64,000 nucleotides of DNA from Arctopsyche grandis (taxonomy: Eukaryota > Arthropoda > Insecta > Trichoptera > Hydropsychidae), in contig NC_135355.1 of assembly GCF_051622035.1 (NCBI RefSeq), positions 5,940,001 to 6,004,000 on the forward strand, written 5' to 3'. A model generated the notes under the pieces. That model searched no databases and was not told the DNA's origin. It worked only from the letters and a program-made list of their open reading frames with translations. Below are positions 1 to 64,000 of this stretch, piece after piece (position 1 is the stretch's first letter; the number at the start of each line of letters is the position of its first letter). The position numbers were made by a program, and so were the translations under genes.

Positions 1-45
1 ACACTGATTTGCGTAAAATTAACAATTTCTTTTTTATTTAAATAA

Positions 46-105
46 CTAGCTGTATTACCCGGCTTCGCTTGGTATTTGTAATAAAAACCGCTTAAACATG
101 ACTAA
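46..105 (-). mobile_element. Helitron 3' end fragment
   Basis: Read on the minus strand, this ends in a hairpin-forming CCGGG/GCGAAGC segment followed by ...ACAGCTAG, the layout of Helitron 3' termini (hairpin, short spacer, CTAG, then T). The same end occurs at 34519, 37174, 37249 and 52424 in this window. Only the terminal 60 bases or so are left here. Confidence 0.5.
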
Positions 106-146
106 TCTGCCTATAGTATGTAGATATCTATAGCATATTAAAAAAT

Positions 147-225
147 AATTTCTCTAGTGCCATAATTGAGGAAGGGAGAAGTCTAATACTTTTGTATGGA
201 CAAGGCGCTGGGGTCCAGCCCTATT
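147..225 (-). repeat. Dispersed single copy of the 257-bp satellite unit
   Basis: The reverse complement of this stretch matches the start of the tandem unit at 6190-7300 (GGACCCCAGCGCCTTGTCC, then the segment ending in the CAATTATGGCACTAGAG region). So the satellite unit also exists as a dispersed element. Bases 226-728 hold nothing I recognise: AT-rich with a short CpG-rich patch near 345-380. Confidence 0.7.
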
Positions 226-728
226 AACGACATACACTCAGGGAAGCTCTCAACTACTTTTATATTCAAAATAATCACGGGAACATAAAAAAATGTAAAT
301 TTTCTGAAAATAACGCATTCCCCATAAAAACACCCATTGCAAGCGCCGCGCGCTTTGTATGGGAATTTTCTAACGAAACGGCGACTTTGAATTCTCGTTT
401 AACAATCAAAACTAATCACAATCGACCCAAATAAACTTCAGTAAGTGATTATTGAGTGTTCATTTTTTTAAATAATAAAAAAATCAAAACTATTCTCGAA
501 AAAGAAATATTTATAAGAAAAAACCTATTTTTTCGAAATTTTTGTCAAGATAAATCGATTGGTTGGTAACACAGGATAGTGTTTGAAATTAATGAATTTT
601 TTTATGTAATTTTTCCTTGATACGACGAAAGTTTTCCACCAGGTCCATCGATGAAAATCCAAAATTAACATTTTTTGTTGAACTTCACAACTAAACTAAA
701 GTTTCTATTTGACAGCTTTCATGATGAT

Positions 729-1682
729 TAGAGACACGTATTTTGGGCACTTTGCTATAAATGCTTAATTGATGCTAAATTCGTAAAATATGCGAATAGA
801 TGCTAAAATAACAAACAAAAGTGAAATTTGCATAAAATTGATAGACAATTTAGAAGGGTCTTCCTATCCCTTTGCCCATTTATTATGTGAAGAAATTGAG
901 GGTATAAAACAGAGCTTGCAGTTTACCATAGACGGTGTTTTTCCTGTCGAAACCAAGCAACTGCTTTTGTCTACTACTTTAAACAAAAGAATACAGTTGG
1001 AGCTATGTATCCAAAAGGCTGCTCAAAAAAGCGTCTTAAAACTAGACTCGCACTCAAGACTAAATGAGACAAATCTATTCCTCCGAGCATTGAGTAAACT
1101 ATTCAATCTATCTGTGGCAAGTTCAAAATCTAATATTAATGTTAAAGAAACAGTTTTGTTTTTTAGAAACCTGCCATTGTTTAATGTATTAACAGAGGCT
1201 CAATGTTTGGATGGATATCAGCACTTTTTTAGAAAATTAAGAGAATATAAAAAGTGAATCCACGCCGGATATATTGCTATTATTGATGGCAACAAAATTT
1301 AGATATGAAGAGTTTGGTTGTGCCGCTCTACAATCTATTTGGTGTCCCGTCAATAGTGTGGATGCTGAAAGGTATTTTAGTAAATACAATATAATTGTTA
1401 CCGATCGCCGCACAAATCTCAAAAAAGAATCTGTAGAAATATGCTCCATGTTAAGTTTTAATCAATTTTAATTGGTGTTGTATTTTTATATTCATATTTT
1501 TTGTCTTTGTATTCATGTTTTTTTCATTGTAATTTTAATTTCAAAACATTTTTGAATTTTTCTATTATTTTTTAATTGTTGTATTGTCTTTTTATTATTT
1601 AAAATTAAACTCTTCATAAAAATATATGCAAAATGAAAATGATAGAATTGACAAAAATAGATGCCCAAAATACGGGTCTCTA
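729..1682 (+). mobile_element. Internally deleted hAT transposon with perfect 8-bp TSD
   Basis: The terminal inverted repeat reads TAGAGACACGTATTTTGGGC at the left; the right end, reversed, reads TAGAGACCCGTATTTTGGGC, a single mismatch. The element is flanked on both sides by ATGATGAT (721-728 and 1683-1690), an exact 8-bp target duplication, the hallmark of hAT insertion. The 954-bp body contains the C-terminal part of a hAT transposase, so it is a deletion derivative of an autonomous element. Confidence 0.85.
790..1471 (+). pseudogene. hAT transposase C-terminal fragment, frameshifted
   Basis: The frame at 790-1257 (155 codons) stops just after an A-rich run near 1247-1254. The reading continues one frame over, through 1471. 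The second part carries the hAT C-terminal dimerisation signature: an aromatic/acidic stretch, the SVDAERYFSKYN segment, then TDRRTNLKKESVE, matching the S-x-x-E-R-x-F-S ... RR-x-x-L pattern of the family. The catalytic N-terminal region and zinc finger are absent, so the product cannot be an active transposase. The frameshift sits in a homopolymer and could be decay or a base-calling error. It lies wholly inside the TSD-flanked element at 729-1682. Confidence 0.8.
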
Positions 1683-1889
1683 ATGATGATAATGAAAGTT
1701 TTATCCACATACATAAATTCTAGTCGAATTTTGCTACTATTATTCCATCGATGGAGTGCGCTATAGAAGCGTTGATCGACATTGAGAACGTTCAAATGAA
1801 CGTTTTATTTTTCAATCGTAACATTTGAAAAGTTTTAATCATATATACACACATGACGCAATTTTCGGTCAAAATATGGGAAAAGGTTT

Positions 1890-2290
1890 ATTATAAGTAG
1901 GCACGTAGGTAGAAAATTGTCGACGCGGAGCTCGATAAATGTCCGTGTCTGTTCTTTATCCTTTTATAATGCAAATTTGAAGTCCGAAAAGCGCCAAAAA
2001 AAATCTCATCATCAATCGTTAGTCGAACGCGGTTTTGGAGTCGAAAATAATTACATCAACCGTCGGTAACTGCCGTGTCTTCTAATTGTGAGAATAAATT
2101 CAAACGGAGAGGACACCCGAAAAAAATCCGACTTTTATCTCGCAGCCGGTGAAATATGGTCGTTAGTTGAATGTGATAAAAAATGGCAGATTTTAATTTG
2201 CGTTTAATGGAAAAATTCAATCGTTTGATGACCCGCGCGCGCACGCGAATTCTTTTCGGTCATTAAATCGCCGCGTTATTTATATCCTGT
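1890..2290. other. CpG-richer non-repetitive block, possible regulatory DNA
   Basis: This stretch is less AT-rich than its surroundings, contains CGACGCGGAGCTCG, GAACGCGG and CCGCGCGCGCACGCG, and does not match any repeat in the window. No convincing open frame or splice structure was found. It could be an enhancer or a non-coding exon of a gene outside the window. Bases 2300-3460 are AT-rich and I see no gene there. Confidence 0.2.
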
Positions 2291-3489
2291 TCGGAAGGTT
2301 TGACGTTTGGAAATTGATAAAAAAAAATACATAAATATTTTTTTCGGGGAGGAAAATACCCAATATTTAAATCTGCGTGGATTTGCATTCGAAGATTTAT
2401 TAAATTTGTTCATATTTCAGATGACAATCTTACGTAGGGGCTTAATTTATGAACGCGTTTGACACTGCATGGGGTTTTACGGGGCTTTAACCCCATTATG
2501 TGCATTTTTTTTTGACAGTTCATCGTATCCTCGTATGACTGGTGGTTATAAATGATCGTCAAAGTTTCCACTTTTAAAATAAAAAATAAGCGTTCCAATA
2601 ATACATACTCATAATTCAATGAGTTACAACATTTTATATCGAAAACCGTAGTATAATGAATATGTTATCTACATGTAAAAACATTTATTTATTTTATTTT
2701 ATTTATTATTTATTGATCTTAATTTTGTATGGAATTGTTGCATAAAATATTCAAATAACAACGACAGAAAGAACAGTTATATTATAAACAATTTAAAGAA
2801 TAGCAGAAATGATTCAACACCTCTTTATTTAAATATTATAAAAAAAAGCGTAGAAAAAATTGTACAAGTATAATATTTTCAAATAATCTTCTACAAATCT
2901 GTATAAAATATTTAAATTATTCTCGATTGAAAGATGAATCAAATGAAAACCTTAATATTAATAATGGTTATTATCGAAATCAAAATCATTTACTACATCA
3001 ACTACATGTTGTCAGATCATTTAATTATCCGAAGTATGTTTTATGGTCTGACAGCGATGCAAGTACTTATAAAAGTTGCCCTAGTTGGTTACTTATAAAG
3101 ATAATAATTCCAACGTATACAAAAAACCCATATAAAATTTGATAAACGGAACTTTCATTCACGACAACAAACAATAGCATAAACGTCGAAATTGTTGTAC
3201 AAACTTGTGGTTATTAAAACACAGATAGACCGCCTCCTATTAGAATTTTCCGATTTTTCTAGCTTAATTGTTGTGAAGGATCCAATAAATCAGTATCCCC
3301 TCATCAGTTTCTCTCAAATCCAAACTATTGAGATATCGAATTTTTTGAATCCTATAAAATGCTACCTATATAATATATTTCTCACAAATTTGCAGTGTAT
3401 CAAAATTTTTGGTGAGTGTCATTTTTAGTAAAGGTGGGTTTTTTTAGAGGTATTTTTTTATTTAAAATAAAATAAAACACATGGTATTG

Positions 3490-3795
3490 GCTGTAGTGTT
3501 GACTTTACTGAAAGATAATGTTATTCCATTAGTGTTTAAATATGAAATCAGGAATATGGCCGTGTCTGGTTTAAATAAAGCGAAATCTAGAAGTACAATT
3601 TTCAACCACTTTTTCGAGTAGCTGGGGCCGTATATCAGCAATAACGCGGCGAAGGCTTCCAAGTCGTCCATCGTCTCTGGTTTATAGGCGTAGACTAGCG
3701 ACTTCACATATCCCCACAGAATATAATCCATTTTTTTTAATCACATGATCCTGGAGGCCAATTCACTACCGTTAAATAGTAGCGCACGGTAAGTT
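3490..3795 (-). pseudogene. Mariner/IS630-type DDE transposase C-terminal remnant
   Basis: On the minus strand the frame from 3731 reads MDYILWGYVKSLVYAYKPET, matching the conserved 'D-L-T-P-x-D-Y-F-L-W-G-Y-x-K-S' block around the last catalytic acid of mariner/IS630 superfamily transposases. Sequence just upstream (about 3735-3790) continues the homology in another frame. Downstream residues decay through frameshifts. Only the C-terminal quarter is recognisable and no inverted repeat was found, so this is a dead fragment. Confidence 0.65.
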
Positions 3796-4140
3796 TTGCG
3801 AACTGAACCACGATTTTGGAAATAAATTTGTACTATTTGAAAATGTTGTTCTGATACAATTTTATTCATGGTAAAATTGAAAGTTAAATTAAGCACAAAT
3901 CAGCTGTTAACTGTTAAGTTGGCTGTTGTTAAAAAAAGTATTTGCTAATTTGAAAAACAAAAACTTAGTCTAATCATATCCTCATTTTAAAAAATATGAT
4001 ATATGTACATATGTATTAAAAGAGAATTACTAAAATACGTTCCGAACTTAAATCAAACTCCTAAAGACTCCTAAAAGAAAAATCGAACAAATTAATTAGA
4101 GATTCCTTCTTTTCAAACATATTGGCTGAAGTGTGGAATA

Positions 4141-4240
4141 GTCTGAAAACCTTAATTAAAAAAAAATCTGAAAACCTTAATTAAAATAATTTCTGAAAAC
4201 CTTAATTTAAATAATTTCTGAAAACCTTAATTAAAAAAAA
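4141..4240. repeat. Four-copy short tandem repeat
   Basis: The core TCTGAAAACCTTAATT recurs four times with variable A/T spacers, a period of about 23-28 bases. The flanks 3800-4140 and 4241-4460 are T- or A-rich without a credible gene; the open frames there are T-run artefacts. Confidence 0.75.
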
Positions 4241-4469
4241 ACTATATGTCTTTCTCAAATGTATCTAAAGATGTTTTTATAATTCTTCTTTTACCATACC
4301 TTTATTTATTCCTACGTTTTCGTTTTCTTCATTTTACTGTTCTATATTTTTATCTCTTCGTATTTTCTTTTTCTTGTTTACTTTTTTATCTTTTATTTTT
4401 ATTTTATTATTGTTATCTTGAAAGTTTTATTTTTTTTCTCATTTGATATACAAATACATACAGACATAT

Positions 4470-5400
4470 GTATATATCATTATCATTATCATCATCTACA
4501 GCCATTTACAATCCACTGGTGGATGAATGCCTCTCCAAAACGCTTCCACTCGTGTCTGTTTTGCGCAACTCTCATCCATCTTTCCCCACACATTTTCCTA
4601 ATTTCGTCTACCCATATTCCCTGTGGTCGTCCTTTTACCCTTATGAATTATCTCGGGTACCATTCAAGCACTTCTTTTGTCCACCTTTCGTCCACTCTTC
4701 TAGCCATGAAGCCCGCCCATTGCCATTTCAATCTCTTTACTCTATCTACTATGTCCACTACCTTTGTCATACTTCTCACTCACATATTCCGTTTCCTGTT
4801 TTTCCTCGTTATGCCAAGCATACAACGTTCCTTACTTTGATTGCATTGGACTTTGTGTAGCATTTTGGTGTTCAGTGTCCAAGTTTCACATCCATGTGTC
4901 ATCACTGGCAAAACGCATTGATCGAAGTTTTTTTCTTCAGGCAGAGTGGCATTTTTGATTTAAAAACAACATTCATTCGTCCAAATGCACTCCATTCTAA
5001 TTTCATACGTATCTTTATATCTTTATCTTTACTACCAGACATATCAATTATTTGATCTAAATATAAATAATTATTTATTACTTCTACTGGTTTATCATCT
5101 AATGAGATGCTATCAGGCATACAATATCTAACTATTGAACATTAGTTTGGTCTTATATTCGTTAATTTTTAATACTATTTTCCTACTTTCCCTGTCCAGC
5201 AGTATTAGTCTGTTAAATAGGTCAGCTGGATCACGAGCTATAAAAACTATATCGTCTGCGAACCGAAGGTGAATCAAGAAGCGACCGTTGATGCTTACTC
5301 CGGCTGTGTCCCATTTTAAGTTCCTGAACACGCCCTTAAGCACCGAATCGAATAGTTTAGGAGATATGGTGTATCCTTGCCTTAATCCTTTTCCTATTCT
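4470..5400 (-). pseudogene. Non-LTR retrotransposon (RTE-like) reverse transcriptase remnant
   Basis: On the minus strand, 5343-5128 encodes the RT catalytic region: HLRFADDIVFIA contains the FADD form of the YxDD box, preceded by the WDTAGVSING segment. The frame then breaks and resumes at 5120-4902 (NNYLYLDQIIDMSGSKDKDI, the usual LGQ-like motif after the catalytic box). The 3' part down to about 4500 reads in several frames as the 'thumb' with CETWTLNTKM-like residues. It ends near 4475-4495 in a (TGATAA)-type tail. Multiple frameshifts make it inactive. Related 3' fragments lie at 15290-15505 and 54690-54985. Confidence 0.8.
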
Positions 5401-6180
5401 AAATCTATATGTACCTGAAAAAAAGTTTAATCGAAGCTGTGGCGTTCTTATATATTGCAGCTAACAGCCACATAGGTTTCCAGTACCTAGGCACAATGGC
5501 CGTTGATATTCGTTGGCGCGCTCGATTAGTTCGCCGACTACTTGGAGATGGTCCATTGTGCTATATAAGTATAAGTTGGGTCTATCAACTTTGGCGCCTC
5601 CCCCAAGTAATAAATATGTGTCGTCTTGGGATATATGATGCAATAAAAAATAAGTACATTTGTATGTACATATATATAATAAGAACATAAAGCAAATAAA
5701 ATTGAAGCTAAATGAAAATCGGGATAATATTTCAGAAAAAAGTATGGGGATGGTTTCACGACTCAAAACGCCATTTCGACTCCATCCCGCCTCACTTCTA
5801 CCCCTGACTACACACAGTGCCGATCTTACACTCAATGGCGCCCTTGGGCAATTGTTTCTTACACCCTTATAAAAAATAATTGGATTACCATCCTCCTTTT
5901 TCCGGGTTTAGAACCTTGCTACTGTTTCAGACAGTGACAGAAAAAGCATAGCAACACAAATGTTTGGATATAATTCTTGTAAATTATGCTGTTTTATAAG
6001 ATTTATTACAATGAGTGGATTCATTTTACCTTGAACTTTATTTGAAAGAAGTGCTTTTCAATTGATAACTTTTCATGGCTAATAATATCATATTTTGAAA
6101 TTCTCAATGAGCTTAATTTGAAGATCGGCCGTTTCCAGTAGATTGTTTACAAAATACAAAAACCCCCACATCTTTGAATA
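5400..6180. other. Intergenic, no gene recognised
   Basis: Two short segments resemble transposon debris (TTTGGCGCC-type patches near 5590 and 5845), but no inverted repeat or coding domain could be established. Overlapping short frames on both strands here have no recognisable domain. Confidence 0.3.
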
Positions 6181-6189
6181 TTCGTTTAA

Positions 6190-7300
6190 GAGGGCTGGAC
6201 ACCAGCGCCTTGTCCATACAAACGTACTATACTTCTCCCTTCCTCAATTATGGCACCAGAGAAATTATTTTTATGATATGTAATGAGTTGATGAATGATT
6301 CGTTGATTCGTCGATAACGTAGGTTGGGGCTATCTATCTCTTACATCATAATGTAACCCTGACACATGGTAAGGATCTTTCAAATCTCTCAAATTCGAAG
6401 TTGACGAATTGATTTTAATTTTTTCCATCTTTCGACTTTCCATTAAGAGGGCTAGACACCAGCGCCTTGTCCATACAAACGTACTATACTTCTCCCTTCC
6501 TCAATTATGGCACCAGAGAAATTATTTTTATGATATGTAATGAGTTGATGAATGATTCGTTGATTCGTCGTTAACGTAGGTTGGGGCTATCTATCTCTTA
6601 CATCATAATGTAACCCTGACACATGGTAAGGATCTTTCAAATCTCTCAAATTCGAAGTTGACGAATTGATTTTAATTTTTTCCATCTTTCGACTTTCCAT
6701 TAAGAGGGCTAGACACCAGCGCCTTGTCCATACAAACGTACTATACTTCTCCCTTCCTCAATTATGGCACCAGAGAAATTATTTTTATGATATGTAATGA
6801 GTTGATGAATGATTCGTTGATTCGTCGATAACGTAGGTTGGGGCTATCTATCTCTTACATCATAATGTAACCCTGACACATGGTAAGGATCTTTCAAATC
6901 TCTCAAATTCGAAGTTGACGAATTGATTTTAATTTTTTCCATCTTTCGACTTTCCATTAAGAGGGCTAGACACCAGCGCCTTGTCCATACAAACGTACTA
7001 TACTTCTCCCTTCCTCAATTATGGCACCAGAGAAATTATTTTTATGATATGTAATGAGTTGATGAATGATTCGTTGATTCGTCGTTAACGTAGGTTGGGG
7101 TTATCTATCTCTTACATCATAATGTAACCCTGACATATGGTAAGGATCTTTCAAATCTCTCAAATTCGAGTTGACGAATTGATTTTAATTTTTTCCATCT
7201 TTCGACTTTCCATTAAGAGGGCTGGACACCAGCGCCTTGTCCATACAAACGTACTATACTTCTCCCTTCCAAAATTATGGCACCAGAGAAATTATTTTTT
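6190..7300 (+). repeat. 257-bp tandem satellite array, about 4.3 units
   Basis: Units begin with GAGGGCT(A/G)GACACCAGCGCC at 6190, 6447, 6704, 6961 and 7217, giving spacings of 257, 257, 257 and 256 bases. Adjacent units differ by only a few bases (for example GTCGATAACG versus GTCGTTAACG, alternating between units). The fifth unit is truncated after about 75 bases. An inverted diverged copy sits at 147-225. No coding potential. Confidence 0.95.
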
Positions 7301-7637
7301 ACTATGCGATGGATATCCACCATTGGGGTGCATCTATCGTTTTATTTTTTTGATTAATTATTTTTTATAGGAGCTAGAAGCCGCCAAACATATATAAAAT
7401 CGCCTCTTTTTTACACCCACGAAAAGAGTCCAGCATGCTTATTTAACGGTCGATTTAAAAAAAAATACGCCAATAGTTGCACAGAAAATATCTTTCTCAT
7501 ACCGCTGATGAATTTTTTTTAAAATTGGTCCAGTTTTGGAGGAGAAAATAGGAGAATACGAAACCTCGATTTTGTCGATTTAAAATACGTATTATCTGGT
7601 GGAAGCGCGACTGTCGCATTCACTCAATATATAAAAA

Positions 7638-7834
7638 TATATCATGTTTTCTTAAAACTCTACGATTTTCCGGGGCCCAGAATTTTAGTTTCTCCAGGAT
7701 AGCGGGATTGTGAATCTCTCCTCTAAGTAATTTTACGAAATTTTACGAAATGTTTCCCAAGAAATAAATCTCTTCTCTTTGCCAGGGAGTTGAAACCCAA
7801 AGATCCAAAGACAAAGGCACTAGGGAACAGATAT

Positions 7835-7923
<89 letters not shown>

Positions 7924-8046
7924 GAATCTCTCCTCTAAGTAATTTTACGAAATTTTACGAAATGTTTCCCAAGAAATAAATCTCTTCTCTTTGCCAGGGA
8001 GTTGAAACCCAAAGATCCAAAGACAAAGGCACTAGGGAACAGATAT

Positions 8047-8116
<70 letters not shown>

Positions 8117-8318
8117 ATATCTGTTCCCTAGTGCCTTTGTCTTTGGATCTTTGGGTTTCAACTCCCTGGCAAAGAGAAGAGATTTATTTCTTGGGAAACA
8201 TTTCGTAAAATTTCGTAAAATTACTTAGAGGAGAGATTCACAATCCCGCTATCCTGGAGAAACTAAAATTCTGGGCCCCGGAAAATCGTAGAGTTTTAAG
8301 AAAACATGATATATTTTT
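7638..8318. repeat. Large palindromic repeat with (TA)n cores, from LINE sequence
   Basis: A left arm (about 7638-7858) runs into a (TA)n tract. A second direct copy of its inner part restarts at 7921 and enters another (TA)n tract at about 8048. From about 8113 to 8318 the same sequence returns as reverse complement. For example TGTGAATCTCTCCTCTAAG at 7921 pairs with CTTAGAGGAGAGATTCACA near 8225. The mirrored arms give identical peptides on both strands, which is an artefact of symmetry. The right arm is colinear with LINE coding sequence that continues to 8461. Confidence 0.9.
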
Positions 8319-8672
8319 GCCAATTAGGGCTAAATCAAACGTGCTCATGAACTCCCCCCTCTCGAGAGCTGTTCGACTCCTTAACTTACTGGCACATTAC
8401 TTGGACCTATTCGATGCCAGTTATGTTGAGTTGGTGGAACACATCCTAAATAGCACGATATAAATTTTTCAATCTTATTTCTTTGTTTTTATTTTGTGTA
8501 CATATTTTTTACTTGATTTTTATTATTTTTTTATGATGTTTTTTTTGTAATTTTTATGATTTTTATTATTTGTATTATAATCACATTGACGCTTTGGGGC
8601 AACCTGTCAAGTCTCTGTGGTATTGATTTTTTTAAATAAAATAAAATAAAAAAAAATAAAAAATAAATTAAA

Positions 8673-8690
<18 letters not shown>
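8224..8690 (+). pseudogene. LINE 3' end: ORF2 C-terminus, 3' UTR and A-rich tail
   Basis: From 8229 the plus strand is open to a TAA near 8461. It encodes GEIHNPAILEKLKFWAP, then LMNSPLSRAVRLLNLLAH, typical of the C-terminal end of insect non-LTR retrotransposons (W-x-P ... N-S-P-L-x-R-x-x-R-x-x-N). The frame is followed by a T-rich 3' UTR and an A-rich tail ending in (TA)n at about 8680-8720. The upstream part is fused into the palindrome. It is a 5'-truncated copy. Confidence 0.7.
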
Positions 8691-8720
<30 letters not shown>

Positions 8721-8776
8721 ATATATATTGTCGCATTCACTCAATATATATATCGAAGAAAGGAACAGCAACAAAG

Positions 8777-8965
8777 TTGTTAACTGTTCAAAGAATCTTC
8801 CATAAATATATTAAAGCAGAAAATAGTGTAAAAAATCTTTGGAGAATATCGAAAAAAGTATGCGATGTTACAGAGGATTTGTATAGCACAAGATTTAAAC
8901 TGTGGCTACCACTAGAAAACGTTGATTATAATACAAAAAGGAATCCGCCGTCACCCAATGAATAG
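8777..8965 (+). other. Unassigned 62-codon open frame
   Basis: This short frame (starts MLTVQRIFHKYIKAENSV) has amino-acid composition plausible for coding DNA but no motif I recognise. It sits between a LINE tail and TTTGGCGCT-type repeat sequence. It may be transposon debris. Confidence 0.15.
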
Positions 8966-8999
8966 AATTTGCCGAGTACAAATGTTTAAAAAGTAGAGC

Positions 9000-9530
9000 T
9001 GCCTTTGGCGCTATAATCTAAAATTTTGTAGGGCCTTTGGCGCTCTAATTTTAAATTTTAAAGCACCTTTGTCGCATCGAGTGGCACCCCAAATAATTTG
9101 GTCCCACACACACACACACTGGGTTCGCTGAAAAGCCATCGAAACCAGTCCAAAGCCACCGAAGAACTCCACGACAGAAAGCGAAACCGGCGACAGCACA
9201 AGCCCACAATTAAAACGACAGTCCCATTGTGCTGAAAGATGACGATCACTCCAGCACGCAACCCAACCTCTCAACAGGACAAATTGCCAGGTGGTGTGAT
9301 CATGGCGGAGCAGAGCCACGATATTAATTAGGCACGCCATAATTACACGTTTTCATATGGAATGGTAATGTTAAAAGCGTGCCGTGAAAATGGGCATGGG
9401 TGAATGCTCCAACTGGAGCATTTAGAGCAGTTGAGATGGCCGACAGTGCACCGACTCGAGTATGTCCCATAATGTCGAAACGGTAGCACGCGTTCGGTTA
9501 ACCCAACACTTCAGATTTCAATAGTCTGTG
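9000..9530. other. Intergenic, partly repeat-like
   Basis: Tandem CTTTGGCGCT patches at 9002-9042 suggest transposon debris. The remainder (9100-9530) is less AT-rich and non-repetitive and could hold upstream control sequence for the gene at 12392. No gene seen. Confidence 0.2.
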
Positions 9531-9539
9531 TTTGTTCGT

Positions 9540-9803
9540 CTGAAAGTTCAGTGGATCCGTGTCGTTATGTTACAGCATGATTTACATTGTTAAAATTTCG
9601 TCGTAAATAATTTCGTTTACTTAGCAGGTACGGAATTTATCGCGCGTCTTGTAACGGCGCTTAGCAAACATGAAATTCGATGTGGATTAATTCATAAGCA
9701 AAAACGAAATGTGAAGTAAAAACACTATTAAAAAATCAAACTTTCGTCCAGAAAATAAGCAGAAGTGTATCCTTCAAACATCAACATACATACTGTATAA
9801 AGT
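9540..9803 (+). promoter_or_regulatory. Possible 5' UTR exon and promoter for the 12392 gene
   Basis: A TCAGTGG initiator-like motif near 9548 is followed by about 250 bases ending AGT|GTAAGTA, a strong splice donor at 9804. The coding exon at 12392 is immediately preceded by a pyrimidine-rich tract and TAG, so its ATG lies exactly at an acceptor and an upstream non-coding exon is expected. The joining intron (9804-12391) would contain a LINE, a SINE and a hAT MITE. The link is inferred. Confidence 0.35.
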
Positions 9804-9856
9804 GTAAGTAAATAATGTATATTGCAAAAAGTCTTATCTAATATTATACATCGTAT

Positions 9857-10570
9857 TTTTTGATTTTTAAATGCTTTTTATTATTAAGAAATTATATTCA
9901 CAATACATCTTATATCTATTTTAATAGCTACTGATCTACTGATCATTTTCTATTTTACAATTTAATTTAATTTGGTTAGTAATCATAGTATTATATTATT
10001 CTAATTTTAATCTACAGCATAATAGGAAAAAGAGTTCAAAAACCTATTTACAATCCTTATAAATGTTCATAATACATCTAATACATAATATTAAATAAAG
10101 ACTGTGTTTAGGTAATCTGTGTGTTATACCTGAAGGGTATAGACATTTTGTTGTAATCACCGAGACTCTTCACAAGTGTGTTAGTATGGTTATTAGTGAT
10201 TCTGTCATAGAATCTACTGGTTAGTTTGTTAGTAATGTCTGTAACAAACGGAATATTATAAATGGCATGCAGTTTTTTCAAGTTAGTATATATGGGTGTA
10301 TTATAAATTATTTTTAGGGATTTATTTTGTATTACTTGGAGCTTGGAAAGATTAGTATTCGAGGCGTTATTCCATACAGGTGAAGCATAGGTTAATAATG
10401 GTTATATGAGCGCGCGATATAATTTTATTTTATTTTGAGTTGATAAAGAACTATGGCGATTAAATATTGGATATATTGAGGATATACCCCGCATCGCCTT
10501 GCATTTCGCTGCCTCAATGTGAGGTGCCCATCTCATTCTTTTATTGAACGTTACTCCAAAATATTTTATC
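9857..10570 (-). pseudogene. Jockey-like LINE, 5'-truncated C-terminal ORF2 plus 3' UTR
   Basis: On the minus strand, the segment from 10570 reads GVTFNKRMRWAPHIEAAK, then continues as QVIQNKSLKIIYNTPIYT and similar, the 'Y-L-G-V-x-L-D-x-x-L-x-W' and 'Q-x-K-x-L-R' signatures after the RT domain of Jockey/CR1-type elements. The 3' UTR (about 9857-10110) is repeated at 33463-33712, 39063-39360 and 50973-51237, and in split form at 43370-44180. Stops and missing 5' parts show it is dead. Confidence 0.75.
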
Positions 10571-10626
10571 TAAACATCATATGCAATATCTTACGATATT
10601 TTTGATAGATACATATATCTACGTAC

Positions 10627-11060
10627 ATACATACTATAGCCAGCAGCATAGCTCGGACGTTAAGCTTCTGCTTACCGTCAAGAAGGTGCCGGGTTCTATC
10701 CCTGAATGAAAATGAATTTTTCAGAGTATGCTGTTGGTCAGACCTGGATTTGTGACTCCAGGTTGATCGTTTCCTATCAGAGTTTGCCAATTTTCTCTGA
10801 TTTCATTGTTGAAACGGTTCCCGGAAAAAAAAAATTGGCTAAAAATCCTTCCTACCTACTATGTCACCACTATTTGAAATTTGATGGATGTACAATAAAA
10901 ATTTATGTACAATTCATAGATGTCTCGTTAATTTGCGAGTTTTTTCAGTGTCTCGCAATTCAACGACTTATAATAAAAAATGCTGCATTTGTATTTGTAA
11001 TTGGCCAGGAAGGCGCATTGGGATTTACCTGTAAGGCCTTCCTGGTATATATGTAAAATA
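10627..11060 (+). mobile_element. tRNA-derived SINE, full length
   Basis: The head has a tRNA-like B box (GGTTCTATCCC near 10692) and an A-box-like TAGCTCGGACG. The body carries the family signature GACCTGGATTTGTGACTCCA and TCGTTTCCTATCAGAGTTTG, then GAAACGGTTCC. The 3' end is a perfect 10-bp hairpin, CCAGGAAGGC at 11005 with GCCTTCCTGG ending at 11045, followed by an A-rich tail. About ten related copies occur in the window on both strands. It would be transcribed by RNA polymerase III and moved by a partner LINE. Confidence 0.85.
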
Positions 11061-11530
11061 AAAATAAAAAAATAAATAAAAAAATATGAAAAAACATTTC
11101 AAATTAAATTATCGTGATTCGTGATAGCATCAAATCTTTACTAGTTAATAAAAAAAATCAACTTTTATACATATCGGATATATCTAAGCCTTGCGAAATT
11201 TTTTGCAGTTGATTTGAAATATAAAGGATTTTTGAACCGCTCTGTGCCTATTCAAAAATCGTTGCGAGAAAAATCATTAGCGAGGATAATGATTATTATG
11301 CTTTGAATCGACGTAAAATTAAAATTTTGTATTTTTTTACATATTCGAATTTATTAAAACGTTAATTTCATTTGTTACTAATGGACGTTTCGAAATAATC
11401 CAAAAATTTTACAATAAAAATAATATTGTATTATAGTAATAATTCTGCTGATTTATTTTTATTGAAAATGTTTAAAAATAATAATTATAAGCAATCGATT
11501 TCTCGGAAAAACAGACTCGATAGTTAAATG

Positions 11531-12117
11531 TACGGGTGTGGAGTCGGATTTTGAGTCGTATAGTCGGAGCATTTCAGGCGGAGTCGAAGTCGTAAAAAAT
11601 CAACCGACTCCGACTGATTTTTTTTTTTTTTTTTTATTAATAGTATTACGGTATGCGTCTACTAGAGTCTCTCGGTAAATCGACTAATAAATTGAAATTT
11701 AATAATTTATTTATAAAAATCATGAATTTAAATATTACATTATAAATAAAATATTTTAATTGATAAATATATTTTGATGTGTTCTGACCAAAACCGCTCT
11801 TTCCTCTGTCCCATACTTTTTTTATTTATTAAATTGATTTGTTTGTGTATGAACAAATCCATACAATGTGAATGAACTTACTGATTTCTATTCCATTACC
11901 AATTATTATTAAATAAATTGGGTTACATGTCAATTTTTATTGATTTTTTAATTCCTTTAATTTTTTTTTATTTTGAAAATCCGTATTATTTTTATTACAA
12001 ATAATTTTATACAATGGCAAGAAAAATTCATATTAATAAAATCGTTCAGGTGCAGTAGGAGTTTGGAGACTTATCGTAAAATAAGTCGGTAAATTTTGAT
12101 CCGACTCCACAGCCCTG
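11531..12117. mobile_element. Non-autonomous hAT MITE (CAGGGCTGTGGAGTCGG type)
   Basis: The right end reads TCCGACTCCACAGCCCTG; the left end is a decayed inverse (GGGTGTGGAGTCGGAT). The inner ends are rich in GACTCCG motifs. Flanks GTTAAATG (11523-11530) and ATTAAATG (12118-12125) match 7 of 8 bases, fitting an 8-bp hAT target duplication. No transposase frame. A second, more decayed copy is at 43497-44035. Confidence 0.75.
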
Positions 12118-12391
12118 ATTAAATGTAAATTATTTTCACATATGTTTGTATTTAAACACCATCTTTTCCCGAACAACAACATTTATATCATTTCCAAATC
12201 TATTTTACTCCCATCGCAATATTTACTCAAAATTTAAAATCGATTTGACTCACTTAAGCGGCATAATAAAAATAATAAAATTTAATCACTTTTATGATTT
12301 AACTATTTTTAATTTTTTAAATCATAGACATCTGTTGACATTATTTTCAAGTAATAAAAATGTTGATATAAATTTTTATTTATGTTCATAG

Positions 12392-14467
12392 ATGTCTCAA
12401 AATAAGCACGAATTAAATCGTTGGTCATCCCAATTCGGACTATACAAATATCCAGAATCAGAACCAGAATACGACGAGCCGCTTAAACGAGAATCGTTCG
12501 TCAAAAGATGTATCAAATATACATTAATCACAATGATTACATCCATATCAATCATAGTGGTGATTATTATTTTTATATAGATCTATAGATGTCACTAGTA
12601 AGATTTTTTTATTATTTTGATTTGTCCGTTTCAGGTATGCTTACTGATGGTCGATTTTATAACAACAGAAGACACACCAAAGACCAACATATCGATGAAA
12701 AACCATAACCAAACTGAAGGAGAAGAACTCGAAAGCGCAATGCTAAGACTTTCTCAGAAAGATGACGACGACTCAGTCGTCATATCAAAACAAAACATAT
12801 CTCTCGTCGAGTCGAGCGTCCACAACATATCCAGAATGGACTCGCCATTAGCCTCCGATTTCAAAAAACCAAAGCCATTCGGATTCGAATACAAGTACGC
12901 CTATCCGATGCCTTTTCACAAAAACGAACGCAACCACACCAATTATCCCCAACTGTCAAATTACAGAAGCGCCAACAAGATGCGCAACATCGAAGAATTG
13001 ATACGCTACATGGGAGACCAACTCTTCAAAGACCCCAACGAAGACAACGCCAGAGTCTTTAACCCCAACAGACGCATTAAATTCTCCGGAATATACTTGC
13101 GTCCGCGCAAATCCAATATAGACGACACCAGAGACACAGACGTGTACGAGAGGAAATCGAATCAAAAACGCGTCAAAGAAGACGCGAACAATTTTCCGAC
13201 AGAATTTTCCAAACAGAGCTCGGACCCTTTTTACATTTTCAAACCAAATCAACCGGGAGATATTAACCTTTTGGCCGAGAAAAAATTCCGCTTCTCACCC
13301 ACCTACGCTCAGAGCCGACTCAATCATCACAAAATACCCAAACACACCATAAAATACATACCGCTGTACGAAAACAACAAATGCGACGAATACAATAATT
13401 GTAATAAACAAGAAAGTTCCGATTACAACCCGTCGTTAGACGTGGAAGAGTACGATTTCGAAGAGCAGCCCACTTTGAAAATTGACACCGCAACCATAAA
13501 GGGTCACAACAAAAAGAGGCCTTTGAGTGTGATGCTCGATATATATCCCATGGAGGATCAGGACGAGCAAACGATGGCATTCCCAGATCATTTGAAAGAA
13601 CCGCCGACAACAAGCAGACCGAAAATCAAACTGAGACCCAAGCCCTTACATCCCCCTCCCTTCTATCCATACCCACAACACCCCAACTACTACCCGAACT
13701 ACGGATTTCATCCAAACAACTACTACCATCACAACAACTACAATCGACAAATATCGAACAGGATACCGTTCCGTCCGCAAACAATGCTTCCGGTCGAGTT
13801 GCAAACGAGATACGGCAGAAAGAAGAACATCAGCGAAAACGTGCCGACGCAAATGCTCGTCCATTTGAATCTGTACCCCAGGAAGAAGATCGTGAAGAAG
13901 AACAAAAGCGACGAAAGCACCTACGAAGTGATAGACAGGCGATCTAAAGACGACGATGACTACACACCGCGAATCAATATCACGGACGACGACATCATCA
14001 CGTCCAACTACTCCAAAAACGCGAGGAGGTCGATCATCGACGCAATCATAGCCAAGTACAACAGCAACCCGAGGGAGTTTCCCATGAACGAAGACAGCGA
14101 AAACGTGACTATCGACGACATTCGCAAAGGATATGGTTTCAAGTTTCCAGGACCCATAATGGTGAAGCCCGATCTGCCCGACGGAATATCAGAATCTGCC
14201 GTGCGACTTTTGAGCCTGTATCGAGCATACGACGATGTAGAAGCCGAGGACAATTCGAAACACGTCACGAAGAGGAATCATAACTCGAGTCTCGGCCACG
14301 ACGTGTTCAATGAAACAGTCCCTAATATCAACGGTACGGAGTTTGGTGAAAGTTTTGCCGTTTTCGAATTGAATTCCAACGAATCAACGTCAGAGGAGTA
14401 TGAGTCTTTGGCGAACGATACAAATATCGACGAATTTATAGCTGTTCCTATATTAGATGTACAATAA
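12392..14467 (+). CDS. Uncharacterised, probably type II membrane protein (two coding exons)
   Basis: Proposed coding exons are 12392-12559 and 12635-14467 (stop TAA), giving 666 aa. The ATG lies directly after an acceptor-like pyrimidine tract and TAG. The 75-nt intron uses GTG|GTGATT and TTTCAG|GTATGC in phase 0; without splicing the first exon stops at 12578. A better donor (GTAAGA at 12598) lies past that stop. The join creates an uninterrupted hydrophobic segment at about residues 41-66, preceded by a basic stretch (LKRESFVKR), so a signal anchor with N-in, C-out topology is likely. The long C-terminal part is hydrophilic, has a Pro/Tyr/Asn/His-rich stretch (near residues 390-430), about ten N-x-S/T sites and dibasic sites such as NARRS and GRKKN that could be protease targets. 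I do not recognise the family and assign no function. Base composition is clearly more GC-rich than the flanks, supporting a real gene. Confidence 0.75.
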
Positions 14468-14562
14468 TAAAAATTAAAAGTAGAAATAGTTGATATATAC
14501 ATACATACATACATATAATATATATTGAAAGTGTATTTGTTTTTTTTTTACTTTTATAATTG

Positions 14563-14568
14563 AATAAA
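14563..14568 (+). terminator. Polyadenylation signal of the 12392 gene
   Basis: AATAAA lies 96 bases after the stop codon, giving a short 3' UTR of about 110-120 bases. Bases 14580-14990 are AT-rich and hold no gene. Confidence 0.6.
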
Positions 14569-14997
14569 ACTACTTAAAATTTCAAAATTATTCACTTTTA
14601 GTATATACGTACATCCCATGGCATTAGCAAATGTGTTTTGAAACGCCTCGTAATCATTGTTATTCGTCCATTATTCCTTACATCATTCTTCGCGTTAGAT
14701 CAGAAGCATAGTTCAGATTTCTCTGCCTTTATCAATCGCAACTAGTTGGACAACATTCGAACATTCGAACACGGTGTTCAAACACTTTATTATTTCTACA
14801 TAAATACTATACAAATTCGACGAAAAATCCGCTTTAATAATAATAATTGATTGGTAATTAATTTAATAATTTTGGATTATTATTATTGTTTTTAAATCAG
14901 ACAATTGTGTGTAGCATTAGAGTGAAGCATCAAATAAAAAACCACACTTGGAAGAAAAATACCGTTTATATTGATTTTTTTTATTTAATAATAACCA

Positions 14998-15290
14998 GCG
15001 GCGTGGACTAGTAATTAGCAAATTATGCTTTCGAGCAGACTGGTCACGGGTTCGAGTCCCACTACAGTCCTGCTGCTGGCCAGACCTTGGTTTGTAACTT
15101 CAGATCGATCGTTTATCATCAGAGTCTGCCAATTTTTCTGATTTTCATTGAAACGGTTCCTGCAAAATTAGCATTTAATTTTCTATATTATCTTGCTAAT
15201 CTAAAGTTATTCAGCGTCTTAAGGTTCGCCAATTTGACTATAAAATGCTACAAAAATTTCTCCATAGATGTCACTGTGGATGTTCACATT
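14998..15290 (+). mobile_element. tRNA-derived SINE, 3'-truncated
   Basis: An excellent B box, GGTTCGAGTCC at 15049-15059, follows a degenerate A box. The body signature GCTGGCCAGACCTTGGTTTG begins at 15074. The element runs directly into LINE sequence at about 15290. Confidence 0.85.
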
Positions 15291-15505
15291 CGAGCACTTC
15301 TTTCGTCCATCTGTCGTCCGTTATTCTGGCTATGGAACCCGCCCATTGCCATTTCAATTTCAATTACATCAACCACCTTTGTCCCACGTATTCCGTTTTC
15401 AATATCTCCTCATTACGCCAAGCATACAAAGTTCCATACTTCTTTGAGTACACTGGACCTTATGCAGCATTCTGGCGTTCAGTGCCCAAGTTTCACATCC
15501 ATGCG
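15290..15505 (-). pseudogene. RTE-like LINE fragment
   Basis: This matches the minus-strand LINE at 4640-4910 closely (for example GTCCAAGTTTCACATCCATG there and GCCCAAGTTTCACATCCATG here). Only about 215 bases remain, sandwiched between two SINE pieces. Confidence 0.7.
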
Positions 15506-15509
15506 TCAA

Positions 15510-15780
15510 AAGTCCCACTAGAGCTCTGTTGCTGGCCAGACCTTGATTTGTGATTCCAGGTCGATCGTTTATCATCAGATTCTGCTAATTTTTCTGTTTT
15601 TCATCGAAACAGTTTCTGTAAAATTGGCATCCCTGTCCTATTTCTCTCGTAAAATTCGACTTATTCAGCATCTCGACTTTTTGCTAGTTTATATAAATGC
15701 TGCGAATTTCTCCATAGATGTCTTTGTGAATTTTGATCTCATTTACCTTATATTATAATGCTTACAATGCTTTTTACAAT
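15510..15780 (+). mobile_element. tRNA-derived SINE, 5'-truncated
   Basis: Begins just after the B box (GTCCCACTAGAG) and carries the shared body signatures GCTGGCCAGACCTTGATTTG and GATCGTTTATCATCAGA. Confidence 0.75.
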
Positions 15781-15805
15781 GTTTGACCATAGATTTTTAT
15801 TTTTT

Positions 15806-16165
15806 ATACCAGGAAGGCCTACCAGGTAAACCCCAATGCGCGTTCCTAGCCAATTATTACATAATCACTGAATTTCGAAATGCCGAAGAGCACGAAATTA
15901 ACTATTAATGAATCCATAGACAATCCAACTATTAATTAATACATATTGTACATAAATCATATTCAAATATTGGTGACATAGTGGGTAGGATGGTTGTTGC
16001 CGATTTGATGGAGGAACCGTTTCAACAATGAAATCAGATAAATTGGCAAACTCTGATAGGAAACGATCGACTTGTAGTCACAAATATCCAAGTCTGACCA
16101 GCAGCATTAAAGATTAGCACGGGATGGAACCCGGTAACCTTTTGGTGTTTAACATAAACACAACC
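15806..16165 (-). mobile_element. tRNA-derived SINE, near full length, minus strand
   Basis: The hairpin 3' end (CCAGGAAGGCCTACC at 15809) is at the low-coordinate side. The body GGAAACGATCGACTTGTAGT and tRNA head with GGGATGGAACCCGGTAACC follow to about 16160. The stem here has decayed on one side (GTTCCTAG). Confidence 0.8.
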
Positions 16166-16499
16166 ACCGAACAAACTTCTACTGAAACTAATAATAAAAA
16201 GATGGGGTCTCACAATTTTTTTGACGTATTATTACTAATTTTTGTTCCTACTGTTAATTTAATTCAAAAGATATGCAAATTTATCTGACAAAGCTTTTAT
16301 AAACATCAGAAACACCGTGTACTCATTCTCCAGAAGAAAAACAGTCAGATATACAACCGTCTCTATTGCACCCACGCGACGAGCATTCTACCTGAGTTTT
16401 ATTAAGACACCGTTACTTTTACCTGTATACTTTCATCAGGTGGGTAAAGCCTCGAGCATACGTACGTCTCTCTCTTTCTAACAGCAGACCTGACCATGG

Positions 16500-16751
16500 G
16501 GAAGAGAGAAAGAAGAACAATTCAAAGCAAAACTTGCCATCGCTCCGCGATGGAGTAACTCTAGTTCGCCGGTGGTGAGTTGTCGGGCCAAGGTGCACTG
16601 CGAATAATCTGTCAAAAAGTGCACCAAAACAATGATAAACACCTCAAAACAGTGATAGTGATAGAAAGTACCGTGTGATAATAGTTATAAGGATGTGTTG
16701 AGTGGAAGGGAAGTGTATATATACAAGCTACAAGGCAAACTCGTTGATAAG
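16500..16751 (+). promoter_or_regulatory. Probable non-coding first exon and promoter of the cadherin gene
   Basis: A non-repetitive, relatively GC-rich stretch ends in GATAAG|GTGGGTG, a good splice donor at 16752. It is followed by about 2 kb of AT-rich DNA before the acceptor TCCTGTAG that ends at about 18756 upstream of the cadherin start. CT-rich sequence (CTCTCTCTTTC near 16471) lies just before. The exon has no long open frame. The start site cannot be fixed from sequence alone. Confidence 0.4.
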
Positions 16752-17579
16752 GTGGGTGTGTTAACTACGGAGGTTACATTTTAGTTTGACATTTAATTTT
16801 TTTTAAGGCTTTCATTGTTGCATTTGAATTTCTCTAGTTTTGAGATGGATATCTTAGTGTATACCTGGTGTAAATTTAAGTTTCTCGTAGGTGGAACAGG
16901 AAGTAGCCTGAGGCATACCATTAGCTCATACGTATTACGTGTCTTCGGTTGATTTTTATCGAAATTTTACAATTTAATAGAAATATTTATCAAGATGGCC
17001 TATTCTTCAATTTCAATTAGATAGTTTTTATAGAACTGTGAAAAAAAACGGTAAACCAATTTTTATTATGTGATTAATTTGTTGCAATCAATTGTTTTTG
17101 AATTTTTCGTACGAAGTATTTTAAATTTATACAACATGTAATATTATATTGTGTTGTAAACTGACTAATATTGATCACAAAATTTAATTATTTATATTAT
17201 TGGAAATGCAATATATCGTCGGCCTCTACTAGGAAAATCCTTGATGAATTGCATGAATTTAAAAAAAAAATATCAATAAAGATTTTTACAATAAAAAACA
17301 GTCAGTGAAATAAGACTTACTATCACTTTTACTTTTCATTTATTGCTTTTGATTCTTATGAATATTGCTATATCAGGAATATATTGTCAATAGAACTTAT
17401 TTCAATTCCTCAATCATTTTCCAATTATTTTTATACGAATGTTTCTGTAGAAAATCTCTATGAAGCTTTTAAGAAATGCATTACATATTAAACCTATTGT
17501 TGATTCTTACAATTTAAAAAGCTTAAAATGGAACTCATTAGCGCGTAACCGTTCGAACATAAACGATGTATGTATGTAC

Positions 17580-18011
17580 TAGAATTTCTTCCCGGGTCGA
17601 CCCGGGATAGAATTTTTTATATCCAATGTCCCGGGAATTTTTATCTCGAATCCCGGGAAATATATTTCAATCAAAACGTTAATTAAATGGTTTTATAAAG
17701 GCGAATTTATGTCTTACGATGAAGCTATTATGAAGCGAGTTCTTGTATTGACGATTCCACAATAGAAGAATCTCTTTTATTATATTCTGATGAAGATGAG
17801 ACAATTGTGACATTGAATAAAGAATTAAATAACGAGGTATCAAATACAAAATAACATTAATGAAAACAGCTTTGAGATTGATCTTGAAATCAAAAGATAT
17901 TTTATATCAATGAAAACAAAATTACATTATATGTCCCGGGATTCTGGGACTCCCAGGAACCATCCTGGGCTCCATCTCATGTCTCGGGAATTGAAAAAAT
18001 CAGAGACCCTA
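17580..18011. mobile_element. Probable hAT-type element with CCCGGG-rich ends
   Basis: Ends TAGAATTTCTTCCCGGG (left) and, reversed, TAGGGTCTCTG...TTCCCGAGA (right) are imperfect inverted repeats. Flanks GTATGTAC and GTATGTAT match 7 of 8, though they lie in GTAT repeats. The interior has acidic coding-like debris (SDEDETI) broken by stops. It sits in the presumed cadherin leader intron. Confidence 0.45.
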
Positions 18012-18805
18012 GTATGTATGTACGTATAAACGAGGCGCAAAATCGCCAAGTTTGAATTAAATATGAAAAATTAAAATCAAGTAAAACATTATCTATAGAA
18101 ACTACTGATGTAGAAAATTTGTTTACTTATCTTTAAAAAAACTCTCATGCCAGTGTCGTGCCACCTTCTTAGCGAGAAATACCGCAATGTTCTCATAATT
18201 GAACACGTTGAATTCTTGGTCATACAGTCGTCTGACCTTAAATCTCAGTCTGAACCAACCTCAATAACCATTTGATATTATCATTGTGAACGAACTATTC
18301 ACAGTTTTTTCCCTGTACAATGGTTTAATTTTCAATGGAGTAGCAGTGGATTTTACCTAGTAAAAAAATCTTAATGAGTCATACAATATTTGTTCACTGA
18401 TCCGCGTAATACATACTACAGTTCTACTCGCTTATTTAACATTTTTCGCAAACGAACTCGATTACCAAATCCGAATTGCATCGGCCACATTCTCACAGAC
18501 TATATTCAACACCGACAATGAGATAATCTGAAATGGAAAAGCGATTAACGAATCCAATGTATATTTTCGTCGAAATCTAATTGAAAACGATCGTATACGA
18601 TTTGAATGGTAGTAGTAGATCGGAAAAAAAACAATAGTAGGAAGTGTATCAAGGTTTCACACCGATATTTAGAAAGTGGTTACACCACTTCTTAAACTCA
18701 TATGTTCAGTTTATTCTAAACACTCTTTTTATTGACTGTTTTTGTTATCCTGTAGAATTAAGAACAATATGATATCCTGACATCGAATCCGAAGAGAAAG
18801 TGAAC

Positions 18806-21800
18806 ATGCAGTCAACCTTCAACATGGCCGGGTGCAATAATGCAACTAAAATGTATTCAAAGATACTTATGCTCATATTTTCAATGATAATCTCACTGTC
18901 GAAAGGGCAGGTAATAAATAGAGCTCCTCATTTTGTACCTGTAATCGGTGACATGTCTCAATTTAGCATGTCTGAAAATACAGCCGTAGGAACTCCTGTA
19001 TATCAACTCAAAGGTATACAACAATCAAATTAAGCAAAAAAAATAAGTAAATCAATAAAATATGTTAACAATTATTTAAATATAACACAGGCGAAGATCC
19101 TGAAAATGGAAAATTACACTATTCAATATCAGGCCAGTACTTCAACGTTGACAAACTAACTGGTGTTGTAACGTTGATCAAACCTCTCGATAGAGAAAAG
19201 GAGGATATACTTGAAGTTATTATCAGTATTACAGGTATTCATATTCAGTGACTGTTAAAACTAATGCGATATTTGTGTTGTATTCAATGTATTGGTTTTT
19301 GATTGCAGATGAAGATATGAGTGGGTCTGAGCCCAACACTATTTCTTTAAGAAGAGAAATTCCCATTACCGATTTTAATGACAATCCTCCGGTGTTCAAA
19401 GGCAGGCCTTACAGTGCTAGGATTTCTGAAGCTGCTGAAGTTGGGTCTGAAGTCAAAGTGATTCCACAAATAGTCATTTCGGATAAAGACGGAGGCATCA
19501 ATTCAGATATTCAAGTGTTTTGCAATTCTAAAAATAATCTTGGAGACACAGAAGCTTGTGAAGTCTTCAGTATACAGGCAGAAAAGGTACCATTTGAAGC
19601 AATTGCATAGTTAATGTATAAAATAGTGCTGATTTTTAATGTTAATTTGCAGCTAGCAGAAGGTCAATTTGTAGCTAAAGTATATTTGAAGCGACAATTG
19701 GACTTTGAATCGAGGTCCTCGTTCAGATTAGGTCTCAAGGCTGAAGATGGCGCTCTGGAAAATCAGCTGTCAGCAGTAGCTGCTGTATCCATTGATGTTT
19801 TGGACGTGCAAGATCAACCTCCTATCTTCATAAATGCACCTTATTCTGCTACAGTTCCTGAAAACACTCTTCCCGTATGTTATATCATCATACATACATA
19901 CATACATACAGTGGCGGACTGGGACTGAAATTAGTGCATGCCAGGAGTCAAAGGGGGCCCACAGAGGGTTAAAAAAATTTGTCCCCCCCCCCCCATATAA
20001 GAAAATTTTCTTCTATCCATCATGCTAAAAATCAAGGGTAAAAAATAAATAAAATTTTCAAAAATGGGCATAAACAAATTTAGTTACAAGAAAAATGGCA
20101 AAAGGAAAATAGATCCATAAATTACATTGTATATTTCGTTTTAACCCTTGTCCTAGGTAAATATTATAGAATGCGGCATAAAAGCGGCTTTTACTTTCGG
20201 TAGAAAACAATTGAGGACGTCATTTCAGCTTTTTCTTGGGGGGGGGGGGCAGGCAAATATTGGTCAAATTGAAAAATTTTCAAAAAATCTTGCTTATATC
20301 AGAATAAAAATGGATATACTATTTTCTTTACATACACCTTATTGAGTTATAAAATATGAAAAAAATCAGCTTATTTCTGAAAAAATAATATATATAAAAA
20401 GAGAAAAAAGCGCCGCAGGCGAAAATTTTTTTCCAAAAGTCTTCACATGGTCAACAAAAATTGACCATCTAACTGAGTCACCAAAAAACTATCAATTAAC
20501 TTAATTTCTACCGACTGTCTTTTCACTTTATCTATGTACATATGTACGTAATAACAATAGATAAAATTTTGTGATCATGCGAAAATTTGAACTCAGAATC
20601 GATCACTGATCACGTCTACTGTATTTGTATTCTTGTATTCTTGTATTTGTATGTTATTTGTATTCTTTATGTACTAAATTTGATAAAGTTTTGGTCAGAA
20701 AGCAATTTTATTAAATAACTAAAACTTTTTTTGGACCGAATTCGTTACACATGAAGTTTAAATTCATCTCATTCGTTGTTTTGTGAGAGAATGGACGTCT
20801 GCAAATAAAATAAAAATTCGAGAAATAAAATCATTTGTGATTGAACCAATTAAGTAAAATATTAATTTAAAACCTTTCTTGAAAACAAAAAATATACGAA
20901 CTTTCGGAAAAATAAACGTTACACATCTGTTTTTGAGACAAAATAAAGTAAAGGGGACTTTTCTAACGATTCGCTCCATAGGATGAACAATTTCTAAGAA
21001 TTTTACCCAAGGCATACCACTGAAAAACCAAAATATACTTGCTTCGAAATAATAAATTTTTTTTTCAAAGCACATAGCAGCGATTATTTTATTAGTTACC
21101 CAAAAGTAACATACATAAGAAATAAACGTAGCATTCATAGATCCATAGTATCTTATTAATCATTAAATTCATAATATTTTCTAAATTCACACTATTCCTT
21201 AATTTAGGGGGGCGAGTGCCCCCCTATGCCCCCACCCCCAAATTACGTCCCTGAAAACAATGCATAATATTTTCAATTAATGTTAATCGAAAATCGGGAT
21301 TTTGGGGAGGGGCTCCCTATCCTATATTTCTATATACATGGATGTATCTAGATTAGGAATAGATTTTATATTCGGAAACTGTTTAAAATTGTGTATTTAA
21401 ATCATACTATATCGTCGAAGCATAATCAAATGTTATTTTGAAAGTATGAAATAAATTTAAATCGCTGGTTGATGATGAATCTTCCTATCGAAATTGTTTT
21501 AAGCAATTCAGTTTATATTATTCACGGAAATTCGTTTATTCCCATTTTTATTTCAGTAGGTAGTTGTTACATAGGTATTGGTATATACATACATAATATT
21601 GAGGTTGGAAATGGGACCGACAAAAGGGCCCTCGCAATTTACATTTCTAGCCTAATAAAAAAAGTTAACCGATCCTTGGGCTGTTAAAGCAGGTATTAGT
21701 TGTTTGTGTATATCGTAAGAAATTTATTTTGTTGAAATACCCAAACTTTAGGTCCCAAAGTCCTATAAATTATTACATACGTGAAATATAAAAAGTTATT

Positions 21801-24800
21801 TAATTTTACTGAGGGCCCATATTTTCCAACAGATAGTGGGGCCCACATGCCATCGGGCATGTTCGCTTGTATGGCCAGTCCGCCACTGCATACATATATA
21901 ATCTTGCGTCATCATTTGAAATAAAGACTCGAGATCATCTTATGAGTGACGAAATTAGAAAAATCTTTTCGAAAGATTCAAGATCTCATTCAAGCATTTT
22001 TTTTGCAGGTTACGACAGTAATGGATATATTCGCAAAGGATGGTGATACAGGCAATCCGAGACCAATTTTGATCACTATTGAAGGTGACTCTCTCGGTTA
22101 TTTCAATCTGGTCACTACGAAAGGAAGTGGAGAAGCAAAATTGATTACTTCGTTTATTCCATTGGATCGAGAGCATCCAAGTGTGTTACAGAATGGAGGA
22201 GTTTACAGCTTTTTCGTTAAAGTATGGATTGCAAATAATTTATATTACATACGATCTTATTATGTAACATTTTAATCGTTTATTATTTTTTTTTTAGGCG
22301 ACTGAACTCATAGATAACGATGAACCTTCAGACTATTCTGTCACTCAAGTTACCATTGTGATAACAGACACAGACGATCACAAGCCAGAGTTCAATGAGA
22401 AAGAGTTCAACGTATCGATTCCAGAAAACATTGAAGTCGGTACTCCAATCCCAGGTCTATCAGTCTACGTAGAAGACAACGATCTGAATGTTAATAGCAG
22501 ATACAATTTAACATTGAGACACGTGCTCAATTCTGAAAACGTATTCACCGTTAGTCCAGCCTATGGTGAAGGAAGAACACCGCTAGCAATTAAAGTTAAC
22601 GATGCTTCCAAACTTGACTACGATGTTGACGATGACTCCAAACGATCTCTAAGCTTTGACATCGTAGCTCTAGTCAACGATCAAGAAGTATCTAGCACTC
22701 GAGTCAATATAAAATTATTAGATACCAACGATAACCCTCCCATATTCGAAAAGGAGGATTATAAACTGAACGTGCTTGAAGATGTTGAAGATGGATTTAA
22801 GATATCAGATCTGAAAGCTAAGGATAAAGACTCTGGAGCTTTCGGTAAATTAGAATACGTACTGACTGGATTCGGTTCTGACCACTTTAAGACGGAAAAA
22901 AATGAAGGGGGCGTCTACGTTAAAGGACCGTTAGACTTTGAGAAGCAAAAGAGTTACAGTTTGACTATGGTAGCCAAAGATGGCGGAGGAAAAGTATCAA
23001 CGGTGAACGTTTTCGTTGAAGTACAAGACGTCAATGATAATGCCCCTGCTTTCGATATAGCTGAATACTCCAGAACTATCAGGGATGGTGCTACTAGTTT
23101 TGAACCACAACTTGTCGTAAGAGTGAGTAAAATCATCACATTATACTAACATTAAATTGATGAATTTTATTTCAAACTATCGCATATTTCAGGCGACTGA
23201 TAGGGATGGTCCTGATCAAGGTGGAGGAAGCATTGTATACTCCATAGAATCAGATAATAGCATTTCAAATAGTGGAAATGTGTTTACCATAGATCCAATC
23301 TCAGGAGAGATCAAAATTTTGAGTTCAGTTGATTCAATGGATACTCCTAGAGGACAATATGAGCTCACAGTTAGAGCTACAGATAAAGGTTTGTTTATTT
23401 GAAATTTCTTTTCTAAAAAAACTTTTTTGGCTATTGTTAAAGTTGACTATACTTTTAGGTTATCCACCATTACATAACGACACTCGGGTGTTTATAAGAG
23501 TGGGTGTTCCTGGGAATCAGAGACCAATATTTAAAGGAAATTATAATAGTTTTGTATCTCCGAAGAATCGAAACGAAGATTTTGGAATAACAGACTTCAA
23601 TTATGATTTTGGTCCTATGAACTACAAAGCATCAATAAGTGAAAACTCTCCAGCTGGAACCAATGTAACTACAGTTATAGCCAATGATCCCGATGGCTTG
23701 GACCATCTGTTAACTTATCATTTAGCAGGTGGTGCTAAAGATAACTTCATAATCAACGAGAAGTCAGGTTTGATTACAATATCTCCAGAAGCAAACCTAG
23801 ATCTTGACACAAATCCAGATCATTACGACGTGATAGTGACAGCTGTCGACAGTGGCTCTCCAGTACCAGAAACAGCAACTACTACAGTATTTATAACAGT
23901 CGATGATGTTAATGATAAAGCACCATTCTTCAACCTATCCAGCACATCAGCTTACGTTTCGGAACGAGCCAAAATTGGAAAACCCGTCTTTAAAGTCACA
24001 GCTATGGACACAGACTTGGATTCAGATCTTAAGTATTCAATAATCGAACCTATCAAAGCTTTCTCTAAATCTGGAGTTCAGCTCAAATCCACAGCTCCTT
24101 ACAACTACAAAACAGCCTTCAGGATAGATGAGAAGAGTGGAGAAATTTTCGTAAATAATACATTAGATTATAACTTAGCTTCTATAGTATTGCTTTCGAT
24201 CAAAGCTGAGGATTTGAAAGCCGTGTATAACAAAGACAAGCAATTCGCTGTGGTGGAGTTGACACTCTATATTCAATCTTTCACTGATAACACCCCTCAG
24301 TTTACAAACGAAGGATGGACTTCAACAAATCCAAGAATTTCTGTTGACGTCGATGAGGAGGAACCAATTGGAAGTACACTTTTCGTTTTGACTGCAGAAG
24401 ATCCTATCTCAGGTCACACCGTCACCAATTTTAAAGTAATCAACTCTGAGACGGATCTGCTGCAGGTAGATCCTCAAACTGGACAAGTTCTACTAACCAA
24501 AAGACTGGACTATGAAGCCTTGGCTAGCCCCAATTTAACATTTACCGTAAAAGCTACGAGCAATGATGGCAGCAAGTATAGCACTGCTGAAGTAAATGTT
24601 AAGGTGCGAAACATCAACGACAATGCACCAGAATTTAGTGTAAAAATATACAAAACCAGCGTTCCTGAATCGTCCAAGTTTCCAAATCAAATTTTAAATG
24701 TTAAAGCTACTGATATGGACGCTACCCTCACAGAAACCGATCGAGAATTGGGATATTCTGATATCAGATACTCTTTGGGTGGTCAAAACTCTAATCTCTT

Positions 24801-27800
24801 TGTCATTGATGAAATCACAGGAGTCATCCAGGTATTTTGAATTTATTTTTTCTTGAAAATTTCTTCTTTTTCTATTCTAATTTATGTTGACGAATCTTAG
24901 GTTGCACCAAACAAAACATTAGATAGGGAGAGACAATCTGTATTGCGATTGGACATAGGAGCAACAGATTCTCCTAATGGATCAGGAGTATCCCAACAGA
25001 GGACCACAATTCCTCTTATAATTGATGTCCTTGATGTAAATGATAATCCTCCAACTTTTCAATACACGACTTATATGGGTAATTTTTTATTATATTATTT
25101 AAAGCCATACTTCTACTCCATACTTCTTCTATATTTAAATGTATCTGTTTAATTTAGCTGTTGTTCCTGAGAATGTCCCTGTTGGAAGAAGCGTAGTAAA
25201 CATTTCAGCTACAGATCCTGATGAAGGTTTAGGTGGAGAAATTAAGTATGAATTCATAGATGAAGGTGAAGGAAACGGTGAGTGTTTCAATAAGACCTTT
25301 TTTACTACTTATTATAGAAGCACTTGCAACTAGAAACAAGGCTCTACGATTTCGTGAAATTTAGGTCTATTCCAAATCAATCTTCTAACTGGTGAAATTA
25401 AAACCAAGAAAACGTTGGCTGGAAAAGGGAGAGCTGATCCTTATTTGTTGAGACTTCGAGGTACCGATGGTGGAGGACTTCACGGAGATACAGAACTGTC
25501 GTTGTACATAGGAGACGTTAGCTCTAATGATGGTGTACCACTTTTCATCAAACCAACTTTGGATCAAGTGGCTATGATCAGCGAAGTGAGTCCGTTTTAC
25601 AATAAAAAAATATCCTTAAAATTGAACATTGTTAAAAGTTTACATATATTTTTAGAATGCCACAGTTGGATCTTCAGTATTTCAAGTGGTCGCTAGTGAT
25701 CCTGACGATCCTTCCTTGCCTTCGGGAAGACTGCAATATCGAATCCAAGACTCTGGCCCTGATTCTAAAGTCTTCAAAATAGGCAAGCGTTCACAAAACC
25801 TAGTTATGTATGTCTCTGTAACTAATATTGAATCAGTTACTCAGTGTTTTATTTTACGATGTTTAGATATAAATTCTGGTCTGATTACAACGAGCAAATC
25901 ACTAGACAGGGAGAAGAAATCTAGTTATGAATTGATCTTGGTTGTATCTGATAGAGGTGATCCACCACAAACAGTCACAAGAGTGTTACAAGTGAACATA
26001 ACCGATATTGACGATCATAAACCCAGATTTATCAGAGCATTGGTACTTGCGTTTCATTATTCTGGAATCATAAGTTTTAACAATATTTTAATTGCAATAT
26101 TTTTTGTTGTCAAAGGATGACCCACCAATAGTGTTCAACACTGAAGAAGAACAACCGATAGGAACTGTAATCGGAGAAGTTGCAGCTTTAGACGAAGACA
26201 TTGGAGATAATGGAGCTATTGATTACATTTTCATATGTAAGATTTTATAAATAATCACACTTTCGTTGAATGAAGTGGTTGTATGTATGTGTAATTTATT
26301 TTATCAATTCCAGCCGGAAACGAGCTAGGACTCTTCAGTATCAAAAGAACCGACGATAACAAAGCGAAGATTACGTTGGAAGATCGTTTGGACAGAGAAG
26401 TGTCCTCACACTATTTACTCACAGTAAAATGCTTTAGGAAAGATTTACGGCCGAGTCAATTGGAAAATAAGCCTTATAATCGACTCGTAAGTATGATAAG
26501 GAAGTGGGAGCTAATATTGACAAAAGCTCAAACCAAATTTATTTAGGATATTTAATACCAATAGAAAACTATTGCGGGAGTTGACTCAAACTATTGATAG
26601 ATATTTCCATCTGCTCTCACGTCGACTTTCATTTATTAAATTCACACGTAACATCTATAGCAATATATCAAACATTGCTTGGAAGATGTATCTTTGGATC
26701 TTATAGAACTTGTGCAAACTCATAGACATGAGTTTAGAGTTTGACTGAAAGGAGAATGCCTTGTCTATAACTTGTGACAAAATAGTGACGTTTCTCACCA
26801 ATCTCAATTTTTTGATTTTACAGAATCCGGCCGAGGCTCAAGTGCTTGTAAAAGTCCTGGACGTCGACGATCATTTGCCAGAATTTGATGGAGGCAATGT
26901 AACTCTCGGAGTGAGACTCAACGCACGTGCCGGCACTGCACTGTTGCAAGTGCACGCTCGCGATTCAGATGCAAGTGCTCCTGCACCACAATACTATCTC
27001 GAAAATGTTGATTTTACATCTCCTTTAGCCACCATCAGAACTTCAAACAACACTGCCGTGTTCGCCGTTGATAAAGAGACAGGCCAAGTCACTTCACTGA
27101 AAAGCTTGGTGCATTTTGTCGATGGACACTTCACGTAAGTCGCTATTGCCAATCAGATTGTTAACACTTGTCGCACTGTGATGGATAGCGAGTGGCCAGG
27201 ACGTATATTTTATTTTATATCTCCAAATATACTGAATGTAGGGTCTTCATATTTTATGTATTCCTCGTCAAAACCTCTATGATTCGAATTATAATATTAC
27301 GAATTAAAAACATTTATCAATATCAACAGAAATAATTATTTTCGCGGTAAGTCCCTTGTACAACTGGGTGCTACTTTAGTATGCGGTCTACCTAAGCATG
27401 CGATCTACCTTTGGATCGCAGTTGACTATTATTTTTTATTTGTATCATAGCAACGACCTGTTTGGTATAATTTATAAAAGTTTTTTTCTGCCACCCCATA
27501 ATATTGTCGAAGCATTTCTATCAAAATATCGTCAGCAGCAAAGAATATAACGACCCTAATAACCTAATCTTAAATGAATCGGGCCAATCCTAACTTAATC
27601 TAACCTAACCTAACCCTTAAATAAATGGGTGTTTCATCAATATTTTCACAAAAAAACATATCTTAGCATCCAACACCTATTTATTTAAGGGTCACGTTAG
27701 GTTAGGTTAAGTTAGGGTTGGCCCTATTCATTTAAGATTAGGTTGTTAGGGTCGGTATTGTTCAGTCTCACTGACACACGCGAAAATTGAGACAGTGAGA

Positions 27801-29240
27801 CCACTTATTAAAGTAAAAACATTAAGGTAGATCGCATACTAAAGTAGATATTTGAAGGTAGACCGAATACCGTTATAATGACATCCGCTTTAGAATGAGG
27901 GATCTACTTCAGTAATTATTTTTATCATTTATTGCACTTATTTTATGTTATTCGAAACTTAATGATTTTTATAGCTAACTATTGGTGCTACCCAGCTTAG
28001 CACGGATATAATAAAAGTAACTTGAAATGGAAATGCAGTCTAGTAGTGAGAATACCATCGAACCATGAAAAAAAATATATTTGTTTTTTTATAAACTTTA
28101 TTTGAATCTAAAAAAATTATATTATTTTTTATTAAATTTATTATTTAACGACCGACCAATCACAAACGTTTTAAACCAATCCAGCTAATCAGAAACGACT
28201 TTGACGAAGGCCAATATTAGAAGCGAATTTCAGATGCGGTTTCGGTTTTATATACATATATAACATTACAATAATAAACCTCGCAGATTTTGCATTGTTT
28301 TAACATTTGATACACATTTTTAACTGGCCACTTTGCGTCCATTACAGTGACTAGCGGATTTTTTTAGCACATTATAGCAAGTGTTAATGTTTTACTTGAC
28401 ATTCAACAGATTGACGATACGTGCAAGCAACAGCAATGCAACTGGACGATTTTCAGATGTATTCGTGCATGTAAGTATTTTTAAGCAAGTTGAAACTATT
28501 CAAATGCGGAATTTTGTACCTAATGCTATTTAAATACTTTCAGCTATTCATCGTAAGAGATAGAGACCTTCTACAATTTGTATTTAGAGCTCCACCATCA
28601 GACGTCATCAGAAATCTTCCTCACTTCTCATCAGAACTACAATCCTTATTGAATCCAGCTGGACTATCGCTTCACATGTTTGACGCGCAAGTTCTGGAGC
28701 AAGACAATACACTAGATTTCAGCTCCACCAGGTAAAATCCTATAAAAATTGTTTACATACATACGGTTATATAAAGAAACATTAATAACGTTGTGTTTTT
28801 ATAATAGTTCGTGCTTCCAATTGAGTAAAGATCATTCGGCGCTCAATCCTAATGATATGAATGCTGCAATGGGTAAAATTAAAGAAGCTGCTTCAGAAGT
28901 ATATGCTAGGTATTTACTGGCTGAAATTCAGGGTTGTGCTCCACCAGCTGTGCCTTTAGCCAGGGCGATAGCCCGTCCTCATCTGTGGTTGTTGGCTTTG
29001 GCTGTTTTGTTAGTTTTTGCAGCACTCGTTGCAACTTGCTCTGTGTGTTGTTTGCATCAGAGGTAATTTAATGATCTCAGTCTTTTTTTTCATGAATATT
29101 TTCATGTTTTTTTCACTTTATGCTTATTTTTCAGCTATAAGCGAAAATCAAGGAAGCTGCTGTTGTCCAGAGCTGCTCCACCTCCCACCAGTTCTGTAGG
29201 ACATCCTCGTCTATACTCAGAACCATACTATTCAACGTAA
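18806..29240 (+). CDS. Cad74A: Non-classical transmembrane cadherin, Cad74A-like, 20 coding exons
   Basis: Exons: 18806-19013, 19091-19234, 19309-19586, 19653-19874, 22009-22221, 22298-23122, 23193-23388, 23459-24831, 24901-25078, 25158-25277, 25365-25585, 25656-25782, 25867-26042, 26116-26236, 26314-26486, 26824-27134, 28410-28470, 28544-28731, 28808-29062, 29135-29240. All phases agree and the total is 5496 nt (1831 aa). A signal peptide lies at residues 16-35 (start could also be M7 or M16). About 13-14 extracellular cadherin repeats follow, marked by DxNDNxP-type linkers (DFNDNPPVF, DTNDNPPIF, DVNDNAPAF) and LDRE motifs; two linkers are degenerate (GVPGNQRPIF, GDVSSNDGVP). A membrane span (about 1770-1793) precedes a 38-residue tail ending EPYYST with no catenin-binding region. 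It should mediate calcium-dependent contact at the cell surface. The N-terminus and length favour Cad74A; Cad87A is possible. One intron is GC-AG. Confidence 0.85.
19909..21888. mobile_element. hAT element (non-autonomous) inside a cadherin intron
   Basis: The ends are a perfect 14-bp inverted repeat, CAGTGGCGGACTGG at 19909 and CCAGTCCGCCACTG ending at 21888. Both flanks read CATACATA (19901-19908, 21889-21896), an exact 8-bp target duplication, although they lie in a (CATA)n tract. CAGTGGCGG is a common hAT terminus. The 1980-bp interior has G- and C-runs and a piece of another dispersed repeat (about 20515-20605), but no recognisable transposase. It accounts for most of the long fourth cadherin intron. 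Confidence 0.9.
27371..27846. repeat. Foldback element with internal TTAGG-like motifs
   Basis: Outer arms TACTTTAGTATGCGGTCTAC (27372) and AGGTAGATCGCATACTAAAG (27825) are inverse. Inner arms of about 80 bases at 27551-27632 and 27680-27760 also mirror each other. They contain AACCTAACCTAACCC and, reversed, GTTAGGTTAGG, resembling the insect telomere repeat TTAGG. It lies in the cadherin intron 27135-28409. No gene inside. Confidence 0.75.
28030..28400. other. Intron sequence without recognised content
   Basis: The remainder of the large cadherin intron after the foldback element is AT-rich, without repeats shared elsewhere in the window or open frames of interest. Confidence 0.4.
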
Positions 29241-29362
29241 ACAAATTGTATATTGTAGAATAGATTGTACAGTGTTAATTTAAGTTGTTTCGAATTTTAA
29301 ACGACAAAAATATGCATTTTTAACTTTAGGCTATCTATGTATTGTAAATTCGTAAATAATTT

Positions 29363-29368
29363 ATTAAA
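29363..29368 (+). terminator. Candidate polyadenylation signal of the cadherin
   Basis: ATTAAA, a common variant signal, lies 123 bases after the stop codon in AT-rich sequence. No AATAAA occurs nearer. Confidence 0.4.
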
Positions 29369-29457
29369 AAAATCTAATATTATTCAACCAAATTTGATTT
29401 TTACACACACCTTTTAGGTCTTTGGGGGCGTCAGACCCCTAAATTAAAAAAAAAAAA

Positions 29458-29458
<1 letters not shown>

Positions 29459-29526
<68 letters not shown>
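29459..29526. repeat. (TA)n microsatellite
   Basis: An unbroken TA run of about 65 bases. The flank 29530-30380 is AT-rich with no gene; the patch at 29833-29885 (GGGGGAGGGGTGCCTG) looks like transposon debris. Confidence 0.9.
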
Positions 29527-29531
<5 letters not shown>

Positions 29532-30439
29532 TATATTTATGAGAATTAACTATGAATGTTTCATTCGCTTCCAAATATAGATTATTGTTCTGATACATTT
29601 CGAACTGAAATGAGTCATGCAAAATATAAAGAATGTTGTATTTTCGCCATATTTTATTGTTTTCGTTTTTTATAACCCAAAGATACCTTAGTTTTCTTTC
29701 TGCTTTCTGCTAAATTTTATAGAAGGTGCACGTTGGAGAACATATTAGGAAAGTACTTATTAATTCAACACATTTTCCAAATTCCAAAAGAATAAAAGCT
29801 TATAAAAAGTTTCATTTTTTTTAAAAGCTTGGGGGAGGGGTGCCTGTGTTTCAACCCCCTTAAAATACCTGGATACGGCCGTGGATTGAAGTTCTATACA
29901 AAATTTACACAAACAAATATCATCTTAATTACTAAAGATTTAGTAGTCACTCATATTAAAAAAAAAACCTTGAACAAGCATACTATTAATAATATAGAGA
30001 TTATATTTTGTAATGAGATCTACATATATTTTCATGCACAGAAATCAACACTTTCAATAACTAAAACGTACAGATGTAGAGCTTTATTTTAATACACTAT
30101 ATTGTATGTATGTATGTATGTATGTATATGTACATAGGTCAAAAAAGTCATTCTATTTCCTTTATAGTTTTTGAATCTTCATTGAGCTCATCAGAAAATT
30201 GATTTTTTTTTTAATATAAATCAACTCTTTAAAATTAAGTTGATTCATCTGTTATCATGTAAAATTGTACCAACTATCTTAATTCAAGTTATATCCCCAC
30301 CAATATACGCAAGATGAGACATATCTCTCAAAAGGCAAACCTTAACAAAGCAAACATGAACTTCGATTCATTTTGTTTGATAGTTTTCATTCTTCGACAA
30401 ATAAGACAGTCGACTTTTCGTAGTTAAATTACTATCAAA

Positions 30440-31130
30440 ATTGAAATTCATTCTAAATTTACGGCGTTTTAAGCATCTAAAAGCATTTTCGTGGCAAAAT
30501 GCAACAAGACACATCTCGAGTGGCCCGTCGAGCGTCACGCCCGATAAGCTCTCGCTTTTCCGCCAACCCCACAGCCTCAAACTTGTCACCGCTGGCAAAA
30601 ACCACCAGAAAACAGTAAGCTCAATCAATTTTAAGCTCGACAAGTTTATCGATCTCCGGCTAGCGTCAGCTCCAAGTGCGAATTCGTACGAAAAAAAACA
30701 TATCCAATCGGCACTTGTTAGCCAGGGCGTTGGTCGTTATCAGTGGCCACTCGAGGCACGACAAGTGTAATGTAAATACAAACGTCGACTAAATACAATG
30801 TCGTAATAAAAAGTGGCGTTAGAAAAAAATACGCGCTGTAATAACAAAGCGTCGCCGCAATATATCGGTGCGAAGCGCGAAAACAATTGTGCAAATACGC
30901 CCCCGATATACGGACATCATATTGAACACGAAAAAAGTGGCGTTGTGTCGGTGGAAAAGTTAATATGTACACGTGCTACCTGTGTTCGTGCACTTGTATT
31001 GTAGGGCACGTGCTCTTCCGGAAGTGCAGGACGTGCCGTAAGTTACGCACTGGACAGTGTCGGAAAATTCGCGCGGAAAATGCGCGCACGTCGGGAAAGC
31101 TCCTCGGCACGAGCTTTGAATTCACGATGA
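30440..31130. other. GC-richer unique block, candidate regulatory region or non-coding exon
   Basis: This 690-base block is markedly richer in CpG than its surroundings and shows no match to other repeats here. It includes CACGTG at two places (ACACGTGC near 30968 and GGCACGTGC near 31004) and several GCGCG patches. Open frames on both strands (for example 30441-30770) have no recognisable domain. It lies between the cadherin and tap and could serve either. Confidence 0.25.
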
Positions 31131-31139
31131 TCTACTCAA

Positions 31140-33460
31140 ATATAAATTTCAAATATCGTATGCACGATTCCACTTCAATATATCCATCGTATAACTTAAA
31201 AAAAATTGCTCGAATCTTATCTCATACGTTTTAGTACAATTTTTTTGCCGATTTGGAGCTTTTACAATTTTTTTATATTATTTAGGTTTCGCTTAGCCGT
31301 TTTTTTGCTGCATTTATATTTGATGCACATTCTGATTGACGTGTTAAAAATAAATAACTATTAAATTTTAAATAAATAATTCAATTTTTTTAACGTTAAA
31401 ACCGTCATAGTAGTATGTGATGTAATACCATGGTTCACTTAAGGAATGCAACTATTTTAGTACGGTTTGATTATTTTTCAAGCGGTATTTTTTAAAATAT
31501 ACATTAAATAGTATATATAATAGATTATTATAACATTTCACGCCGTCAAAAATGTAAAACGATTATAAAAAAAATGTTTTAAATATAATGATGACACATT
31601 TCCAATGCAACAAATGAATTAGTTTTAGAATCGTACTTAAATTATAACGAAAAGCTTTTAAAAAAATCGAAAATATTAACACTAGGTTTGTTTTACTGTC
31701 ATCTACATATATTTTTATATTAATTTTCAATGCAATAAACATCTTTAAATTTAATCTCGATATACATAATGATATTCTCATAAATATGTCATATGTTATT
31801 CTTTGAACTTATTCCTAGGCGTCCCAATTCGCTCAATTGAATATCTGTTTTTTTTTAATAATAACGAAACATATATTAAATATTAAGAATACAGTTTTGG
31901 TTCGTCCTGTTGTATCGGTAAACCTTTCAATTTGCACAATTCACAATCACGCAGGTTCCCTCTGGAATTGATATGGACTACGTGCAGTGTTAATTTCAAC
32001 ACAGAGGGAGATTAACACGTGTTATTTTCTAGTGTGATTCCCATATGCAATATATTCATCAGTTCATTACGATAATATTGTAACAACACAAGCCGATGCC
32101 GACAATATTAATAACGGTAACTTTATCAATTCGCTACTGTAATTTATACCGACAGTGAATTTAGGTAGTGAAATTTCATATACCTATATAATATGAGTGT
32201 ACACATTAAATACCGATTAAGCATTGAAAAACATATTAATATAGAACATAACATATGAATTTAAAATAAAGTTCATCAATGTATTTGATGATAATGTCAA
32301 TTTTATATCCTAAAATATCATTATTTCAACGCTTTTCTACAAAGATTCTGCTCTTCATTTAAGAAAATTCCTACCATCCAACCTAGTTTAGATTTTTATT
32401 ACCTTCTCTTTAGAATACCTGAATTTCTATTTTATCCATTTGATTATTTTTGAAGCTATTTTGATTTTTTTAATTCAAAATGTTCTTGCTCTCTTGCTTT
32501 TAAGATATACATATGAGGGTTTAAAAAAATGTGTAATTTTTACAGATTTTTGGCTTTTGCAGTGTTTAATTCAAAATATAGTATTGCTGTGGCAAAATTG
32601 AGTATTGGAATCAATATTCAGATATTGTTTTCTATTGATTGTGATTTTCATTGCTTTGAAATATGTACGAATAATTAGTTATCTAGCGAATTTTAAAATT
32701 GAAATGATTCTGATCAAAAACTCTATTATTTTTTATTATAAAATAAATAATTTCTATACATTTTCAGTCAAATCGAAATAATCATCCACAGCATTTTTTT
32801 GATCAGTTTGTATTTTTATTTTTTGCAATGTACTTACATATAAACACCCATGTACATACATATCTATACAATGGGCCGGAGCGAAAAACGCGAATTTTGA
32901 ATGTCCAACAGTGAACCTAATGGAAAAGTTTGTATCAAGTAAACATTAAATAAAAAAATCATCGATTTTAAACTATGTCCTATGCCTCCAACCAATCGAT
33001 TTATCTCGTCGAAAATTTCGTAAAATTCAGTTTTTTTGCATATATTTATATTATTAGAACATTTTAGATTTTTTACTGATTACAAAATAAAAATAACGGT
33101 TTAATATTCACCCATTGTCGTTTATTTGACTCAATTATGAGAAGTTTTGAATGATTAACGAAAATTCAAAGTCACCATTTTGCTCAAAAGTCTGTATGTT
33201 TCAAAAAGTGTTTGTATGGGGAAAGCGTTCTTTTTTCATAAAATCATAATTTTTTTATGTTCCCGGAATTTTTTTGAAATTAAAAGTAATTAAGAGCATC
33301 CTTGAGTTATATACCTTTAATTTGAAAAGAAAAAAATACTGAAAAATTACGAATTTATGAAATATAACATGGCCAAAATGACCTACATAAGTATATTGAT
33401 GCAAAATGTCATGTCTTACGTACAATATAATACTATAGAAATTCCATACATTTGTACTGC
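31140..33460. other. AT-rich intergenic DNA, no gene seen
   Basis: Both strands were read; only short frames without domains occur. No inverted repeat or SINE signature was found. Confidence 0.5.
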
Positions 33461-33462
33461 TT

Positions 33463-33712
33463 TAGGTCATCGACTTTAGAGAGTCTTTAATTAATATTAT
33501 GTATTTAGATGTATTATGAGCATTTATAAGAAATGTAAATAGGTTTTGGAGCTATTTTTCCTATTATGCTGTACATTAACATTAGAATAATATGATACTA
33601 TGATTACCAACAATATTAAATTAAAATTGTAAAATATAAAATGATCAGTAGATCAGTAGCTATTAAAATAGATATAAGATGTATTGTGAACATAATTTCG
33701 TATTAATAATTT
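33463..33712 (+). repeat. Jockey-like LINE 3' UTR fragment
   Basis: Matches 50973-51237 and the reverse complements of 9857-10110 and 39063-39360. The signature GATCAGTAGATCAGTAGCTA is near 33640, with the element ending near 33712. Confidence 0.8.
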
Positions 33713-33879
33713 TCAAACAAGAGTGCTTAAAGTATATAAACCTTAAACACATACAATCTGTAGCATTTTTTTTTACCTCATCGGACTTCGATTAGATTTG
33801 AATGAGTGAGTATTTTGACATAAAAACTATTAAGCCATCGTTATGTAGTGTAGATAAGCGTAAGATAATCTTTTAAACA

Positions 33880-34480
33880 TTATAAAACAACACGGGCTTA
33901 ACCCCTTTGTGCGCGGAGGGTACGATTCCGTCAAGATTTAAACAAACACAAAAGGCCATGAAATGTAATGGACGGATTTCGCCATTATTAAAATTCAAAC
34001 CGAAAACTCTAATGCATTTCATTGTAGCTGTCCGTCATACAAAAATGTACACTGACACGCTCGGAAATAAGGTCTGATGTAGCATGAAGTGGGGTCCATC
34101 GCGTAACCCTTTTAATCGGAATGGTTACATTTTGACCATGGTAAATGTATAAAAAATGATTCTAACCATTATTCCTTGTTGGGTGTAATTTTTTTTGATC
34201 ACCTTTAAAATTTTCAATGGGCCTGTTTGTCGGATTAAAACGCCAACAATGGGCTCGGGGGGTCGGTAGGTGGGGCTCAGGGGGCTTCGGTTCGTAGGGG
34301 GTGTTTTATTTTTCTACGCACACCCTCTCTATGCTGGTAATAAATTTTCGAGAGATTTTTTTCTGTGCACATAAACAGGTACAGTCAGTTCGGTATTATT
34401 CATTCATAACCCTTTTCGACCGAGGGGTTGAAGTGTCGGAGGGGTGAAGGAAGAAAATATGTGTGTATGTGTGAATGGGG
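33880..34480. other. Unique, moderately GC-richer intergenic block
   Basis: No repeat match in the window and no coding signature. It contains G-rich patches (GGGGCTCGGGGGGTCGG-like, about 34250-34290). Possible regulatory DNA about 5 kb before tap. Confidence 0.15.
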
Positions 34481-34518
34481 GAAATTGATTTTGAAAATAT
34501 CTTCGAAACTATAGATTA

Positions 34519-34850
34519 CTAGTTGTTTTGCCCGGCTTCGCCCAGTATTTGTAATATAAACAGCGTAAACATGGCAAATCTAATCTAATATATAATTTTG
34601 AAACTTTGCATATATGTATGTAACCTTGGTTGGATGGTTCGTAAACAACACATTCGATTCATAGGCGCCGATTTGATTTTATCGATTGAAAGGATTTGAA
34701 GTCCCCGGGGGCGCAGGCGCCGGATTCTGGTATACATATAATTTCGAAAGAGACTTAGTATACATATAAATATGTTCGTTTGTTCGTGACAGTCAATTTG
34801 ATAAAAAATTTAATTCAAATAAATTTAAGTCGAAAGATCAAAAAAAAGGG
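34519..34850. mobile_element. Two Helitron fragments head to head
   Basis: 34519-34579 is a minus-strand 3' end (CTAG...CCCGGCTTCGCC). It abuts at about 34580 a plus-strand 5' end (TCTAATATATAATTTTG) that runs to about 34850 and carries the CCCCGGGGGCGCAGGCGCC-type core seen in the copies at 36760 and 52424. Confidence 0.6.
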
Positions 34851-35056
34851 TGCAAGGTAAACGGAACTATGTATATATGATATATATCAGTGGCATGCGG
34901 TGAAATTATCTCTCTTTTTGTTATACAGCCTTGTTTAATGTGCGCGCGCAGGATACGGGAGGAAAATCCTGTTCCTCTTGTTCCTGTTGTATCCTGCTAG
35001 CGCAAATTAAGTGAGGATGTACGACAGGGGGAGAGAGACTTTTACCGCACGCTACT

Positions 35057-35167
<111 letters not shown>

Positions 35168-35561
35168 ACCTATACTAATCGTTTTTCATATGTATGCATG
35201 ATAAACGAATATTTTCGACTTTTTCACGGTCACCCACTTATATACATACACACATATATTGGTGCAGACTTTTTATGCAAGATATTCCCAAGTTTTCTCC
35301 TTATACCTATCCATTATGTGACTATTATTTTGTGACTACTTGTATAATCGTTTGAACTTCTTCTGCTATTGATCTCCATATATAAAAATCAATGTCTGTC
35401 TGTCACATATGCGTTCTTATACCATTCAACCGATGGCGATGAAACTTACATGAGTTATTGTGTGCATGTTCGCGATGGTTTCTGTAAAAAATCGCCTATT
35501 CTATTATTGTTTGAACTTTTTCTGCTATTGATTTTTACAATGTATTAATATGTATTTTTAC

Positions 35562-35716
<155 letters not shown>

Positions 35717-35839
35717 CTTAAAAGAAAAGTCAGTTCTGAAAACTCAGTATCAAAACAAAACTAATTTGGTAAATAATAGAAGATTGTTATTAAGAAGATT
35801 TTTCTTTCAAGTTATTTCATTGCTTTTTAATATGTAATG

Positions 35840-35912
35840 AATTATAATATTATTTATTTAAAGTTTGGACCATTGTGGGATCACAGGACTTTCTAATGCG
35901 CCACAATGGTCG
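35840..35912 (-). mobile_element. Retroposon 3' hairpin tail, minus strand
   Basis: CCATTGTGG (35870) and CCACAATGG (to 35909) form a perfect 9-bp stem. On the minus strand the loop GCGCATTAGAAAGTCCTGTG resembles the loop of the SINE hairpin at 11005, and the tail TCCAAACTTTAAATAAATAA resembles that at 46554. Only the 3' end of the element remains. Confidence 0.6.
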
Positions 35913-35959
35913 AAAACATAACAGAGAAAAAAAAATTAAAAAAAAAATAATAAAAAAAA

Positions 35960-36002
<43 letters not shown>

Positions 36003-36269
36003 GATAGATTAGGGTCAATCATGCTTTATATCACTACAATTCGTATATAATAAAGGAACAAATATACAAAATTCAAAGAGCAATTAAAAAAAAACCAAAT
36101 ACCAAAAAATAAATGTGGTATTTAAGATCCCAAAAACTTATTTAGCAAAATTATAAAAAATTAATAGACATATCAATAGATAGACTCAAATAGTAAGCAT
36201 TCAAACGATGAAATGACAGATTTGCATCAAACATAAAGAAAAACAACGAAGCGTTACCAATTTGGATTC

Positions 36270-36756
36270 AATTTTTCAACTGACACACGGTCGATAACTT
36301 TCAATAATTTCGCTCGAACTCACGCAAAAAACGTTGCAAATAAACACACATGCGAAAAATAGAGCCAATATGTCGATATGTTATAATTTATAGCGTCACG
36401 TTCGAAAGCGACTCGAATTTTCAGCGAATTTTCGGGAATTGAATCGATTCGCACAAAGAAAACAACCGACCATTTTTACGGCCGACCTGCCAATGCGATA
36501 ATATATATAAATAACCCTTTCGGGAACGTGCCGAATAACTATGGCCCACTTTTTTACGATTCGATTCCAAATAGAAGCGTGTCGAATCCTTCAATAGTGC
36601 AGAAATGATTCGACGAAAGGGTAGACGTATGGCGATAAACCAACTGCCAAATTGGATACAAAAATAAATATATTTAGACGTATCCATACACATTTACAAA
36701 TACGCAAAACTGCATAGCGTTGAATTTCTCGCAAAAATGATAATACCAAAGTTGTC
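36270..36756. other. Unique CpG-containing block upstream of tap
   Basis: No repeat match in the window. It holds many TTCGA/TCGAAT elements (for example ACGATTCGATTCC near 36557) and lies about 2 kb before the tap leader exon. Candidate enhancer; open frames on the minus strand show no domain. Confidence 0.25.
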
Positions 36757-36759
36757 GTT

Positions 36760-37174
36760 TCTAATATATAATTTGGAAAGAGACTTTGTATATATGTATG
36801 TATCCTTCGTTCGTGGAAATCCGTGACGTCATCGAACAAATAATTCGCTTTATTCCGATTCAAGGGATTCCCGGGGGCGTAGGTGCCGAGGGCGAAGCCC
36901 TAGAGGGTGGAGCCCTAGGTCTCCGTCTCCTAGGGGACGCAGACGCTGGGGGCGGAGCCCTAGGGGGCGCAGACTCCAAAATCGGAGCCCTAGGGGGCGT
37001 ACATATATTTTTTTATAAGAGACTTACTATATATGTTTGTTTTTCGTGACAGTCAATTTAATAAAAAAAATAAAAGAGTATTCAAATAAATTTAATAAAA
37101 TGTTTACTATTAGATTAGTCATGTTTAAACGGATTATATTACAAAAACCGAGCGAAGCCGGGTAATACAGCTAG
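36760..37174 (+). mobile_element. Short non-autonomous Helitron
   Basis: Starts TCTAATATATAATTTGGAAA and ends with hairpin CCGAGCGAAGCCGGG, spacer, then CAGCTAG followed by T: the TC...CTAG Helitron layout. The 415-bp body has tandem GGAGCCCTAGGGGGCG-type units at 36890-37000. It encodes no Rep/helicase, so it is non-autonomous. Confidence 0.75.
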
Positions 37175-37248
37175 TTCATTATAACTTTGATACAATTCTA
37201 CGGACTGCCTGTAAGTTGTCTTTAAGGTATATTTATTATTATTATATA

Positions 37249-37450
37249 CTAGTAGTTTTACCCGGCTTCGCTCAGTATTTGTAATATAAACAGCGTAAAC
37301 ATGGCGAATCTAATAGTAAATATTCCTTTGAATCGAAAAAAATATAATATTCAACCAATTGAATTGTTGCCATAGAAACTTTGTTTTGTTTACGAAGTTC
37401 CCGACCAAAGATACAGACTTACAAAGTCTCTTTCGAAATTATATATTAGA
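37249..37450 (-). mobile_element. Short Helitron, internally deleted
   Basis: Minus-strand copy starting TCTAATATATAATTTCGAAA at 37450 and ending in CTAG at 37249, preceded by the CGAAGCCGGG hairpin. At 202 bp it lacks the GC-rich core of the 415-bp copy. Confidence 0.7.
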
Positions 37451-37470
37451 AATGTATGTATGTATGTAAA

Positions 37471-37953
37471 CAGTCGAAGTGTATTTTCAGTTGTAATATA
37501 TTCCAACTGGCTTTTTAGGTCATTCACATTCGAATATTATTCAACTAGTAAATTTTACTTCTACAAGTGCAAATACACTTTCAACAATGTGCGCCAGTTG
37601 AAATATAACAGTTGAGTTTTGACAGCTCTGATGTTTTTACGAATGATTTAGAATCCAATAATGCGTTAATATTTGCTAGGCATTACGAATAAAGGCAATT
37701 AGTGTCTCTAAGAATGTGCTCAAAACAAAAAATTATAGTTGAATTGTATTTACAGTTGTATATATTTTGACCAGTTGGAATATAATTCGCCATATGAATT
37801 AACTTACGTGGGTTAGACGGAATATATTCCGACAAGTCAAAATATATTATAACTAAAAATACACTTCAACTATAATGGTAGTTGATACCAGGTTAGATGA
37901 AATATATTCCAACTAGTCAAAATATATTACAACTGGAAGATACACTTCAACTG
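37471..37953. mobile_element. MITE with ~35-bp terminal inverted repeats
   Basis: Left end CAGTCGAAGTGTATTTTCAG, then TTGTAATATATTCCAACTGG; the right end ends CAGTTGAAGTGTATCTTCCA when reversed, then TTGTAATATATTTTGACTAG. The right terminal sequence is present twice in tandem (about 37828-37872 and 37908-37953). No coding capacity. The superfamily is unclear because no target duplication is evident. Confidence 0.65.
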
Positions 37954-38008
37954 TAACATATACACACATCTTACTCTATTCAACCACATATGTATGTATA
38001 TTAACCAA

Positions 38009-38490
38009 CAGCGTGATCTAGTGGCGAGTATTGAATTATTTCGTGTTTGATGTCACGGGTTCGATTCCCACTAAGAGTCTCGTTGTTGGCCAGACCTTGG
38101 TTGGTCAAGGTCGACCGTTTTTATTGAAACGGTTCCTGTAAAATTGGCTTTTCCTTCCAAATTTTCTGTTGCAAACCTTGAGTTATTGTTAGGTTTCGGC
38201 AGATTTCTCACCATAGATATCTCTGTGGTTCTTTATCGAATGTAAAAATTCGTATTGTTACATGAAAAATGTTATTAATCGTATTTATACGATGTGTGTA
38301 ATATGTGATCACAGATGTCAGGTATTGTTTCGATTAACATGTGTATGTATGTAATAATTATCTATTACCTAATAATTATCTAAATAGATGTCTCAATGTC
38401 AAGTTTTCAATGTCTTGTAATAAATTAGCCATAGTGACGACCTGGAGCTAATCTGTAATGTCACTATGGCGAAATTGTAAAAAATAAATA
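38009..38490 (+). mobile_element. tRNA-derived SINE with variant hairpin 3' end
   Basis: B box GGTTCGATTCC at 38058-38068; body TTGGCCAGACCTTGGTTGG; 3' end a perfect 10-bp hairpin CCATAGTGAC (38429) / GTCACTATGG (to 38469), followed by an A-rich tail. The stem sequence differs from that of the 10627 copy. Confidence 0.8.
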
Positions 38491-38742
38491 TGTATGTATA
38501 TGTACATAAGTATATACGTATGTATTTCGTTTCAAATTTATAGAGATTTTTCTAGATAAGGTATATATGTAGTACAACGTATATATGTAGTTTTAAGTCA
38601 AAACATCTCGGATTCAAAAATTAATATATACATATGTGGTACATAGATACTTGATGTTTGCGTATTTGTGTTAGTGAAGCTCACCCAGTTTCAGAAGTCG
38701 CGTGACGTACGATTGATAAATGGGGTGAAATATGGGAGAGCA

Positions 38743-38891
38743 GTCAGTCCAGGTTTTACCATAGGGGTGTATGGACTCCTATTCCGATTTATTCCCTTCG
38801 TATAAGTTGATATTTTAATTTTATATTTCGGAATAAAATGATTAAAGTGATTGTGAATTAATTGCCAGGAATTGAAACCACTTTTTATGAG
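38743..38891 (+). promoter_or_regulatory. tap: tap 5' UTR exon and promoter
   Basis: GCAGTCAGTCCAG at about 38739 contains an arthropod initiator (TCAGT). About 150 bases of non-repetitive leader end in TTATGAG|GTGAGTA, a consensus donor at 38892. The matching acceptor is TTTCGTTTCAG ending at 40010, seven bases before the tap ATG run-in. The intron (38892-40010) contains a LINE 3' UTR fragment and CACCTG E-boxes at 39865 and 39962, possible auto- or cross-regulatory bHLH sites. The exon boundaries are predicted. Confidence 0.5.
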
Positions 38892-39062
38892 GTGAGTACT
38901 GTTTTAAAAAATCTTTTTGTACATATTTCTAATCATTGTTTCGTAATGGTTTTATATTATTTTTATTACTTAATGTACACCTAGTTTCAAATTTTAATTT
39001 GAATTATATACATACGTAATCAAAATATATCGAATTATTTTAATACAAAAATGAACATTTGC

Positions 39063-39360
39063 TTTTTGATTTTGAAATTCTTTTTATTACTACTACTAAA
39101 TTATGTTCACAATACATTTTATATCTATTTCAATAGCTACTGATCTACTGATCATTTTCTATTTTACAGTTTTAATTTAATTTTGTTAGGAATCATATTA
39201 TTATATTATTCTAATGTTAATGTACAGCATAATAGGAAAAATACACAGCTCAAAAACCTATTTACAATTCTTATAAATGCTCATAATACATCTAATACAT
39301 AATATTAATTAAATAAAATCTAAAGTCGACGATTTAAAGCAGATTGTGTTTAGGTAATCT
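39063..39360 (-). repeat. Jockey-like LINE 3' UTR fragment in tap intron
   Basis: Reverse complement of the 33463 and 50973 copies; contains TAGCTACTGATCTACTGATC at about 39136. Confidence 0.8.
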
Positions 39361-40016
39361 GAAAATGAACACGGACTTTGCGTATCACTAGAGTATTAGA
39401 CGGAATCATCTAACAAGTTAAAAATTACAAATAATATAGAATATTATTATATTTTCAAAATAATTTTTGATTACATTTACATAGAACAATTTTTTTTCAA
39501 ATTTATTGTAATTTTTTTATGAAAAAATCTATGCTTAAAAAAGTTTTTTTTTTCATTGCATAAAATAATCATTTTAATTTTATGCTGGAAAATAAATAAT
39601 TATGTGCATCTTTAAAATATGTTTATCGCGTATTAATTTTTTGATTTAACTCTATAAAGTATTTGTATTTAATCTGCTTTAGGTTCAACTCTAATATGTT
39701 TTAAGTCACCTACATACGTATACTATTTTTTTTTTCTTTTTAAATAAAAAAAAATACAAATAAGGGAAATAAAGGGGAGTGAGTTCTGATTTTAAATACG
39801 ATTTTGATTTGGTGTGACGTGCTCGTGCTCGGTCATGGTACGGTGACTACGCACAAGTACCAGACACCTGTTCAAAAGTTAATTACTTACTACTAAAACA
39901 CACCCCCTCGGTTTATATGTTTGTTCAACGGGAAAAATAGCGTGACGATTACTATACTGGACACCTGGAACATTTCGTCTTTGATTTACAACTATTACGT
40001 TTCGTTTCAGGTAACC

Positions 40017-41426
40017 ATGTCGTGCTACAGCAGCCTCGAAGACTACTCATTGGACATCAACGACAGCATCTGCTCTTCAGACTCGGGACTGGAGAGGAGC
40101 TATCAAGATCTAACTTATTCAAAATCGCCCAAAGTGAATAAATCTCTCGACTGTTCCGACTATGGAATATCTTTAAATCAAACCCCAATCAAAAACAGAA
40201 TTCTCAACGAGGAATATGCAGCGTTGGCGTCTCCAGCACCTTCGGACATACCGATGAGCTCGTTCATCTCGGAGCTGAACGACGCCAATGGAAAGACTTC
40301 CACGCCGAAGAAGAATGCCAAAGTTAAAGACAAAGATCCGAACAGGCCTAAAAGAAAATATGCGCACGGTAAAAATAGAGTTACGAGATCCAGAAGTCCC
40401 ACCCAGGTTTTGAGGATAAAGCGCACGAGGAGAATGAAAGCCAACGACAGGGAACGGAATAGGATGCACATGTTGAACGAAGCTCTGGATAAGTTGAGAA
40501 GAGTCCTGCCGACATTTCCCGAAGATAATAAATTAACCAAAATAGAAACTCTGCGTTTCGCACACAACTACATATTTGCGTTGAGTCAAACCTTGGACTC
40601 GTTGGAAAACATTGACTCGGATCTACTTCCCGGACAAGGGCTTTCTCTCAACTATGAAAAACTTCAAAACTATTCACTTTCTGGAGAGAAGATCACCAAG
40701 GACACTTTTAGAGAAATGTTTTTATTGCCTGTAGGGAAATGCGGAGCTTTCGACCAATACTCGAATACAGACTATGCAGGCTGTGAATATCAAAGAAGTC
40801 CATTTCCGAACGGTGCCAATTTCTGCCAAACGTCTGAAGGAGTCCTCGTCAACGTGGGCAACGTCACAGTGTCCATAAACAACAGTGGTGGAAATAGCAT
40901 ATCTTCAACTACAGGAAGTGGATATACAGCAAATCCGAGAATATTATGCGACGAAATAGAATTGCAAAAGTTCAGATGTCAGGATCCATTCGAGAGGCCG
41001 AAGGAGTTCAAGAATCAAATTATCAACGATGATCCTTTCGCAATGCCAGACGTCTATAATGCCGAAGCCAAACACCAGTACAAAGACCTCCACAATCCGA
41101 ACTTCTCTAGGCAAAACTATGAAATATTCAAAGGTGCTTTCGAGACTGCCAGAAATGCTGGTAAATCTACATACAGTGCCAACCACACTTACGATCCTTC
41201 CCAGACGAGCGTTTTTGACTCTCCGAGTGGTGGATATCCTTCACAATACAATTACAACTCTCCATATCCTAATTATGACACCACGTATGTGGGAAACGTG
41301 AGCAATACTACGTCGTACTTCAACAGCGAAAAGTCCAGAAACACTTTCAATCAAGATTATAAGCAGAGCGGATTCAGAGATCATCAATTTAAAAGCATGG
41401 CAATTTGTCCCAACTTCAGCAACTGA
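40017..41426 (+). CDS. tap: Neurogenin-family bHLH transcription factor tap (biparous)
   Basis: A single coding exon of 469 aa. The bHLH domain is at about residues 138-193: basic region [20 protein letters not shown], loop [10 protein letters not shown], helix 2 [29 protein letters not shown] is typical of neurogenins and insect tap rather than atonal or NeuroD. E-box contacting Glu and Arg of the basic region (ERNR) are present. Flanks are low-complexity: Ser/Asn-rich before, and Tyr/Asn/Ser-rich at the C-terminus, plausible activation regions. It should bind CANNTG sites as a heterodimer with Daughterless in the nucleus and act in neural development, as tap does in Drosophila. I place the start at 40017 (ACCATGT), just after a splice acceptor; an open extension to 39921 lies in the intron. 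Odd: Met replaces the usual Asn in NRMHNLN. The 3' UTR carries two MITEs. Confidence 0.93.
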
Positions 41427-41589
41427 AACATATTTTATAATATAAAGACGCTTTTCTTCGGCTTACATGGTATCGCTTTTATGTATACATTTAAAATTCT
41501 CATATGTAATATGCATATTAAATGTTGAAAATCGCATTCTTAGTTTAAATATTAAAAAAAAATCAAACAACTTTCATAATACGTGTACA

Positions 41590-41833
41590 TATGAGCCGCT
41601 ATTTTTCGAAAGTGGCATAAGTCCACTTTTTTTCATTTTGAGAAATATTTCGAAAAACACTAGATGTAATATTTTGCGTTTAACAATATTTAAAAATACT
41701 TTTATTCTGCTTTTCCGAGATTCTGGACATATCGACTTAAAATAAGTGATAATAATTTGTGAATTCATTCAAAGAGAATAGTGTTTTGGGAACTGAAAAT
41801 TGGACTTTACTATCAAATATAACAGCTCGTATA
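41590..41833. mobile_element. MITE with TATGAGC inverted repeats, in the tap 3' UTR
   Basis: Left end TATGAGCCGCTATTTTTCGA followed by AAGTGGCATAAGTCCA; right end is an approximate inverse (TGGACTTTACTATCAAATAT, then AACAGCTCGTATA). A second copy is at 51905-52120 with the right end better kept. TA dinucleotides at both ends suggest a Tc1/mariner type, but this is inferred. Confidence 0.65.
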
Positions 41834-42024
41834 TAGATTTTTTTTACACCTTTAAATATTCAGATACTTTGTATTTTTTTTTTTTAATTTTAAGACTTAC
41901 ATTTCAAACATAAGTTTTTATTTGTTTTTTTTTAATAATATTTTTTTACAGATCATAGCATATTTATTTTCTTGTAAAATTTTATTTTTAATTAAATTTT
42001 CTTCCTAATAATAAATAGTATGAA

Positions 42025-42114
42025 TTAACCGCTTAGCTGCCCAAAGCGCCTTAAGGCGCAAACAGCCGTATCTATTATACGCTCAGTGCGTCGGCTGGAT
42101 GTCTAAGCGGTTAA
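42025..42114. mobile_element. 90-bp TTAA-flanked MITE (piggyBac-like)
   Basis: TTAACCGCTTAG at 42025 and CTAAGCGGTTAA ending at 42114 are a perfect 12-bp inverted repeat including TTAA, the piggyBac target. The interior is GC-rich (GCGCCTTAAGGCGC palindrome at 42047-42060). It would form a hairpin in the tap mRNA 3' UTR. Confidence 0.65.
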
Positions 42115-42393
42115 CTAAATCAAAATAAATTTTCTATAAATATTGCTCAATACATATTATTAAATGTGATTATTTGAAGATCAATAGAATATTTTAAATG
42201 TATTTACAATTAAAAAATAAAAAATATATGCTTATATTTACAATGATCTCAAAAGCAATCTAGTCATTATATTATAAATTGTAAATACTTGTATTTTTAT
42301 AACTAAATTTAAACATTGTCAATTATATAGGGTGCCTGAAATATATTTTATATTTGTGATGTAAATTGTACTTAGTGTATTTTTATCAGAGAC

Positions 42394-42399
42394 AATAAA
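42394..42399 (+). terminator. tap: Candidate polyadenylation signal of tap
   Basis: AATAAA about 970 bases after the tap stop codon, the first canonical signal downstream of the two MITEs in a favourable AT-rich context. Earlier AATAAA-like strings (near 42010) would give a shorter form lacking the TTAA MITE. Confidence 0.4.
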
Positions 42400-42474
42400 A
42401 ATATTTTTAAAAATTACATACATATACTTACAGTATTTTAATCGCTCAATTTATTTTTTGAAATGTTAAATAAA

Positions 42475-42800
42475 AAAAAACCAGTACGAATGACAGACGA
42501 GCCTTGGGGGTGAAATGGCTTTGACCAAAATAAATCATGGGTTCTGAATAGTCAGACGTCAAAATGCTAAACGGGGGCATTGGGCCAGCTTCTTTCTCCT
42601 CTGCTTCTGTCTCCCCTCCTACCCTCTGGTGCTGTAACGTAATGAGCCGACCATTGTTTAGAAGCAATAACCGGGATTTGAACCCCATGATATTTATGGT
42701 TCCGCGTCACAGAGCACCGTTGCAGCTGCTCACTCTCTCTGCACCCGAGCGACAAAACGCCATTGCATTGTACTCTGGAATGGGGCAGGTGTATACAGAG
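42475..42800 (-). mobile_element. Possible second SINE family, minus strand
   Basis: On the minus strand GGGGTTCAAATCCCGG (about 42675-42690) is a strong tRNA B box. It is followed by a unique body ending near 42475 in an oligo-A (plus-strand Ts appear as AAAAAAAAACC). The A box is weak. The body does not match the main SINE family. Confidence 0.4.
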
Positions 42801-43369
42801 TAAACTGTGATTTATCAGCAATTCAAACTTGCTACTACGACTACAATGCCATTTACATGCAAAGATAATGACTATTATAGCCAAATTAAAAATATAAACA
42901 AAGCTTGATGATACATTTGATATCGAACTACGATTCATCTTCAGAAACCACCAACTTCAACGTTGCATTTTTTTTCTGTATTATGGGGCCTATAAAATTA
43001 GCTATTTATCGCCTTATGTCAGTATAGATCGTTGTCTACGATATACTCATCGATTTAATATTAAAATTCATTTCATAAGTTTTTTTCTAATAATTTTAAG
43101 AACACGTTGAAAAATAAATAAAATCATATTTACAATACGCTGTAATAAAGCTAAAATATCTGGTCCCTTCTTTATTTAATTTTGAAATTAGTTTAACAAA
43201 AACATAAAAATTGATTATAAAAATTAGCACATTTGTATCAATAATCTTTAGTATGTAATTTAACATAAAATAATGGTAGACTTAAAAGTTCAGTAGAATA
43301 GCAGAAATTGTAATAATTTTAATTGCAACAAGCAAAATAAATGCAAAGAATGAAGTATTTGATTTTAAT

Positions 43370-44180
43370 TTCGAAATGCTTTTTATTGTTTTTAAATTAC
43401 ATATGTTAAACGAAACATCTTAGATCTACATATTATAATAATTACTGATCTGGAGATCATTATATATTTTAAGAAAAAAATTATTAGTGTTTATCAGGCC
43501 TCTGGAATCGGATCAAAATTTACCGATTCCGATTTTGGCTTTATTTAATGGTTCGACTCCGATTACAAACTCTGACTGCAACCTGAGCGATTTTAATAAG
43601 ATTAACTTTTGTTGCCAACGTATAAAATTATTAGTTATAAAAATAATATAAAAAATTGAAGGAATTAAAAAAATCAATAAAAATTTACATGTAACCCAAT
43701 TTATTGAATTTTTGGTAAATAAATAGATATAAATAAAAATTAAGTACATTCATAGTATATGTGTGTGAATTTCATACAGAAACAAATCAATTTACAAAAA
43801 TTTTATACAATTTTAAAAAGTATGAGACGGAGGAAACATCGATTTTGGCCAGAGCACGTCAAAATGATGTGCAATTCAATTGATTTTATTTATAGTGTAA
43901 TTTAAATTCATGATTTTTATAAAGAAATTATTAAATTTCAATTTTTTAGTCCATTTGCTTCAATAAAATTAGAGACTCATACCGTAATACTGTTAATTAT
44001 TAAAATAATAAAAAGGAGTCCAAGTCGGTTGATATTTTTACGTATATATGTATGTACATATATAATAATATCTTATTTTAATGTTATTGTTTCAGCATAA
44101 AAGTTCAAAAACATATTTACAATTTTTATCAATGTTTATAATCCATTTTATACATAATATCGATCTAATGCAGATAAAAT
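43370..44180 (-). repeat. Jockey-like LINE 3' UTR split by a hAT MITE
   Basis: The 43370-43490 and 44060-44180 segments are colinear, diverged parts of the LINE 3' UTR seen at 39063. Between them, 43497-44035 resembles the hAT MITE at 11531 (TGGAATCGGA...CCGATTCCGAT, later GGAGTCCAAGTCGG). The MITE therefore inserted after the LINE. Confidence 0.55.
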
Positions 44181-44199
44181 ATAAAATATGATATAAATA

Positions 44200-46500
44200 T
44201 GATAAGTCATGTTTTTGACTGTTCGCTTGCATATTCTTGTTGATCGATGAATCAATGCGAGAGAAAGATACAGCTATATTTTCTTAAGCTATTGTTTTCG
44301 TCGCTTTTGGTGCGTGGCTAGTGCGTCATGCAGTCGCCTGTTGGCCTTCCCTATGTACGTTTGCATGTCGATGTTTGTCGTTATATTTTAATACAAAAAT
44401 TGTCAAAAACATGCTATAGGACTAAAACTTTTTTTTATATTGTATAAAATGATTAATAACATCTATTGAACATATTTGTATCGAGAAAAGGTGTATTTTG
44501 ATTAAAAAATATTAGGGTCTTACTCGACCCCAGTTCGGGATACTCGTTCGATCTCGACGCTCCGTCCTTCAAAGGTTAGAGCAACTAACATGGAGACTTG
44601 TTTTAGGTTCTTCAAAGACGAATTCATAAAACTAAAGTAATACATTGGAATTTGGCTTCAAATTAGTATGAATTGAGATCAGTTATGTTTAATATGAATC
44701 ATCACCCAATAACAAAGCGGAATTTAATCCAAATAAACATCGCATTCGATTTCGACGATATATTTTTTTGTTCACTTTATCAGATGCCAGTTCTGTATCA
44801 GGTGTCGGATTATCCCGAAATAAATTCGCAACCCAGCGTAATATTACCCCAATCGACAATGGGGTCCCAAAACGGTAGCCTCATTGTTAAACATACATAC
44901 ATACATATAGGTATGTGTTGAGATTTCAGGGATAGCATAGCCTGGGGCCTAACAGCCGTCATAATCCATCGGGTTCGCTCCATTCATCGGATTCGATCCG
45001 CTTGTTAGTCCGTTTGTACCCAGGACTCCCCTGCTTCATCTCGACCGGCTCTAATGTACATTGCAAATATTCACCGCAAACATCGCTTTTATTATTTATT
45101 TGTTTGCCCGCTCCATTTTTGACGGTGCACCCCCCGGTGGGAGTGATGGCTAATTTTCTGGCACTGGAAGATATACATAGCTCATAACAAAATCCATGTA
45201 CATTTGGATTTTTTTAAATTCTGTCAATTTTTACAAGGTTTTTTTATTATATATTACAAGGTTTTTATTAGTTTCACTTCATCAATTGGTGTGACACTGA
45301 CTACACTCTTCCGATCGCTTTGAAACTTTGCCATTTTGCGAGGTTTGGCCGCCGATAGAGATTCTAATTGAATTAAACTCACCATAAGTCGATGGTGAAA
45401 TATAATCCTAATAAACACCGTCTCCAAAAACTTTGGAGACGGTGACAGCTAACCCATTGGCAATAGCCAGTAGCCTTGTTTGTTTGACTTTCCAGCCCCC
45501 ACTCGTTTTGTCAGATTTTAATTGTTAAAACGCCCATAACTTTACCATTTTCACGCTACATCTTATAAAATTTGCATTATAAACTCTCATTATCTCTGAC
45601 ATATTTTTACTTCACTAATAAGTTATATAATGAATACTAAAAATACGTTTTAGTAAAATTGAAATGGCCGATGCGGTGTTTGTTCTTTGGCCAAGGCGGT
45701 CTCGCTGCTTGTTTGACGTCTCTCTTTTCGATCTCTTCTATCTTTGATTTCAAATCTCTGATTTCGACTATTTGGATTGATTTTGGACTAAGGGTGTCTC
45801 TTCTTTGGACTAAGTTAACTTTTGATTATACTAGATTTTTTATGTCTTAATACTTTTCAAATTCACTTTCCAATATGGTTGTGTTGTTATTATTTTTTAC
45901 TCTACTTCAATAAAATTGTTGACATCTACTGCTGCCATACTATCGCATTTTTACGATTATAATTTACAGTAAGAACTATAAAATATTAATAGATGGTCTT
46001 CTCCAATTCTCCGTCACATATAAATTAGTCCAAAGTCCAAGATCAATTTTGACAGCCAAAGGAAAAATGAGTCATGATTTAAATTTGTTTCTAAGCTGTA
46101 CATAAAATGCAATATTAAAATGGCGAGTCACACCAAGGATGAAACTTTTGCCAATAAAAGTCAAAAATGGAATACTGATTTTAGCGGATATTGGATATTG
46201 GTCCTTCTCAGATTATGTGCGTGGTCGACATCATAATTTAATGATTGTAACTCCTGCCTGCACAGTCCTTTATCGGATGACTCCTATATCAAGAGCTAAC
46301 TAACTTCTTAATGAAATCATTGCTGCCGTGCTTGAATGTGAGTTTCCCGCTCAGTGAGCGTAGGTTATCAATTATTATATTAACCTATTTGTCTGGTAGC
46401 CTGCGCTCAGCATTATTTTCATAATTGATGTGATGTATGAGTGGAGTTGTGAACTTCTATCTTCCATTTTGACCTCGGGGAGATGTTTTATTTACCGTTT
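44200..46500. other. Intergenic DNA, no gene recognised
   Basis: Short frames (for example 45002-45187 and 45659-45850) have no recognisable domain. The one notable structure is a perfect 13-bp hairpin at 45416-45444, reported separately. Confidence 0.4.
45416..45444. other. Perfect 13-bp stem hairpin
   Basis: CACCGTCTCCAAA, loop AAC, TTTGGAGACGGTG. No A-rich tail or inverted-repeat transposon ends are adjacent. Confidence 0.6.
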
Positions 46501-46512
46501 TTCTTATCCAAG

Positions 46513-46585
46513 CCATTGTGGTGCATTAAGTTCTTCCTGAAATGCCACAATGGTCCAAAACTATAAATAAATGTAATATTGTTTG
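46513..46585 (+). mobile_element. Retroposon 3' hairpin tail, plus strand
   Basis: CCATTGTGG (46513) and CCACAATGG (to 46553) form a perfect 9-bp stem around loop TGCATTAAGTTCTTCCTGAA. The tail TCCAAAACTATAAATAAATG follows. It matches the inverted copy at 35840-35912. Confidence 0.6.
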
Positions 46586-47592
46586 AATTTTTTTCAAATA
46601 TTTTTATCTCACCCCCCATTGAATTGGTGTGCATTTACCATTACTTATTTACCAGTCAACTTTTCTCATATCCACCTTTTTTCCATCATGTTCTGGCGTT
46701 TTTTTGTTCATAGTCCCTCCCTTCTAGTTCATTTGACATTCAAGAAAGATTTCTAGTTACTTGTGTTGTATGTAAATGAAAATTGTTGTTAATAATATGA
46801 AAATTGGTAGTCAAATTTTCATATTCCCTCATTGAACGTACGAGTTCAGTCACAACATGCAGATGGTTGAAAATTTCACGCTGCTTCAAATTCAAAAGTC
46901 CTTATTTACATTTACTTTTTTTAGATCTTTGTTTGAGCCCAGTTGAACATATCCAATGACCGGTGCGTATAGAATTACTTTAGGTTCGGTTCCTGGTCTA
47001 ACCCCTTCCGTGAACAAATAATCAAATAAACTCACCCGCTCGGACAGCTAATAATTTGCCATGGATTCAACCCTAACTACAAAAAGACTAAGAGAATGAA
47101 AAAAGAGAGAGAGAGATAAACTCACTTAAAATTTATAAGAATTTATTTTATTTTATATGCCTTCAGATATTCTCTTTCATGTTTGTACGTATGTATTGTA
47201 GCTAGTTTTTTTTTCATATAAGAAGGGTAAGTATGAATAAACTTTGTATTCTCTCTGGGCCAGTAGTGAAGCAATTTGAGGTCGAATCAGTGGGGGAGGA
47301 TTTCGTTGTGGGGACTTTGAGCTAAACTCTTCAATGCATGGACCATTGTCGAAAACAAATATTCGAGACTTTATTAACGTCGACAAAATATATACATATA
47401 TACTCTGTCTTAATTATTTCATACAATTAATAAAGGCTATGTATGAAAATTTCAAATTCGTATTAATTTGTATGTGTTTTGTTTTATTTTACACCCATAT
47501 AAATCATATTGTTAACATCCTAAGATAATGTATTACGAGCATATCCCCATTTACGTATAAATTACAAAATAATGTGAATTAATTTAACCAGC

Positions 47593-47960
47593 AACTTACA
47601 AATGTAGATCAGTGGTTAGCATGTAATGCTTTCGATTGTGTGGTCGCGGGTTCTATCCCTGTCTTTGTTGCTGGCCAGACCTTGGATATGTGTCTCCAAG
47701 GTCGATCGTTTCCTTTCAGAATTTTCCAAAGTATCTGATTTCATTGGAAACGGTTCCAACCAATTGGCAATCCTGTTCTATTTCCCGCAAAATTTGGGTT
47801 TACAGCATCTCATAATTTATGGATATTTAAAATGCTGCAAAAATTTGTCCATTAATGTCTCTATGATGATTGTAATATTTGATGATCTATTCCTTAAACA
47901 ATACTTATGTATAATGTTGACCATGGATGTCAATAAAATGGATGTATACTTGTATAAATA
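47593..47960 (+). mobile_element. tRNA-derived SINE
   Basis: A-box-like GATCAGTGGTTAGCA, B box GGTTCTATCCC at 47649, body GCTGGCCAGACCTTGGATAT and TCGTTTCCTTTCAGAATTT. The 3' end lacks the usual hairpin. Confidence 0.85.
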
Positions 47961-48658
47961 ATAATATTAATAATAATCCTTCCGTGTAAAATCATATATA
48001 ATGAACACCACTGTATTAAATAATGTTGTTTTGATTATTTTGATTTCTCTAATGTGTATTTTAATTTTAATTTTGTATCATCTATGTATGTATGTAGGAT
48101 CTGGTTGTTAGGATTCATAGGCGGTATTGTGAAATGAGACTCGTTCATCAGTTTTAAACATTGTTCACTTGGTGGAGCGCCACAACAGTCTAAAAAGACT
48201 GTTCCGACACATTACATATTAACAACTTCATCATTTATTCTACTCATGCGTGCCAACTTAATCATTCATACGGGCATTTTTCTACGTTATTTTATTTTAT
48301 TTATTGAAAAATCAACAGACAACAGGATGTAGATATGTATAAAAAACAAATAGTAAATATATAATATATGTAACATCCGAGTCCAATAACAGATTTTTAC
48401 AAAGATTATAAAAAAAATGAAAAAGGTAAATATAAGGAAAACAAATGAAAAAGAAAAGAATAAAGGCTATAACATGACAAAATAGAACATTGCATAATTA
48501 AACTATAGTATTAAAATATTGGAAAAATGTTATAAAATAGAATATAAGAAGAAATAAAACTAAAACTAAGTTATAAAACTAAATCCCACACATACATATA
48601 CATATTCATTTATATAGATGATACATATTGCACTATCTTACTTATCATCTGGAATACA

Positions 48659-48659
<1 letters not shown>

Positions 48660-48709
<50 letters not shown>

Positions 48710-49160
48710 GCAATTGAATGATTTTATTTTACATAGATATATACCAGGAAAGCTTGACAGGAAGACCCCAATGCGCCTTCATGGACAATTAATTACAAAT
48801 AATGCAGCATTTTATTATTACATAAATCACTGCATTTCCAGAAGCTGAAGAACACGAAATAACAATTAATTAATTAATTAATTACAGAATTTATCCATAG
48901 AGACATGTATGGATATAGATTTTGTACATCATTTTTACAAATTATACACACAATAAATACAGAAGATTTGTGACAACAGGAAAGATGATTATTTTGCCAA
49001 TTTTGAGGAACCGATTCAACAATGATCAGATAAAATTGGCAAACTCTGATAAGAAACGATCACAAATACCCCCAAATCTAACCAGCAGTATGGCGGATCG
49101 AACCCACTGATCACTTGGTGCTAAACCTACACGCTACCATTAAGCCATGCTACTGGCTTA
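48660..49160 (-). mobile_element. tRNA-derived SINE, minus strand, after a (TA)n tract
   Basis: (TA)n at 48667-48700; SINE 3' hairpin region CCAGGAAAGCTTGACAGG from 48743; body GAAACGATCACAAATACC; tRNA head with GGATCGAACCCACTGATCAC and ACGCTACCATTAAGCCATGC near 49150. Closely related to the 58315 copy, indicating one subfamily. Confidence 0.85.
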
Positions 49161-50089
49161 ATAGTAGCTGACTTAATAATATATACATAAATTTCAAATG
49201 TACATAATAATAGTCACGTTTTATTATCAATTAACATTCAATTGTTTCGATTAATGTCAACAGTTTTTATCATTTTTCTTAGATTTAAACATCGATTTAT
49301 ACTACTTGTAAATAAGTAATAATTTATAAAGCACGCTTATAAAGTGCCGAAACCCCAGGGGGTGTTGAATCTACCACTCATTGATTCACATTTCTCCCTT
49401 TTGAATATAAATTAAATCGAATATATCAAAACTGACAGATCTCACCCATAGAAAAGTTCGCCAACAAGCTATCGATTTTTGTAGACCTAAGTGCAAAAGC
49501 GTATGAATATTAAATATTATTTTCGTGCCAAAATATATAAGGAAATCATGTTTATAGCATAAAATTACATGAATATGTATAATGTATTCATTAAATTTTA
49601 AAACCCAAGGTTCATTTTAATAAAAAATATTTTATTTTTTTCCTTTTCTTTATTGAAACTTTGCACTATTAAGTTTATGTATATTTAATATGAAAAATGC
49701 ATTGCAAATTGTATATATTTATGTATAATATATAATATTTGCAACGGCAGGCGGTTACTCCCTGTCGCAGTTAAATGGGCAAGGGGGTGCAGGTTGTGCC
49801 AGTCGTTGAGGGTTGACCCATTCACAACCACTATTGCCATCTGCCATGCTGCCAATAGGTATGGGGTGCTCCAGGGCAAGTGCATTTCACTTACTTGTGC
49901 CACCATTCGTGTTTGCTCGATACAAAACTGACATACATACATCAACAAGCTTCGAAAGCACAATACATAAACATGATTTCATCGTTGCTATAAAGATGAT
50001 TTTTTATTATTTCGTTTTTAAAACTGTTAAAATGCACATTTTTTTAACAATATTCACTCGTAATTTAGAGGCTTTTAGTCTTATTGCTA

Positions 50090-50710
50090 ATTTTATTTTA
50101 AAACGATTCAAATACCTGGATACCTGGTTGAATGAAGAGATGGACCCAGGTGAAGATCTAAGAATCCGCGTAGAGATGGCTAGAACAGCATTTATCAAAA
50201 TGAAGGCGGCAAAACAAGCATCTCAATCTTCGTACGCGGTTGAGATTCGCCAAGAGCTACGTTTGGACAGTATTACTACACAGATGTGAGACGTGGACTC
50301 TGAAGACCAAGATGATCAGCCGCATCGAAGCTTTTGAGATGTGGATCTACAGGCGTATGCTGAAGATTCCGTGGACCAAAAAGATATCAAACGAATCTGT
50401 CCTCGGCATGATGGAGAGACGCAGGGAATTTGTTTCTGTCATCAAGCGGAGAAAGATGGAGAACCTCGGACACATGATACGGGGTCCAAAATACGAATTT
50501 CTCCGTTTGATAACCATGAGGAAAATAGAAGGAAAAAAAGGATTGGCAGAAAAAAGTTATCTTGGATTCGAAACATGCGCATGTGGACCGATATGAGCGC
50601 CGAAGAGCTGTTGCGAGCCGCTGAAGACCGATCTTCAAATACTCGACGAGGTGGTTGCCAACGTCCGGATGCGGACAAGGCATTAAGAAGAAGAAAAAGA
50701 AGCTAATTTT
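50090..50710 (+). pseudogene. LINE ORF2 C-terminal fragment, frameshifted
   Basis: Frames at 50090-50286, 50270-50593 and 50560-50706 read in turn FKYLDTWLNEEMDPGEDL, RCETWTLKTKMISRIEAFEM with RRMLKIPWTKKISNESVLG, and RNMRMWTDMSAEELLRAAED. This is the post-RT region of RTE/L2-like insect LINEs (Y-L-G-x-x-I..., C-E-T-W-T-L..., R-R-M-L-K-I-x-W...). It ends in an AAG-rich tail at 50685-50703. At least two frameshifts separate the parts. Confidence 0.8.
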
Positions 50711-50972
50711 ATTTGTTATGTGTAAAAGTATTATATTAAAGGAACATAAGACTTTTTATGTGTTCTTATAATTTATAATGTTTTTTATATTCCTGGTTTT
50801 TTTTAAATATTATATATGCGAAATTATTTTTGGATTGTACATTTATATTTTTAAATGATATAATATTTTTTTAATTCACACAAATTTTATGAATTGCTTA
50901 CGATAAATGCTCATTTGTTATATAAAATGCGCATTCAAATTATCCCCATTTATTATTACCAAATTGATCTGC

Positions 50973-51237
50973 TTTAGGTCATCGAATTTAGAGAGTCTTT
51001 AATTAATATCATGTATTAGATATATTATGAGCATTTATAAGAATTGTAAATAGGTTTTTGAGCTCTTTTTCCTATTATGCTGTACATTAACATTAGAATA
51101 ATATAATACTATGATTACTAACCAAATTAAATTAAATTGTAAAATAGAAAATGATCAGTAGATCAGTAGCTATTAAAATAGATATAAGATGTATTGTGAA
51201 CATAATTTCGTATTAATAAAAAGCATTTAAAAATCAA
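50973..51237 (+). repeat. Jockey-like LINE 3' UTR fragment
   Basis: Near-identical to 33463-33712, including TAAGATGTATTGTGAACATA, and ends with AATAAAAAGCATTTAAAAAT. Confidence 0.85.
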
Positions 51238-51689
51238 AATTAATTTACCAAATTGGACTTCGTAAGACGAAATCCAATAAGATTCTGAAGAAAATTTATG
51301 ATTTTTCCAGAAAGACTTTTCCCCATCAGTCGCCTAAATCTGAATACGGAATTAAACCACTCACATATTCATACATTTATAACATATTAAAAACTGAACA
51401 GGAGCCCAATATAAATACTCCCCTTTTATAAATAAAACCAACAGGCCGGTTTCGGTGCAGACCGAAACAGTTGTAAGCTCGTCAAGTGCTTTCATTTTGA
51501 ATGGACCTTAAATGCGAAACTTTCAAGTGTGCTTTCGTAGTTAATTTGCGTGAAATTGTAAACATCCTTTGTGAATTAGTTCATTTACATATTTAATAAA
51601 TTATTTTATTTTATTTCGAACAAAATTACCCATATATAATATAATATTAGTCATTTAAATGGAATGTTTCCAGCTACAGATACCTTTGC

Positions 51690-51860
51690 AATATCATTGG
51701 TAAGCGTGTTTAAATGGTAACATTTGCGGCACGCGATGTTTATCCGGTGCACGTGGCACGCTGTGCACGTGCGCGACACGCGCAAGCAATCGCAAACCCA
51801 CTTGTTTGCCTATTTGTTACCAGAAACTAATAGCCTAAACGTGTCCTGCGGCAGAGAAAG
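51690..51860. promoter_or_regulatory. Candidate regulatory block with two CACGTG sites
   Basis: GTGCACGTGGCACGC and GTGCACGTGCGCGAC (about 51750-51775) form a near-palindromic GC-rich cluster with CACGCGC beside it. CACGTG and CACGCG are known sites for bHLH-Orange (Hairy/E(spl)) and other bHLH factors. The block is non-repetitive in this window. Role inferred only. Confidence 0.3.
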
Positions 51861-51904
51861 GGTTGAATCTTCATATGCATATGTATTTTATGCAATATAT
51901 TAAT

Positions 51905-52120
51905 TATACGAGCATTTTTGTCCACTTTTCTTTATTTCGAGAAATATCTCGAAACACTATATAATAAATACATATATAGTGTTTAGCAATATTTAAAAAT
52001 ACTGGTGGCCTGTAATACGCTTATTCTGCTTTTCCAAGATTCTGGACATATCGAATGAAAAGGAGTGTTTTTGGAAATGAAAATTGGACTTCTGCCACTT
52101 TCAAATACAACGGCTCATAT
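51905..52120. mobile_element. Second copy of the TATGAGC MITE
   Basis: Shares TTATTCTGCTTTTCC.AGATTCTGG and the flanking body with 41590-41833. The right end AGTGGCA-type inverse (GCCACTTTCAAATACAACGG) is well kept; the left end has decayed. Confidence 0.6.
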
Positions 52121-52171
52121 ATGCATCATTATATATTTAAATTTTACTAAATGGTTCAAAATTAACCTGCA

Positions 52172-52325
52172 GTGGTTAGCGTATAATGATATCAACCTAG
52201 GAGTCATGGGTTCAACCCCTGGCCTGATGTCGTTGGCCAGACCTTGGATACACATGACTCCAGGTCAGTCGTTTCCTATCAGAGTTTGCCAATTTATCTG
52301 ATTTACATTAAACTGTTCCAACATT
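52172..52325 (+). mobile_element. tRNA-derived SINE, 3'-truncated
   Basis: TGCAGTGGTTAGCG A box, GGGTTCAACCCCT B box at about 52208, body TTGGCCAGACCTTGGATACA. Stops after TAAACTGTTCC. Confidence 0.8.
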
Positions 52326-52423
52326 TTTTTTAAACGAATTTATTAGAATCGAAACTGATTTGTTTTCGACTCCCAACGAACAATACTTACATACATACAA
52401 ATATGTATATATACATATATGTA

Positions 52424-52902
52424 CTAGCTGTATTACCCGGCTTCGCTCGGTATATGTAATACAAACCGCTTAAACATGACTAATCTAATAGTAAACATTT
52501 TATTAAATTTATTTGAATACTTTTATTTTATATAAATTTATTTTAATACTCATTTGTTTTTACATACCTCTTCTTAGCTTATTTTTATTAAATTTACTGT
52601 CACGAACAAACAAACATATGTATGTATATAGTAAGTCTCTTATAAAAATTTATATGTATACGAAATTATATGTATACCAGAATCCGGTGTCTGCGCCCCC
52701 TAGGGCTCCGCCCCCGGCGCGAAGGTGGCTTCGCCCTCGGTGCCATTGCCCCCGGGGACTTCAAATCCTTTGAATCGAAAAAAATCGAATTATTTGTATG
52801 ATGACGTCATGGATTTACGACCCAACAAACGAAGGTTACATACAAAGTCTCTTTCCAAATTATATATCAGATACAAAGTCTCTTTCGAACTTATATATTA
52901 GA
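52424..52902 (-). mobile_element. Short non-autonomous Helitron
   Basis: Minus-strand element starting TCTAATATATAAGTTCGAAA at 52902 (preceded by A) and ending with the CGAAGCCGGG hairpin and CTAG at 52424 (followed by T), as expected for Helitron insertion between A and T. It has two tandem 5' ends (52847-52902) and a GC-rich core at 52685-52765. Confidence 0.75.
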
Positions 52903-53079
52903 TTGAACATATTCTGAATGAAAATTTGTACATTTAATTTTATGTTTTTATACATTTAAACATAACATGTCGCTTTTGTAAAATTTATTGTTTAAAAATA
53001 ATTAGGTAGGGACGCTGAAAACCAATCAATCATATACCCTCGGGCCAGGCTTGCATACACATATAAAAACTAGATATGA

Positions 53080-53585
53080 AATTTCAGTTCAATAAACCAA
53101 AAGGTTTCTGAGAAAAACATAAAAAACCTCGATTCTCTAGAGTAAAAGTACTACTTCCGGTTCAGATAAAAATATTTAAAAAATATTATGTTATAAAAAT
53201 TATTATTTCCAGTACATGTAAAAAATTTCAGTCCGATTCAGTCAGCGGTTTGGGAGATAATTGAATTCAAAAACTTAAAAAAAAGAGAACACCTATAAAG
53301 GGAGGTATCATTTCCGGTCAACTTAAAAATTTGAAAAAAATTTACATCGTGTCGATAAGAATTTCAGTAACCGATACTGAGTTTCAGTTTGATAGGACTA
53401 ACGGTGTTCAAAAAATCCCCAAAACACACACACACACATTTTTTCTAGATCATGAAAACGTGATCAGTAATCGATTCTGAGTTCGAATCAGTCAAAATCT
53501 CGAGTTCGAATTTTGATCACAAAACTTCATCTATTGTTACTACGTACATAGATAAAGTAAAAATTCATTTGATATTAGACAGTTA
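53080..53585. repeat. Dispersed ~500-bp repeat, copy 1
   Basis: About 500 bases are shared with 56685-57190 in the same orientation, starting AGATATGAAATTTCAGTTCA and ending ACTACGTACATAGATAAAGT. A short inverted piece is also inside the hAT element at about 20515-20605. It has no coding capacity and no recognised family. Confidence 0.8.
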
Positions 53586-53979
53586 AGGAATTGTTAAAAT
53601 CCCCACCGTCTTTAAGTACTTTCAATATGAAATTAAACAAAATCATGCATAGAATTTTTCAGATTGACAGTTAAAAAAAATCTTTGGCTTAATTGCCAAT
53701 TTTATTTATCAATTAATATCTTTAATTTTAATTTTATTATAAATCATTTAAAATCTATAAAGTGAGCTATATACATATAGAAATGTTTTATAAATAAAAC
53801 TCAATCCATTGAAAATCCTACTGTCCCAATCCGCCCCTACTAACTTGCAATAATCTTACATTCAATAAAGATAGTAACAACACAAATTATCATGGGAAAG
53901 CTCTCCAAATATTTTCCAAAGCATAATATATTTACACAGAGCGTAAAATTGATACAACAGAGGTATCATTTAACCTATT

Positions 53980-54260
53980 AACGACTCGGTAACGCGTTCG
54001 CGCCCCACAAGAGCAACAGGCACGTGCCGTGACACGCGCCTCGCAACTTTCAACACGTGGAAAGCACATCAACCGTACAATATATTTAATACTAACTCGT
54101 AAAAAAGTGTTGCTAAGTGTCGTTTTAGTGTTTGCACAACGTACATACATAATCCGATTGCAATTTTTGACCGGGCCAATTTTTGAAGACTCTTCAACCG
54201 GTGCGTGGCGGATTAGTGTGCGATCTCGTCGAGTAAACAGTGTTAAAAAATTCAAGTGGG
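53980..54260. promoter_or_regulatory. Candidate regulatory block with GGCACGTGCC palindrome
   Basis: GGCACGTGCC at about 54019 is followed by GACACGCGCC and AACACGTGG within 45 bases, a cluster of CACGTG/CACGCG sites in GC-richer unique sequence. It could equally be a promoter of a gene not seen here. Open frames on both strands have no domain. Confidence 0.3.
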
Positions 54261-54689
54261 ACTATTATATTAATATTATTATTAATGACGTTTAAATGGT
54301 GTCATTAAAAAAATATTATCGTTTGCGTTCCCGTGTGAATTTAATTTTAAATATTTCCCATGATATTTACATACATACATACATAGAACGCTTCTTTGAA
54401 ATATTTTTCCATCCTGATTGAGACGTTCTAATATTATATAATATTTTGATGTGGGTGTATTTGATCAATAATCGAATGACATACATTTGTAAAAGGACAT
54501 CTGTACAGAACGAATCGATTCGTTTTGCAATTTTTCGCTTGTTAACTTTACCCAAATATGGCGAATGCTATGCAGCCGTATCTAATACATAATATAATAC
54601 ATCGAATATTCGTTGAAAAACTATATACATATACATATATACGTACATATGTATCGAAATTACACAAATTAAAGTCTAATACTCTCAAA

Positions 54690-54985
54690 GAAGTATGGAA
54701 TGCTGTATTCTGGACATAACGAGGAGAGATAATACGTGGGTGAGAAGTATGACAATGGTAGTGAATATAGTGGAGAGATTAAGATTGAAATGTCAATGGG
54801 TGGGTCACGTAGCTACAATAATGGATAAAAAAGTCAACAAAGTGCTAGAATGGTACATAAGAAAAATTAAGGATGAACAAAATTAGAAAAATGTGTGGGA
54901 TGAGATGGATGAGAGCTACGCAAAATAGAGACGAATGGTAGAGGCCTTCATCGTGGATGGTGAATGACTGCAAATGATGATGATG
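54690..54985 (+). pseudogene. RTE-like LINE 3' fragment
   Basis: Reads (frameshifted) MECCILDITRRDNTWVRSMT then RLKCQWVGHVATIMDKKVNK, the post-RT region seen on the minus strand at 4640-4830. It ends with a (GAT)n tail at 54968-54990. Confidence 0.75.
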
Positions 54986-54999
54986 ATGACCAGCAATGG

Positions 55000-56080
55000 C
55001 TCATTTCTAAGGGCAACCGGGGCTTTGCCCCAAACACATTTCTCCTAACCAAAAATGAAAGGAAATTTTGTATGTTGTTGGTGACTCATCCAAAGTCAAC
55101 AAGGGTTTCTTTAGCAGAGCCGGTTTATTATCTAGTTCAGGGCAGTTGCTTATCTGCCTTCGTCCCGCGGTCGCCAGCTTCAGTTTACCTGCCACTCTAA
55201 AAAAAGATACGTTGCTTTTAGTTGTCTGCGTAAAGATCCTTTTGGGGCAGAATAGTCATTCAATATTACTAAAAATATGTATATTAATTCATATTTGGAA
55301 AAAAAATATGTAGGGGGGTAGAGCGGACTCTTTGTGCGTTGCTTGTTTTTTTTTTTAATTCACTGTCCCTGATGATAACATGTAAAAACTGATTATTTCA
55401 ATTTTAATTTAATATAAAAGATTTATTTTAAATTTAATCTGCCCAACGAACTTTTTTAATGGTTACAATATTACTGGTAGACTATGCCACTATTTTTTTG
55501 TCTACCGAATCTTGGGTTTTCTCGGGGACTATTTTCAAGCTTTTGTGGAATTCATAGTAATTTCGTGTCGGCCACAATATCGGTCATTCAATTTAGATGG
55601 ATTTCGTATAAACAGGACGCATGTTTTGGTCGATCTCGTTGCAGAATCCCCCTCTCCACGCTTCGGCAAACCTCAAATGTAATCCTGAAACAGGGATCGC
55701 CACCCCTCTAATCAACGCGAGCTCCCGGGTGTCAAACTATCGCCAACACACCCTGTGTTCCACACAAAGACAATATATTTTAGTCGTAGCTAAGCTCCGC
55801 CATTGTGTCCACAGACGTGTTAAATTCCTTTCATTGGGAACAACGCGCTCAGAATCCTTTTTAGCGATGCTATAAAAAAAAGCCAGGCAACCGACCAATC
55901 ATCTTTGACAAAGCAATTTTTTTTAAATTCCCCTCGTTTTTTCCTAAAAAACTGATATTCAGGGCATTTTTGCGTGAAAATGAGGAATCATACTCAATTG
56001 AATGAAACCAACCACCATGCTATGCCGCTCATACCATCTGTCGATGAATATTTTTCTTTTTTTTTTCTTGCCGATGAAAG
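55000..56080. other. Intergenic DNA, no gene recognised
   Basis: Several short frames of both orientations (for example 55484-55711 and 55621-55875) overlap in ways typical of non-coding DNA and show no domain. No SINE or inverted-repeat ends seen. Confidence 0.35.
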
Positions 56081-56199
56081 ATCTTTCAACTAAAGGTAAA
56101 AAAATTCGGGTGTGACCAACCTATGACTTTATCTATGTATTTGAGGAATATAAGAAAGTCACAAAACAAAATTCTATATTGAACCGTACAGACACAATC

Positions 56200-57190
56200 A
56201 CACATACCGGCAGCATTATGAAATACAAATTGAGCGCAAATGTATGGAAACTTGCACAAGACAAAAGTTCTACTTCCGGTTGTCGGATTTTGTTCAATTT
56301 TTTTTCATTACTTAAAATCACTAACAGTATTATACACAATAAATATTAAAAATATTAAAATAATTTAAAAGGTCAAAATAAAATAATGAAATATTGTTTT
56401 AAAAAAATACTACTTGGTGTGGACAGAGTAATGGGCACAACATTTTTGACCTTTCTAAGAGGAAAAAATCCCACTTTCGGTTTATAAAATTTAATGATTT
56501 TTTTTGATTTTCATTACATTAATACAAGAATTATATTTGAATTTTTTCGTGAAGAACACACATGTTTAAGGGGTCGAAAAAAATAGTGGAAGAAAAATCG
56601 AACAAGAGTAAACAGCCACTTTCGGTTGAAGGATGCTTACCAAATTTTATACATAACGTAATATCAAGATATTACGTTTAAACTTTTAGATATGAAATTT
56701 CAGTTCAATAAACTAAAAGGTTTTTAAGAAAAACATAAAAAAACCTCGATTCTCTAGAGTAAAAGTACTACTTCCTGTTCAGATAAAAATATTTAAAATA
56801 TATAAAGTTATAAAGATTATTAGTTTTATTACATATAAAAAAATTTAAATCCGATTGAGTTAGTGGTTTGGGAGATAATCGAATTCAAAAACTTCAAAAA
56901 AGAGGAATCCTACATATGTATGTAAAAGGGGAGGTACCATTTATAGTAAACTTAAAAATTTGAAAAAAATTTACGTCGTGTCGATAAGAATTTCAGGAGC
57001 CGACACTAAGTTTCAGTTCGATAGGACTAATGGTGTTCAAAAAATCCTCAAAATACACAGACAAATACATGAAAATGCGATCAGTAATCGATTCTGAGTT
57101 CGAATCAGTCAAAATCTCGAGTTCGAATTTTCGCATGATCACAAAACTTCATCTATTGTTACTACGTACATAGATAAAGTAAAAATCTGT
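56200..57190. repeat. Dispersed repeat, copy 2, with ACTTCCGGT-rich leader
   Basis: 56685-57190 matches 53080-53585. The preceding 480 bases contain variants of (C/T)ACTTCCGGTT at 56271, 56470 (ACTTTCGGTT) and 56621, suggesting an internally repeated, longer element of which copy 1 is the end. Confidence 0.6.
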
Positions 57191-57209
57191 ATATAATTTT
57201 GAAGCTCAA

Positions 57210-58310
57210 GTTTTTGGATTACTAGAATTTGAATTTTGTCATTTTGTCAAGTTGCAAAACTGTCAAAATTTAGATCTTTCATCGCCGGGGTGGAATTTTC
57301 TGACACACAATCAGATATATATGATATTTCCAAAGCGTAATATTGCCGATTGGTATCTGCGACGTGAAAGCGGTAATGCGATCTTATCACAGACGCATTA
57401 GCGGTCATTTGGGATGCTGAGCCGATGGCGTTGAAAATGGGGAAATGGCTGATCCGAGGGGGATAACGATCCGCCATTACAACTTTCAAATTACAGGTTA
57501 TATGTAACCCAACTTCACAATACAATTTTATTTTCTTCAAATAAAATCAACGAAAATTCATTTACCGATTCATACATACATACATACATACATAGCTTCA
57601 AAATTATTCCGAACTTTTTGGATATTTAATTTTTGTCTTCCCCTCGAAACATCGTTAACGCTCTATCCATTCATACCATTTAACAAGTACAATGAAGCCC
57701 CAACTACCCGCCTTGGCTTTTTACATGTTGCATCAAAATTGGGGTGATCATCCCTAAATTTACTGCACGCGCCAATCACACCGATAAACAAAATGTATTG
57801 CATAAAATTCGACTACGAGCAAATAACAAGTGCATACGTTGAAGTATAACTGTCTCAGTCGTCTATTTAGTTATTAATTAAATAATAGTATTGTTTAAAT
57901 AGATATAATAATTAATATAAAAAAAAGTTTTTTAAAAACATACCTCTTGTATAATTTGTATATGAAATTATTATTTTGAATAAAAACACCAATATTTTTT
58001 TTTTACTACCGCCATCTATGTATAAAATTAATGACCACCAACTGTCACCGAGATTAAAAATCTTCGGACCTGAAATGATTCTTATACGATATTTTATCTC
58101 TATGGCGGAGGAGGCTCCATTTACTTATATTGATGACCAAAATGAGCAATATGGCAAAGTATGAAAACGATCGGATAAGAGCCAAACTTTTTCCTGAATG
58201 GTAATCGTAAGTGAAACGTAAAGGAGGTATGTAAAAAATGCCACTAAGCCTAGACGAGAGTTTTTAATTATATTTATTTTGTTGCATTTATTTTATTTTA
58301 TTTTTACATA
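57210..58310. other. Intergenic DNA; CpG-containing unique block at 57260-57490
   Basis: 57260-57490 is unique in the window and GC-richer, with GATCTTATC and GATAACGATCC (GATA-like) sites. It could be regulatory. The rest is AT-rich without a credible gene. Confidence 0.2.
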
Positions 58311-58314
58311 GATA

Positions 58315-58720
58315 TATACCACGAAGGCTTGACAGGAAGACCCCAATGCGCCTTCCTAGACAATTAATTATAAACAATGCAGCATTTTATTATAACATAA
58401 ATCACTGTATTTCCAGAAGCTGAAGAACATGAAATAACAATTAATTAATTAGTCCATTGAGACATCTACGGATTTAGATTTTGTACATAATTTTTAAAAA
58501 TTATACACACAATAAATACAGAAGATTTTTTCCAACAGGAAAGATGATTTTTTGCCAATTTTGAGGAACCGTTTCAACAATGATCACGTAAAATTGGCAA
58601 ACTCTGATAAGAAACGATCGACAAATACCCGCAAATCTAACCAGCAGTATGTGGGATCGAACCCACTGATCATTTGGTGTAAACATACACGCTACCATTA
58701 AGCCATACTGCTGACTAAAC
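58315..58720 (-). mobile_element. tRNA-derived SINE, minus strand
   Basis: Very similar to 48740-49160: hairpin region CCACGAAGGCTTGACAGG at 58319, body GAAACGATCGACAAATACC, head GGGATCGAACCCACTGATC and ACGCTACCATTAAGCCATAC. Confidence 0.85.
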
Positions 58721-59077
58721 TTTGGCATCGAATACTAAAATTTTGCATAATATGTTATGTACTTGGAGAGTAATGAAACGTTGCATATTTAGTATAACGA
58801 GCAGAAAGTAAAACAAAGGTGTAGGTGAAAGATATGGCTAGAATGATTACACGACATCTCGTTCACCGAAAACTCGTTCACAGACATTCTTGAGGTTATT
58901 TATCTGGAGCGAGCTGATGATGGATTTGCCTTTGTGTAAACGAAGACATATGAGATCATCGACCTCGATTTAAGATAGTACAAGTTGTGCTATATTCCTA
59001 CAAGATGGTTCAGTATTATATTTCTGAAATTATTATGCAAATCATTGGCAGTTACTTCATTTGTCATTTATCATTAC

Positions 59078-59112
59078 CCAGTAGCATAGACTAGTGGTTC
59101 CGATGTAGAAAA
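59078..59112 (+). mobile_element. SINE 5' head fragment
   Basis: CCCAGTAGCATAGACTAGTGG resembles the A-box end of the main SINE family. The rest of a SINE body resumes at about 60283 beyond the hAT relic, so this may be one SINE interrupted by that insertion. Confidence 0.4.
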
Positions 59113-59220
59113 ACGCACATGCTGTCCCTTACACCACCTCTCGACCAATAGCATTTCGTGCAGACAATAGAACATTGTATGTTCGAAATGAGGTGTAAGA
59201 CTTCAGTGGATGGGCTATAG

Positions 59221-60277
59221 CAGAGTTTCCCAAACTATGTTCCGTGGAACACCACTATTCCGCTGAACCTGAATAGGTGTTCCGCGACAATTTGGGAAGG
59301 TTTTATACACTGCGACACATTTAAAGATCTTCTATTTCATATTGAATAATTCAACAAAACAAAATAATTCAGGATAAAATTTTATTGAAGTTTTAACAAA
59401 TCCTTGATTGGTTGATAAAACTTACATATTTGGCAGATTTTTTTACCAAGTGCAATGAAGTTTATTTATCATTAAAAGGAAAAAGTATTACAATTTTTAA
59501 TTCAAGAGATAAAATTTGGATTTCATTTAGTTGAATCTAATAATTTTAATACTTTTCCTGCCTTACATGAATGTTTGAAAGAATTAAATTTTAAAGTAGA
59601 CGAAGAAGTTTCCTAACTATTTTTAGAACACCCATATAACTTGAAAACAACTCTTGCAATATTTTCCGAAAACTAGGAAGGACGATTCCTGAGTTCGGAA
59701 TCCATTCTTCGTGACAGCTAAACCAGTAGGCTAAGCGCCTCAAAAATCGAATTGATTTAATTATTGACAGATTTGAAACAAATATACAAACATCAGCCTT
59801 TAAATGATTTCTGGGTGAGTTTGTCAGAAGATTACCCCAATTTTTCCAAACAAGCCATTATTGTTTTACTTCCGTTTTCTAAAACTTATTTATACGAAGC
59901 GAGATTTTCTTATTATGCTGCAACGAAGTCAAAGTGTATGAACAGGCTCGACGTTCCACCAAATATTAGAATGCAACTTACCAAATATTGTGCCTGATAT
60001 CAAGAAGATATGCAATTCAAGGACTTAAATCATCAAAGTCATTAAGTGCTTTATTTATTCATATTTTTATGTTCATATTATATTATAGTTATTTATTTAA
60101 GTATTTTTCAATAGGTATTTTTTTAACAGTTCTGATATATTTTCCGCATATGAAAAATACCTATATCTATTTTAAGTTTGGCCCTAGGAATTACCCAACC
60201 TAAAAATAAGCTAAGTGTTCCGTCAAAATTTCCGGGTTCGCCAAGAGTTACATTGCAGAAAAAGTTTGGGAAACCCA
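59221..60277 (+). mobile_element. Decayed hAT element (ZBED5/SCAND3-type transposase)
   Basis: Left end CAGAGTTTCCCAAACTATGT then TCCGTGGAACACC is a typical hAT terminus. The right end GTTTGGGAAACCC near 60264 is its inverse. Between them, 59764-59997 encodes KQIYKHQPLNDFWVSLSEDY then PNFSKQAIIVLLPFSKTYLY and FSYYAATKSKCMNRLDV, the C-terminal hAT dimerisation region as in ZBED5-like proteins (W-x-S-x-x-x-x-Y-P ... L-L-P-F-x-x-T-Y-x-C-E ... K-x-R-N-R-L). The Cys of the usual YLCE is Tyr here. Earlier coding parts are broken by stops, so it is dead. No target duplication was found. Confidence 0.75.
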
Positions 60278-60282
60278 ACAAA

Positions 60283-60575
60283 TCCCACCGATTGCTGCTG
60301 GCCAGACCTTGGATTTATGACTTCAGGTCGATCGTTTCCTATCAGAGTTTTCCAAAGTATCTGTTTTTCATTGAAACGGTTCCAACAAATTGACAACCTT
60401 GCCCATTTTCTCGCAAATTTCAAATTTCGTTGAATTGTAAATTTAGCCATAGATGTATTTGTGGATATTAAGTGATATTTGTATTAGCTTTCTATAATAC
60501 TTACATTACTTTGTACAATGTTTGACGATAGATGTCGTGTTTAATGTAATAATATATATGGGTGCATACCTGTAA
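60283..60575 (+). mobile_element. tRNA-derived SINE, 5'-truncated
   Basis: Begins at the end of the B box (AAATCCCACCG) and carries GCTGGCCAGACCTTGGATTT and TCGTTTCCTATCAGAGTTTT. A stem-like CCAAAGTGGCGCATTAG sits at 60607 after an A-rich tail. Confidence 0.75.
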
Positions 60576-61246
60576 AATAAATAAGTAAAAATAACTAATA
60601 TGTTTAGCCAAAGTGGCGCATTAGATAACTCATATTTAAAAAATATTAAATAAATAATAATAATTAAATCAACTCTTGTGAGCAAATTCAGAACGATTCT
60701 TTATGCAACTGTCTAAACAAATTTATGAGAAGTGAGTGATTTGTGCAAAATGAGGCAATCGTCAATTTAATGAAAATTATATTTCTTAAAACCAAGCTGT
60801 CACATCCCGCTATGAATATAAGAAAAACCTATCGAAATAAACATTTATACTTTTAATATCATATAGGAATGGTTATGAAAGGATAATTATTCAATAATAA
60901 TCTTAAATTACAAATACAATTTTACAATACATTTCAGTTAAATGTCAAATTATAAATGTTAGTTCTCAAATTTACATTAAATTACAGAAAAGAAATTGCT
61001 ATAACCTGTTGACCAATTTAATTTGCCACAGTGTCAACTAAAATTTAATAATAAAACAATTACAAAGCAAAAACTACATTATGTGTACTGTACATATAAC
61101 AAAAATTTTAAAATCACACTAAAACATTTAAAATGTATAATATAATTATATAGGCAAATCCAATTGCTAAAACATTGTAATATCTAATATTAAATAATAT
61201 AATTTATATACAAATACATGTATAATAAGAAACATTATAATCTCAA

Positions 61247-61357
61247 TTACAATAATATTACAACATATTCAGATTGACTGTTTTTGTCACAGCCATGACC
61301 ATTCAACATTATAAACGTGTCTTCTTGTAAGTTGTTCATTGCGCTATTAGGTTCAAC
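61247..61357 (-). other. Possible short terminal coding exon, minus strand
   Basis: After a TATGTAG acceptor, 37 codons (VEPNSAMNNLQEDTFIML...) run to TAA at 61247. The frame does not fit a direct join to the kinesin exon above, so the link is unproven. Confidence 0.2.
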
Positions 61358-61475
61358 CTACATACATATGTGGAATTTAAAACGTCCTTAGACAATAAAT
61401 TTTCATTTATTTACCAAGGAAAACCTCGTTTTCACCACCGCTTAAAATAATACAATAAAATATACAGTAACTTGC

Positions 61476-61757
61476 CTGTACGGAATGAACTTCGCCCCAT
61501 CGGCTAATTGATTGATACAATTACCGAGCGACAATAAACTGCGATTTATATTGGCTCCTACTTTGAAACGATTTCCTTTTGCAACCGGTAGCAGAAGCTC
61601 GCTCAAATCAATCATAGATAATTTAACAATTTTGGCTTGATTCGTTGCTTTGGTTCTCATTTTCACGTACACCTACAATAAAATGAAAATTTATTGATAT
61701 AAACGTATCGTGAGAGCTGACATTTGATTCAATAACATACCTGAAAAACGGTTACAC
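61476..61757 (-). pseudogene. Kinesin-8 (Klp67A/KIF18-like) motor-domain fragment, damaged switch II
   Basis: Exon 61672-61476 (minus) reads VYVKMRTKATNQAKIVKLSM, IDL, then GNRFKVGANINRSLLSLGNC and INQLADGAKFIPYR. This is the kinesin motor from the strand before switch II to the helix before 'SKLTRLL', with kinesin-8-like LSMIDL and GANIN-SL-LGNCIN. An upstream exon end, RVTVFQ at about 61757-61741, joins in phase 0 across a 68-nt intron with donor GTATGT and acceptor TTGTAG, as in other kinesins (AVFQ-VY). The downstream donor is GCAAGT, a GC-type donor. The essential DLAGSER switch II motif is replaced by DLSELLLPVAK: an approx. 10-nt deletion and a one-base insertion offset each other. The 5' part is lost into a minisatellite. 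Intron retention excludes a processed copy; a truncated duplicate is most likely. Confidence 0.65.
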
Positions 61758-61769
61758 GACAATTGGTGC

Positions 61770-61910
61770 AAGTCCAAAATGTTCAACGACAAAATGTACC
61801 CGAAAATTAGTGCACTGACAAAATGTACCCGCGACAAAATGTACCCGCGACAAAATGTACCCGCGACAAAATGTTTAAGCGACAAAATGTTCAAAAATGT
61901 TCAAAATGTT
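61770..61910. repeat. GACAAAATGTACCCGC minisatellite
   Basis: About seven imperfect copies of a 16-17 base unit (GCGACAAAATGTACCC), decaying into AAAATGTTC copies that abut the 197-bp array. Confidence 0.85.
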
Positions 61911-62803
61911 CAACCGTATCCAATATTTACGTATTTAAATTGAAAAAAAAACTTTCCGAGCGTATGAACTCCAGATTACATTGCATTAGTTTATATGGCA
62001 GGGCTTCTCAACCGTCTCCAAAATTTACTTTATTTCAAATGAATAATTTACTTTTTATCGTACACATCGCGGGCGTTATTAAATTAGTATAAATGACAGG
62101 GGTTCTCAACCGTATCCAATATTTACGTATTTAAATTGAAAAAAAAAACTTTCCGAGCGTATGAACTCCAGATTACATTGCATTAGTTTATATGGCAGGG
62201 CTTCTCAACCGTCTCCAAAATTTACTTTATTTCAAATGAATAATTTACTTTTTATCGTACACATCGCGGGCGTTATTAAATTAGTATAAATGACAGGGGT
62301 TCTCAACCGTATCCAATATTTACGTATTTAAATTGAAAAAAAAAACTTTCCGAGCGTATGAACTCCAGATTACATTGCATTAGTTTATATGGCAGGGCTT
62401 CTCAACCGTCTCCAAAATTTTCTTTATTTCAAATGAATAATTTACTTTTTATCGTACACATCGCGGGCGTTATTAAATTAGTATAAATGACAGGGGTTCT
62501 CAACCGTATCCAATATTTACGTATTTAAATTGAAAAAAAAAACTTTCCGAGCGTATGAACTCCAGATTACATTGCATTAGTTTATATGGCAGGGCTTCTC
62601 AACCGTCTCCAAAATTTTCTTTATTTCAAATGAATAATTTACTTTTTATCGTACACATCGCGGGCGTTATTAAATTAGTATAAATGTCAGGGGTTCTCAA
62701 CCGTATCCAATATTTTCTTATTTAAATTGAAAAAAAAAACTTTCTGAGCGTATGAACTGCAGATTACATTGCATTAGTTTATATGGCAGGGCTTTTCAAC
62801 CGT
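61911..62803 (+). repeat. 197-bp tandem satellite array, about 4.5 units
   Basis: Units start CAACCGTATCCAATATTT at 61911, 62107, 62304, 62501 and 62698 (spacings 196-197). Units differ by few bases (TTTACTTT/TTTTCTTT). Each unit includes two related TCTCAACCGT motifs, so it may itself derive from a diverged dimer. The last unit is cut at about 62803. Confidence 0.95.
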
Positions 62804-62809
62804 AATATA

Positions 62810-64000
62810 AAATCTTATAATGAAAATAAATAAATAAAAGCCAAAATTACAAATCTTTTCTTCATATGAAATAAGTTGTATTCAGTTGAAAACAAAACAA
62901 AAATCATTTAAACATAATATGAGCATACAAAATAGATAAAGAAAAAAGATCATCATTTGACATGTATTTTTAAAATCATTTTTAAATTTATTACTTAATT
63001 TTGTAATAATATTTATTTTAATAAATAAACAATATTCAATTAAAATAATACATCATTAATTGTAAGATTAAAAGTGATCTGCTCTCAAATAATGGAATCA
63101 TCATAGTTCGAACTGTTGAAATGCACATGTCATTAAATTTAAAACATTAAAACACAAAATTTATCAATTTTCAGATTAAAACTTTCAGATTAAACAGAAA
63201 TTATGATGTATTCTCTTATATTTTATAAAAACTTCCATAATGCATCCTCTTCAACACCTTGATTTTGCAAAACCCGTGTTCGTGTGTCAACAGCAACATT
63301 TCCTTTTAGCAATTCTAAATCCATGTACATATGTATGTCAAAAAACTATCAAATTTTAACATGTGAATTTAGAGATCACTATTCATTTAAGCTGATTTCC
63401 CTCATTTTATGTATCCTCAAGTGTGTATGGTCAATGGTTCAAAGAATGTTTTCTTTCGAAGTTTTGGGTGGTTTTAGATAAAAAAGCCAATAAATTTCAC
63501 TAAACGTCTTTTAAGTTTTGAATGTGCTCAGATTACTATTCGAGTGTTAGAACGAGATTCTGCTCACAATATTTGGAATACAAAATTTTATGTGATATTT
63601 TAGTCAAAATATTTTTTAATTGTACTCGAAAAACAATGTTTATATCAATCAAAGTGCCAGGGTGGCGATTTGATTTAAAAGTTATATTATTAAAATTTCT
63701 AGTCATAACAATAAAACAATAACAACAAAATATTTCTTAACAATAACAATAAAACTTGACTCTTTGTTGTTTTCGAGAAAGTTACAACCAACAGCCGCAA
63801 TATTTCCGGGTAAGTTTAAGAAATAAATACTCATTTGAAACGACATATGCCATTCATAAATAAACAGACAAAGCTGTTTTTTGCGTAAAGGGCTGTAGTG
63901 CACACAATATTGACTGTGACTAATTACTACTTTTTATGTACGTACGTATCTCCCCCCCAAAAAAAAAAAAAACACTCATAGCTTTCATAGCTTTATACAC
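62810..64000. other. AT-rich terminal stretch, no gene established
   Basis: Apart from the small minus-strand frame at 63223-63324, both strands show only short AT-rich frames. No repeat shared with the rest of the window was noted. Confidence 0.35.
63223..63324 (-). other. Short open frame with protein-like composition
   Basis: MDLELLKGNVAVDTRTRVLQ and 13 further residues to TAA. The mixture of residues is unlike the AT-driven frames around it, so it may be an exon or pseudo-exon. An acceptor-like TTTAG overlaps codon 3. Not recognised. Confidence 0.2.

Follow-up and report, generated by a model that had tools for sequence, protein, structure and literature searches.

A 3′-terminal hairpin with a covarying stem common to LINEs and tRNA-headed SINEs, a likely recognition element for retrotransposition

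Analysis of a 64-kb window (the whole stretch of DNA studied; GC content 32.8%) and of the genomic copies of its repeats revealed a hairpin in LINE and SINE families, which is likely to be the 3′-terminal recognition element of related non-LTR retrotransposons and of tRNA-headed SINEs borrowing their machinery. The LINEs carrying the hairpin are C, D, F, and H, together with, probably, G, K, and E, and the SINEs are A, A2, and B. The families are predicted to share one RNA fold, the paired positions covary between families, LINEs C and D terminate in the hairpin, and its motif recurs in the SINEs.

The four hairpins named in the initial annotation (11005, 38429, 46513, and, inverted, 35870) were found both by direct reading and by scanning for hairpins that combine perfect 9-bp arms, a loop of 15–30 nt, and at least three G/C. 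The scan returned 14 overlapping matches at seven distinct places, including all four hairpins, and 0–6 matches in each of ten Markov-shuffled windows. With a covariance model of nine family representatives, the number rose to eight (Table 1). The initial set was thus incomplete, as the hairpins at 8581, 58319, 48744, and 15809 are of the same kind. The next four matches of the model were opposite-strand echoes of the same palindromes, and the first other match had an E-value of 0.28. When folded as single RNAs, the four named hairpins gave z-scores of −3.5 to −4.5; those at 8581 and 48744 were weak folders, little above shuffles. The perfect pairing claimed for the stems holds for the quoted arms (10, 10, and 9 bp) and fails for 8581–8620 and for three older SINE copies. 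The loops had been described as related, and one assignment had to be corrected: the second quoted loop, GCGCATTAGAAAGTCCTGTG, belongs to 35870–35909 on the minus strand and not to 38429, the loop of which is GACCTGGAGCTAATCTGTAAT, without a GCATT start. The loop is itself structured by a 4-bp inner helix. A search of Rfam at gathering thresholds gave no match, and the literature searched for such an element named none.

Table 1. Hairpins and associated element parts in the window, in order of position
Feature	Position	Strand	Details
LINE D ORF2, C-terminal end	8124..8460	+	frame break near 8200
LINE D 3′ hairpin	8581..8620	+	TCACATTGAC / loop with GCAA tetraloop / GTCTCTGTGG; 8/10 pairs; z −1.7
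SINE A	10639..11053	+	tRNA-like head, B box at ~10692; A-rich tail on to ~11086
SINE A 3′ hairpin	11005..11045	+	CCAGGAAGGC / loop / GCCTTCCTGG; inner helix TGGG/CCTG; −22.0 kcal/mol, z −4.4
SINE A-like 3′ hairpin, decayed copy	15809..15849	−	covariance-model match
Short LINE C-type tail hairpin, inverted	35870..35909	−	CCATTGTGGC / loop / CCCACAATGG; 9/10 pairs
SINE B body	38002..38475	+	B box GGTTCGATTCC at 38058; 5′ limit approximate
SINE B 3′ hairpin	38429..38469	+	CCATAGTGAC / loop / GTCACTATGG; z −4.5
LINE C ORF2 C-terminus remnant, upstream of hairpin	46175..46421	+	59% and 77% identical to LINE C protein (tblastn)
LINE C 3′ hairpin	46513..46553	+	CCATTGTGGT / loop / GCCACAATGG
SINE A2 3′ hairpin, decayed copy	48744..48784	−	covariance-model match; z −1.5
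SINE A2 3′ hairpin	58319..58359	−	head is the tRNA-Val call at 58642–58712

The nine representatives, which exclude the decayed families E and L093, share a fold consisting of a 10-bp outer stem (8 of 10 pairs in the LINE D representative), a 4 × 4 internal loop, a 4-bp inner stem, and an apical loop of 4–5 nt, built on eight different stems. RNAalifold recovered the same structure unaided, and each representative alone folds to it or nearly so. The apical loop is GNAA in LINEs D, F, G, H, and K (GCAA or GTAA, and GAAA in three fetched copies), in keeping with the GNRA tetraloop pattern, and has five nucleotides in LINE C and the SINEs. The inner helix also varies with pairing kept, as seen in one double change in SINE B.

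Covariation between the families was marked. Across the 126 cells formed by nine representatives and 14 pairs, 98.4% were paired, compared to 30–55% when the partners were slid. Double-sided changes with pairing kept were present at 7 of the 14 pairs (a number reached in 3 of 500 shuffles) and in 19 cells (reached in 0 of 500), and pair 4 occurred as four pair types. The covariation score, which like the permutation statistics ignores ancestry, was 0.530 against 0.060–0.125 with partners slid by 1–3 and a shuffle mean of 0.226, none of 500 shuffles being as high. The number of pair types was not above shuffles (14 versus 12.6; 133 of 500 as high). When the 5′ and 3′ arms were re-dealt between the nine families, the observed 88 of 90 pairs, against a mean of 70.7, were equaled in 2 of 200,000 deals; the corresponding figures were 78 of 80 pairs and 2 of 40,320 for the eight families without SINE A2, and 58 of 60 pairs and 1 of 720 for six families. 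Because families F, G, H, and K seem closely related, these counts overstate the number of independent events. The selection on RNA structure suggested in the initial annotation is supported by double-sided changes far above the slid-partner controls.

Pairing was also evaluated within families. All ten outer pairs are kept in 24 of 29 SINE A copies including the window copy (23 of 28 without it), in 17 of 20 genome copies of SINE B with wobble counted, in 25 of 30 LINE C tails, and in 29 of 30 LINE C copies with an ORF; the loci were top or exact-loop matches, which favors intact copies. Among the copies read, stems are not unpaired as often as paired, an outcome that the initial annotation had named as refuting its proposal. 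Old copies have decayed freely, in line with their being dead insertions.

SINE A is abundant, its loop being found with at most two mismatches at 3596 + 3597 places in the genome, compared to none for the reversed control. Its genome copies are 97–99.7% identical (e.g., L004, L005, L017, and L021–L029). For SINE B, 989 candidate places were found, of which 40 were scored. The SINEs have tRNA-like heads with pol III boxes, evident from the B boxes of SINEs A and B and, for SINE A2, from a tRNA-Val call by ARAGORN. This call is the only tRNA called in the window, and it represents the SINE A2 head and not a tRNA gene. As candidate target-site duplications, repeats of at least 9 flank 6 of 23 SINE A copies, mostly as AT repeats, and were seen in 17 of 200 mismatched pairs. 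Internal T runs are present in SINE A (T5 and T6, 10717–10945) and SINE B (T5, 38118–38122); RNA polymerase III might be expected to terminate at such runs, yet long SINE A copies are common. In one SINE A2 copy (L103), pair 4 is changed on both sides from G-C to A-T and is still paired, possibly by chance as this is a single copy.

A search for LINEs sharing the stem-loop end had been suggested in the initial annotation, and two LINE families of the window end in it. With the LINE C protein as query, 11,944 candidates were found in the genome; the 150 scored were all 97–100% identical, many having a 989-aa open frame. A reverse transcriptase domain (RVT_1, E 9.9e-23) was identified in a LINE C piece with Pfam, which gave RVT_1 as the only domain on the part searched. 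At all 30 fetched loci, the hairpin lies downstream of the LINE C ORF on the same strand, at 344–359 nt from the stop codon in 27 copies and at 328, 268, and 100 nt in the remaining three; beyond the hairpin, a short linker leads to TAAA-type repeats. The two truncated retroposon tails of the initial annotation (46513 and 35870) could be identified as LINE C-type tails. LINE D, the protein of which is 43.7% identical to that of LINE C over 494 aligned positions, has open frames of up to 960 aa in its genome copies; 5609 candidate places were found and 150 were scored at 98–100% identity. It ends in the hairpin at 6 of 6 loci read, one of which (L124) is the window copy. All six retain a 2 × 2 mismatch in the outer stem and thus 8 of 10 pairs, which indicates that the stem need not be perfect. 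Adjoining the plus-strand LINE D end, minus-strand pieces resembling LINE D protein (67 and 79% identity) were noted at 7578–7975, within and beside a 212-bp tandem duplication (7707–8120). The window further contains two tandem arrays with 98% matches (6186–7299, 257-bp units, 4.3 copies; 61910–62803, 197-bp units, 4.5 copies), a cadherin-domain ORF (23329–24840), and an ORF for a bHLH protein (39921–41426).

The relation between the SINE and LINE tails was examined with a model derived solely from LINEs D, F, G, H, and K, of which LINE D is also present in the window. This model matched the window SINE hairpins with rough E-values of 2e-7 (58319), 3e-7 (11005), 4e-7 (38429), 5e-6 (48744), and 0.0018 (15809), and the LINE C hairpins with similarly rough values of 0.0013 (35870) and 0.0021 (46513). 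Opposite-strand echoes of the same palindromes aside, the next match had an E-value of 3.7. Recovery of the SINE hairpins by a LINE-only model places the SINE tails within the same motif. A search for places where the letters upstream of the SINE A hairpin were altered gave 229; the 100 listed, which look almost all SINE-like, included no LINE with the SINE A stem, and neither did the 45 A-type hairpins from fetched loci. Three of these 100 places share the non-SINE upstream sequence TACAATGTTTCT. Two of the three, L170 and L171, were fetched; both have SINE A-type hairpins, and they have about 40 nt in common upstream that are unlike SINE A and gave no ORF match. This upstream part could be the 3′ end of the missing LINE A.

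Further families were sought with a pattern that fixed the loop together with a portion of the 3′ arm and excluded LINE D. It matched 294 places, with several 3′ arms among the 100 listed. From these 100, 40 loci were picked for variety of the 3′ arm with the 5′ arm unseen, and the 5′ arms were predicted beforehand from pairing. Ten pairs of ten were found in 21 loci, nine in 8, eight in 5, seven in 5, and five in 1; hence, 29 of the 40 loci had 9–10 pairs. For six predicted 3′-arm classes, nine or ten pairs, wobble included, were formed in 21 of 31 loci, and the exact Watson-Crick 5′ arm was present in 5 of 31 (4 of 5 for GTCACAGCGG, 1 of 2 for GTCACACCGG, and none in the other four classes). 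In the worst class, GTCACAGTGG, at least nine pairs were present in 2 of 6 loci. The exact letters of the 5′ arm were less well predicted than its pairing because G-U pairs are common. At pairs 2–4, 105 of 120 cells were paired over all 40 loci, compared to 92.6 with the arms re-dealt (1 of 20,000 as high). Without seven rows in which the arm does not start with two pyrimidines and is probably truncated, the count was 94 of 99 against 80.7. Some of the low-pairing loci (e.g., L132 and L153) appear to begin inside the 5′ arm, with flanking DNA in its place.

At 12 of the 40 loci, including copies of F and H, the sequence just upstream matched the C-terminal peptide of an old LINE E copy (L035). 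The same peptide comparison gave no ORF match upstream of the G and K loci, which are probably LINEs, going by the resemblance of their upstream codons by eye. A pattern for other stems around the GCATT...CCTGTAA loop matched 108 places. By eye, nearly all of the 100 listed differ from the A or C stem by a single letter; one place (L093, C2:3183569) has a stem resembling that of B, in which 7 of the 10 positions pair.

Taken together, the hairpins fit the published pattern of LINE and SINE tails, and recognition by a LINE enzyme is therefore considered their best explanation. The RNA would form the outer stem, the internal loop, the inner stem of TGGG/CCTG type, and the apical loop. The inner part (internal loop, inner stem, and apical loop) is most likely read by the LINE ORF2 protein. 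The outer stem is most likely needed mainly as a helix, so that its letters would drift by compensatory and wobble changes. Target-primed reverse transcription would then start in the A-rich, TAAA-type tail just downstream. We infer from the published systems that the ORF2 protein binds the hairpin with loop and stem playing different parts, and that LINEs and SINEs would be paired through it. Such pairing may even be indifferent to the stem: one loop-reading lineage of the LINE C type, with its pentaloop, could mobilize several SINE families with little stem likeness to its own, pairs being sorted by the inner module (GNAA tetraloop or pentaloop, 4 × 4 internal loop) while the outer stems turn over freely. 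This extension is a tentative one and at present rather doubtful.

Explanations other than recognition by the LINE enzyme were also weighed. Being stable and terminal, the hairpin could serve another RNA step instead, such as 3′-end formation, protection from decay, or export. This is unlikely, since the letters of the inner stem and internal loop are common to LINEs and tRNA-headed SINEs, which are presumably transcribed by different polymerases, beyond what stability needs, and since the motif immediately precedes the tail, in which target-primed reverse transcription would be expected to begin. Considerably less probable is an origin of the matching arms at the DNA level, by arm-to-arm templating or conversion within a palindrome instead of selection on RNA. 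The perfect palindromic arms of families A, B, and C would suit such copying, but it would not leave the G-U pairs found in families F, H, and K, and neither the LINE D mismatch kept in 6 of 6 loci nor the decay of old copies agrees with it.

Hairpins are known near the 3′ ends of Helitrons, and the structure might on that ground be taken for a Helitron 3′ hairpin or for the inverted repeat of a DNA transposon. However, the elements that terminate in it have a reverse transcriptase ORF (RVT_1) and an A-rich tail, and some copies begin inside the hairpin in the manner of 5′-truncated LINEs, which makes this reading highly improbable. Nor is it credible that a few stems which happen to pair were simply handed down by descent. 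It is true that each family has one stem in all copies, so that copy number adds no evidence; at the level of families, however, 7 of 14 pairs are double-changed, and neither the covariation score (0 of 500 shuffles) nor the re-pairing of the arms (2 of 200,000) is readily reached by chance.

Recognition of a 3′ hairpin by the LINE enzyme has published precedents. The zebrafish elements ZfL2-1 and ZfL2-2, stringent-type LINEs of the L2 clade with bipartite tail recognition, likewise have a 3′-terminal stem-loop. In ZfL2-1, a loop swap cut retrotransposition dramatically and a stem swap kept about half of it, and a stem-breaking mutant of ZfL2-2 showed no retrotransposition (PMC4176376). There, the decisive loop and the partly replaceable stem helix were established by experiment, whereas the present likeness comes from sequence. 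In the eel pair UnaL2/UnaSINE1, too, a 3′ stem-loop is common to LINE and SINE; it contains a small internal loop, and the tail consists of short repeats (PMC5135761; PMC4176376). UnaL2 has a GGAUA loop, (TGTAA)n repeats, and a stem whose sequence matters, whereas the present hairpins have GNAA or a pentaloop, a TAAA-type tail, and stems that differ between SINEs and LINEs. Changes in the UnaL2 stem sequence are reported to cut mobility strongly (PMC4176376), which speaks against a freely variable stem.

The known tails are described as having an asymmetric internal loop or bulge 4–6 bp from the central loop (PMC5135761); the present internal loop lies 4 bp from the apical loop but is symmetric. 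The hairpin of plant L1 elements and monocot SINEs (Ohshima) is alike in its compensatory stem mutations, its conserved loop letters, and its occurrence in both LINEs and SINEs (PMC3747384). It belongs to the plant L1 clade, whereas the present one, in which the inner helix also varies, comes from an animal-type genome, probably that of an insect, with TTAGG telomeres, such repeats being found at 2 of 3 contig ends read. Among insects, the silkworm element SART1 (R1 clade) requires a 3′ UTR stem-loop for retrotransposition (PMC5135761; PMC3747384), and the Metulj SINE of Heliconius is, like the present SINEs, tRNA-derived, its LINE partner being reported as unidentified (PMC4016481); for both, the likeness is one of description.

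The stringent-type LINE/SINE 3′ tail is a kind of element already known from fish, silkworm, and plants, and the hairpin described here is a clear new example of it. In a single genome, a conserved inner module is combined with stems that vary naturally and by degrees, and two of the LINE families possess long, open ORF2 frames. With these at hand, the published idea that the loop is read and the stem is felt becomes directly testable, including the pairing of LINEs with SINEs.
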